47,761 nucleotides of DNA from SAR86 cluster bacterium (GTDB lineage: Bacteria; Pseudomonadota; Gammaproteobacteria; Magnimaribacterales; Magnimaribacteraceae): the NCBI GenBank assembly GCA_022447025.1, contig JAKUUL010000003.1, positions 1 to 47,761 of the forward strand. Direction: 5' to 3'. The notes below the pieces were generated by a model that saw only the letters and a program-made list of their open reading frames with translations, did not search any database and was not told where the DNA came from. Below are positions 1 through 47,761 of this stretch, piece by piece (position 1 is the first letter of the stretch; every line of letters starts with the position of its first letter). A program made the translations under genes and the position numbers.

Positions 1-488
1 TGGGTCTTATTGAAGAAATGAATATCTCAATAAGAGATATTTACTCTATTGTAGATAAAATCGAACCTTTTCAAGGAGCGAGGGAATTTATTGATTGGGC
101 AAGAGATAATTTTCAAGTAACCAACGTTTCAGATTCTTTTTATCAATAAGCTTGTCCACTAATAAGAAAACTAGGAACACCTTCTATTATTTGCCATCAT
201 CTAGAAATTGAAGGAGAAAAATTGAAGGACTATTCCTTACGACAGCCTGAAAATAAAAAAAGAGTAGTACAGGCTTTGAAAGCTTTAAAATATAGAGTTT
301 TTGCTGCTGGTGATTCTTATAATGATATTCAAATGTTAACTGAGGCGGATTTAGGGCTATTCTTTCAGGCCCCTAGACACATAAGGGATGAATATAGCGA
401 TATAAATGGAGTGGAGAATTATGCTGAATTAAAAAAAGTTTTTTCAGAAGCATCGGAGTTTGTTAAAGAAAGTAAGGTTAGTTTATGA
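1..488 (+). pseudogene. thrH: ThrH-like phosphoserine phosphatase / homoserine phosphotransferase, interrupted by an in-frame stop (5' end outside window)
   Basis: Reading from base 3 gives a continuous ThrH-like protein of the HAD superfamily, broken by a TAA at 147-149. The residues before it (VSDSFYQ) and after it (ACPLIRKLG) line up with the ThrH segment SDTFYEF-PLMRQLG as I recall it, so the stop falls at the usual Phe and there is no frameshift. The second half keeps the metal-binding HAD motif GDSYND and the LRQP segment. ThrH moves phosphate from phosphoserine to homoserine or water. The catalytic Asp would lie upstream of the window. The ORF track's TTG start at 222 is probably just the remnant after the stop. 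The gene overlaps prpB by 4 bases (ATGA), so it heads or belongs to the prp operon. It could be a real nonsense mutation, recoding or a sequencing error. Confidence 0.82.
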
Positions 489-1363
489 ATGCAAAGGTCT
501 CTCAAGGTAAAAAGTTAAAACAGGCTATTTCTGAAAATACCCCTCTACAAATTGTTGGTACAGTGAATGCGTATTCTTCTCTTTTAGCGGAGAAAAAGGG
601 CCATAAAGCAATTTATCTATCTGGAGGTGGGGTAGCAGCTTCCAGCATGGGTCTTCCTGATCTAGGGATAACTACTTTGCAGGATGTGTTAATCGATGTT
701 GAAAGAATTACTAGCGTATGTGAGTTACCCCTGCTTGTAGATGCTGATACTGGTTGGGGGGGTGCTTTTAATATCTCAAGAATGGTTAAGAGTATGATCA
801 CTTCAGGGGCTGCGGGTATCCATATCGAAGATCAAGTTGAACAAAAAAGATGCGGCCACAGGCCAAATAAAGAACTAGTTTCTTCTGAAGAAATGCAAAA
901 TAGAATAAAAGCAGGGGTAGATGCAAAAACAGACTCTGATTTTATGATTATGGCCAGAACTGATGCCATAGCTAACGAAGGACTTGATTCTGCTTTAGGT
1001 AGGGCAGCTTCTTATGTGGAAGCTGGTGCTGATGCCATCTTTGCGGAAGCCATTACAGAAATTGAAGATTACAAGAAATTTTCAGAAAATTTAAATGTAC
1101 CTATCTTGGCTAACATTACGGAATTTGGTAAAACACCTTTATTCTCAAAGGAAGAGCTAAAAGAGGCAGGTGTCGACATGATTCTCTACCCTTTATCTGC
1201 TTTTAGAGCTATGAGTAAGGCGGCTGAAGGGGTTTATTCAGAGATTCTTGAGAAGGGGACTCAACAGGACTTAATTGATAGAATGCAAACCAGAGATGAA
1301 CTTTATGAAGTACTCGATTATCATACTTTTGAGAAGAAACTTGATGATCTATTTGAAGAGTAG
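485..1363 (+). CDS. prpB: 2-methylisocitrate lyase
   Basis: PrpB cleaves 2-methylisocitrate to pyruvate and succinate, the last step of the methylcitrate cycle for propionyl-CoA disposal in the cytoplasm. The 292-residue length matches the family. Visible motifs are the SGGGVA segment near residues 46-51, the metal-binding VDADTGWGG (85-93) and the catalytic loop KRCGH (121-125, Cys123) that defines the isocitrate lyase/PEP mutase superfamily. The RPNK following the loop fits PrpB rather than isocitrate lyase AceA, which is much longer. The ATG overlaps the thrH stop by 4 bases, and prpC follows after 14 bases. Confidence 0.95.
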
Positions 1364-1377
1364 ACAAGAAAAATAAT

Positions 1378-2502
1378 ATGGCAGAAAAGAAATTAGAAGG
1401 AGCAGGATTAAGGGGGCAGGTAGCTGGCCACACCGCTCTTTCAACTGTTGGAAAGGCAGGAAAAGGTTTGACCTACAGAGGCTATGCTATTGAAGAGTTA
1501 GCAGAAAAAGCCACGTTTGAAGAAGTGGCTTATATGCTCCTTTACGGGCATCTACCAAATCAGTCTGAATACGATGAGTATTCAGCTAAATTAAAATCTT
1601 ATAGAAGGCTTCCTGATGAGCTAAAAGAAGTATTGCAAAGGGTTCCTAAGAGCACTCATCCAATGGACGTGTTGAGAACGGGAAGTTCTATGTTAGGTAA
1701 TTTAGAGCCAGAAGGAGATTTTTCAAATCAAAACGAAACTGCTGACAGAATCTTAGCTGCTATGCCTTCTATTATTACTTATTGGTACCGTTTTTCTCAT
1801 CAAGGTGAAACTATAGAAACAGAGACAGACCATCCTACAATGGGAGGTCAATTTTTATCTTTGCTTACGGGAGAAGAACCTAGTGAAGAACATGCTAGAT
1901 TCCTGGATGTTTCATTAATTCTATATGCTGAGCATGGTTTTAATGCTTCTACTTTTACAGCTAGAATTTGTGCTTCTACTCTTTCAGATATGCATTCATG
2001 TGTTACTGGAGCCATTGGAACCTTAAGAGGACCTCTACATGGAGGGGCTAATGAAGCTGCGATGGAGACTATTGAAAAGTTCTCTTCTAGAGAAGAAGCC
2101 AATGAAGGCATTAAGAAAATGTTAGCAAACAAAGAAAAAATAATGGGATTTGGGCATGCTGTTTATACTAATGAAGATCCTCGAAATAAGATTGTTAAAG
2201 CTTGGGCAAAGAAATTAGGTGAATCAAGTGGGGATAGTCTTCTCTACGAGGTTTCTGAAGAGGTTGAGACTGTTATGACAGAAGAAAAAGATTTATTTGC
2301 TAACACTGATTTTTATATGGCCTCGGCTTATCATTATCTTGGTATTCCAACACCAATTTTTACACCCCTTTTTGTAATAGGTAGGACTTCAGGTTGGACA
2401 GCCAATGTGATGGAACAGAGAGCAGACAACAGAATCATTCGACCCAGTGAAGAATATACCGGCCCTGATAAATCAGAATGGGTCGATATGACTGACCGTT
2501 AA
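1378..2502 (+). CDS. prpC: 2-methylcitrate synthase
   Basis: This citrate-synthase-family enzyme condenses propionyl-CoA with oxaloacetate to give 2-methylcitrate. At 374 residues it has the short form typical of PrpC rather than the longer gammaproteobacterial GltA. Catalytic segments are visible: LHGGANEAAM and GFGHAVYTNEDPRN each carry a key His, and the C-terminal ADNRIIRPS carries the catalytic Asp and CoA/substrate-binding Arg. Context between prpB and prpD supports methylcitrate rather than citrate synthase; side activity with acetyl-CoA is possible in the family. Confidence 0.94.
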   Translation: MAEKKLEGAGLRGQVAGHTALSTVGKAGKGLTYRGYAIEELAEKATFEEVAYMLLYGHLPNQSEYDEYSAKLKSYRRLPDELKEVLQRVPKSTHPMDVLRTGSSMLGNLEPEGDFSNQNETADRILAAMPSIITYWYRFSHQGETIETETDHPTMGGQFLSLLTGEEPSEEHARFLDVSLILYAEHGFNASTFTARICASTLSDMHSCVTGAIGTLRGPLHGGANEAAMETIEKFSSREEANEGIKKMLANKEKIMGFGHAVYTNEDPRNKIVKAWAKKLGESSGDSLLYEVSEEVETVMTEEKDLFANTDFYMASAYHYLGIPTPIFTPLFVIGRTSGWTANVMEQRADNRIIRPSEEYTGPDKSEWVDMTDR

Positions 2503-2520
2503 ATAACTAAGGAAAATAAT

Positions 2521-3972
2521 ATGACTGGAAACGTTGACTCTAACGTTCGACCTGATCCAGATCAGATACTGGTTAAGATTGCTGACTATGTTCTGGATAA
2601 AAATATAGAAAGTAAAGAAGCTTTAACAACAGCTCGATATTGTTTAATGGATACTCTGGGCTGCGGGTTGTTGGCTCTAACTTTTGATGATTGCAAAAAT
2701 CTATTGGGACCTTATGTAGAGAATACGAACGTTCCCAACGGAGTGCGAGTACCTGGTACAAAACACATACTTGATCCAGTAAAAGGGGCTTGGGATATTG
2801 GGGCGATTATTCGATGGCTAGATTTCAATGACACTTGGCTAGCGGCTGAGTGGGGGCATCCATCAGATAATTTAGGAGGAATTTTGTCGGCAGCAGATTT
2901 TATTTCTCAACAGAATATTGCAGTCGGAAAACCTGGTCTAACCATGCATGATGTTCTGATAAGCATGATAAAAGCTCACGAAATACAGGGTATTCTTGCT
3001 CTAGAAAACAGTTTCAACAGGGTGGGATTGGATCATGTAGTGCTGGTCAAAATAGCCTCTACAGCAGTCGTAGCTTCTTTATTTGGTCTCACTAAAGAAG
3101 AAACAATAGCTGCTCTATCTCAAGCATTTGTTGATGGGCAAAGCCTAAGGACCTACAGGCATGCTCCAAATGCAGGTCCCAGGAAATCCTGGGCAGCAGG
3201 AGATGCTACTAGTAGAGCACTTCAACTGGTCCTTTTAACTCAGAAAGGTCAAATAGGCTACCCAAGTGCTATAAGTGCCCCAACTTGGGGATTTCAAGAT
3301 GTTCTCTTTAAAGGACAAGAATTAAGACTGCCTCAAGAATTTGATTCTTATGTAATGGAAAATATTTTATTTAAGATCTCTTATCCAGCTGAATTTCATG
3401 CACAAACTGCAGTGGAAGCTGCTGTTATTCTTCACCCAGAAACTAAAGACAAGGGATTCGACAACATAGAAAAGATTGTCATTACTACCCATGAATCTGC
3501 AATCAGAATTATTAGTAAAGAGGGCCATCTCAATAACCCCGCTGATCGAGATCACTGTATTCAATACATGACAGCAATAGGTTTATTAAAAGGAAATTTG
3601 ATAGCCGAAGATTATGAAGATGATGTTGCTTCGGACCCTTTGATAGATTCTTTAAGAAGTAAAATGGTTATAGAAGAGGACCCTAGATACAGCAAAGAAT
3701 ATCTTGAAGCTGACAAGAGATCTATTGCTAATGCAATTCAAATCTACTTTTCAGATGGAAGTTTTACAGACAAGGTCGAAGTTGAATATCCTATTGGTCA
3801 TAAAAGGAGAAGAGAAGAGGGCATTCCTATCTTAATAGAAAAGTTTAAGACCAATCTTGCTACTCAGTTCTCAAATTCTAGATTAGATGAAATCAATAGC
3901 CTTTGCTTGGACCAATCTACTCTAGAGAAAACTGTGGTTTCTGATTTTATGAATCTTCTGGTAGCGGAATAG
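2521..3972 (+). CDS. prpD: 2-methylcitrate dehydratase (MmgE/PrpD family)
   Basis: PrpD dehydrates 2-methylcitrate to 2-methyl-cis-aconitate without an Fe-S cluster. The 483-residue length and the N-terminal family segments (RYCLMDTLGCG near residue 40, RWLDFNDT near 98-105, GHPSDNLGG near 117) identify the MmgE/PrpD fold. A good ribosome site (aagga) lies 7 bases before the ATG. No prpF or acnD accompanies it, so rehydration to 2-methylisocitrate probably relies on AcnB, encoded at 20019-22598. Its 3' end overlaps the convergent acylase gene by 26 bases. Confidence 0.94.
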   Translation: MTGNVDSNVRPDPDQILVKIADYVLDKNIESKEALTTARYCLMDTLGCGLLALTFDDCKNLLGPYVENTNVPNGVRVPGTKHILDPVKGAWDIGAIIRWLDFNDTWLAAEWGHPSDNLGGILSAADFISQQNIAVGKPGLTMHDVLISMIKAHEIQGILALENSFNRVGLDHVVLVKIASTAVVASLFGLTKEETIAALSQAFVDGQSLRTYRHAPNAGPRKSWAAGDATSRALQLVLLTQKGQIGYPSAISAPTWGFQDVLFKGQELRLPQEFDSYVMENILFKISYPAEFHAQTAVEAAVILHPETKDKGFDNIEKIVITTHESAIRIISKEGHLNNPADRDHCIQYMTAIGLLKGNLIAEDYEDDVASDPLIDSLRSKMVIEEDPRYSKEYLEADKRSIANAIQIYFSDGSFTDKVEVEYPIGHKRRREEGIPILIEKFKTNLATQFSNSRLDEINSLCLDQSTLEKTVVSDFMNLLVAE

Positions 3973-6061
3973 TAATTCTGGATTCCATGTTCTCATCTTC
4001 ATTGAAATTACTATAAAAAGTATCTTTTAATTTTTCAGCAGCATACAAATCCATTTGATCATCAAAGTGTGGAGAGACGCTATCTTGTGTGGCGCTACCG
4101 TATTGATGAATACTCTCAGATTTTAAGTTTCCATTTTTGTCCCATTCGACGTAAATATATAAGCCATCTCCACCTTGAGCTTTTAAGTAACCTTCTTTTT
4201 GTTGTCTTCCGTAGATAGCCCTTAAGGTGTCGGGACCTCCTTGAACAGAAATTTTCTTATCTCCTCTTACAAGAAAGTTTCTTTCTGACCAAAGAGGATC
4301 TAGCCGTCCGTAGATTTTATTCATCTGATCTACGCATTCTCTAAATACTGTTTCAACTGGAGGTGGGGATCTCTGTCCTTGTTCAGCAAGCCATTCAGGG
4401 CTTATTGTACATACACCTAAGGCGGCTGATCTGTTGTTAAAGTCAGTTTTTAAATCCCAATCTTTTAGTATTCTTTGAGCATCTATTAAGTCTTTCTCTT
4501 CAAAGTTTATTTCAAAAATCTGTTCAAGATATTTATAAGCTCTTGAATTTTTTGAATAAGAATTATCAAACTTAATATTTTTAAATTTCTTTTCTGAGAC
4601 ATATTCTGTTTCTGAAAATAATTCGAGGCCTCTATTTGCTCGATTTGTCATTCTTGTTTGTAAACCCAAAGTAGAAGAGTAGTCAGAGGGAGATAAATTG
4701 CTTTCCTCAGAAGTGACTTTAAAGGGATCTTGGTTGGTGCTAATTAACCAACCTGATTTCGGGTTTATTAATAGAGGTATGCCTTTTAAAGGAACTATCT
4801 CATTCCAAACAAGAGAAGATTTAGTACCGTCAACGGGATGAGTCCAATCAATTCCTTCTTTTCTTTTTGGAGAAGAAGAATTGTGCAAAAAAATGATGTT
4901 AGATTCTTTATCAGCATAAACTGCATTAAATGAAACTATTGATCTGAGTTTCATTGCATCCAACCAATCTTTCTTATTTTTTGATTTATTTAATCTATAC
5001 CATTGCTCAACTTGTTTGATATCTTCCATCCCGCTAAAACGTATGGCATAAACGCCGTGATCTGTTTCTAATACTGGACCATGAATTGAATATTTAGCTT
5101 CTCTATTAAAAGTCCACCAAAAAGGGCCCCATAATTTTATTGGTAACTTAAGGTTCTTCTTTTTAAAAGGAACCCATTTACCATCTAGCCAATATTCATT
5201 ATCGTCTTCGGGATTTACTTTGAGTAAAAAAGAATCCGAAAGGTCAGGTTTATTTACAGTAAATCCCCAACCTAGATTTTCATTAAAACCAACAAAAATA
5301 AAGGGAGACCCTGGAAAAACTCCACCCATCATATTCCAGCCTTCCTCACTTTTTACATGAGCTTCATACCAAGCTACTGGTCCCTCTAGAGGTTGATGAG
5401 AATTAATCATCAGGCGGGTGCTTCCATCACCAGTTTTATTCGGATTAGCAGAAAATGCATTTGAGCCGAGAACCAAGTCCTGCCATTCAAGAAGGTTAGA
5501 TCTGTATTCAGCTGTTTCTTTTTCGGCTAGCCCTTTTCCGCTTTGCAGCTTCTCTATTGAGCTAATAACCCCAGAGAAGAAAAGATTTTGTAAAGAAAAA
5601 CCAACAACAATATCTTCTTTAGTAATTGGGAAATCTTTAATGTAATCACTTTTTGGATTTAAAGCAGCCCAATAATTCAATCCATCAGCGTAAGCTTCAA
5701 TAACTTTTTTAACTTCTAGAGAAAGATCTATTTCATATCTTGAGTTAACTCTTTCTCTTATCTCAAGCGTCTTTATTAAGTAGTCAGTTATCGCTCCATC
5801 GAAACCTTCTTTTAACCCCATTTGTGCTCTATACAAAGCCATATTGGCTATCAAGTTCTTAATGTCATCTTCTGCGTGTGCATAGGCTATCCCAAATGCT
5901 ACATCAGCATCTGTTTTCCCCTCTATGTGCGGTACACCCCATATATCTCGAGTAACTATTGCCTCATAATTTTTTGCTTTTTGTAAGGCTTCCGCTTTGA
6001 AATCAGCGTTGAGTATCTGCAAAAAGAAAGAAAATAAAAGAATATAAAGAATCTTCTTCAT
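3947..6061 (-). CDS. Exported penicillin acylase family (Ntn-hydrolase) protein
   Basis: A 704-residue precursor with a signal peptide (Lys-Lys then a hydrophobic run to about residue 19), so it is exported to the periplasm. The alpha-chain start (RDIWGVPHIEG, residues 39-49) and the beta-chain start at GSNAF, with Ser200 as the predicted autocatalytic nucleophile, are the hallmarks of the penicillin/acyl-homoserine-lactone acylase family. These enzymes self-cleave into two chains and hydrolyse amides; substrates range from beta-lactams to acyl-homoserine lactones and cannot be read from sequence. It is translationally coupled to the HAD gene upstream (4-base overlap) and overlaps prpD at the 3' end on the opposite strand. 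Confidence 0.88.
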   Translation of the reverse strand: MKKILYILLFSFFLQILNADFKAEALQKAKNYEAIVTRDIWGVPHIEGKTDADVAFGIAYAHAEDDIKNLIANMALYRAQMGLKEGFDGAITDYLIKTLEIRERVNSRYEIDLSLEVKKVIEAYADGLNYWAALNPKSDYIKDFPITKEDIVVGFSLQNLFFSGVISSIEKLQSGKGLAEKETAEYRSNLLEWQDLVLGSNAFSANPNKTGDGSTRLMINSHQPLEGPVAWYEAHVKSEEGWNMMGGVFPGSPFIFVGFNENLGWGFTVNKPDLSDSFLLKVNPEDDNEYWLDGKWVPFKKKNLKLPIKLWGPFWWTFNREAKYSIHGPVLETDHGVYAIRFSGMEDIKQVEQWYRLNKSKNKKDWLDAMKLRSIVSFNAVYADKESNIIFLHNSSSPKRKEGIDWTHPVDGTKSSLVWNEIVPLKGIPLLINPKSGWLISTNQDPFKVTSEESNLSPSDYSSTLGLQTRMTNRANRGLELFSETEYVSEKKFKNIKFDNSYSKNSRAYKYLEQIFEINFEEKDLIDAQRILKDWDLKTDFNNRSAALGVCTISPEWLAEQGQRSPPPVETVFRECVDQMNKIYGRLDPLWSERNFLVRGDKKISVQGGPDTLRAIYGRQQKEGYLKAQGGDGLYIYVEWDKNGNLKSESIHQYGSATQDSVSPHFDDQMDLYAAEKLKDTFYSNFNEDENMESRITIPLPEDS

Positions 6062-6702
6062 ATTATTGGAAAATCTAGAAGATCTTGTAAATCCTGTAAG
6101 GCATCTTCTGCTCTGACCACTTTTATAGTCTTCATACCTAAAGCCTTTGCTGGTTTTAAATTTATGCCTAAGTCATCTAAAAAAATTACTTCATTTGGAT
6201 TCACTTTTCCTCGGTTACAGGCTAATTGGTAGAACTTAGGATCAGGTTTTCGGACGTTTTCTTTGCTTGATTCAAATACAAAATCAAATAACCCCATGAT
6301 TTCTTGATGGGTTCCTGAAATAGCTGCATTGTTCGTTTCCAACTCCTGATCTTTAGCAGATTGGATATTATTGGTTAAGCAGCCTTGGATAAGTTTATCT
6401 TTTATTTCGCGAAGAGCTTTAACCATTTCGGGCCTAATTTGACCCTTTAGCAATGCTAGGACTTGTTTGCCAGGTACTGAATGACCAAATTGTTGGCTTT
6501 CGACCTCAAATAGAGAATCAAATTCTTCTTGATCAATTTCACTTCTTTCTAATTTGGCCCAAGCATTATTATCGGGATTAGTAGAATTAATGGTTCTGAT
6601 CAAATCTTTAGGTAAATTCTTTGATTCTTCGTAGATATTGAATGAATCAAAGGGGCTGGTAGTTATAACTCCTCCAAAGTCCCAAAATACAGCTCTAATC
6701 AT
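6058..6702 (-). CDS. HAD superfamily hydrolase (subfamily IA-like)
   Basis: A 214-residue haloacid-dehalogenase-like hydrolase. Motif I is WDFGGV with nucleophile Asp8; the usual second Asp is Gly, as in YihX-like and epoxide-hydrolase-N-terminal-like members. Motif II is the NN following CLT near residues 108-113, motif III the Lys of RKPDPKFY, motif IV FLDDLGINL. The cap is the helical type between motifs I and II. It starts the minus-strand pair with the acylase and diverges from aroC across 122 bases. The substrate is unknown; a small phosphorylated metabolite is the family expectation. Confidence 0.85.
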   Translation of the reverse strand: MIRAVFWDFGGVITTSPFDSFNIYEESKNLPKDLIRTINSTNPDNNAWAKLERSEIDQEEFDSLFEVESQQFGHSVPGKQVLALLKGQIRPEMVKALREIKDKLIQGCLTNNIQSAKDQELETNNAAISGTHQEIMGLFDFVFESSKENVRKPDPKFYQLACNRGKVNPNEVIFLDDLGINLKPAKALGMKTIKVVRAEDALQDLQDLLDFPII

Positions 6703-6787
6703 GGTTTTAATCCTTTATTGAGGGCTGCAGTATATTAAAAAAAGTGAAAATAATACTATTTAAACTACCTAAAAAGCACAAAAAACC

Positions 6788-6793
6788 TATAAT
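6788..6793 (+). promoter_or_regulatory. Candidate -10 box for aroC
   Basis: TATAAT followed by a C-rich discriminator (cgcaccc) lies 31 bases before the aroC ATG, in the only sizeable gap upstream of the long biosynthetic run. No convincing -35 box sits at 16-18 bases. This is a pattern match only. Confidence 0.4.
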
Positions 6794-6824
6794 CGCACCC
6801 CCGAAATTAGCTTAAGATAAGAAA

Positions 6825-7922
6825 ATGTCTGGAAATACAACTGGAAAACTCTTTAATGTGACCACTTTTGGTGAGAGTCACGGTGTTGCTATGGGTTGTA
6901 TTGTTGATGGATGCCCTCCAGGAATGGACTTAACTGAGGCAGATATTCAGACTTATTTAGATAAAAGGAAGCCAGGTTCATCTAAATTCACCACACAAAG
7001 AAAAGAAGATGACAAAGTAGAAATTTTATCAGGAGTTTTTGAAGGTAAGACAACTGGAACTCCTATAGGACTTTTAATAAGAAATAAGGACCAAAAGTCA
7101 AAGGATTATGAAAAATTAAAAGATGTCTTTAGACCCTCTCATGCAGATTATTCGTATACCCAAAAATATGGGATAAGAGATCACAGGGGTGGGGGAAGAG
7201 CATCTGCAAGAGAAACAACCATGCGAGTAGCTGCAGGCTCTATTGCTAGAAAATACCTAAAAGAAAGTTCAGGCATCGAGATCACTGGCTATCTAAGTCA
7301 AATTGGGCATATTAAAATTAGCGAAATAGATTTTAATGAAATCGACAAAAACCCTTTTTTCAGCCCTGATAAAAAAATAATTCCTGAGATAGAAAAGCTG
7401 ATTAATAAACTGCGTGAGGAAGGAGACTCAATAGGTGCGAAAATAACTGTGAATGTTACAAATTTACCTCCTGGGTTAGGAGAACCAGTTTTCGACAAAC
7501 TGGATAGTGAGATAGCTAAGGCGTTAATGGGTATAAATGCTGTTAAAGGAGTTGAAATTGGAGCAGGGTTCTCTGTCATAGAAGCCAAAGGGTCTGAAAG
7601 TAGAGATGAAATGTCTCCAGAAGGGTTTAAATCTAATTCCTCTGGAGGAACTTCGGGAGGAATATCAACCGGACAAGATTTAATAGCTAGCATAGCCTTA
7701 AAGCCAACTTCTAGCATAGCTAAAGAAGGAGACACTGTAGACAAGGAAGGCAAGGCAGCTAAGATCAAGGTAACGGGTCGTCATGATCCTTGTGTAGGGA
7801 TTAGAGCTACACCTATAGCTGAATCAATGGTCGCTCTGGTTTTAATAGATCATTTACTTCGGAATAGAGGCCAAAATGCTGACGTAAAATCAGAAGTACC
7901 TGAAATACCATCTAAAGGGTAA
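6825..7922 (+). CDS. aroC: Chorismate synthase
   Basis: AroC makes chorismate from EPSP with reduced FMN, ending the shikimate pathway and feeding Trp, Phe, Tyr and folate. The 365-residue length is typical. Signatures are TTFGESHG near the N-terminus, the RPSHADY segment, and [12 protein letters not shown] with the following Ala-Gly-rich stretch. The C-terminal third has [10 protein letters not shown] and [11 protein letters not shown]. The chosen ATG gives the canonical [10 protein letters not shown]-type start. leuC follows after only 5 bases, so this is probably the first gene of the leu/trp/pur run. Confidence 0.97.
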
Positions 7923-7927
7923 AAGTT

Positions 7928-9322
7928 ATGCCAAGAACTCTTTACGATAAATTATGGGATCTCCATGAAGTCACGCAAAGGGAAGATGGAACTTATCTTC
8001 TGTATATTGATAGACATTTAATTCATGAAGTGACTTCGCCTCAGGCTTTTGAAGGATTAAGATTAGCTGGAAGAAAACCTTGGAGAACTTCTTCAAATAA
8101 AGCAACTCCTGATCACAATATACCTACTACAGATAGACAATTGGGCTTAAAAGGAATTAAAGATGAAGTGTCTAAGTTACAAGTGACAACTTTAGATGAT
8201 AACTGTAAAGAACATGGGATCGAACAGTTTGATATAGAGGATGAAAGACAGGGTATTGTTCACGTTGTAGGTCCAGAACAGGGGATAACTCTTCCCGGAA
8301 TGACCGTTGTATGTGGAGACTCTCATACTTCTACGCATGGTGCACTAGGATCATTAGCTATGGGAATTGGTACTTCTGAAGTTGAACATGTTCTAGCTAC
8401 TCAATGCTTGGTGGCTACTAAGCAGAAAAATATGAATGTTCAGATAAATAATGTACTTCCAAAAGGGGTCTATTCAAAAGATTTAACTATGAGCGTTATA
8501 GGAAAAATAGGTACTGCTGGAGCTACAGGATATGCAATTGAATATTCTGGGCAGGCAATAGAATCAATGTCCATAGAAGCAAGAATGACCGTATGTAATA
8601 TGGCCATAGAAGCAGGTGCTAGGGCGGGTATGGTTGCTTTCGATGAAATCACTTTAGATTATGTTAAAGGTAAGCCATACGCTCCATCAGGAACCCAATG
8701 GGACAATGCCATAGACCTATGGAAAGATCTAAAAACTGATTTAGGAGCTCATTTTGATGAAACAATCAAATTTGATGCGAGTGAATTAAAACCTCAAGTT
8801 TCTTGGGGTACTTCTCCTGAAATGGTAATAGATATAGATTCTGTTGTTCCAGAGCCTAAATCTAATTCTGAATCTAATGCACTTGATTATATGGGGCTTA
8901 AAACAGGTATGAAACCTGAGGACATTAAACTGGATCAAGTATTCATAGGTTCTTGTACCAATTCAAGGTTGGAAGATTTAAGAATTGCTGCAGAAATTGT
9001 CAAAGGTAATAAGGTTAGTAAAAGTTTAAAGAGAGCTATTGTGGTACCTGGATCAGGATTGGTATCAAAGGCAGCTATAGAGGAAGGTTTAGATCAGGTT
9101 TTCATGGAAGCCGGATTTGAGTGGAGAGCCCCTGGTTGTTCTATGTGCCTAGGAATGAATCCTGATCAACTCGATGAAGGTGATCACTGTGCTTCAACAT
9201 CAAATAGAAACTTTGAAGGCAGGCAAGGCTATAAAGGAAGAACTCATTTAGTTAGTCCAGCCACAGCAGCTGCAGCAGCTATAGCAGGAAATTTTGTAGA
9301 TGTAAGGAGTATCGTAGGATGA
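7928..9322 (+). CDS. leuC: 3-isopropylmalate dehydratase large subunit
   Basis: LeuC, with LeuD, isomerises 2-isopropylmalate to 3-isopropylmalate using a [4Fe-4S] cluster (leucine synthesis). The 464-residue length is standard. Cluster cysteines are visible in [12 protein letters not shown] and in the paired [13 protein letters not shown], and the substrate region [11 protein letters not shown] is intact. The ATG lies 5 bases after the aroC stop, and the stop overlaps the leuD ATG (ATGA), indicating coupled translation of the two subunits. leuA is not in this window. Confidence 0.97.
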
Positions 9323-9954
9323 ATGAGTACACCATACATTCAGCTAAAATGGTCCCTTTAGACAGATCTAATATTGATACGGATCAAATAATCCCTAAGC
9401 AGTTTCTCAAATCAATTAAAAAAACTGGTTTTGGACCTAATTTATTTGATTCTTGGAGATATTTAGATTCAGGGTATCCTGGACAGGACAATTCAAAAAG
9501 ACAAATAAATCCAGAATTCGTTCTAAATGATAAAAGATATGAAGAGTCTGAAATTCTGATTTCTAAAGCGAATTTTGGCTGTGGGTCAAGCAGAGAGCAC
9601 GCAGTATGGGCTATTCAAGATTATGGCATTAAGTGTGTTATTGCTGAAAGTTTTGCTGATATTTTTTATAACAACTGCTTTAAGAACGGACTTCTTGCAA
9701 TAGCGTTACCTAAAGATGCAATAGAAGAATTATTCAGAATAAGTGAGGAAGGTAAAAATATACACGTCGATCTAATAAATCAGGTCATCTTAGATTCAGC
9801 TGAATCAGAGATTGTTAAATTCGATATAGACAATTTCAGAAAAACTTGTGTACTAGAGGGTCTCGACGAAATAGGCATAAGTTTAAAACACTCTGAACTT
9901 ATTAAGAGCTTTGAAAAAAATAAAAAGGAAGTAACTCCTTGGATTTTTAAATGA
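9319..9954 (+). CDS. leuD: 3-isopropylmalate dehydratase small subunit
   Basis: LeuD supplies the swivelling substrate-binding domain of isopropylmalate isomerase. The protein has 211 residues. Family motifs are the N-terminal [18 protein letters not shown] and the [14 protein letters not shown] loop. It overlaps leuC by 4 bases and leuB by 4 bases, so the three leucine genes are read as one unit. Confidence 0.97.
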
Positions 9955-11033
9955 GTAAAAACAAGAAAAGAATACTTATTCTTCCAGGTGATGGTATAGG
10001 CCCTGAAGTTAGTGTTGTTGCCAAAAAACTTTTGGTTTTGTTAGATCAGAAATATTCTTTAGATCTAGAGGTTTCAGAAGGATTGTTGGGAGGAATAGCT
10101 TATGACCAAACTGGGGATCCTCTACCCAAGGAGACTTTAGACAAGGCAAAAGAAAATGAAGCGATACTCTTAGGAGCAGTAGGAGGACCTAAATGGGACC
10201 AGATTTCGTCTGAAAAAAGACCTGAAAAAGGTCTTTTAGGAATGAGATCTGAATTTGATTTCTTTGCAAATCTTAGACCCGCTATCTTATCGAAAGAGCT
10301 TGTCTCAGCTTCAACATTGAAAGAGGAAAAAGTAGCTGATTTAGATTTACTTATCGTTCGTGAATTAACAGGTGGTATTTATTTTGGAGAGCCTAGAGGA
10401 AAGGTTAAGGGCTCAGAAGAAGTCCTTAATACCATGAGATATAGCAAAGATGAAATAACCAGGATAGGAAGGGTGGCGTTTGAAGCAGCCAGAAAAAGGA
10501 GCGGGAAGCTTTGTTCAGTGGACAAAGCTAATGTACTAGAAGTTAGTTCCTTTTGGCGGAATACAATATCTGATCTTTCTCACGAATATCCCGAAGTAGA
10601 ATTAAGCCATATGTTGGTAGATAACGCTGCAATGCAATTAGTAAGAGAACCAAAGCAATTTGATGTCATAGTCACAGAAAACTTATTTGGAGATATCCTT
10701 TCTGATATAGCGGCAATGTTAACAGGCTCTATAGGTATGCTTCCTTCAGCCTCTCTTAACGATACAAACAAAGGTCTCTATGAACCAGTGCATGGATCTG
10801 CACCAGATATAGCCGGTAAGGATTTAGCTAATCCTTTAGCTTCGATCTTGTCCGTTGCCATGATGATGAGATATACCTTCGAAGAAGAAAAAGTGGCTTT
10901 GGCAATTGAACAAGCCGTAGAATCCGTTTTGGCTTTAGGTCAAAGAACCCAAGATATAGCTGGAAAGAAAGATGAAGTTATAGGCACAATTGAAATGGGG
11001 CAACTAGTTTTAAAAGAAATAGAGTCTAACTGA
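9951..11033 (+). CDS. leuB: 3-isopropylmalate dehydrogenase
   Basis: LeuB oxidises and decarboxylates 3-isopropylmalate to 2-ketoisocaproate with NAD+. It has 360 residues, starts with the nucleotide-binding [10 protein letters not shown], and contains the IPMDH segment [14 protein letters not shown] and the C-terminal [15 protein letters not shown]. These separate it from isocitrate dehydrogenase. Its stop shares one base with the asd ATG (TGATG). Confidence 0.97.
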
Positions 11034-12040
11034 TGAAGGAAGCAAAAAATATCGCTGTGGTTGGAGCTACTGGGCTTGTCGGCAAGACTTTCCTTCAATT
11101 ACTTGAATCGGATCATTTTTTAGATTCGGATATCCATTTACTAGCAAGTAAAAAATCAGAAGGTAAAGAAGTTACCTTTAGAAATTCTAATCATATTGTT
11201 GGTTGTTTAGAAAATTTTGATTTTTCTAAAGTTGATTTAGCTTTCTTCTCTGCTGGATCTGAAACTGCTAAAGACTATGCACCTAAAGCTGTTGAACAAG
11301 GATGTTTTGTAGTCGATAACTCTTCATGTTTTAGAAAAGATAAAAACATTCCTTTAATAGTTCCTGAGGTTAATGCGGAAGCTTTACTCGATTACTCAAT
11401 GCCTGGCATAGTAGCTAACCCTAATTGTTCTACAATTCAAATGCTGGTAGCACTCAAGCCTTTGCATGATTTATTTAACATTAACAGAATTGATGTGACT
11501 ACCTTCCAGGCTGTTTCGGGAACTGGAAAATTAGCTCAGGAAGAATTACAACTCCAAATTAAACAAGAGTTACAAGAGGAAAAAACTTCTTCGAATATTT
11601 ATTCTAAACAAATAGCTTTTAATGCTTTACCTCATTGCGGCGATTTCCAGGAAAACTCCTATGCCTTTGAAGAAATGAAAATGGTTTGGGAGACTCATAG
11701 AATTCTCGATCCTAATATAGAAATAGCAGCCACTTGTGTAAGAGTGCCAGTAATGAATGGCCATTCAGAATCTGTACATATTGAAACGACCGAACAAATA
11801 AATATCGATACAGTTAAAGACTGTTTGAATGAAGCCAAAGGCATCAAGCTAGCCGACGGTGAAGGTTCGGAAAGTTATGAAACCGCTTTAGAGATAGATG
11901 GAACAGACTTAGTGCATGTGGGTAGGCTTAGAATGGATCTTTGGAATACTAAAAGGCTTAATTTATGGATAGTCGCAGACAACTTGAGAAAAGGGGCTGC
12001 CTTAAATAGTATCCAAATTGCTGAAATACTGTTCGTTTAG
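11033..12040 (+). CDS. asd: Aspartate-semialdehyde dehydrogenase
   Basis: Asd reduces aspartyl phosphate to aspartate semialdehyde with NADPH, the step after LysC on the way to Lys, Thr, Met and diaminopimelate. The 335-residue protein starts with GATGLVG (NADP binding) and has the catalytic Cys132 in NPNCSTIQ. Position between leuB and the FimV-like gene matches Pseudomonas-type gene order. The single-base TGATG overlap with leuB suggests reinitiation. Confidence 0.96.
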   Translation: MKEAKNIAVVGATGLVGKTFLQLLESDHFLDSDIHLLASKKSEGKEVTFRNSNHIVGCLENFDFSKVDLAFFSAGSETAKDYAPKAVEQGCFVVDNSSCFRKDKNIPLIVPEVNAEALLDYSMPGIVANPNCSTIQMLVALKPLHDLFNINRIDVTTFQAVSGTGKLAQEELQLQIKQELQEEKTSSNIYSKQIAFNALPHCGDFQENSYAFEEMKMVWETHRILDPNIEIAATCVRVPVMNGHSESVHIETTEQINIDTVKDCLNEAKGIKLADGEGSESYETALEIDGTDLVHVGRLRMDLWNTKRLNLWIVADNLRKGAALNSIQIAEILFV

Positions 12041-12077
12041 TTTCTATGAAAATTGATCTATTGATCGAAATATAGAA

Positions 12078-12404
12078 ATGAATTTTGAAACTTTGACCGG
12101 ATTCTCCTTTCATGGGTTAGTTGGAATCATTGTAGGTCTAATAGTTTTTTCACTTTTATTGTTTTTGATCAGGTATGAAAAGAAAGCTAAAGAGACCTTT
12201 AATTTTAAAGATAGCAATCTAAGTGAAGTTGGTGACCCTATAGAGGCAAATATAAATTTAGCTAGAAGTTTGATAGAAATGAAAGAAATTGATAAAGCAG
12301 ATGAGTGCATAAAAAAAGTGGAATTCAATAAGGACTTGAGTCTAGAACAACGAGAAAAAATAAATATTCTTAAAGATAAAATAACAGAAAATAAGAATGG
12401 CTAA
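12078..12404 (+). CDS. Minimal FimV-like membrane protein (TM helix plus FimV C-terminal domain)
   Basis: A 108-residue protein between asd and truA, where gammaproteobacteria usually carry fimV (often 600-900 residues; polar hub protein of type IV pili and twitching). Here I see one transmembrane helix (about residues 12-31) and, from residue 53, DPIEANINLARSLIEMKEIDKADECIKKV, which resembles the FimV C-terminal domain consensus. The periplasmic LysM region, coiled coil and acidic cytoplasmic TPR repeats are absent. It is therefore either a reduced FimV or a stand-alone copy of its C-terminal domain. It overlaps truA by 8 bases. Function here is unknown. Confidence 0.72.
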   Translation: MNFETLTGFSFHGLVGIIVGLIVFSLLLFLIRYEKKAKETFNFKDSNLSEVGDPIEANINLARSLIEMKEIDKADECIKKVEFNKDLSLEQREKINILKDKITENKNG

Positions 12405-13188
12405 AAAAATCTTTCGAATAGCTCTTGGAATTGAATATGAAGGAACAGCTTATAAAGGGTTTCAAAAACAAAAAAGTACAAAAAAAACTGTACAGGGCCT
12501 ATTAGACTCTGCTTTAAGCAAGGTAGCTAATCAGCAAATATTGACTGCATGCAGTGGAAGAACTGATGCGGGTGTGCATGCCTACTGTCAAACGATACAT
12601 TTTGATACTACTTCGTTAAGGGAGGTTAAGTCTTGGATCAACGGGGGTAATGCTTTACTTCCAAAAGATATAAGAATTCTATGGGCAAAACGAGTTTCCA
12701 GTGATTTTCATTCTAGGTTCTCAGCTTTATCAAGAACTTATCGTTACATTATACGAAACTCTGAACTTCCTTCGGCTTTAGATAGGAATAAAAAATTGTG
12801 GGTTAGAGAAAAGTTAGACTTGAGAAATATGAGGAGGGCCTCCTCTTACCTAATAGGTGAAAAAGATTTTTCTTCTTTTCGATCTTCTTCTTGTCAATCA
12901 AAAAGCCCAAATAGAAATATTCGTTCAATAAATATTAAGAAAAAAGGAGATTTGTTATTTATCGATATAAGCGCAAATGCCTTTTTATTAAATATGGTTA
13001 GAATAATTACAGGAACACTTTTAGAAACAGGATTAAAAAAGATACCACCTAAAAGAGTCAAAGAAATTCTAGACGCTAAAGACAGAACGCTCGCTGGAAA
13101 AACCGCCTCTCCTAATGGCCTGTATTTCGTTGGCGCTGAATATTTAAAGAAATATGAAGTTCCTAACATTTCAAATTCTGTTATCTAA
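12397..13188 (+). CDS. truA: tRNA pseudouridine(38-40) synthase
   Basis: TruA converts uridines 38-40 in the tRNA anticodon arm to pseudouridine. At 263 residues it has family length. The catalytic Asp57 is in CSGRTDAGVHA, and the later segments RTYRYII and NAFLLNMVRIITG are typical of TruA. It overlaps the FimV-like gene by 8 bases, and 51 bases separate it from trpF. Confidence 0.95.
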   Translation: MAKKIFRIALGIEYEGTAYKGFQKQKSTKKTVQGLLDSALSKVANQQILTACSGRTDAGVHAYCQTIHFDTTSLREVKSWINGGNALLPKDIRILWAKRVSSDFHSRFSALSRTYRYIIRNSELPSALDRNKKLWVREKLDLRNMRRASSYLIGEKDFSSFRSSSCQSKSPNRNIRSINIKKKGDLLFIDISANAFLLNMVRIITGTLLETGLKKIPPKRVKEILDAKDRTLAGKTASPNGLYFVGAEYLKKYEVPNISNSVI

Positions 13189-13239
13189 TCAAAATCAGTA
13201 AGGTCAAATCTGATAGACTGCGCGACCCTGAGATAAATC

Positions 13240-13866
13240 ATGAGCTTATTTATAAAGATTTGTGGAATTACAAGTGCAAAAGACGCAAGTTTAGCGGTGT
13301 CTTTTGGAGCTAATGCTTTAGGTTTTAATATGTATGAAAAAAGCCCTAGGTATGTATCTCAACAAGAGGTCAAGGAAATTCTAAAAGAATTATCAGATGA
13401 AATCATACCTGTTATGGTTTTTGTGGATCCCAGTTATAAATATGTTGAAGATTGCTTAAAACTTTCAACAAAGATCATTCCTCAATTTCATGGAAGTGAA
13501 ACTCCAGAATTTTGCTCCTCTTTCAATAGAAATTTTATTAAAGCTATACCAGTATCTAAAGAGGAAGACATAAATAATGGGTTTGAAAAATATGCGGATT
13601 CTTGGATGATATTGTTAGATAGTTACACTCAAGAAGAGTTTGGCGGTACAGGGAAACAATTTGATTGGACTTACTTGAGAGGCAAGGACTACGATAAGGC
13701 ATATTTAGTAGCTGGAGGACTAAATCCTAATAACGTTGCAGAAGTATTATCACTAACTTCTTGTACGGGATTAGATGTTAGTTCAGGTGTAGAATCTTCT
13801 CCAGGAAAGAAGGATTCAATGAAAATAAAAGAATTTATTGATGTAGCAAGGAATTTCCATGTCTAA
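13240..13866 (+). CDS. trpF: Phosphoribosylanthranilate isomerase
   Basis: TrpF carries out the Amadori rearrangement of phosphoribosylanthranilate in tryptophan synthesis. The 208-residue (beta/alpha)8 protein begins with IKICGIT, which holds the catalytic Cys, and ends with [15 protein letters not shown], the phosphate-binding end. It is a stand-alone TrpF, not fused to TrpC. It overlaps trpB by 8 bases. A possible -10 (tagact followed by gcgcgaccc) lies in the gap after truA, so an internal promoter is plausible. Confidence 0.96.
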
Positions 13867-15061
13867 AAAAGAGCAAGTGCCTGATTCCAAAGGACGTTTT
13901 GGTATTTATGGTGGAGTATATGTAGCAGAAACTTTAGTTCCTGCTTTAGAAGAGCTTGCACAAAAATATGAACTAATAAAAGACGACAAAGAGTTCAAGG
14001 CAGAAGTCCAAGATGATCTTGAGAAATTTGTAGGAAGACCTTCACCACTATATTTTGCTAAGCACTGGTCTAAGAAATTAGGCGGCGCAAAGGTATATCT
14101 AAAAAGAGAGGATTTAAATCATACAGGCGCTCATAAAATAAATAACACAGTGGGTCAAATACTTCTTGCTAAGCATATGGGCAAGACAAGAATAATTGCC
14201 GAGACCGGTGCCGGTCAACATGGAGTCGCTACAGCAACTGTAGCAGCTAGACAGGGTTTGGAATGTGTAATCTATATGGGCGAAGAAGATATAAAAAGAC
14301 AATCGCTAAATGTCTACAGAATAAAAATACTAGGTGCCGAAGTCGTTTCTGTTAATTCAGGTACAAAAACTTTAAAAGATGCTATGAATGAGGCCATGAG
14401 AGATTGGGTAACCAATGTGGACAATACTTATTACATTATTGGAAGTGTTGCAGGGCCTCATCCTTATCCACAGATAGTCAGGGATTTCAATTCAATAGTT
14501 GGAAAGGAAGTGCTTGTTCAAAGCAAAAATCAAATAGGTAAGATGCCAGATCTTTTGGTTGCATGTGTTGGAGGGGGATCAAATGCAATGGGTCTTTTTT
14601 ATCCCTTTATAGATATCTCCTCAACTGATTTGGTAGGAGTAGAGGCAGGGGGTTTGGGACTTGATACGGGTAAACATGCAGCACCTTTGAACGCAGGCAG
14701 TGAGGGTGTACTTCATGGAATGAGAACTTATCTAATGCAAACTGAAGAAGGTCAAATTCAAAATACCCATTCCATCTCAGCAGGGTTAGATTACCCAGGA
14801 GTTGGACCAGAACATGCCTGGTTAAAAGATATAGGCAGAGCTGACTACACCACTGCAAATGATCAAGAAGCTCTTGATGCCTTTAAAGAATTAACTCTCG
14901 TCGAGGGAATAATGCCTGCTTTGGAAACAGCCCATGCTTTAGCTTACGTAAAAAAAATAGCACCCACAATGGATTCCGAAAAAGTAATAGTGGTTAATAT
15001 CTCTGGTAGGGGAGATAAAGATATAAACACGGTTGCAGATATTGAGGGCATAAAACTTTAA
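13859..15061 (+). CDS. trpB: Tryptophan synthase beta chain
   Basis: TrpB joins indole and serine to give tryptophan using PLP. It has 400 residues. Lys93 in [10 protein letters not shown] is the PLP Schiff-base lysine, and the GGGSNAMG loop binds the PLP phosphate. The [12 protein letters not shown] segment is canonical. It overlaps trpF by 8 bases and shares one base with the trpA ATG (TAATG), consistent with coupled production of the alpha2beta2 complex. Confidence 0.98.
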
Positions 15062-15858
15062 TGGGGCGAATTGAAACGACTTTCTTAGATTTAGCTGAGC
15101 TTAAACAAAAGGCTTTAATTGGCTACATCGTTTCTGGAGATCCTAATGTCTCTTCAACCCTAATGGCAATGCATTTAATGGTAGAAGAGGGAGTGCATGT
15201 TATTGAACTTGGCATAGCTTTTTCAGATCCAATGGCTGAGGGACCCTCTATTCAACAAGGGCATGAGAGAGCTCTATCAGAGAAAATTTCACTTAAAGCA
15301 ACTCTTAAGCTAGTAAAAAGTTTCAGAGAGAAAGATAAAAAAACTCCAGTTGTCTTAATGGGCTATATGAATACTTTTGAAGCACTAGGAAGTGAAGTTT
15401 TTTCTTCTACGGCAAAAGACAACGGTGTAGATGGGGTTCTTATAGTAGACATGCCCTTGGAAGCAAGTGATGAATTCACCGAAGAGAGCAGAAAACAAGG
15501 TCTTGATGTTATTAGACTAATAGCTCCTACCACCACTGAATCAAGAATCAAGAAAATATGTAAGCAAGCATCGGGATATGTTTACTACATATCACTTAAA
15601 GGTATTACAGGTGCAGACTCTATAAACCCAAAGGAAGTAGAAAAAAAAGTTTTAAAGCTAAAGAAGGTAACCGATTTGCCAGTAGTTATTGGTTTTGGAA
15701 TTAAAGATGGTAAGTCAGCCAGTAAAGTAAAAGACTTAGCTGATGGTGTAGTAGTAGGAAGTGCTTTAGTTGATATCATGGGAGGGAATAAAGAGGAGAT
15801 AGAAAAGCATTTATCTATTAAAATTAAGGATCTTTCTAAAGCGCTACATAAAACTTAA
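15061..15858 (+). CDS. trpA: Tryptophan synthase alpha chain
   Basis: TrpA splits indole-3-glycerol phosphate into indole and glyceraldehyde 3-phosphate and channels indole to TrpB. The 265-residue TIM barrel keeps catalytic Glu49 ([10 protein letters not shown]). The residue matching E. coli Asp60 is Glu60 (MAEGPSIQ), and the usual Pro of GIPFSD is Ala. The rest ([23 protein letters not shown]) is normal, with the beta/gamma-type SLKGITG loop. The gene sits directly between trpB and accD, so it is probably functional. Confidence 0.96.
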
Positions 15859-15860
15859 CT

Positions 15861-16724
15861 ATGGCCAATTGGTTTGACAAGATTCTTCCCTCTTTTATAA
15901 AGAAAGGGAGCACAAAAAAGTCATCTGTACCAGAAGGCTTGTGGCAGACATGTTCAGGCTGTAATAACGTGCTTTATGTTCCTGAACTTGAGGCTAGTCT
16001 TTATGTTTGTCCTAAATGTGATCACCACGTCAGGATTGGTGCAAGAAAAAGGTTAGATTTGTTCTTGGATTCAGAAAATCAGATAGAGATCGCATCAAAT
16101 GTAAGCCCTACAGACTGGCTTAAGTTTAAAGATACTAAACGTTATAAAGATAGGATTACTGAAGCGGAGAGTAACAGTGATGAAAATGAAGCTATTGTTG
16201 TTAAGCAAGGTACTTTATTAAAACTTCCATTGGTTGCAGCAGCCTTTGAGTTCAGATTCATGGGGGGTTCAATGGGGTCAGTAGTTGGCCAAAAATTTGT
16301 AGAAGGGGTCAACCAAGCACTAAATAATCAACTTCCTTTCGTTTGTTTTTCAACCAGCGGAGGAGCCAGAATGCAAGAATCTTTGGTTTCTCTTTATCAA
16401 ATGGCAAAGACTAGTGCTGTTCTTCAAAAGTTGAAAGAGGCAGGCCAGCCATATATATCTATTATGATTGATCCAATTTACGGAGGAGTTGCAGCAAGTT
16501 TAGCTATGCTAGGAGATATCAATATAGCTGAACCTAAAGCACTAGTAGGCTTCACCGGACCCAGGGTAATAGAACAAACTTTAAAAGTTCAATTGCCGGA
16601 AGGGTTTCAAAGAAGTGAATTTTTATTGGATCATGGTGCTATAGATATGATTGTGCACCGAAAGGATCTTCAATCAACAGTTCATAGGCTGCTTTTAAAT
16701 CTTCTTGATAAACCTTCAAGTTAA
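15861..16724 (+). CDS. accD: Acetyl-CoA carboxylase carboxyltransferase subunit beta
   Basis: AccD forms the carboxyltransferase half of acetyl-CoA carboxylase with AccA and makes malonyl-CoA for fatty acid synthesis. The 287-residue protein has the N-terminal zinc ribbon (Cys31, Cys34, Cys50, Cys53) and the crotonase-like core with [11 protein letters not shown] and [13 protein letters not shown]. It follows trpA by 2 bases and overlaps folC by one base (TAATG). AccD between trpA and folC is classic gammaproteobacterial order. Confidence 0.97.
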
Positions 16725-17995
16725 TGTCCAAAGAGAACTCGTTAGAATATTGGTTAGATTACATCCAAGCGGTAGGACCAAAAGAAATAGATTTGGGACT
16801 CCAAAGGATAAAACCCATTTATGAACAATTAATAAAATCTAAAATTGCTTCTAAAGTTATAGTTGTAGGAGGTACTAATGGAAAGGGTACAACTACGGAG
16901 TTTTTAGGCCAACTTTTAGTTTCAAAGCATAAGATCGTTGGTACCTTCACTTCACCACATTTATTCAATTTCAATGAAAGGATAAAAATAAATGGCAAGC
17001 CGGTTTCTGATGAAAGCATAGTTGAAAGCTTTAAATTAATTGAAGAAAGCAGGGGTTCTACTAATCTTACATATTTTGACTTTTCTACTTTGGCCGCTTT
17101 ACTTATTTTCAATAAATCTAATGTTGACTATATGGTGTTAGAAATTGGGCTTGGTGGAAGGTTAGATCCTGTAAATATTGTAGATTCAGATATTGCAATT
17201 TTAACTAATGTTGAATTGGATCATCAAGATTGGTTAGGAGAAGATAGAGAGTCAATTGGAAAGGAGAAAGCAGATATTTTTAAACTTCATAAGCCAGTAA
17301 TCATTGGACAACATGAAGTTCCAAATAGTGTCCATGAGAAGATTTTAGAAACTAAAAATCAGACTTTTTGCGTTGGTAAAGAGTTTGATTATCAGGTAGA
17401 CGATTCAAACAAAAAATGGACTTTTACTTTTAAAGGGGAAAGACAAGTTTCTTATGCAGATATTAAGTTGAATAGTTTTTCGGTGAGCAGCATTTCATGT
17501 GCTCTTGCTGCTTTTTGTCTTTTAGAAGAAGAGGTAAGTTTAGATATGGATGTCGTTTTTAACTCACTAGATTTAAAAGGCCGTTGTGAACTTATAGATA
17601 ACAGATATCTTCTAGATGTTAGCCATAATGAATCATCGGCAAGGTTTCTTTCATCTTTTATAGAAAGGAATTTTGAAGATGGAACGGTAATAAATGCGGT
17701 TTTTGGAGTTATGGAAGACAAGGATGTTAATTCGATCCTTGAACCATTAGCAACCAGAATTAATAAATGGTATGTAACTTCTGCAGATATAGAACGTTCT
17801 ATGGCTACCGAAAAACTGGGAGATATCATTAATTCTAAATATCCTAAAGATATGGAGCTTGTTGGAAGTGTTAAGGAGGCCTGTATGAAAGCCCAAGAAG
17901 AAACTGAAGAAGAAGGCTTGATTCTAATCTTTGGTTCTTTTTATACAGTTTCAGAAGCTTTCCCTGCTTTAAAATTATTAAGATCAGTTGCTTAA
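16724..17995 (+). CDS. folC: Bifunctional folylpolyglutamate / dihydrofolate synthase
   Basis: FolC adds glutamate to dihydropteroate and folates with ATP. The 423-residue protein has the Mur-ligase-type P-loop GTNGKGTT (residues 50-57), the FTSPHL segment (omega loop region), EIGLGGRLDPVN and TNVELDHQDWLG. The C-terminal domain follows the DVSHNE segment. Its stop is directly followed by the cvpA ATG; the dedD (SPOR domain) gene often found here is missing. Confidence 0.95.
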   Translation: MSKENSLEYWLDYIQAVGPKEIDLGLQRIKPIYEQLIKSKIASKVIVVGGTNGKGTTTEFLGQLLVSKHKIVGTFTSPHLFNFNERIKINGKPVSDESIVESFKLIEESRGSTNLTYFDFSTLAALLIFNKSNVDYMVLEIGLGGRLDPVNIVDSDIAILTNVELDHQDWLGEDRESIGKEKADIFKLHKPVIIGQHEVPNSVHEKILETKNQTFCVGKEFDYQVDDSNKKWTFTFKGERQVSYADIKLNSFSVSSISCALAAFCLLEEEVSLDMDVVFNSLDLKGRCELIDNRYLLDVSHNESSARFLSSFIERNFEDGTVINAVFGVMEDKDVNSILEPLATRINKWYVTSADIERSMATEKLGDIINSKYPKDMELVGSVKEACMKAQEETEEEGLILIFGSFYTVSEAFPALKLLRSVA

Positions 17996-18517
17996 ATGAT
18001 TGCAATAGATTGGATTTCTTTGGCTTTAATTGGAGCTCTAGGAATCTCAGGTTTTTTCAATGGCTTTGCCAAAGAAATTTCTTCTGCTATCGCTTGGGTA
18101 GTATCAATAGTTGGAGCATGGTATTTTGGCCCCTTGCTTTTTCCATACTTAGAAGCCTATTTAAGCAATGTTCAAGTTAAGTCTATCGCTTCATTTATAG
18201 TTGTTTTTATTATTTTGTTTGCTCTAGTAAGGTTAGCTGGTTCGATACTTTCTAAATTTCTCAGTGCCATCGGATTAGGTTTTTTAGATAAAGGTTTAGG
18301 CTTCTTTTTTGGTGCAACAAAAGCAACTGCAATTTTGGTTACTGTATTTATATTATCTTCAGGATTTTTAGAAAATAAAAGCTGGTGGAATGAATCTTTA
18401 TCTAAAGAGTGGACCACAAGAATTGCTGAGGTGATGGAGCCATTAATTAAGGACTGGAAAGCTCAAGCTGAAATTTTGTTAAACAAAGGGAATGTAACTT
18501 TCCCGCCGAAGTTATAA
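17996..18517 (+). CDS. cvpA: CvpA family inner-membrane protein
   Basis: A 173-residue membrane protein with about four hydrophobic helices and the CvpA-type start (DWISLALIGALGISGFFNGFAKE). CvpA is needed for colicin V export in E. coli, and the family has been linked to envelope stress; its molecular function is not settled. The position just upstream of purF is the conserved gammaproteobacterial location and supports the call. It begins one base after the folC stop. Confidence 0.9.
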   Translation: MIAIDWISLALIGALGISGFFNGFAKEISSAIAWVVSIVGAWYFGPLLFPYLEAYLSNVQVKSIASFIVVFIILFALVRLAGSILSKFLSAIGLGFLDKGLGFFFGATKATAILVTVFILSSGFLENKSWWNESLSKEWTTRIAEVMEPLIKDWKAQAEILLNKGNVTFPPKL

Positions 18518-18531
18518 ACTAGGCTGCCTTT

Positions 18532-20010
18532 ATGTGTGGAGTAGTAGGGGTAGTAAGTAAATCGGAAGTATCTCCGATGATTTATGATGCTTTAACGATT
18601 TTACAGCACAGAGGTCAAGACGCCGCTGGAATAGCAACTTGCGATCAAGATAAATTCCATTTAAGAAAACAACTGGGTCTCGTTAGAGATGTCTTTAGAG
18701 ATACTCATATGATTACATTGAGAGGATCTATGGGAATAGGGCATCTGAGATATCCAACTGCTGGTAGTCAAGATAGAGAATTAGCGCAACCCATGTATGT
18801 CAACTCGCCTTATGGAATAAGTATTTCTCATAATGGTAACTTGACTAATAAGGACGAGATAAGTGAAGTTTTAACAAATAAAAACCACAGATTTTTAAGC
18901 ACAGACTCTGACAGTGAAGTCTTACTAAATGTATTTGCACATGAGTTACAAAAACAAGGAGCTTCATCTCTAACCCAAAAGGAAATCTTTCAAGCAGTGA
19001 AAGCTACACATAAAAGAGTTAGGGGAGCTTACTCAGTAATTTTTATGATTAATGGGGTTGGAATTGTAGGATTTAGAGATCCTTTTGGTATCAGACCGCT
19101 AATTTTTGGTTCTAGACAAAATGATCTGTTGGGACCTGACTACATGATTGCATCTGAAAGTACAGTTTTAGATACATTAGGATTTGATGTAACTGGTGAT
19201 GTGGATCCTGGAGAAGCTATTTTCATTAGCAAAGAAGGTGAAATGTACAGAGAAGCTTGTATAGAAAACCCTATACATACACCTTGTATATTTGAGTATG
19301 TTTATTTGGCTAGACCTGATGCCGTAATTGACAATATCTCTGTACATAAATCTCGAATGAGAATGGGTGAAGCTTTAGCAAAAAAGATTAATAAACTTAA
19401 ACCAGAACATGACATTGATGTAGTAATACCTATTCCAGAAAGTAGTACCACTTCTGCTCTCCAGCTGGCTAATACACTGGGGATAAAGTACACAGAAGGA
19501 TTTGTTAAAAACCGCTATATTGGAAGAACTTTCATTATGCCGTTTCAAGAAAAACGTGAAAAATCGGTAAGACAAAAGCTAAACCCGATAGAATTTGAGT
19601 TCAAGGGTAAAGTAGTTTTGTTGGTTGATGATTCAATAGTTAGAGGCACTACAAGTAGGCAAATAATTGAAATGGCCAGAAATGCAGGGGCTAAAAAAGT
19701 TTACTTTGCATCAGCCGCACCTCCAATTAGACATCAGAATGTCTATGGTATAGATATGGCTGCTACCACTGAGTTAATAGCACACAATCGAACCGAAGAA
19801 GAGATTGGTGACCATATTGGTGCTGATTGGCTTATCTATCAGGATCTTGAAGATCTTATAGAATCAGCACGAAAAGGAAACCCGGCAATCCAACAATTTG
19901 AATGTTCTGTATTTGATGGAAAATACATCACGGCGGACATAGACAAAAGCTACTTACAAAGATTGGAAGAAACAAGAAGCGACGAGAAAAAGTCTAGAAA
20001 ATTAAACTAA
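18532..20010 (+). CDS. purF: Amidophosphoribosyltransferase
   Basis: PurF catalyses the first committed purine step, from PRPP and glutamine to phosphoribosylamine. The 492-residue enzyme has the N-terminal nucleophile Cys2 (MCGVVGVV), the glutaminase segments HRGQDAAGI and GHLRYPTAG, and the PRPP loop VLLVDDSIVRGTTS. It lies 14 bases after cvpA. A TATAAA at 18513-18518 followed by a GC-rich discriminator could be an internal promoter, which would give a very short leader. It ends 8 bases from the convergent acnB. Confidence 0.97.
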   Translation: MCGVVGVVSKSEVSPMIYDALTILQHRGQDAAGIATCDQDKFHLRKQLGLVRDVFRDTHMITLRGSMGIGHLRYPTAGSQDRELAQPMYVNSPYGISISHNGNLTNKDEISEVLTNKNHRFLSTDSDSEVLLNVFAHELQKQGASSLTQKEIFQAVKATHKRVRGAYSVIFMINGVGIVGFRDPFGIRPLIFGSRQNDLLGPDYMIASESTVLDTLGFDVTGDVDPGEAIFISKEGEMYREACIENPIHTPCIFEYVYLARPDAVIDNISVHKSRMRMGEALAKKINKLKPEHDIDVVIPIPESSTTSALQLANTLGIKYTEGFVKNRYIGRTFIMPFQEKREKSVRQKLNPIEFEFKGKVVLLVDDSIVRGTTSRQIIEMARNAGAKKVYFASAAPPIRHQNVYGIDMAATTELIAHNRTEEEIGDHIGADWLIYQDLEDLIESARKGNPAIQQFECSVFDGKYITADIDKSYLQRLEETRSDEKKSRKLN

Positions 20011-20018
20011 TAAGATTT

Positions 20019-22598
20019 TTATTTAGCTGTTTCTATGGTGACAGTGGGAAGTACTGCATTTTCAGCTGCTTCTTTATACGAAGCAATTTCATTAAAATTT
20101 AGATATCTATAGACTTCAGGGCCCATAGTATTTATCTCTTCCATATATTTTTGATATTCTTCAATAGAAGGCAGATAGCCTAAAATTGAAGATATCGCAG
20201 CCAATTCAGCGGAAGCTAGAAAGACATCAGCACCCTTACCTAATCTGTTAGGAAAATTTCTTGTCGAAGTTGAGACCACAGTAGAATTATCTTCGACTCT
20301 AGCTTGATTGCCCATGCATAGGGAGCACCCTGGAACTTCTGTCCGGGCTCCTGACTTTTCAAATATTTCATAGTAATTCTCTTCTTTTAATTGATGCTCA
20401 TCCATCTTTGTCGGAGGAACTATCCAAAGTCTTGTTGGCACATCTTGAGCTTCGCTTAATAAATTACCTGCTGCCCTAAAATGTCCTATATTTGTCATGC
20501 AAGATCCAATGAAAACCTCATCAATTTTTGTATTTGCAACCTCTGATAAGGGTTTAATATCATCAGGGTCATTGGGACAAGCAAGAAGCGGTTCTTTTAT
20601 TTCATCAAGATTAATTTCAATTACTTCAGCGTATTCAGCGTCTTCATCTGCTACAAGTAGTTCAGGATTTTTAAGCCAGGCTTCCATTGCTTGTGCTCTT
20701 CTTTCAATAGTTCTTTCATCTCCATAGCCCTCTGAAATGAGCCATCTCATTAAAACTATATTTGAATTGAGGTATTCAATTATTGGTTCTTTATTAAGTT
20801 TGATGGTACATCCTGATGAAGATCTTTCTGCAGATGCATCTGAGAGCTCGAAAGCTTGTTCAACTTTTAAGTCAGGTAACCCTTCAATTTCCATACATCT
20901 ACCAGAAAATACATTTATTTTTCCCTCTTTTTCTAGGGTTAGGTTTCCAGTTTTTAAAGCTGCGTACGGGATAGCATTTACAAGGTCTCTGAGAGTAATA
21001 CCAGGTTGCATTGTGCCAGTAAATTTGACGAGTACAGATTCCGGCATATCTAATGGCATTGAACCTAAAGTTGCACCAAAAGCCACCAAACCTGAGCCAG
21101 CGGGAAAGCTTATTCCTAAAGGGAATCGTGTATGTGAGTCTCCTCCTGTTCCTACCATGTCAGGAAGTAACATTCTGTTCATCCAAGAATGAATTATTCC
21201 GTCACCAGGTTTGAGTGCTACTCCTCCTCTGGTTTGTATAAAATCTGGCAAAGTATGGTGGGTCTCAATATCCGAGGGCTTCGGATAGGCCACGGTATGG
21301 CAAAAAGATTGCATAACTAAATCTGCTGAAAATCCTAAACATGCAAGTTCTTTAAGTTCATCTCTGGTCATGGGCCCGGTAGTATCTTGGCTTCCAACAG
21401 TAGAAAGTCTAGGTTCGCAATAGGTTCCTGGCCTTATACCTTCAACGCCACAAGCTCTTCCCACCATCTTTTGAGCCAGGGTATAGCCTTTATCGCTCTT
21501 TTCTTGACTCACCGGTCTCACAAACACAGTCGAACTTTTTTCAGAGAGGGCTTCTCTGGTCCTGTCAGTTAGTGATCGACCTATGATTAAAGGAATTCTT
21601 CCACCAGCCCTTACTTCATCTAGAAGGGTAGGATTTTTAAGAGTGAAAGAGCTTAATTCTTTTCCTGACCCACTGGAACATATTCTCCCTTCATGAGGGT
21701 AGATATTTATACTGTCTCCTAATTCCATATTAGTAACATCACATTCAAGAACTAAAGTCCCTGAATCTTCTAAAGTATTAAAAAAGATGGGTGCTATTTT
21801 TCCTCCGAGACAGATACCCCCAGTTCTTTTATTTGGAATGTAAGGTATGTCATCACCTATATGCCATAAGAGAGAGTTAGTTGCTGATTTTCTTGAAGAC
21901 CCTGTTCCGACAACATCACCTACAAAAGCAACCGGATCTCCTGATTCCTCTAGCTTGTTGATAGTACCAATAGGGTCTTTAAAGTCTGTATTTTTCAGCA
22001 TTGATAAGGCATGCAAGGGGATGTCAGGTCTTGACCAAGCTTCAGGTCCAGGGGAAAGGTCATCAGTATTAATTTCACCATCAACTTTTAGAACCTTGGC
22101 AGTAATACATTCGGGTACAACTGGTTTATTTAAAAACCATTCTGCTTCAGCCCAAGATGAAATGACTTTATTAGCTCTTTTGTTTATTTTTGAAAGTTCG
22201 AAGACATCGTGGAAGGCATCAAAAATTAATAAAGTATTCGTTAAGGCTTCTGCAGCTACATCCCCAACCTCTTCATTATCTAAAAGGGCGATTAAAGGTT
22301 GAACGTTGTAACCCCCTAACATGGTACCTAAAAGTTTTGTTGCTGCTTCAGTCGTTATAAGAGGGGTAGAGACTTTTCCATTGGCAACATCAGTAAGAAA
22401 TGCAGCTTTAACATATGCTGCTTGATCTACACCCGCTGGAACTTTATTAGTGAATAGATTCAGTATAAATTCGTCTTCACCAGTAGGAGGTTCTTTTATT
22501 AATTCAACTAAATCCGCTACTTGTTCAGCATCCAAAGCAAGAGCAGGGATGCCTTGCGTGCGTCTTTCTTCTTCATGTTTTCTATATTCTTTTAGCAT
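20019..22598 (-). CDS. acnB: Aconitate hydratase B (also candidate 2-methyl-cis-aconitate hydratase)
   Basis: AcnB interconverts citrate and isocitrate in the TCA cycle and, in enteric bacteria, hydrates 2-methyl-cis-aconitate in the methylcitrate cycle. The 859-residue length and start ([19 protein letters not shown]) are AcnB-specific. Domain order is HEAT-like domain, swivel domain with [12 protein letters not shown], then the cluster domain with cysteines in [11 protein letters not shown] and [11 protein letters not shown]. It is monocistronic and probably complements prpBCD, which lack acnD. Confidence 0.97.
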
Positions 22599-22631
22599 AG
22601 AAACCTACTTGTAGAATTTTGGTGGGAGCGC

Positions 22632-22637
22632 ATTTTA
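22632..22637 (-). promoter_or_regulatory. Candidate -10 box for acnB
   Basis: On the minus strand TAAAAT followed by gcgctccc lies about 33 bases before the acnB ATG, in the 96-base divergent gap shared with the DUF1289 gene. No clear -35 box is seen. Pattern match only. Confidence 0.33.
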
Positions 22638-22694
22638 ACATAGAAAAGATATAAGAAGTTGCGTTCAAAAGAGTTCTAGATATGATGTAAATCT

Positions 22695-23150
22695 ATGGAA
22701 AGAAAGGTTAAAACACCTTGTGTAGGAGTTTGTTCCACAGTGTTTGGCGATCATGTGTGCAGGGGATGCAAAAGATTTCATCATGAAGTAATTGAATGGA
22801 ATGGTTATACCGATATTCAGAAAGAAACTGTCTGGAATCGATTGGAATCATTAAAAGTATTAATTATGAAATCAAAAATTTCAATAGAAGACACAACGTT
22901 ACTTCAATCTAAACTAGATTCTCTCAAAATATCTTATTACGATAAGGTCGATCCTTATTGTTGGGTATTTGATCTGATCAAACAAGCCAGTCAATCAATA
23001 AACGACTTAAATGAATTTGGTTTAAAACCCCTCTTCGATTCAAATTTAGAGCTGGTAGATCTTAAACAAATAATTGAAGATGAGTTATTTACACTCTCCG
23101 ATGCTCACTATCAAAGGTACTTCGCTTTAGAAGAAAATTATCGTGCCTAA
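22695..23150 (+). CDS. DUF1289 domain protein with a C-terminal extension
   Basis: The first 50 or so residues carry the DUF1289 cysteine signature TPCVGVC...VCRGCKRFHHEV, probably a small metal or Fe-S binding module. The following 95 residues are alpha-helical in appearance and not recognised; many DUF1289 proteins are only 60-80 residues, so this 151-residue form has an added domain. It overlaps miaE by 8 bases. The domain's function is unknown; coupling to miaE hints at tRNA modification or oxygen/iron metabolism, which is inference. Confidence 0.85.
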   Translation: MERKVKTPCVGVCSTVFGDHVCRGCKRFHHEVIEWNGYTDIQKETVWNRLESLKVLIMKSKISIEDTTLLQSKLDSLKISYYDKVDPYCWVFDLIKQASQSINDLNEFGLKPLFDSNLELVDLKQIIEDELFTLSDAHYQRYFALEENYRA

Positions 23151-23730
23151 ACCCTGGGAAGAGATTCTTCTTTGCAAAACACCAAAATCTTGGATTGATA
23201 GGGCATTAAACTCTTTAGATGTATTGTTACTCGATCACGCCCACTGTGAGAAGAAAGCTGCCACTACTGCTATAGCTTTAATTCATAGGTATCCTGAAAG
23301 AAACTTAACTTCAAGACTTTCACCTTTAGCCCGAGAAGAACTTTTACATTTCGAACAAGTACTGAAACTACTGGAGAAGAGAAAGGTCCCTTATAGAAAC
23401 TTAAAATCAGGACGTTATGCACATAGTTTGCATGGCGCGATTTCAACTAGAGAGCCAAATAAGCTTAAAGATTCATTGCTTGTTTGTGCCTTAATAGAGG
23501 CAAGATCTTGTGAACGCTTCTACAGCTTAGCTAATTATCTCGAAAAGTCCCTTGCCTCGTTTTACTCTAAACTGTGTGAAGCTGAATCAAGACACTGTGA
23601 TCTTTACTTAAATTTGTATCAAGATTTATTTGAAGAAGATTGTGAGCCAAGGCTAAAACCACTTGCTCAGCAAGAGTCTAATTTAATTAACACGCCCGAT
23701 TCACTATTCAGATTTCATAGTGGCTTTTAG
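23143..23730 (+). CDS. miaE: tRNA-(ms2io6A37) hydroxylase
   Basis: MiaE is a non-heme diiron monooxygenase that hydroxylates ms2i6A at tRNA position 37. The 195-residue protein has a ferritin-like pattern of carboxylate and His ligands: Glu36, REELLHFE (Glu65/66, His69), Glu119 in IEARSCERF and AESRHCDLY (Glu148, His151). The start is GTG within the end of the DUF1289 gene (8-base overlap). It ends one base from the convergent umuC. Confidence 0.93.
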   Translation: MPKPWEEILLCKTPKSWIDRALNSLDVLLLDHAHCEKKAATTAIALIHRYPERNLTSRLSPLAREELLHFEQVLKLLEKRKVPYRNLKSGRYAHSLHGAISTREPNKLKDSLLVCALIEARSCERFYSLANYLEKSLASFYSKLCEAESRHCDLYLNLYQDLFEEDCEPRLKPLAQQESNLINTPDSLFRFHSGF

Positions 23731-23731
23731 A

Positions 23732-24997
23732 TCAGCTTACAACTAACAACTCATCCCAATTGGTGGTGTATTTTGGCGACTGAAAATGTCTCTGCATTGA
23801 CCAGGGTTTTCTTACCCCTTGGGCAGCAAAAGTTACTCTGTTTTCACTAGTGGCATTAATTTTATCAATGGTTTTCATCAGTTTCTCACTTTTTGGTCGC
23901 CTGGAGTCAGGTATAAAGAAGTCTGATTGGTAAACGCCTTTATCATAAAAATCACTTAGCATTACACCAGCCTTTATGAAGTTATACCCACTTTTATAAA
24001 CCTTTCTTGAGAGCATCTTGGTGGCATGTAGGATGTCGCGGGTATCATTTGTGGGTAAATTGAGTTTGCAACTAAGGATATTGCTATATTGTTGATCCTG
24101 TAGTCTAAAAGGATTTGTTCTAGCAAAAACGGAGACAACTCTACAATACTGATTTTCACGTCTCAGTTTTTCCGCTGCTCTTGCTGCGTAATCACTCACA
24201 GCCTCATTGATAGATTCTAGAGTAGTCACTTTTTTACCAAAGGTCCTACTAACCACTATTTCCTTTTTTGTTGACGGGTGTTCTTCTAGACCAATGCAAG
24301 GATATCCTTTTAATTCCATTACTGTTCTCTCCAAGACAATACTGAATCTTCTTCGTATTAGCTTAGTGTCAGTATCTGCTAGCTCGAGAGCTGTTGTGAT
24401 ACCCATTTTATTAAGGTGTCGTTTTAGCCTACTTCCCACACCCCAGATTTCTTCTATAGGCATGATAGACATAAGTTTTCTCTGCCTTTCCCTTTTTGAT
24501 AAGTCAACCACACCGCCTGTGGCTAAATATTTTTTTGCGCCATAGCTAGCAGCCTTGGCCAGGGTTTTTGTTGGACCTATCCCAACGCGAACTGGCATGC
24601 CTGTCCAGCATTTAACTTTTTCTTGGCATTCACGACCAAATTGCTCTAGTTCAGTACAAGAACTGACACCGTTAAGATCTAAAAAGGCTTCATCTATACT
24701 GTATATCTCAATTCTAGGGGCAGAGTACTCCAAGGTTTGCATGACTCTGGCTGAGATGTCTGCATACAGTTCATAGTTTGAGGAAAATGCTACTCCCCCT
24801 TGACGGGTGAAGGAATCTTTTATCTTAAACCAAGGTTCACACATTTTTATACCAACGTTCTTTGCTTCTTTAGAAAGTGCTACAACACAGCCATCATTAT
24901 TTGATAGAACGACAATTGGTCTATCTTTCAAATCAGGTCTAAATACTCTTTCACAAGACGCGTAAAAACTATTGCAATCAACTAAAGCGTAGGTCAT
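23732..24997 (-). CDS. umuC: DNA polymerase V catalytic subunit (Y-family)
   Basis: UmuC performs error-prone translesion synthesis with UmuD'2. The 421-residue length and the motifs VDCNSFYASCERVF (metal-binding Asp7), SNNDGCVVA and YSIDEAFLDL (catalytic Asp102, Glu103) identify the UmuC branch of Y-family polymerases; DinB is shorter and differs in motif I. The helix-hairpin-helix region (IWGVGSRLKRHL) follows, and the C-terminal little finger and UmuC-type tail are present. It starts 3 bases after the umuD stop in an SOS-controlled operon. Confidence 0.96.
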   Translation of the reverse strand: MTYALVDCNSFYASCERVFRPDLKDRPIVVLSNNDGCVVALSKEAKNVGIKMCEPWFKIKDSFTRQGGVAFSSNYELYADISARVMQTLEYSAPRIEIYSIDEAFLDLNGVSSCTELEQFGRECQEKVKCWTGMPVRVGIGPTKTLAKAASYGAKKYLATGGVVDLSKRERQRKLMSIMPIEEIWGVGSRLKRHLNKMGITTALELADTDTKLIRRRFSIVLERTVMELKGYPCIGLEEHPSTKKEIVVSRTFGKKVTTLESINEAVSDYAARAAEKLRRENQYCRVVSVFARTNPFRLQDQQYSNILSCKLNLPTNDTRDILHATKMLSRKVYKSGYNFIKAGVMLSDFYDKGVYQSDFFIPDSRRPKSEKLMKTIDKINATSENRVTFAAQGVRKPWSMQRHFQSPKYTTNWDELLVVS

Positions 24998-25000
24998 GGT

Positions 25001-25429
25001 CTAATAAGTATTTATTGCAGCAATTACGACGCCAGCAATTTCTAGTTCTTCGTTTTCTTTTATGAATATGGGGGTGTACTTGGAGTTCTCTGCAGCAAGG
25101 CAAACTTTTGGTTTAGTTAAGAGTCTTTTGCATGTGAAAGATCCGTTGATAGCAGCAACCACAATACTTTTATGCTTGGGTTCTACACTTCTATCAACAA
25201 TCAGTATGGCACCATCACCGATAAATGCACCTACCATGGAATCTCCACTGACGCGCACGAAATAGGTTGCTGCTGGGTTTTTAATTAAATATTCATTTAA
25301 ATCAATAGGGCGTTCAACATAATCATCAGCTGGGCTTGGCCACCCAACACGAACTTTATTTAAAAAATAAGGGATTTCTGCAAGGGGAAAATCTCCCTCT
25401 GAGGTGTCGCCCAGATACTTTACAACCAT
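25001..25429 (-). CDS. umuD: UmuD, self-cleaving SOS mutagenesis protein
   Basis: UmuD is cleaved with RecA filaments to UmuD', which activates UmuC. The 142-residue protein aligns with E. coli UmuD over its length: VGWPSPADDYVERPIDLN holds the predicted cleavage bond (Val28-Gly29; Cys-Gly in E. coli), SGDSM has nucleophile Ser64, and TCKRL has general-base Lys101. There is no N-terminal helix-turn-helix, which excludes LexA. A perfect LexA-type box lies 18 bases upstream of the ATG. Confidence 0.95.
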   Translation of the reverse strand: MVVKYLGDTSEGDFPLAEIPYFLNKVRVGWPSPADDYVERPIDLNEYLIKNPAATYFVRVSGDSMVGAFIGDGAILIVDRSVEPKHKSIVVAAINGSFTCKRLLTKPKVCLAAENSKYTPIFIKENEELEIAGVVIAAINTY

Positions 25430-25447
25430 AAGGATTAATTAAAATAA

Positions 25448-25467
25448 TACTGTATATATATACAGTA
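25448..25467. promoter_or_regulatory. SOS box (LexA operator) of umuDC
   Basis: TACTGTATATATATACAGTA is a perfect 20-base palindrome matching the gammaproteobacterial LexA consensus CTGT-N8-ACAG with an alternating TA core. It sits 18 bases before umuD and 51 bases before the divergent membrane protein gene, so LexA could repress both. Being fully symmetric, it probably binds LexA tightly. No lexA gene is in this window. Confidence 0.95.
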
Positions 25468-25518
25468 TATTTAACAGCACATTTTGTAAAGCTTTTAACT
25501 TAAGAAGATTCTAGTAAT

Positions 25519-26154
25519 ATGAATAATAGTATGAAAATTTGGATAAGCCTTTTAGTTATTTATGCAGGATTTTTTCTTTGGTACACAGATATGGGAGGAA
25601 AATTAGACGAAGAAGAAATTGAGTTTTTCTTAGAAAAACTAGAAGAAAATGCTTCTGTTAACTCTGACGATTCAAGGACACAGATCAGCCGAATAAAGCG
25701 CTTTATGGAAGAAGACACCGGTAGGCAATTTCTTATGGTTAATAATATTGACATGAATGAGAACCCAGAGGATGTTGAGGGAGCAGAACCAGGAGAGTCA
25801 GCAGAAAGCTTGCTTGATCGATATATGGAACATATGTATTCGCAACTTATTAAAAGAGCTTGTCACCCTGTTTTTGCAGGTTATGCAATTCACCCTTCAA
25901 TGGATATAGTGGGAATAGAGGGAGCTGAGATATGGGATCAAGCTGCCTTAATGAGGTATAAGAGCAGAAGGGCTTTTATGGAAGTTGTAACGCACCCCAA
26001 TATGCTAAGTAAGCATGACTTTAAAGTAGCCGCATTGGAGAAAACCATCGCTTATCCTGTTGAAACAGCTCTTTATCTTAGTGACCCAAGATTTTTATTG
26101 GCGTTGATTTTAATTATTTTGGGATTATTTCTACAGAATAGAGTTAAGCAATAG
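25519..26154 (+). CDS. Unrecognised protein with a TM helix at each end, divergent from umuDC
   Basis: A 211-residue protein with an N-terminal transmembrane helix or uncleaved signal (about 6-22) and a second hydrophobic helix near the C-terminus (about 191-206), followed by a short basic tail. The central part (residues 70-180) ends in EGAEIWDQAALMRYKSRRAFMEV...FKVAALEKTIAYP, which reminds me of DUF1330/YciI-like dimeric alpha-beta barrel proteins (W-D followed by RY-S-R--F). I am not sure of that relation. It shares the intergenic region and SOS box with umuDC, so DNA-damage induction is possible. Its 3' end overlaps lpxH by 11 bases. Confidence 0.75.
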   Translation: MNNSMKIWISLLVIYAGFFLWYTDMGGKLDEEEIEFFLEKLEENASVNSDDSRTQISRIKRFMEEDTGRQFLMVNNIDMNENPEDVEGAEPGESAESLLDRYMEHMYSQLIKRACHPVFAGYAIHPSMDIVGIEGAEIWDQAALMRYKSRRAFMEVVTHPNMLSKHDFKVAALEKTIAYPVETALYLSDPRFLLALILIILGLFLQNRVKQ

Positions 26155-26869
26155 GAAGCTCTTTAAGTTCACAAGATTTATTATCCATCCAGATATACCA
26201 AGCTGATTTATCCCAATCCCCTAAAACAATTCTTTGTGCAGGGATCTCATTGATTTCAAGTGAGTGAACTTTGGGGCGGTGTGTATGGCCGTGAATTAGA
26301 AGTTCTACATTATGTAAAGTCATAATTTCCTCTACTGCTTCGGGAGTCACATCCATAATCTCATCTTTCTTTAAGTTAGTGGCTTCTTTGCTATCTAATC
26401 TCAATGCTTCAGCCATTCTCTCTCTTTCTTCAATAGGCTTGTTTAGGAATTCTTTTCTCCACTGTGGATTGCGGCTCATATTTCTAAATTCTTGGTAATC
26501 CACATCCTTAGTACAAAGTAAATCTCCATGCATCAACAAGGTAGCTTTTCCGAAGAGGTCTAGTTTATAAGGATCATCAAGTAGAGTTATTCCGGTATCT
26601 TCACAAAATCTCTCACCTATTAAGAAGTCTCTATTTCCGTGCATAGCAAAAACAGATGTAGAAGTAGCCTTAAGAAGTAATAACTTTTCTTTTATTAGAT
26701 GTGAAAGCTCGCTCTTAAAATCATCTCCAATCCATACTTCAAAAAGATCACCCAGAATATAAAGGTGTTGAGCTTCTCTTGCAGTTGAATCCAGAAAAGA
26801 TAAAAAAGCTTCTGTCACTTCAGGCTTTTCTTCTTGAAGATGAAGGTCAGAAATGAAGCAATAAGCCAT
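26144..26869 (-). CDS. lpxH: UDP-2,3-diacylglucosamine diphosphatase
   Basis: LpxH hydrolyses UDP-2,3-diacylglucosamine to lipid X at the inner face of the cytoplasmic membrane in lipid A synthesis, indicating an LPS-bearing envelope. The 241-residue calcineurin-like phosphoesterase has metal-binding motifs ISDLHL, LGDLFEVWIGDD, HGNRDF, MHGD and HGHTHRP. It lies 5 bases downstream of the cyclophilin gene on the same strand, as in the E. coli ppiB-lpxH pair. Confidence 0.96.
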   Translation of the reverse strand: MAYCFISDLHLQEEKPEVTEAFLSFLDSTAREAQHLYILGDLFEVWIGDDFKSELSHLIKEKLLLLKATSTSVFAMHGNRDFLIGERFCEDTGITLLDDPYKLDLFGKATLLMHGDLLCTKDVDYQEFRNMSRNPQWRKEFLNKPIEERERMAEALRLDSKEATNLKKDEIMDVTPEAVEEIMTLHNVELLIHGHTHRPKVHSLEINEIPAQRIVLGDWDKSAWYIWMDNKSCELKELPIA

Positions 26870-26874
26870 AAGTT

Positions 26875-27465
26875 TTACTCTTTTGTTACTTTTGTCTTTT
26901 GAACAGTTATATCTTCAAGCGGTACATCTTGATGACCACCTGAGCCGCCTGTTGCAACTGCAGCAATGGCTTCAACGGTTTCAAAGCCTTCAATCACGGT
27001 ACCAAAAACAGCATAGCCCCATCCTTGTGGAGTTTCAGATGTATGATCTAGACTGGAGTTATTTTCAAGATTTATAAAAAATTGAGAAGTAGCCGAATGT
27101 GGGTCGCTTGTACGTGCCATAGACAGACTCCATTTTAGGTTTTTTTGTCCGTTGTTTGCTTCGTTCTCAATAGGAGGATTTCCTGACTTGTCCTTCATTC
27201 CCGTTTCTAATCCTCCTCCTTGAATTACAAAGCCTGGTATTACTCTATGGAAGAGAGTTCCATCATAAAAACCACTATTTGCATAATCTAAGAAATTTTT
27301 TGTTGTAATGGGTGCATCGTCTTCAAATAACTCTATTACGATAGGACCCATAGTTGTTTCAAAAGTTACCACTTTTATCTCCTTTTCTTTTTCTAATAGC
27401 GGAACAAGCCAAAATATACCTAAAATAAGTAAGATTAGGCCAATAATTAACGCTAGTTGCTTCAT
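26875..27465 (-). CDS. Membrane-anchored cyclophilin-type peptidyl-prolyl isomerase
   Basis: A cyclophilin of 196 residues with the active-site strand FHRVIPGFVIQGGG and SATSQFFINL. Unlike cytosolic PpiB (about 164 residues), it begins with a hydrophobic helix (about residues 3-22) and a charged linker, so it is probably anchored with the catalytic domain in the periplasm, or exported if the helix is cleaved. Its position between cysS and lpxH is that of ppiB. Role: proline isomerisation during envelope protein folding (inference). Confidence 0.9.
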   Translation of the reverse strand: MKQLALIIGLILLILGIFWLVPLLEKEKEIKVVTFETTMGPIVIELFEDDAPITTKNFLDYANSGFYDGTLFHRVIPGFVIQGGGLETGMKDKSGNPPIENEANNGQKNLKWSLSMARTSDPHSATSQFFINLENNSSLDHTSETPQGWGYAVFGTVIEGFETVEAIAAVATGGSGGHQDVPLEDITVQKTKVTKE

Positions 27466-27494
27466 TTTCTACCAAATTGATTAATCTGGAGCGA

Positions 27495-27500
27495 TATAAT
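27495..27500 (+). promoter_or_regulatory. Candidate -10 box for cysS
   Basis: TATAAT followed by acgaac lies 54 bases upstream of the cysS ATG in the 89-base divergent gap with the cyclophilin gene. No clear -35 box is present. Pattern match only. Confidence 0.38.
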
Positions 27501-27554
27501 ACGAACTTTATAGACTTGCTTCCATTGTATTAATTGAATAACCACTAATAGACC

Positions 27555-28928
27555 ATGAAAGTTTTTAATTCTTTAACCGGAAAAAAAGAAGATTTAGATT
27601 CAATTCAGAAAGGAAAAATTAGTATCTATGTTTGTGGAATGACCGTCTATGATGACTGTCATATAGGACATGCCAGAACTTTCTTATCCTTTGACATGAT
27701 TGTCAGATACCTTAGATCCAGAAATATAAAAGTTGATTACATTAGGAATATAACTGATGTAGATGACAAAATCTTACAAAGAGCCAAAGAGAAAAACCAA
27801 GAACCTTCTGTTTTAACTGATAGGTATATTGAAAGAATGACTTCTGATTTTAATGCCTTGGGTATGATTTCACCAGATAAGGAACCAAGAGCAACAGAAA
27901 ATATTCAAATAATACTGGACCTGATCAGTAGGTTAATAGAAGGAGGTTATGCTTACCACGAAGGCGGGGATGTTTATTTTTCAGTAGAGTCTTTTCCGGA
28001 GTACGGAAAATTATCTAACCAAAAGATGGACGAGATTCTTTCAGGAGCAAGAATTGAAATAGACAAAGAAAAAAGAAATCCTGCTGATTTTGTATTATGG
28101 AAAAAAGGAGATGGAAATCTAGCCTGGGATTCTCCTTGGGGAAAAGGAAGACCTGGTTGGCACATAGAGTGCTCTGCTATGAGCATGGATGCCTTAGGAG
28201 ATACCTTTGATATTCATGCAGGAGGTTCAGATCTCAAATTCCCACATCATGAAAATGAAATAGCGCAATCAGAGGCTGCTACGGGAAACAATTTTGCTAA
28301 ATATTGGATGCATACAGGTCCTCTAAGAATAGACAAAGAAAAAATGTCTAAGTCCTTAGATAATTTTCTTACCATACGAGATGCTTTAAAAGATTACCCT
28401 TATGAAGTCCTTAGGTTTTTCTTACTTTCAAGCCATTACAGGAGTCCCATAAATTACTCAGAAGAAGCAGTAGTAGAGTCTAAAGCAGCTTTAGAAAGAC
28501 TTTACACCGCAATTCACGATGTTGATATTTCTTTGATTGATGAACTTTATAAAGGTGTACATACGGGGCAGTTTCAAGAAGCTATGGACGACGACTTTAA
28601 TGTACCTGAAGCTTTATCGGTTTTATTTGATCTAGCTAAAACAATTAATAAATCAAAAGAAAATGGTGATATAGAAAAGGCTAGAGTATTGACTACGGAA
28701 TTAATTAATTTATCTAATTCTTTAGGCTTATTGGAGCAAGACCCTGAAATATTCCTTAAATCAGGTGTAGGAATGAACGAATCAGAAGTTCAAGTGCTTA
28801 TAAATGAAAGAGAAAAAGCAAGGGATGCTGGAAATTATTCGAAAGCGGATGAGATAAGAGATCAGTTGTTAGAAAAAAACATTATTTTAGAAGATTCAAA
28901 AGAAGGCACCTTCTGGAGAAGAAGATAA
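27555..28928 (+). CDS. cysS: Cysteinyl-tRNA synthetase
   Basis: CysRS charges tRNA-Cys. The 457-residue class I synthetase has HIGH at 36-39, KMSKS at 263-267, and the zinc ligands Cys28 (YVCGMTVYD) with the later GWHIECSAM and HHENEIAQSE segments. The start is canonical (MKVFNSLTGKKE). It diverges from the cyclophilin-lpxH pair, a conserved arrangement. Its stop codon directly abuts the stop codon of the convergent nuclease gene with no spacer. Confidence 0.97.
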   Translation: MKVFNSLTGKKEDLDSIQKGKISIYVCGMTVYDDCHIGHARTFLSFDMIVRYLRSRNIKVDYIRNITDVDDKILQRAKEKNQEPSVLTDRYIERMTSDFNALGMISPDKEPRATENIQIILDLISRLIEGGYAYHEGGDVYFSVESFPEYGKLSNQKMDEILSGARIEIDKEKRNPADFVLWKKGDGNLAWDSPWGKGRPGWHIECSAMSMDALGDTFDIHAGGSDLKFPHHENEIAQSEAATGNNFAKYWMHTGPLRIDKEKMSKSLDNFLTIRDALKDYPYEVLRFFLLSSHYRSPINYSEEAVVESKAALERLYTAIHDVDISLIDELYKGVHTGQFQEAMDDDFNVPEALSVLFDLAKTINKSKENGDIEKARVLTTELINLSNSLGLLEQDPEIFLKSGVGMNESEVQVLINEREKARDAGNYSKADEIRDQLLEKNIILEDSKEGTFWRRR

Positions 28929-29657
28929 TTAAATAGTAAGGTTTTTAGTAATGTACCTACAGTAGCTGCAATCATCAGCAGCCTTTGGAGGTTCTTCTGC
29001 TAAAAGACAATACTTAAGATCTTTCAAGGTAGGCTCAACCCACTGATCATTTCCTATATAAGGTATTAGCTTAACTTTGAATTCTAGTTGGTTATTGAAC
29101 TCACTTTTATCTTTTATTCCATTACAGTAAACGAAATAGGCAGTATCAGAGACGTCGAAAGAATTACCTCTAAATAACCATTGGTAAAACTCCACTTGTC
29201 TTTTGTAGCCAATTTGCCAATCTGCATCCAAAGTAACTTCACCTTTTTTAGAGGTAGCTTTATAGTCCACAACAATTAGTTGATTTGTTTTTTTGTCTAT
29301 CCAAACGTCGTCTACACCTCCTCTTAGTATCAAATTTGTAGGTTCGTGAAATCTTTTTACTCCATGTCTAAGAGATTCTCTCCAATTATCTAGTTCTGGA
29401 TGTTCATAGGGGATAGCATTTAAGTTATTTTCTACTTGGATTGGGTGTGGCTTCTGCTTCTTTCTGTAACCATCAAATTCATTTTTTAAAAGTTCATCGA
29501 CTGCGTTATTAAGGTTAAATGGAAAGGTTGAAGGCCTGGCTATTCCAAGTCTGTTAGTCAAATAAAAACATCTTGAGCATTCAAGGAAGTTATCTACTCT
29601 AGATCTGCTGAGAGTGAATGGTTCTTCAGTATTTGGATTAAAAAGTCTTGAAGGCAT
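28929..29657 (-). CDS. PD-(D/E)XK nuclease-superfamily protein with four conserved-looking cysteines
   Basis: A 242-residue protein with a PD-(D/E)XK core: GGVDDVWI (Asp115/116), then LIVVDYKATSK with Asp130 and Lys132, then the motif around WQIGYKRQVEFYQWL (Gln/Tyr motif of RecB/Cas4-type nucleases). Two Cys pairs bracket it: Cys27/Cys30 (ECSRCFYL) and Cys230/Cys233 (DDCSYCRY). This recalls the Fe-S clamp of Cas4 and AddB, although those use one N-terminal and three C-terminal cysteines. No cas, recB or addA genes are near. Role is probably DNA repair or processing, unproven. Confidence 0.83.
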   Translation of the reverse strand: MPSRLFNPNTEEPFTLSRSRVDNFLECSRCFYLTNRLGIARPSTFPFNLNNAVDELLKNEFDGYRKKQKPHPIQVENNLNAIPYEHPELDNWRESLRHGVKRFHEPTNLILRGGVDDVWIDKKTNQLIVVDYKATSKKGEVTLDADWQIGYKRQVEFYQWLFRGNSFDVSDTAYFVYCNGIKDKSEFNNQLEFKVKLIPYIGNDQWVEPTLKDLKYCLLAEEPPKAADDCSYCRYITKNLTI

Positions 29658-29698
29658 TTTTCTATTTTGGGGCCTTAAATACTAGGCCCCTTACAATT

Positions 29699-29774
29699 TG
29701 GCTCCCCGAGCTGGGCTCGAACCAGCGACCCAATGATTAACAGTCATTTGCTCTACCAACTGAGCTATCGGGGA
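29699..29774 (-). tRNA. tRNA-Asn (anticodon GTT)
   Basis: Read on the minus strand, TCCCCGATAGCTCAG starts a full cloverleaf: acceptor stem TCCCCGA/TCGGGGA, D-arm AGCTCAGTTGGTAGAGC, anticodon loop CTGTTAATC with GTT, T-arm GCTGG-TTCGAGC-CCAGC, discriminator G and an encoded CCA (29699-29701). The 76-base length is standard. It is the only RNA gene seen in the window, alone between the nuclease gene and uvrB. Confidence 0.97.
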
Positions 29775-29782
29775 ATATGTTA

Positions 29783-29788
29783 ATTATA
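29783..29788 (-). promoter_or_regulatory. Candidate -10 box for tRNA-Asn
   Basis: On the minus strand TATAAT lies 8 bases before the mature tRNA 5' end, with a weak TTTATT 17 bases further upstream. Spacing suits initiation within a couple of bases of the mature 5' end. Pattern match only. Confidence 0.4.
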
Positions 29789-29802
29789 ACTACTTCAAAG
29801 CT

Positions 29803-29808
29803 TATAAT
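29803..29808 (+). promoter_or_regulatory. Candidate -10 box for uvrB
   Basis: TATAAT lies 18 bases before the uvrB ATG, with a weak TTAATT 17 bases upstream of it. The predicted leader would be only about 10 bases. I see no LexA-type CTGT-N8-ACAG box here, although uvrB is an SOS gene in E. coli. Confidence 0.33.
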
Positions 29809-29826
29809 AAATTTCTAATAAAGCTT

Positions 29827-31845
29827 ATGTCTAAAGAACTACAAGTCATATCAGAGTTTAATCCTGCAGGCGATCAACCTAAGGCCATTAAAGAATTAGT
29901 TGAAGGAGTCAATAGCGGTCTTCTTAATCAAACTTTATTGGGTGTCACCGGGTCAGGAAAAACATTTGCTATGGCAAAAGTAATTGAGGAGCTTCAGAGG
30001 CCTGCAATTATTATGGCGCACAATAAAACTTTAGCTGCCCAATTGTATGGAGAATTTAAGGAATTCTTACCAAACAATGCAGTTGAGTATTTCGTATCTT
30101 ATTACGACTACTATCAACCTGAAGCATATGTTCCTACCACAGATATTTACATTGAAAAAGATGCTTCCATAAATGAACACATAAACCAGATGCGTTTATC
30201 AGCAACTAAAGCTGTCATGGAAAGAAGGGATGTTGTGATAGTGGCATCAGTATCAGCAATTTATGGGTTAGGAGATCCTAAAAGATATTTCCAAATGGTT
30301 ATTCACTTAGATCGTGGAGAGCCAATAAACCAAAGGACACTTATCAGGAGACTGGCCGAGTTGCAATATGAAAGAAATGAAGCCGACTTTAGAAGATCTG
30401 TATACAGAGTGCGAGGAGATGTAATAGATGTTTTTCCTGCTGATTCAGAAAAAGAAGCTTTGAGAATAGAGCTATTTGGTAATGAAATAGAATCATTAAA
30501 ATACTTTGATCCGTTAACGGGAGAAGTTATTAGGGATGTTCCCAGAGCAACAATTTATCCAAAGTCTCACTACGTGACCTCAAGGGATAGAATTTTGAAA
30601 GCGGTTGAATTTATTAAAGAAGAGTTAGTGACCAGACTAGACGAGTTAAACAAAGAAAATAGACTGGTTGAAGCGCAACGGTTAGAACAGCGCACTTTAT
30701 ACGACATAGAGATGTTACAAGAACTTGGATTTTGTACAGGAATTGAAAATTATAGTAGATTTCTTTCAGACAGGCAGCCGGGCGAGCCGCCACCAACTCT
30801 TTATGATTATTTAGCAGACGACACTCTGGTTTTCATAGATGAGTCTCATGTTTCGTTACCACAATTGGGCGGTATGTTTCGAGGAGATCGCTCTAGAAAG
30901 CAAACTCTGGTTGATTACGGGTTTCGTCTCCCAGTTGCTTTGGATAATAGACCGTTAAGGTTTGACGAATGGGAAATGCTATCGGGTCAAAGAATCTTTG
31001 TTTCCGCGACTCCAGGAAAATATGAAAAGGAAAAATCAGGAAGAGTAGTTGAGTTGCTTGTTAGGCCAACGGGTTTGGTAGATCCTGAAGTTGAGGTTAA
31101 ACCAGCCACAAACCAAGTGGATGATTTACTTTCAGAAATTCATAAATATGCACCCAAGAATCAAAGGGTTTTAGTTACTGTGCTAACCAAGAGAATGGCA
31201 GAAGACCTGACTGACTATTTAGATGAAAATGGAATTCGAGTTAGGTATTTGCACTCCGACATAGACACAGTGGAAAGGATAGAGATCATTAGAGATCTCA
31301 GGCTCGGAGAATTTGATGTTCTTGTGGGCATCAACTTACTAAGGGAAGGTCTAGATATTCCAGAGGTTGCTTTGGTTGCTATCTTAGATGCCGATAAGGA
31401 AGGCTTCTTAAGATCTGATGTCTCTCTTATACAAACAATTGGAAGGGCAGCAAGACATATTTCTGGCAAAGCTATTCTCTATGCTGACAAGATTACTGGC
31501 TCAATGCAAAGGGCCATTGATGAAACTAGTCGAAGAAGAAAAGTTCAGGAAGACTTTAATAAGGAACACTCCATAACTCCTAAAGGAATAAAAAAATCTG
31601 TACTAGACATTATGGAAGGAGCAAGATCAACAAGAAAGAGAGGACAATCTAAGAGTAAGAAGAAATCTCTTGATATATTTAAATTTACTCCGCTCCAGGA
31701 GCTTAATGATCCTGATCAAATGAGAAAAGAAATTACCCTTTTAGAAGACCTGATGTATAAGCATGCTAAAAATCTAGAATTTGAAGAAGCTGCCGCTCAC
31801 AGAGATAGGGTAACTGAACTAAAAGAAAAGTTGTTTATGTCTTAA
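29827..31845 (+). CDS. uvrB: Excinuclease ABC subunit B
   Basis: UvrB verifies damage and positions UvrC in nucleotide excision repair. The 672-residue protein has Walker A GVTGSGKT (39-46), the beta-hairpin region with [12 protein letters not shown], the DEAD-like FIDESHVS, helicase motifs in [14 protein letters not shown] and QTIGRAARH, and the C-terminal UVR motif ([13 protein letters not shown]) that contacts UvrC. It ends 5 bases from the convergent lytic transglycosylase gene. Confidence 0.98.
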
Positions 31846-31850
31846 CCAAG

Positions 31851-32609
31851 TTAAATGGAAGAATTCCTTTTAATTACAGAGAGAGTCCTATAGTAGAGTT
31901 GAATATTTTGCACATAGTCTACAGCCTCATTAATTCTGATGGTCATAGAAGGGTCATCTTCTTCTTTTGCCATAAGAATTAAAGTATTACAGATTTCAGT
32001 CCAACTATTAGCATTTCCATTCGCATTTAGTGTCTTCTTTCTGGCTTCTTTTAAGTAGCTAAAACCTAAATTGTAAGCAGCAATTGCCATCCAAAGTTTA
32101 TCTTGTCTAGGAATAGATTCAGGGAGTCTTTCTAAAAGACTCTGAAAGTAAATAGAACCACCCATCACACTTTGCTTAGGGTCAGTTCTTTTAGTGATAC
32201 CTACCTCCTTAGCTGTTTTTTGGGTAAGCATCATTAATCCTCGGACCCCAGTTTTTGAGATGGCTTTAGGATTCCAATGTGATTCTTGATAACTAATTGC
32301 AGCTAGAAGAGTCCAGTGCTGATCTGTTTGACTAGCAGCCTCTTTAAATAAATTTACCCATTCAGGTAGCCTTTGATTCATACGAGCAACGAAGATCTCT
32401 TTTCCGGCAGGGTCCTGTTCCTTCCAGAGTAGATTTAACTCTTCTTCTAGATAAATTGTATTGTTAGAGTTGAACGAAACGACGGAATTATCAAGACCTA
32501 ATAAGGCGATAACTAGAAGACCAAAAAAGGAAACCAATCTTATCTTGTTCAAAACAAAAAATACCCCTCTTGGGTGTGTAATTATAAATAACAATTTACG
32601 ATTAATCAC
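31851..32609 (-). CDS. Minimal MltF-like membrane-bound lytic transglycosylase (SLT domain only)
   Basis: A 252-residue protein with an SLT domain (about 95-200): LLAAISYQESHWNP holds the catalytic Glu109, followed by GVRGLMMLT and AIAAYNLG. Such enzymes cleave peptidoglycan to anhydromuropeptides. The segment RLPEWVNLFKEAA before it and the position next to purL match E. coli MltF (mltF and purL adjacent), but the roughly 250-residue solute-binding-like regulatory domain of MltF is absent. A hydrophobic helix near residues 24-38 suggests membrane anchoring or a signal peptide. The first 20 residues may be spurious; a TTG at Leu20 would also work as start. Confidence 0.85.
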   Translation of the reverse strand: MINRKLLFIITHPRGVFFVLNKIRLVSFFGLLVIALLGLDNSVVSFNSNNTIYLEEELNLLWKEQDPAGKEIFVARMNQRLPEWVNLFKEAASQTDQHWTLLAAISYQESHWNPKAISKTGVRGLMMLTQKTAKEVGITKRTDPKQSVMGGSIYFQSLLERLPESIPRQDKLWMAIAAYNLGFSYLKEARKKTLNANGNANSWTEICNTLILMAKEEDDPSMTIRINEAVDYVQNIQLYYRTLSVIKRNSSI

Positions 32610-32676
32610 TATATATTGTGTTCAAGAACTTAAGACAACACAATATAAAGTGGTTTTTGTATTTCTTTGCTTAATC

Positions 32677-32682
32677 TATAAT
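32677..32682 (+). promoter_or_regulatory. Candidate -10 box for purL
   Basis: TATAAT followed by acgcccc lies 17 bases before the purL ATG. The expected transcript start near 32689 leaves about 10 leader bases with no Shine-Dalgarno sequence. The -35 region (gtttttg) is weak. No PurR palindrome was noticed. Confidence 0.45.
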
Positions 32683-32699
32683 ACGCCCCTCAAAACTCA

Positions 32700-35600
32700 A
32701 TGGTTTCAACGAAAGACGAGCTTTCCTCATTCGTTGCTTTAAAGAGGCAACAAGGTCTTTCTGAGTTTAGATTAAAAGCTCTTGTAGAACTTATCAAAAG
32801 AGATTTTTCTGACATCCAATCAATAAATTGTGAAGATTTTTTCTTTTGCTCTCTATCAGAGGATAGTAATGAATTAAGAATTCAAACAGAAGATAGACTT
32901 AGTAAAATTTTAAAGGCTCAAGTCGTAAAGAGAGAGCTAAAGGCAGATCAATTTATTTTGATTCCTAGAATAGGCACTATTTCACCTTGGTCTTCAAAAG
33001 CTACAGACATTCTTTCTAATGCAGGTCTTAAACCTCTTAAAAGAATTGAAAAAGGCTTATGTTTTACCTTGGAAACTCAATCCGATTTGAAAGAACAATC
33101 ACTTAATGAGATAGGTAAAAAAATATATGATCGAATGACCCAAACTGTCATAACAACAGTTTCAGATGCTCAGAAATTATTCAAACAAGCTCAGCCCAAG
33201 TCAGTTCTTAGCATTGATATTTTTGAAAAAGGAAAAAAGTCTTTACAAGAAGCAAATAGCTCTTTGGGTTTAGCTTTAAGTGAAGAGGAGATAGATTATT
33301 TGTACAACAGTTACCTAGAAAAAAAATCAAATCCGACTGATGCTGAACTTATGATGTTTGCTCAGGCAAATTCTGAACATTGTCGGCACAAGATTTTTAA
33401 TGCTCAGTGGGAAATAGATGGTCAAACTCTTTCAATGAGTCTTTTTGACATGATCCGTAATACTTATAAAAAAAGTCCCCATGGAGTCCTTTCAGCTTAT
33501 GAAGATAACGCTGCAATACTAAAGGGCCATAAAGCTAAGAGATTTTTTCCAAATCCTGCATCCATCTATAAAACTGAAGAAGAGCCAATACATTTGGTAA
33601 CAAAAGTAGAAACGCATAATCATCCAACTGCTATTTCACCTTTTCCAGGTGCTTCAACAGGTTCAGGTGGAGAAATTAGGGATGAAGGTGCGACTGGAAG
33701 AGGAGCAAAGCCAAAAGCAGGTCTATGTGGTTTTAGTGTTTCAAATTTAAGGATTCCTAATTTTGAAGAAAAATGGGAAGGGAAAGAGAATAAACCCGAT
33801 CGAATTTGTTCACCTTTACAGATAATGCTAGAAGCCCCAATCGGAGCAGCTGCTTTCAACAATGAATTCGGCAGACCTAATATATTGGGTTACTTCCGTA
33901 CCTTTGAAATGGAAATTAATGAGAATACTTATGGTTATCACAAACCTATTATGCTTGCGGGAGGTTTAGGCAACATAAGAGACTCTCATGTAAAGAAAAG
34001 TTCAGTACCGGTTGGCTCTAAACTAATTGTTTTGGGTGGACCGGCTATGCTAATCGGGTTAGGCGGGGGTTCTGCATCCTCTTTGTTATCTGGAGAAGCT
34101 GAATTGGACTTAGATTTTGCTTCTGTTCAGAGAGATAACGCTGAAATGGAAAGAAGGTGCCAAGAGGTTATTGATAATTGCTGGCAGAGAGGAGACTCAA
34201 ATCCCATTTTATTTATTCACGATGTAGGTGCAGGGGGTCTATCTAATGCTATACCAGAACTAATAAAAGATAGTGGACATGGGGGCTTAATACAACTTAG
34301 AGACATCCCTAATGCCGAACCAGATATGTCGCCTATGGAAATTTGGTGCAATGAATCTCAAGAAAGATACGTAATGGCCATAGAGACTAAAGAATTAAAA
34401 GGATTCTTAGATATATGTGAAAGGGAAAGGTGCCCTGTCGCAGTTCTAGGAGAAATAACGGAAGGAAATGACCTCAAAGTACATGATTCACTATTTGATA
34501 ATTATCCAATCGACATCTCTCTGGAGACTCTTTTTGGAAACACACCAAAATTGGTCAGGAAGTTTACAAGAGAAAAGGAAGAAATTACTGAGTCCAAGCC
34601 TCTTGATCAAGATATTAATTCTTTACTAAGAAGTGTTTTGCGACATCCAGCTGTAGGAAGCAAGAGTTTTTTGATAACAATTGGGGACAGATCAATAACA
34701 GGTTTAATATCAAGGGATCAAATGGTAGGCCCTTGGCAAGTTCCAGTGGCAGATAATTCTGTAACTCTTTCTAGTTTTTTCTCCTCCACTGGAGAAGCAA
34801 TGGCAATTGGCGAAAAAACCCCTTGTGCAATTATTAATTCGAAAGCTGCTTCTAGGATGGCAGTAGGTGAAGCAGTTACAAACATTATATCTTCAGGAAT
34901 AGAGCAACTTTCAGACATAAAAATTTCTGCAAATTGGATGGGTGCACCAGATAAGTTAAAAGGAGATCAAGATCTTTATGAAGCAGTTGAGGCAGTTGGC
35001 ATGGATCTTTGTCCTAAGTGGGATATATGTATACCTGTGGGTAAGGATTCTTTATCCATGGCTACTAGTTGGCGTGATGAAGAAAAGAATGAACATTCAG
35101 TTACTTCTCCTCTATCCCTAATAGTTTCAGCTTTTGCTCCACTTAAAGATGTAAATTTAGCAATCACTCCACAGATTAACTTAACATCCAGCAAATCTTC
35201 AGAACTAATTTTTATTGATCTAGCAAAAGGAAAGAAAAGAATGGGAGGAAGTATTGCTTTCCAAGTATCTTCTCAATTCCTAGGATCAGTTCCAGATGTT
35301 GAGTGTGTAAATGAAATGCCTGAATTAGTAAAAGTTATGCATCAGCTTATAAAAGAAAAGAAGGTTATCGCCTACCACGACCGATCTGACGGCGGTTTAA
35401 TTTGCAGTCTTCTAGAGATGGCTTTTTGTGGAAGAAGTGGACTTGATATAAAGCTAGATGAAGTTTGCGAAACTAATAAACAAATACTAGAATTTTTATT
35501 TAACGAAGAATTGGGAATGGTAATTCAAGTTCCAACTGAAAATACAGAAGAGGTTATCAATTTAGTTTCTGAAGTAGGTTTAAAAGATCATATTTACAGT

Positions 35601-36611
35601 ATTGCTTCACCAAATGAATCAAAGGACATTAAAGTCTATCAACATGAGAGTTTAGCTTTCGAATGGAAGTTAAGTGATCTTCTTAAAGAATGGAACTTCG
35701 TGAGCCATAAAATGCAATCTCTTAGAGACAATCCTAAGACTGCTGATGACGAGTATTTGTTTGATACTGACGACAAAAGAAAAGGATTAAATCCCAAGGT
35801 TTCATTTGAAATCCCAAAAAAATTAATACCTTCATCTCGAAAACCTCAAATCGCAATACTTAGAGAACAAGGTGTTAATGGGCAAGTAGAAATGGCAGCT
35901 GCTTTTGATAGGGTGGGATTCTCTTGTATTGATGTTCATATGACAGATTTAATAAAAGGTAAGAGAAAGTTAGAGGAATTTAGTGGTTTAGTGGCTTGTG
36001 GAGGATTTTCTTACGGCGATGTACTAGGAGCGGGTGAAGGTTGGGCTACAAGTATTCTTTACAATGATAAATTAAGTCGAGATTTTATAAATTATTTCAG
36101 TCGAGAAGATGTATTTACTTTGGGGGTTTGTAACGGCTGTCAAATGTTGGCACTTCTATCAGAGCTTATACCTGACACTGGTTTATGGCCCAAGTTTGCA
36201 AGAAATGAATCTGAAAAATTCGAAGCACGATTAATCCAATTGCTGGTTAATAAATCACCTTCAATCTTTTTTAAAGATATGGAGAATTCAGTTATGCCCG
36301 TAGCAGTTGCACATGGAGAGGGCCAAGTCAGTTTAGCCAGAAGTGAAATAGATAAATTAATTCATCGAGGGTTAGTGCCTATAACTTATGCTGATGATGA
36401 AGGTCAAACAACAGAGGCCTACCCTAATAATCCGAATGGCTCTTTGTCAGGTATAGCAGGAGTAACAAATTCTTTAGGAACAATAACTTTAATGATGCCG
36501 CACCCAGAGAGATCATTTTTATCTGCACAACATTCTTGGAAACCAGAGGATTGGGATGAATACAGTCCGTGGATTAAGTTCTTTTTAAATGCCAGAGAGT
36601 TTATTGGTTAG
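32700..36611 (+). CDS. purL: Phosphoribosylformylglycinamidine synthase, single-chain form
   Basis: PurL converts FGAR to FGAM with glutamine and ATP in purine synthesis. The 1303-residue single-chain form is characteristic of gammaproteobacteria. Domain order is N-terminal PurS-like domain, linker, two AIRS-type synthase halves (NSEHCRHKIFNA, KVETHNHPTAI, GAGGLSNAIPEL, YHDRSDGGL) and a C-terminal glutaminase with nucleophile Cys1144 (GVCNGCQML) and catalytic His in MMPHPERS. The start fits the family. The 3' end overlaps the convergent Nudix gene by 11 bases. Confidence 0.98.
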   Translation: MVSTKDELSSFVALKRQQGLSEFRLKALVELIKRDFSDIQSINCEDFFFCSLSEDSNELRIQTEDRLSKILKAQVVKRELKADQFILIPRIGTISPWSSKATDILSNAGLKPLKRIEKGLCFTLETQSDLKEQSLNEIGKKIYDRMTQTVITTVSDAQKLFKQAQPKSVLSIDIFEKGKKSLQEANSSLGLALSEEEIDYLYNSYLEKKSNPTDAELMMFAQANSEHCRHKIFNAQWEIDGQTLSMSLFDMIRNTYKKSPHGVLSAYEDNAAILKGHKAKRFFPNPASIYKTEEEPIHLVTKVETHNHPTAISPFPGASTGSGGEIRDEGATGRGAKPKAGLCGFSVSNLRIPNFEEKWEGKENKPDRICSPLQIMLEAPIGAAAFNNEFGRPNILGYFRTFEMEINENTYGYHKPIMLAGGLGNIRDSHVKKSSVPVGSKLIVLGGPAMLIGLGGGSASSLLSGEAELDLDFASVQRDNAEMERRCQEVIDNCWQRGDSNPILFIHDVGAGGLSNAIPELIKDSGHGGLIQLRDIPNAEPDMSPMEIWCNESQERYVMAIETKELKGFLDICERERCPVAVLGEITEGNDLKVHDSLFDNYPIDISLETLFGNTPKLVRKFTREKEEITESKPLDQDINSLLRSVLRHPAVGSKSFLITIGDRSITGLISRDQMVGPWQVPVADNSVTLSSFFSSTGEAMAIGEKTPCAIINSKAASRMAVGEAVTNIISSGIEQLSDIKISANWMGAPDKLKGDQDLYEAVEAVGMDLCPKWDICIPVGKDSLSMATSWRDEEKNEHSVTSPLSLIVSAFAPLKDVNLAITPQINLTSSKSSELIFIDLAKGKKRMGGSIAFQVSSQFLGSVPDVECVNEMPELVKVMHQLIKEKKVIAYHDRSDGGLICSLLEMAFCGRSGLDIKLDEVCETNKQILEFLFNEELGMVIQVPTENTEEVINLVSEVGLKDHIYSIASPNESKDIKVYQHESLAFEWKLSDLLKEWNFVSHKMQSLRDNPKTADDEYLFDTDDKRKGLNPKVSFEIPKKLIPSSRKPQIAILREQGVNGQVEMAAAFDRVGFSCIDVHMTDLIKGKRKLEEFSGLVACGGFSYGDVLGAGEGWATSILYNDKLSRDFINYFSREDVFTLGVCNGCQMLALLSELIPDTGLWPKFARNESEKFEARLIQLLVNKSPSIFFKDMENSVMPVAVAHGEGQVSLARSEIDKLIHRGLVPITYADDEGQTTEAYPNNPNGSLSGIAGVTNSLGTITLMMPHPERSFLSAQHSWKPEDWDEYSPWIKFFLNAREFIG

Positions 36612-37152
36612 GTTTTTTAGCTGGCCTTTCTATGGTCTCAATTCTTAAATCAAATTTGTTATTTTTCCTGTCATTCAGATAATGCTTCAGGACCAAAGGC
36701 ACAAACGGGAAAGCAAGTTCCTCCCAAGGAATACTGTCTTCTTCAAATAATCTTACCTCAAGACTTTCAGAAGTTGGACCAAAGTCTTCTGCAACAACCT
36801 CTGCTAAAAAAAGCATATAGATTTGACTGATCTGAGGAATATTAAAAATTGCATAAAGATGATCCATCTTTACCTCAGTGCTTGTTTCTTCAAGAGTTTC
36901 TCGGAAGGCTCCTTGCTCTATAGTTTCTCCGTTTTCTAAAAATCCAGCAGGCAATGTCCATAAACCTTGTCTAGGATGAATAGCCCGTTTACACAAAAGA
37001 ATTGTTTCTTCTTTTATGGGTAAGGTACCAGTCACAATTTTGGGGTTTTGATAATGAATATCGTCGCAACTTGTGCAGCAATATCTTGGTAGATTGTCAC
37101 CTTCTGGAATCTTAAGCTCCACCTCACTGCCACAACTGCTGCAATATTTCAT
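36601..37152 (-). CDS. Nudix hydrolase with N-terminal zinc ribbon
   Basis: A 183-residue protein with an N-terminal zinc ribbon (Cys4, Cys7, Cys26, Cys29) and a Nudix box at about 70-92 (GFLENGETIEQGAFRETLEE). The catalytic REtlEE is intact, but the Gly after it in the consensus is Ser. Zinc-ribbon Nudix proteins include NudC-type NADH pyrophosphatases; this one is shorter and lacks the NudC N-terminal domain, so the substrate is unknown. It is convergent with purL and divergent from the second Nudix gene. Confidence 0.86.
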   Translation of the reverse strand: MKYCSSCGSEVELKIPEGDNLPRYCCTSCDDIHYQNPKIVTGTLPIKEETILLCKRAIHPRQGLWTLPAGFLENGETIEQGAFRETLEETSTEVKMDHLYAIFNIPQISQIYMLFLAEVVAEDFGPTSESLEVRLFEEDSIPWEELAFPFVPLVLKHYLNDRKNNKFDLRIETIERPAKKPNQ

Positions 37153-37221
37153 TTGTTAAGGATTATTTTGATTTGATTTTCGGAAGTATAAACTATTATG
37201 TAAGTTAAAAATTAACTATCC

Positions 37222-37848
37222 ATGCTCAAAAAAATAGAGGACAACCTCAATAAAAAAGAATCAACTTGGCTAGATCAGTTGTCATTGAAACAATCTGATC
37301 CTAAATCAGATTTACCTAAAGCAGCTGTACTTATAGCCTTAACAGATGAAGAAAACCCTGAGGTCATCTACACTTTGAGGTCAAATAAGGTTTCTTCTCA
37401 TCAAGGAGAGGTTTCTTTTCCAGGTGGAATGCAAGAAGAATCAGACACTTCTTTGATAATAACTGCTTTAAGAGAATCAGAAGAAGAGATAGGTCTACCA
37501 CAGAATTGTGTAAAAATTTTAGGATCTCTAGATACCATGGTTAGTAGGTTTAATGTCAGTGTTACACCCTTTGTGGGTGTTATTCCTGGCGATGTTGAGC
37601 TTAATACAAGCTCAGAAGAAATCGAGGCATGCTTTAGAGTGCCACTTTCTTTTCTTTTAAAGGACAAAAGATATAGAAATGATGAAGTAAATAGAAACGG
37701 AGAAACTTTTTATATGCCTGCTTACAAGTATAGTTCCTACGTAATTTGGGGCTTAACCGCTATGATTACAGTTAATTTTTTGAATAGAGCTCTAGATGCG
37801 AAGATTGATATGTCTTTACCAAGTAAAATAGAAGGAGAGGAAGGATGA
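37222..37848 (+). CDS. NudL-like Nudix hydrolase, probable CoA pyrophosphatase
   Basis: A 208-residue protein with the CoA-pyrophosphatase motif [18 protein letters not shown] (52-69), leading into the Nudix box [24 protein letters not shown]. These features are typical of NudL/PCD1-type enzymes that split CoA or oxidised CoA into 4'-phosphopantetheine and ADP. Its stop overlaps the next ATG by 4 bases, coupling it to the gamma-carbonic-anhydrase-like gene. Confidence 0.87.
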
Positions 37849-38372
37849 AGTTTGATCTAGGGGAATACTCTGTTGAGACAGACGGAGATAATTTTTATAT
37901 TGCTGAGACGGCTATAGTATTAGGCAAGGTCAGGTTATGTAGAGATGCCAGTGTCTGGTTTGGAGCTGTCTTAAGAGGTGATACGGAACTGATTACTGTG
38001 GGAGAAGGCAGTAATGTTCAGGATGGAGCAGTCGTCCATACTGATTTGGGTTTTCCGGTAGAAATAGGAAAAGATGTAACAATAGGTCATCAAGCCATGC
38101 TTCATGGCTGTTGCATAGGAGATGGGAGTTTAATTGGCATAAATGCGGTGGTGTTAAATGGCGCAAAAGTAGGATCCGGTTGTTTAATTGCATCCAATGC
38201 TTTAGTCACTGAAGGCATGGAAGTACCCGATGGATCTGTTGTCATGGGTTCACCCGGAAAAATTAAAGGATCCCTTGACGAAGATAAAAAGAAGGGATTG
38301 TTGCTTTCTGCCCAGCATTACGTGCAGAATTACAAAAGATTTAAAGTAGAATTAACTAAAGTGGAGGACTAA
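37845..38372 (+). CDS. Gamma carbonic anhydrase family protein (left-handed beta helix)
   Basis: A 175-residue hexapeptide-repeat protein with the three zinc ligands of the gamma-class in place (His65, His82, His87; VVHTDLG and IGHQAMLHG), plus Arg44/Asp46 in LRGDT. It belongs to the YrdA/PaaY/CaiE-like group. Carbonic anhydrase or thioesterase activity is possible; the group is poorly defined. It overlaps the CoA pyrophosphatase-like gene by 4 bases and precedes the dienelactone-hydrolase-like gene by 3 bases. Confidence 0.9.
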
Positions 38373-38375
38373 TTT

Positions 38376-39077
38376 ATGAAGACAGAAACAGTTAATTACC
38401 AAGCCAAAAACATTGATTTAAAGGGCTATGTAGCTTTTCCAGATGCTGAGAATGCTCCTTTAGTATTAATAGTACATACTTGGGCTGGTAAAGATGAATT
38501 TGTTCATCAAAGGGCTGAAGATCTTGCTGCTTTAGGGTATGTTGGATTTGCTGTAGATATGTACGGAAATGGAAAAGTAGGAGCAGACACAGCAGAAAAT
38601 GAATCGCTGATGACCCCGCTAGTAAGCGATAGAGACATGTTGAAGGATCGTATTGTTTCGGCTTTAAATTACGGAAAGAGCTTACCAGGAGTTGATTCGA
38701 GTCGAGCTGCTGCTATCGGGTACTGCTTTGGGGGATTAGTTGTGCTTGATCTGGCTAGGTCTGGAGAAGATTTGAGTGGAGTAGTGAGTTTTCACGGTCT
38801 TTTGATGCCTTCTGATATTTCAGAAAAAGGAATCAAAGCTAAAGTCTTAGTTTTGCATGGAGAAAGAGATCCAATGGTGCCTCTTGATATGGTAGATACA
38901 TTTCAAAAAGAAATGACCGAAGCAGAAGCAGATTGGCAATTACATAGTTATGGGGGAACCTATCATGCCTTTACCAATCCGGATGCAAATGATCCAAACC
39001 TAGGTACCCAGTTCAACAAGTCTGCAAATGATAGGTCTTGGCAGTCTATGAAGAACTTCTTTGCGGAGATTTTTTAG
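38376..39077 (+). CDS. Dienelactone hydrolase family protein
   Basis: A 233-residue alpha/beta hydrolase with the Cys-Asp-His triad of the dienelactone hydrolase family: Cys117 in GYCFGG, Asp165 in GERDPMVP and His197 in TYHAFTNP. No signal peptide is apparent, so it is cytosolic. True dienelactone hydrolases act on chlorocatechol pathways, but no such genes are here; a general esterase or lactonase role is more likely. It ends 24 bases before alaS. Confidence 0.88.
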   Translation: MKTETVNYQAKNIDLKGYVAFPDAENAPLVLIVHTWAGKDEFVHQRAEDLAALGYVGFAVDMYGNGKVGADTAENESLMTPLVSDRDMLKDRIVSALNYGKSLPGVDSSRAAAIGYCFGGLVVLDLARSGEDLSGVVSFHGLLMPSDISEKGIKAKVLVLHGERDPMVPLDMVDTFQKEMTEAEADWQLHSYGGTYHAFTNPDANDPNLGTQFNKSANDRSWQSMKNFFAEIF

Positions 39078-39101
39078 AAGTTTAAGCTTTTTGAGATTAG
39101 T

Positions 39102-41705
39102 GTGAAAACCAAGCAAATAAGAAAAACTTACTTTGACTATTTCATATCAAAGGACCATGAATTAGTCGATAGCGGTTCTTTAATCCCACAAAATGACCCT
39201 TCATTATTGTTTACCAATGCAGGCATGGTTCCTTTTAAAGATGTCTTATTGGGAGTGGAAAAAAGACCTTATACAAGAGCTGTCAGCTCTCAAAGATGCT
39301 TACGAGTGGGAGGAAAACACAACGACCTAGAAAATGTAGGCTACACAGCTAGGCATCACACTTTTTTTGAGATGTTAGGTAACTTTAGTTTTGGAGATTA
39401 TTTCAAAAGGGAAGCTATTGAGTTTGCTTGGGATCTATTAACCAACAAATACTCCCTTCCTGCTGACAAACTGTGGGTAACAGTTTTTAAAGATGATGAT
39501 GAATCAGAAGCTATATGGAAGGAAGAAATAGGGATACCTGCAGACAGAATTTCCCGCCTAGACGAAGAAGAAAACTTTTGGACAATGGGGGACACAGGTC
39601 CTTGCGGTCCTTGTAGTGAAATATATTATGATCATGGTCCTGAAGTTAAAGGGTCCCCACCTGCCATGGGCGCAGATCCAGGCGATAGATTTATAGAAAT
39701 ATGGAATTTAGTTTTCGCGCAGTTTGATCATTCAAAAGATGGAACTTTAAGCCCACTTCCTAACCCGTGTGTGGATACAGGAATGGGTTTAGAAAGAATG
39801 GCGGCGGTATTACAAGGAAAGCATAATAATTTTGAAACAGACTTGTTTGCACCTTTAATCAAAGAAGCTGCAAGTATCTGTGGTACTAAAGACTTAAATG
39901 ATCCTTCTTTAAAAGTTATTGCAGACCATTTAAGAGCTAGTGCTTTTCTATTAGCAGATGGAATCAGTCCTTCCAATGAGGGAAGAGGTTATGTGTTAAG
40001 AAGAATTATAAGGCGTGCATTAAGACATGCTGACAAGCTAGGATCAAGGCAACCAGTATTGTCTACAATGGTTCCAACTTTAGTGGAGCAAATGAGTAAT
40101 GTTTACCCAATTTTGAAAAAAAATAATAAAATTATAAAGGCTAATATTCTTCAAGAAGAGGAACAATTTGCTTCAACTTTGGTCCAAGGCATGGGCCTTT
40201 TAAAAGAAGAAGTTAACAACTTGAAAGGAAAAACTATTCCAGGGGAGCTCATTTTTAGGTTGTATGATACTTACGGTTTTCCCCCTGATATGACAGCAGA
40301 TTTTGCTAGAGAGAATAACCTGAAGGTTGATTTAAAAGGGTATGAAGAAGCCATGGCTAAACAAAAAGAAAGAGGAAGAGAGGCAAGTGCTTTTGGATCA
40401 GTTATTCCAGAATCTCTTAATTTAAAAGGCAGCACTAACTTCGTTGGGTATGAAAAGGATGAAGTTAAAGCAAAAATATTAGAATTGGTTTCTCTTTCAG
40501 ATGGTAAAGCACAAGAAAAATTAAAGAAAAACCAAGAAGTTGTTGTAATTCTGGATAAGACATCTTTTTATGCAGAATCGGGAGGCCAAGTTGGAGATTC
40601 TGGTGTGCTGACTGGAAATAAATTTGAATTTGAAATCAAAGATACACAAAAGATTGGAGATCATGTTGGTCATGTTGGGTCCTTGTCTAAAGGAAGTGCT
40701 TCTAAAGGTGATTCAGTAGTTGCCAAGATAAATCAACAGGCTAGAAGTAAAACTGTATTAAATCACTCTGCAACTCATCTGCTTAACTCTGCTTTAAGGA
40801 CTGTTTTGGGTGACCATGTAGAACAGAGAGGGTCTTTGGTAAATGAAGACAAGCTAAGGTTTGATTTTGTTCATAAGAAACAAGTTTCTAAAGAAGAGAT
40901 AAAACAAATTGAAGCAATAGTTAATTCAGAAATAAGAGCTAATAGTGAAACCATCACTGAAACCATGCCCATCAAAGAGGCTGAAAAGAAAGGAGCCTTA
41001 GCTTTCTTTGGGGATAAATATGGTGAGCAAGTAAGGGTATTGTCTATGGGTGGCGATTTCTCTGTAGAACTTTGCGGCGGTACTCATGTACAAAGAACAG
41101 GGGACATAGGTTATTTTAAGGTAATGGCAGAAACTAGCATTTCTGCAGGTGTACGTCGAATAGAAGCTCTAACAGGGGAAGCCGCTCTAAATCTTTCACA
41201 AGACAGTCATGATAATTTAGACTCACTAGCTCTACAGCTGAACACTTCTTCAGAACAGGTTTCAGAAAAAGTATCCCAACTCATTGATGCTAATAAATCA
41301 CTCAAACAAGAAGTCGACAAACTTAAATCAAGTAATTTGTCAGCTACAGCTTCAGACTTATCACTTGAGTCTGAAGAAATTGAAGGCATAAAAGTCTTTG
41401 CCCACAAGATGGAGGGCCTAGATTCATCTGCGTTACGAGAAACTGCTGACCAGCTCAGAAATAAAGAAAAAAATTCTTTGATAGTGCTGATTTCTATTTT
41501 CGAAGATAAGATTCCTATCGTTATCGCTAGGCATAAAGATTTAGAAAAAGTAGATGCAAGAAAAGTGATGAACCACATGGTAAACCTTCTAGGTGGCAGT
41601 GGTGGTGGACGTTCAGATTTTTCTCAAGGTGGTATAGAGAATGTTGAAGACATAGACATTGCTTTAGCCTCTCTTTCAGAATTTCTAGTTTCTTTAAATT
41701 CTTAG
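39102..41705 (+). CDS. alaS: Alanyl-tRNA synthetase
   Basis: AlaRS charges tRNA-Ala and edits Ser/Gly mischarging. The 867-residue protein has the class II core with FTNAGMVPFKD and the GLERMA segment, the editing-site zinc ligands HSATH (His555, His559) and CGGTH (Cys658, His662), and the C-terminal DHHA1-type GGSGGGRSDFSQGG segment. The start is GTG; the family start M-x-T-x-x-IR fits it and no nearby ATG does. lysC follows after 36 bases. Confidence 0.97.
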   Translation: MKTKQIRKTYFDYFISKDHELVDSGSLIPQNDPSLLFTNAGMVPFKDVLLGVEKRPYTRAVSSQRCLRVGGKHNDLENVGYTARHHTFFEMLGNFSFGDYFKREAIEFAWDLLTNKYSLPADKLWVTVFKDDDESEAIWKEEIGIPADRISRLDEEENFWTMGDTGPCGPCSEIYYDHGPEVKGSPPAMGADPGDRFIEIWNLVFAQFDHSKDGTLSPLPNPCVDTGMGLERMAAVLQGKHNNFETDLFAPLIKEAASICGTKDLNDPSLKVIADHLRASAFLLADGISPSNEGRGYVLRRIIRRALRHADKLGSRQPVLSTMVPTLVEQMSNVYPILKKNNKIIKANILQEEEQFASTLVQGMGLLKEEVNNLKGKTIPGELIFRLYDTYGFPPDMTADFARENNLKVDLKGYEEAMAKQKERGREASAFGSVIPESLNLKGSTNFVGYEKDEVKAKILELVSLSDGKAQEKLKKNQEVVVILDKTSFYAESGGQVGDSGVLTGNKFEFEIKDTQKIGDHVGHVGSLSKGSASKGDSVVAKINQQARSKTVLNHSATHLLNSALRTVLGDHVEQRGSLVNEDKLRFDFVHKKQVSKEEIKQIEAIVNSEIRANSETITETMPIKEAEKKGALAFFGDKYGEQVRVLSMGGDFSVELCGGTHVQRTGDIGYFKVMAETSISAGVRRIEALTGEAALNLSQDSHDNLDSLALQLNTSSEQVSEKVSQLIDANKSLKQEVDKLKSSNLSATASDLSLESEEIEGIKVFAHKMEGLDSSALRETADQLRNKEKNSLIVLISIFEDKIPIVIARHKDLEKVDARKVMNHMVNLLGGSGGGRSDFSQGGIENVEDIDIALASLSEFLVSLNS

Positions 41706-41741
41706 TGCTATAGAATACCCACCCTTTTTGGGTTAACAGCT

Positions 41742-42968
41742 ATGGAAAAACTGCTTGTACAGAAATTTGGTGGCACTTCGGTTGCGGATGCAGGGCGTAT
41801 TGAAGTTGTTGCAGACATTATTGCAAAGACTATTTCAGAAGGTCATAAAGTCGTTGTTGTGCTCTCAGCCATGGGAGAGGAAACCGATAGACTAATTGAT
41901 CTTGCTAAATCAATTCAAACAGAACCGAACCTCAGGGAATACGATGCCCTAGTTTCAACCGGAGAACAGATATCGGTTGCTTTGATGGCCATGGTTCTGG
42001 GTAAGAGAAATTTGAAAGCAAAGTCCTATACCGCTTACCAACTAGGCATTAAGACTAATAAAATGCATGGCAGAGCCAGAATAGTAGATGTAAAAGTAGA
42101 AAAATTAATTAAACAGTTAGATAAAGGCGTCATACCTGTCATCACAGGATTTCAGGGTATGAATGAAGAAGGGGATATAACAACTCTAGGAAGAGGAGGC
42201 TCTGATACCACTGGAGTGGCGATTGCAGTGGCTCTTCAGGCAGATGAGTGTCAGATATACACTGATGTGGATGGTGTATTTACTACTGATCCAAGAATTT
42301 GTCCTAAAGCTAGGCTTTTAGATCAAATTTCTTTTGATGAAATGTTAGAACTATCAAGTACTGGAGCTGAAGTTCTCCAGTTACGTGCGGTAGAATATGC
42401 CAGTAAACATGATATGCCCATAAGGGTTCTTTCAAGCTTTTCAGAAGGTGAAGGTACTTTAGTCGAGGAGAAAGAGGACATGGAGAGACCGGTAATTTCA
42501 GGTATTAGTAGCATAGATACAGAGGCTAAATTAACAGTAAGGGGGGTTCCCGATCTTCCCGGTGTTGCTGCAAAGATCTTAGGCCCTGTAAGTGATGCTG
42601 GTATAGATGTTGATGTGATTGTTCAAAATATTAGTGCTGATAATACAACTGACTTTACCTTTACGGTTGACCAAACCGATGCTTCTTCAGCTGAGGAGAT
42701 TTTAAAAGAGACCTCTGAATCCTTGGGCGGCGGTTCTATTGAAGTAGACGATAATATAGCCAAAGTTAGTGTAGTGGGAAGGGGTATGAGAGGCCAGTCT
42801 GGTATTGCAAGTAAGATGTTCCAGGCTCTCGCAGATCATGAAATTAATATTCTCATGATCACAACTTCTGAGATAAAAATATCAGTTGTAATCCAAAAAG
42901 ACTTAATGGAAAAGGCGGTCAATGCCCTTCATGATACTTTTCAGTTGGATAAAAATTTAGACACCTAA
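41742..42968 (+). CDS. lysC: Aspartate kinase
   Basis: LysC phosphorylates aspartate, the entry to Lys, Thr, Met and diaminopimelate synthesis; asd at 11033 encodes the next step. The 408-residue monofunctional form has KFGGTSV near the N-terminus, the FQGMNEEGDITTLGRGGSDTT segment and two C-terminal ACT domains (start TVRGVPDLPGVAAKI) for feedback control. A possible -10 (TATAGAAT) lies in the gap after alaS. Its stop abuts the ATG of the next gene. Confidence 0.97.
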   Translation: MEKLLVQKFGGTSVADAGRIEVVADIIAKTISEGHKVVVVLSAMGEETDRLIDLAKSIQTEPNLREYDALVSTGEQISVALMAMVLGKRNLKAKSYTAYQLGIKTNKMHGRARIVDVKVEKLIKQLDKGVIPVITGFQGMNEEGDITTLGRGGSDTTGVAIAVALQADECQIYTDVDGVFTTDPRICPKARLLDQISFDEMLELSSTGAEVLQLRAVEYASKHDMPIRVLSSFSEGEGTLVEEKEDMERPVISGISSIDTEAKLTVRGVPDLPGVAAKILGPVSDAGIDVDVIVQNISADNTTDFTFTVDQTDASSAEEILKETSESLGGGSIEVDDNIAKVSVVGRGMRGQSGIASKMFQALADHEINILMITTSEIKISVVIQKDLMEKAVNALHDTFQLDKNLDT

Positions 42969-43331
42969 ATGGAAATATTGGAACTTGATCAGGGGGTGAT
43001 GCGAGGCTTCATCTTTGGTTTAGTGCATGTCAGTATCTTAATCATAGGATATTACAGCGGTTGGAGTATAAATAGACTTCTTAAACTGGCTTCGAATGGT
43101 CATATTGCAGGTATCATCGGGGCAGTGATAGCACATATCTTTGCCGACTTAATAGCAGCAGCTTTAGATCCAACAATGCGTTCAGCAGCACTCGGCATAG
43201 TTTTTGGAGGAATAATTCCTTTACTAGGTATCCCCTTATTAGAGAGGTATGTGACCAAGAGTGAACAACACATCATGGTAGGTGATCACGAAGACATAGA
43301 AAAAGATCTCCATAGTTCGCACGACAATTAA
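42969..43331 (+). CDS. Small membrane protein of unknown function, fused in translation to lysC
   Basis: A 120-residue protein with three predicted transmembrane helices (about 12-28, 45-66, 72-92) rich in Gly and Ala, with AHIFADLIAAALDP in the second, and a charged tail with several His, Asp and Glu (DHEDIEKDLHSSHDN). I do not recognise the family. It starts directly after the lysC stop, so it is probably cotranscribed with lysC; gammaproteobacteria often carry csrA here. FTR1 follows 40 bases later behind a Fur-like site. Confidence 0.78.
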   Translation: MEILELDQGVMRGFIFGLVHVSILIIGYYSGWSINRLLKLASNGHIAGIIGAVIAHIFADLIAAALDPTMRSAALGIVFGGIIPLLGIPLLERYVTKSEQHIMVGDHEDIEKDLHSSHDN

Positions 43332-43348
43332 AAACTTGCCAATTAAAC

Positions 43349-43367
43349 AATAATGATTACCATTCTC
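43349..43367. promoter_or_regulatory. Fur-box-like operator before the FTR1 gene
   Basis: AATAATGATTACCATTCTC matches the 19-base Fur consensus GATAATGATAATCATTATC at 15 positions by my count. It ends 4 bases before the GTG start of the FTR1 gene, leaving no room for a ribosome site. Together with the products downstream this supports iron-dependent repression. Confidence 0.75.
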
Positions 43368-43371
43368 GTTT

Positions 43372-44310
43372 GTGAATGAATTTATCATTACATTTAGAGA
43401 AACCCTAGAAGCTGCTCTGATTGTAGGAATAATTTATACAGTTATTTCTAAACAAGGACTTAAGAAAGAGGTTCTGCAACTTTGGTATGCAGTAGGGGCC
43501 TCCTTAGTCGCAAGCCTTTTGGTGGCTTTATTTCTAAACAGTATAAAAGAGTCGATCGGTAATGCTTCCATAGAAAAACTGGTTGAAGCTACTTTGATGT
43601 ATATAACTGCAGGACTACTTTGGTATGTAATTTTTTGGTTAGCAAAGAAAGTGAGTGACAGAGAGGTTCTTGAAGGTCAAACCTCTAGTGCATTAAAAAC
43701 AGCAGGATGGGGTGTATTCTTTCTAGTCTTCTTCGCTATTCTTAGAGAAGGATTTGAAACGGCTATATTTTTAATGGGTAGTTTTTCCATTCTTGGAAGT
43801 TTTTCTTACATTGGTTTCTTCTCTGGAATGATTCTGGCTATCTTCTTAGGCTACTTAGTCGTAATGCAGGGTAGAAAGGTAGATTTAACTTCTTTCTTTA
43901 GGGTCACAACACTTCTTCTTGTCTTTTTTGCGTCCGGGATGGTGACCTACGGAACACACGAAGCAGAGGAGTTTTTGGTAAAAGGGGATCACCTAGATTG
44001 GGTAGGCCTTAAAGATAAACAACTTGAAGATGGCACGACTCTAAAAGCTAAAGATCAAATTGTAAGAGTTTGGAATGTACATATCCCCAAACAGACCTTA
44101 GATGAAAATGACAAAGAGGTTTTTTATAGTTATAACCTTCATGGTAAGAACCAATATTCTCATTGGCTTCATGACAAGGGTAGAGTGGGTGTTTTTCTAA
44201 AAGGTTTTTTTGGCTACAACAGTAACCCTAATTGGGTGGAATTAATTTTGTGGTTCTTGTCTTTATTCTTCGGTTTGAGTCTTTGGCGTAAATTTTATTT
44301 TTCATCGTAA
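43372..44310 (+). CDS. FTR1 family iron permease
   Basis: A 312-residue polytopic membrane protein with two REXXE iron-binding motifs: Arg9-Glu13 (FRETLEAALIVG) in the first helix and Arg125-Glu129 (LREGFETAIFLMG). About seven helices are visible, with a large non-membrane loop (roughly 200-285) between the last ones, including GTHEAEEFLVKGDHLDWVG and a His-containing YSHWLHD. FTR1/EfeU proteins import iron across the inner membrane; no EfeO or EfeB is present. The GTG start follows the family start. It lies directly behind a Fur-like site. Confidence 0.92.
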   Translation: MNEFIITFRETLEAALIVGIIYTVISKQGLKKEVLQLWYAVGASLVASLLVALFLNSIKESIGNASIEKLVEATLMYITAGLLWYVIFWLAKKVSDREVLEGQTSSALKTAGWGVFFLVFFAILREGFETAIFLMGSFSILGSFSYIGFFSGMILAIFLGYLVVMQGRKVDLTSFFRVTTLLLVFFASGMVTYGTHEAEEFLVKGDHLDWVGLKDKQLEDGTTLKAKDQIVRVWNVHIPKQTLDENDKEVFYSYNLHGKNQYSHWLHDKGRVGVFLKGFFGYNSNPNWVELILWFLSLFFGLSLWRKFYFSS

Positions 44311-44323
44311 GCATTTTTCACTT

Positions 44324-44370
44324 GTAAATAGTAATCATTCTCATTTAGAATGAGAATGATTATTATTAAC
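44324..44370. promoter_or_regulatory. Tandem Fur-box-like operator with inverted repeat before the FecA-like receptor
   Basis: Two face-to-face Fur-like 19-mers overlap an inverted repeat: left arm GTAATCATTCTCATT (44331-44345), spacer TAG, right arm AATGAGAATGATTAT (44349-44363). The right site GAGAATGATTATTATTAAC (44352-44370) matches the Fur consensus at 15 of 19 positions; the left, read on the minus strand from 44342 to 44324, at about 12. It covers the ATG proposed in the ORF track (44350), arguing for a later start. Confidence 0.8.
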
Positions 44371-44385
44371 ATTTGGATACAAAGC

Positions 44386-46587
44386 ATGAACAGACTCATC
44401 TTATTTTTATTTGTTACTTTTATTTCTTTTTATGCTGCTTCGGATGATGCAGCCTCTGAAAATGTAGAAATTGAAGTTATTGAGATTATTGGATCACAAG
44501 AAGAAGCCCTAGAAATTGCTGGTTCAGCTTCTGTGATTACAACTGAAGACCTTAAGCTTTATGAATACACAGATATCCATAAAATTTTGTCAACAGTCCC
44601 TGGTATAAATTTTCGTCCCGAAGAGGGTTATGGTCTAAGGCCAAATATTAGTATAAGAGGAACCTACGCAGATAGATCAGGTAAAGTAACCTTGATGGAG
44701 GATGGGGTATTAATTGCTCCTGCTCCTTATGCCTCTTCTTCTGCTTACTATTTTCCTACAACACCAAGAATAGCCGGTATTGAAGTTCTGAAAGGACCTG
44801 CAGCTATAACTCAAGGACCCTATACAGTAGGTGGTGCTATAAATTTACTGAGTACACCTATACCTGATGAAACTGGAGGTCTATTTAACCAAGAGCTTGG
44901 TGTAGACCAAACCAGCAGAACCCATTTTCATTATGGAGTTGTTCAAGACAATGTAGCTTTTCTAATAGAGTCCCATTTATGGAAGACCGATGGGTTTGAT
45001 TCAATTATGAATTCAAACGAAAACACCGGTTTTGATAAAGATGATGTTGTCGTCAAATTAAGACTAAACTCAGATCCTGAATCAGAAGGAATCTATCATG
45101 AATTAAACCTCAAATACCAAGATTCTGATGAATCATCTGATCAATCTTACGTAGGATTGGCTGAAGCTGATTTTAGAAGGGATCCACATGAAAGATATGG
45201 ATTAACTGCTTATGACAATATGGATAATGCCCACGATACCTTTTCTTTAAATTATATAGCTGATTTGGGAGACTTAGAATTTAGTGCCACGATCTATGAG
45301 AATGAATTCGCAAGAAATTGGTTTAAGGTAGATAAGATAGATAACGGTAAGGTATATGGATTGGGAAATGGCATAAACAACATAATAGCAGCAGCAAATA
45401 CAGGAAATCTTGATGCAAGGTCTATATTACAGGGGACCAACTCTCAGGCTATAGAAATAAAGCTTAAGAATAATAATAGAGCTTATATTTCAGAAGGTAC
45501 TGATATAAAAATTCAATACAGTACAGACAAACAGACTTTTACAGCAGGATATAGATCAACTGAAGATTCAGAGGATCGTTTTCAAATATATGAATATGCT
45601 ACTTGGTCAGGAGGAAATCTGAGTACTCTCAGTGAAGGTTCCGCTCCAGGTTATAGCTCTAATAACAGGGTCACTGAAGCAGAGGCCACTGCCTTTTATG
45701 TAAATGAAGAAGTAAATATAGGATCCTTATCCTTAAGCCTTGGATTTAGAACTGAAAACTGGGAGATTACACAAGAAAGGTATGTAGACTCAGCTAGAAG
45801 TGCAATAAATACTGAAAAAGGATACCCAAAGAAGTTAGCCGATTCAGATAATAGCTTATTTGGATTTGGTGCAACATATGAAGTAAATGACAGTACTTCA
45901 GTATTTTTAGGATTTCATGAAGGATTTACTCCCACCAGCGGAGGGGCAGATCCAGAAGAAGCGGATAATATGGAATTAGGTATGAGGTACATACAAGGCT
46001 CTACTTTCGTTGAGCTAGTTTATTTTGATACTGATTATCAAAACATGTTTGGAAGTTGTACCGCATCTGGAGGTGCTGTAGGAGAGTGTGAGATTGGTGA
46101 TTCCTTCAATGCCGGAGCGGCTTCAATAAGTGGATTGGAATTAACAGCTCAAACAGAAATCATTTCAGAAGCCGGAGTAACTTATCCAATCAGTGCTATC
46201 TACACTTCTACTGATGCAAGCTTTGATAATACTTTCTCTAGTTCCTTCTGGGGAGATGTAAATGCAGGAATGGACATTCCTGACTTACCTGATTCTCAAC
46301 TAGCTATAAGAGGTGGATTTAGAACTAATTCAGGATTTAGTGGTGATGCCACGCTGTATGCTTATGGAAATACTTGTTCAGTAGCAAATTGTTCTTCAGG
46401 AACCGAAATAGACTCGTACAGAATTGTAGATATGTCATTATCAAAACAAATCAATAAAAGCCTTGATGTCTACATGATAGTTGAAAATATTTTTAATGAA
46501 GAAGATATCATTGCAAGGGCTCCTAAAAATGGAGCAAGAGCACAAAAACCAAGGACAACCGTTTTTGGTTTAAGATTAAAAATATAG
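44386..46587 (+). CDS. FecA-like TonB-dependent outer-membrane receptor
   Basis: I start this at ATG 44386, not 44350, because 44350 lies inside the Fur operator and MNRLILFLFVTFISFYA then forms a clean signal peptide (733 residues). A TonB-box-like EVIEII near 30-35 precedes the plug domain (about 45-160; NISIRGTYADRSGK, LMEDGVLIAPAPYAS, VLKGPAAITQGP). The rest is a 22-strand-type barrel with Cys pairs in surface loops. The plug resembles FecA, but the N-terminal signalling domain of FecA is missing. Likely substrate is a ferric chelate, energised by TonB-ExbBD encoded elsewhere. Confidence 0.9.
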   Translation: MNRLILFLFVTFISFYAASDDAASENVEIEVIEIIGSQEEALEIAGSASVITTEDLKLYEYTDIHKILSTVPGINFRPEEGYGLRPNISIRGTYADRSGKVTLMEDGVLIAPAPYASSSAYYFPTTPRIAGIEVLKGPAAITQGPYTVGGAINLLSTPIPDETGGLFNQELGVDQTSRTHFHYGVVQDNVAFLIESHLWKTDGFDSIMNSNENTGFDKDDVVVKLRLNSDPESEGIYHELNLKYQDSDESSDQSYVGLAEADFRRDPHERYGLTAYDNMDNAHDTFSLNYIADLGDLEFSATIYENEFARNWFKVDKIDNGKVYGLGNGINNIIAAANTGNLDARSILQGTNSQAIEIKLKNNNRAYISEGTDIKIQYSTDKQTFTAGYRSTEDSEDRFQIYEYATWSGGNLSTLSEGSAPGYSSNNRVTEAEATAFYVNEEVNIGSLSLSLGFRTENWEITQERYVDSARSAINTEKGYPKKLADSDNSLFGFGATYEVNDSTSVFLGFHEGFTPTSGGADPEEADNMELGMRYIQGSTFVELVYFDTDYQNMFGSCTASGGAVGECEIGDSFNAGAASISGLELTAQTEIISEAGVTYPISAIYTSTDASFDNTFSSSFWGDVNAGMDIPDLPDSQLAIRGGFRTNSGFSGDATLYAYGNTCSVANCSSGTEIDSYRIVDMSLSKQINKSLDVYMIVENIFNEEDIIARAPKNGARAQKPRTTVFGLRLKI

Positions 46588-46609
46588 TTATTTTTTTTAA
46601 TAAAAAAAT

Positions 46610-46615
46610 TATAAT
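46610..46615 (+). promoter_or_regulatory. Candidate -10 box for the second receptor
   Basis: TATAAT followed by gccgc lies 55 bases before the ATG at 46671, in an 83-base gap after the first receptor. No -35 or clear Fur site accompanies it. The flanking T-run/A-run is not a convincing terminator. Pattern match only. Confidence 0.33.
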
Positions 46616-46670
46616 GCCGCTTCAAAACCCAACCAGTGTTAACTTTTTTAAACAATAAACAGGATTACAA

Positions 46671-47761
46671 ATGATTAATATGCAGAGGGTTTTTTCTTGT
46701 TTCTTACTTCTCTTTTTTACAATAGTTTCAGCTGACGAAGAGCACTTGGAAACTGTTGACGAAGAACTAATAGTAATCTCTTCTCGAATACCTACGGTTG
46801 CGAGTGAAGTTATAGGATCAGTTGATTCAATAAGTTCACAAGATCTTGATCTCAAGATGATTGATGGTCTGGCTGAATTAGTAAGATTCATTCCAGGAGT
46901 TTCAGCCCATAAAGAAAATCAATATGGACGTTCTTTCACACAGGATTTACATATAAGAGGTATCCATGGAGGTGCCATCTATCTAATTGATGGTCAAAGA
47001 ATATCTGATTCATACACAGGCTATGGAAGAGATATTGTTGATACCGATTTATTGAAGAAAGTAGAGATTATGAAAGGTCCTAGTTCAGTAGAATATGGAT
47101 CCGATGGTTTAGCTGGAGCTATTTCATATGTCACAAAAGATCCCTCTGATTTGGTTGAGGAAGACGGTAGATACTTCTCGATTAATGCATCTACACAACA
47201 ATCAAATAAGCAAGAAAAGATTAACTTTCTGACAGCTGCTGCTGGAAAAAATATTGAAGGTCTTCTTCAGCTTGTTCGCAGAGGCCTTAACGAAACAGAA
47301 ATACATGATGGCTTTAGCCTAGAAGCCAACCCTTTTGAGGGTAACCAGAAGAGCCTTTTAGCTAAGACTATTTTTCACTCTTCAGAAACAACCGTTCTCA
47401 GTTTAGTAGCTGATATACAGGAATGGGATGGGGATTGGATGGTTAATACGGAAAAAGGGTTTGTTTATTTCCCAGCTCCAAGAGCAGTTTCATCGTCTTT
47501 AGGAGAAGATGAAGGCTCAAGAGACCGAGTTAGTTTTAAAATAGATCTATACCCAAAAAATTCTAAATTAATGGATACAGGTAGTTTTACTGTCTACAAG
47601 CAAGACACTGAGCAGAGACAGCTGACTGTACAACAACAAGTTTCTTTTCTTAATGGAATGCAGGCAGCTCCTACCCCAACAATGAGAACTAGTGATTTTG
47701 AGTTTAATCAATCCCTTAAAGGAATGACTTTACAGGCCTATAAAACATTAACAAAACACCA
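46671..47761 (+). CDS. TonB-dependent receptor, heme/hemoglobin-transferrin type (3' end outside window)
   Basis: Not in the ORF track because it runs off the window. An open frame of 363 codons starts at ATG 46671 behind a ribosome site (caggat). It begins with a signal peptide (MINMQRVFSCFLLLFFTIVSA) and a plug domain: LIVISSRIPTVASEVIGSV, then DLHIRGIHGGAIYLIDGQR, GYGRDIVDTDLLKKVEIMKGPSSVEYGSDGLAGAISY. The last segment is typical of the hemoglobin/transferrin/lactoferrin receptor family. The start of the barrel follows. Iron or heme uptake is the likely role; no heme-specific residues can be confirmed in this fragment. Confidence 0.9.
   Translation, partial: MINMQRVFSCFLLLFFTIVSADEEHLETVDEELIVISSRIPTVASEVIGSVDSISSQDLDLKMIDGLAELVRFIPGVSAHKENQYGRSFTQDLHIRGIHGGAIYLIDGQRISDSYTGYGRDIVDTDLLKKVEIMKGPSSVEYGSDGLAGAISYVTKDPSDLVEEDGRYFSINASTQQSNKQEKINFLTAAAGKNIEGLLQLVRRGLNETEIHDGFSLEANPFEGNQKSLLAKTIFHSSETTVLSLVADIQEWDGDWMVNTEKGFVYFPAPRAVSSSLGEDEGSRDRVSFKIDLYPKNSKLMDTGSFTVYKQDTEQRQLTVQQQVSFLNGMQAAPTPTMRTSDFEFNQSLKGMTLQAYKTLTKH

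Follow-up and report, generated by a model that had tools for sequence, protein, structure and literature searches.

What remains of a FimV/HubP protein when its gene is shortened to little more than 100 codons, and why would such a gene be kept? This question is raised by a small open reading frame (ORF) located between asd and truA in a 47,761-nucleotide stretch of DNA from a SAR86 cluster bacterium, hereafter called the window. FimV/HubP has been studied as an organizer of pili and flagella, and its best conserved part is the C-terminal FimV domain. An earlier reading of the window, made from its sequence only, had proposed that the ORF is a remnant of FimV and that, if this remnant is selected for, its C-terminal domain would have a core function independent of pili, perhaps as a polar or partner-docking module. 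As detailed below, this interpretation as a whole is partly supported. We refer to the encoded protein and its short relatives as mini-FimV.

The ORF and its start site

The placement of the ORF between asd and truA, its single membrane helix and its DPIEANINLARSLIEM motif, all described in the sequence-only reading, were confirmed in the window (Table 1). The ORF is not a chance occurrence, as evident by purifying selection and by orthologs of 110 to 119 amino acids at the corresponding position in 28 family (f1) genomes, the window's own genome included. The reported length of 108 residues is correct for the frame that can be read in the window, but this is a shortened length when compared to these orthologs. 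Relatives from the same genus carry proteins of 119 amino acids that begin approximately 11 codons earlier, at a position where the window retains an ATG. However, the window carries GAAATATAG where the relative at locus L032 carries GAAAATATAG, and this one-base deletion in a run of A nucleotides (12068-12070) causes the frame from the earlier ATG to close at a TAG codon. The readable start, two bases past this TAG, is therefore an internal methionine codon. The deletion could be either real or an assembly error, and it affects neither the membrane helix nor the C-terminal domain of the window copy. The genome concerned (1.23 Mb in 123 contigs) is 74% complete, and its nearest public relatives are the SAR86 metagenome-assembled genomes REDSEA-S09_B4 and ALOHA_A2.5_133.

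Table 1. Features of the mini-FimV locus, in window coordinates.
Feature	Coordinates	Strand	Basis or remark
mini-FimV ORF as readable in the window	12078..12404	+	108 aa, ATG to TAA; orthologs found
Membrane helix, residues 11-38	12108..12191	+	predicted structure
FimV C-terminal (TPR3-like) three-helix domain, residues 51-107	12228..12398	+	model, profiles, fold
Conserved core of the C-terminal domain, residues 51-82	12228..12323	+	conservation, dN/dS
Former start region, from the ATG (12046) at the start position of relatives to TAG (12073-12075)	12046..12075	+	window compared with L032
Frame-change site, GAAATATAG, one A short of GAAAATATAG in relatives	12067..12075	+	window compared with L032
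asd, upstream neighbor	11033..12040	+	gene order
truA, downstream neighbor, 8-base overlap with the ORF	12397..13188	+	gene order

The hydrophobic stretch that forms the membrane helix is conserved in an alignment of all f1 orthologs. It is followed by a series of mostly basic residues (R-Y-E-K-K-A-K), which by the positive-inside rule would place the N terminus outside and the C terminus in the cytoplasm, as in FimV. Only about 14 residues link the helix to the C-terminal domain.

Elsewhere in the window (positions 16724-18517), no gene lies between folC (16724-17995) and a cvpA-like gene (17996-18517), after which comes a purF-like gene. The dedD/SPOR gene that usually separates folC and cvpA in Gammaproteobacteria is absent from this place in the window.

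Identity as a reduced FimV/HubP

The FimV C-terminal model TIGR03504, whose use had been proposed as a check, yields only 13.2 bits (E 0.068) for the window protein, which is far below the cut-off of 30.65 bits, and the other f1 minis tested likewise remain below this value. A Pfam search with the window protein returned nothing but weak, generic TPR matches. By the refuting criterion that the sequence-only reading had set, a missing match to the FimV C-terminal model, the window protein fails on its own, and a match is reached only by way of relatives, profiles and fold. Identification must therefore rest on other evidence, namely position, intermediates, profiles and fold. The C-terminal model does pass its cut-off with longer SAR86 relatives and with some minis of other lineages.

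The gene order leuD-leuB-asd-X-truA-trpF-trpB is conserved across SAR86 families f1, f2 and f3. The X proteins of f3 genera g9 and g17 comprise 296 to 440 amino acids and exceed the cut-offs for both the FimV core (TIGR03505) and the FimV C terminus, and two such proteins that were tested score 61.1 and 55.5 bits with the core model and 42.2 and 36.6 bits with the C-terminal model. The X protein of f2 genus g15 (402 amino acids) exceeds the cut-off for the core and reaches 23.5 bits with its C terminus. The window protein is 45% identical to the C-terminal end of the g17 form (E 5.5e-11). Gene order and these similarities identify the ORF as the positional ortholog of fimV/hubP, vertically descended from a full-length FimV.

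Profile and fold comparisons point in the same direction. A profile of the C-terminal domain built from 12 f1 family members has as its best single-stretch match in the PDB the TPR3 domain of Pseudomonas aeruginosa FimV (4MAL; 50 positions, E 3.7e-8), and its hhalign comparison with FimV C-terminal domains from outside SAR86 gives a probability of 98.7% (E 3e-16). Structure prediction, conducted with a shallow three-row alignment of the window, L032 and L033 sequences, yields the membrane helix plus three confident helices at residues 54-67, 71-82 and 89-107. When this predicted fold was compared by Foldseek with 350,542 PDB chains, the first match was again FimV TPR3 (4MAL, probability 0.99), and alignment with 4MBQ gives a target TM score of 0.83 and an rmsd of 1.6 Å. 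The Foldseek E-values of the FimV TPR3 matches are weak (0.3 to 0.9), a common outcome with domains of approximately 50 residues.

The proposal that the ORF is a FimV remnant is thus borne out by position, intermediates, family profile and fold, whereas the statement that it retains nothing of the TPR repeats must be revised, given that the DPIEANINLARSLIEM motif corresponds to the first helix of the three-helix, TPR-like FimV TPR3 domain. The absence of LysM was correctly noted: the FimV core (TIGR03505) is missing from the ORF, and no f1 genome carries a FimV core match that might represent a full-length FimV elsewhere. The protein therefore is a reduced derivative rather than a complete FimV. 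The long acidic cytoplasmic region is likewise absent from the window ORF. What is left, on the evidence of these comparisons, is a FimV/HubP reduced to a single membrane helix plus the FimV domain (TPR3) at its C terminus.

Retention and selection

The mini form that was sought in relatives is found at all 28 f1 loci available, counting the window's own. Seven of the 35 f1 genomes yield no mini-FimV match. Six of these also lack truA, and in the seventh (G010) truA starts at base 75 of its contig. The locus is therefore simply not assembled in these genomes, and we reject gene loss as the explanation.

A dN/dS analysis, suggested earlier to evaluate whether the remnant is selected for, revealed purifying selection. 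Median pairwise values by f1 genus range from 0.11 to 0.27 for mini-FimV, compared with 0.06 to 0.11 for asd and approximately 0.12 for truA. By region (ten pairs), the values are 0.10 for the core of the C-terminal domain (residues 51-82), 0.12 for the linker, 0.21 for the membrane helix and 0.43 for the tail, such that the core is constrained to an extent similar to asd and truA. Sequence conservation among f1 proteins peaks at the same core residues. A functioning docking domain would be expected to show this pattern, which does not resemble that of a freely decaying relic. The 8-base overlap with truA, which had been offered as an argument for translation, is present in the window but is not general among relatives: it measures 8 bases in genera g1 and g4 and 11 to 14 bases in g3, and in most g6 genomes and in g12 the two genes are instead separated by a gap. 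The dN/dS values are therefore better evidence of translation than an overlap that is not conserved.

Repeated reduction inside and outside SAR86

A survey for the FimV core found 64 positive genomes, with none from f1, f4, g12 or g13. In a concatenated seven-gene tree of SAR86, f2 groups with f4 (bootstrap 85) and f3 lies beside f1 (62). Within f3, the earliest branch is g13 (98), and g12 forms the sister group of g9 plus g17 (100), the two genera that retain full-length FimV with its core. Mapped on this tree, the LysM core was lost separately in f1, f4, g12 and g13, or about four times. This count assumes losses only, and falls to a minimum of three when f1 and f4 are forced together. The N terminus that precedes the membrane helix differs among the reduced forms (approximately 25 to 30 residues in f1, 8 in g12, and 30 to 60 in f4), whereas the C terminus is the same.

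Family f4 has kept the mini form at all 14 loci examined. At these loci (L044-L046 and L120-L130), the gene lies between an aroC-like gene, seen in L044-L046, and truA; the asd-leu genes have moved away and mini-FimV has stayed with truA.

Genus g13 presents a different solution. There the C terminus of Asd carries the FimV C-terminal domain as an in-frame fusion that lacks a membrane helix. The fusion is a 406-amino-acid frame in all three loci read (L040, L041 and L118) and is reported for seven genomes. Its tail passes the TIGR03504 cut-off with 33.7 bits. The fusion protein is presumably soluble, and an internal start within the 406-amino-acid frame is possible.

Most of the Gammaproteobacteria sampled outside SAR86 carry FimV frames of 500 to 1400 amino acids. 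However, stand-alone minis of approximately 110 to 120 amino acids occur in G301 (46.2 bits) and in G199 and G337 (42.9 bits for G337), where they occupy the asd-X-truA position or lie immediately before truA. The LysM core was thus lost again outside SAR86. Forms of 223 to 319 amino acids without a visible LysM part are present in G403, G291 and G177. In the 1.0 Mb genome G391 (L081/L116), a 100-amino-acid frame on the strand opposite to truA resembles the FimV C-terminal domain (29.2 bits, below the cut-off).

Some FimV core matches lie in other protein contexts. At locus L135 (G107:C14, positions 609-1739, minus strand), a FimV core and an MlaA lipoprotein domain (PF04333, E 1.3e-66) are joined in one protein, which places an N-terminal part of FimV on a protein of outer-membrane lipid asymmetry. 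Similar second core matches occur in G115, G063 and G096; the fusion partner was read in L135 only. In f2, single-helix proteins of 207 to 216 amino acids with a FimV-core-like C-terminal end are encoded on the minus strand at L136 (1509-2198) and L137 (1403-2062). The adjoining gene encodes a sigma-70-like factor (region 2 match in L136), and the single-helix protein resembles an anti-sigma factor equipped with a wall-sensing domain.

Machines and candidate clients in SAR86

Among 151 SAR86 genomes, none carries FlhA and none has a PilT match over the cut-off. The search for type IV pilus genes in relatives, suggested by the sequence-only reading, thus agrees with its view that the C-terminal domain is used independently of pili, as the mini form persists without pilus genes. 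Matches that might be taken for PilQ and PilT are GspD and GspE of a type II secretion system, and were rejected as evidence of pili; the GspD-like frames are mostly 600 to 650 amino acids and the GspE-like frames 430 to 530 amino acids, and the two are adjacent (L138). The single SAR86 PilQ match over the cut-off (G006:C102, L133) lies on a 4.9 kb contig with 40% GC, compared with approximately 35% at the mini-FimV locus, and this contig is probably foreign. A second pilus-like cluster is found on a small contig (G085:C29, L134). Both clusters, which are of the PilQ/PilB kind, probably represent bin contamination.

Several other candidates were considered. GspD and GspE are found side by side in most SAR86 genomes outside f1, but both are missing at the thresholds used from 26 of the 35 f1 genomes, which exceeds the effect of incompleteness. 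ParB is present in all 39 genomes of at least 90% completeness, and was rejected as a client indicator because a universal protein is uninformative. A GGDEF protein occurs in 66 of the 151 SAR86 genomes, always in one copy and also in the genome of the window. It was rejected as a general client because only 12 of the 35 f1 genomes have one. Across the genomes surveyed, neither FlhA, PilT, the type II secretion system, ParB nor GGDEF tracks the mini form.

Proposed function and alternative explanations

Clients of HubP and FimV are considered to bind mainly through the C-terminal FimV domain, and in Shewanella the FimV domain of HubP both binds the phosphodiesterase PdeB and activates it (PMC9061725). 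The partner-docking role proposed earlier corresponds to the known job of this domain in HubP/FimV (PMC12918733, PMC9061725). We propose that mini-FimV is a fimV/hubP ortholog reduced to a membrane-tethered client-docking module, to which we assign a probability of roughly 0.7, and which is the most likely way for the protein to work. A short periplasmic N terminus and one membrane helix would present the cytoplasmic FimV (TPR3) domain, with the LysM core that binds peptidoglycan, the acidic linker of the cytoplasmic part and any further TPRs having been lost. The three-helix domain might then bind, and perhaps activate, a client at the inner face of the membrane, which may be one old, putative client outside pili and flagella. 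Polar targeting, also suggested at first, is doubtful because the peptidoglycan-binding LysM part is gone. Several findings speak against the docking explanation: the FimV C-terminal model misses its cut-off with the window protein and the other f1 minis tested, loss of the FimV domain has little consequence for swimming in P. putida and S. putrefaciens (PMC12918733), GGDEF proteins, which are the best-known kind of client, occur in only 12 of the 35 f1 genomes, ParB is universal and so uninformative, the g13 domain has no membrane helix at all, and the copy in the window has lost one base in its 5′ end.

This deletion, together with the rapidly evolving tail (dN/dS 0.43) and the overlap with truA in some genera, could instead indicate a decaying relic, a functionless stub left as streamlining strips fimV, or one that only carries ribosomes into truA. 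We consider such decay unlikely, since the core evolves as slowly as asd and truA, the gene is kept at every f1 and f4 locus available or examined, the truA overlap is not conserved, and the same part survives in about four separate reductions, with g13 keeping the domain by fusion to Asd. FimV also supports the type II secretion system in Pseudomonas, and a remnant serving this system would be compatible with the adjacent GspD and GspE genes outside f1; however, most of the f1 genomes that lack these genes carry the mini form, making this explanation improbable. That the ORF encodes an unrelated small TPR membrane protein (similar to LapB or YfgM), placed between asd and truA by chance, is the least probable reading. 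It could draw on a weak resemblance to LapB, seen in the fold comparison and in the profile match of one ortholog, and on the weak generic TPR matches, but it is disfavored by the locus position, by the FimV-core intermediates in sister genera, and by the fact that the best profile and fold matches are to FimV TPR3.

A more specific possibility is that mini-FimV docks a diguanylate cyclase or phosphodiesterase, as in the HubP-PdeB pair of Shewanella, and activates the cell's only GGDEF protein. Binding between GGDEF and FimV domains is known (PMC9061725), and one GGDEF protein is exactly what is found in each SAR86 genome that has any, including that of the window. However, the scarcity of GGDEF proteins in f1 extends to the nearest relatives (G001-G003, 86-93% complete), which lack GGDEF and yet have the mini form, so we regard this explanation as quite unlikely, somewhat more so than decay.

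Retention of the C-terminal domain of mini-FimV without pili or flagella indicates a use independent of both. Loss of both machines and of the rest of the protein, with the domain kept several times, suggests that the domain has another client, and its job is probably older than service to pili and flagella. We tentatively extend this to a broader proposal, whose chances we judge to be slightly below even. The FimV domain would have an old, general gammaproteobacterial function that needs neither pili, flagella, peptidoglycan binding nor, in one lineage, a membrane anchor. Selection would keep this function, so that streamlined lineages repeatedly reach the same minimal unit, and full-length FimV/HubP would be this unit plus polar targeting and extra client sites. 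The FimV domain can give weak phenotypes in swimming: its deletion hardly affects P. putida and only mildly affects S. putrefaciens (PMC12918733), and its importance is therefore client-specific.

Mini-FimV is a new, extreme FimV variant. Our literature search, which was incomplete in its coverage, found no mention of SAR86 together with FimV and no description of a stand-alone FimV C-terminal domain, and the NCBI naming model would label the better-scoring stand-alone domains as members of the FimV/HubP family. What is surprising is that reduction has led repeatedly to the same unit, and that this unit has been fused to Asd. A minimal construct of approximately 110 residues, with which clients could be sought by pull-down, occurs naturally in SAR86 and its relatives, and the Asd fusion provides a test of whether a membrane anchor is necessary.

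Comparison with known systems

The FimV proteins of P. aeruginosa and P. putida (TIGR03505 core, TIGR03504 C terminus) share with mini-FimV the single membrane helix and the C-terminal TPR3 domain to which profile and fold match (4MAL, 4MBQ), and the Pseudomonas fimV locus also lies between asd and truA. Unlike these proteins, mini-FimV has no signal peptide, LysM, immunoglobulin-like part, acidic cytoplasmic region or second TPR, it measures 108 to 119 amino acids rather than the 500 to 1400 of the frames in most Gammaproteobacteria sampled, and in SAR86 there are no pili or flagella for it to serve. In Vibrio and Shewanella, HubP likewise carries a FimV domain behind a membrane helix, and this domain binds clients such as PdeB. 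However, because mini-FimV lacks LysM and the acidic repeats, peptidoglycan-based polar recruitment of the HubP type is not expected, and because SAR86 has no FlhA, neither are flagellar clients. The nearest full homologs are the medium-length SAR86 FimV proteins of f3 genera g9 and g17 and of f2, which share the locus and a C-terminal domain that is up to 45% identical, but which keep a signal peptide and the FimV core (296-440 amino acids in g9 and g17, locus frames of 402-502 amino acids in f2). The Asd-FimV fusion of f3 genus g13 carries the same domain in the same place, and differs from mini-FimV by its attachment to Asd and by the absence of a membrane helix.
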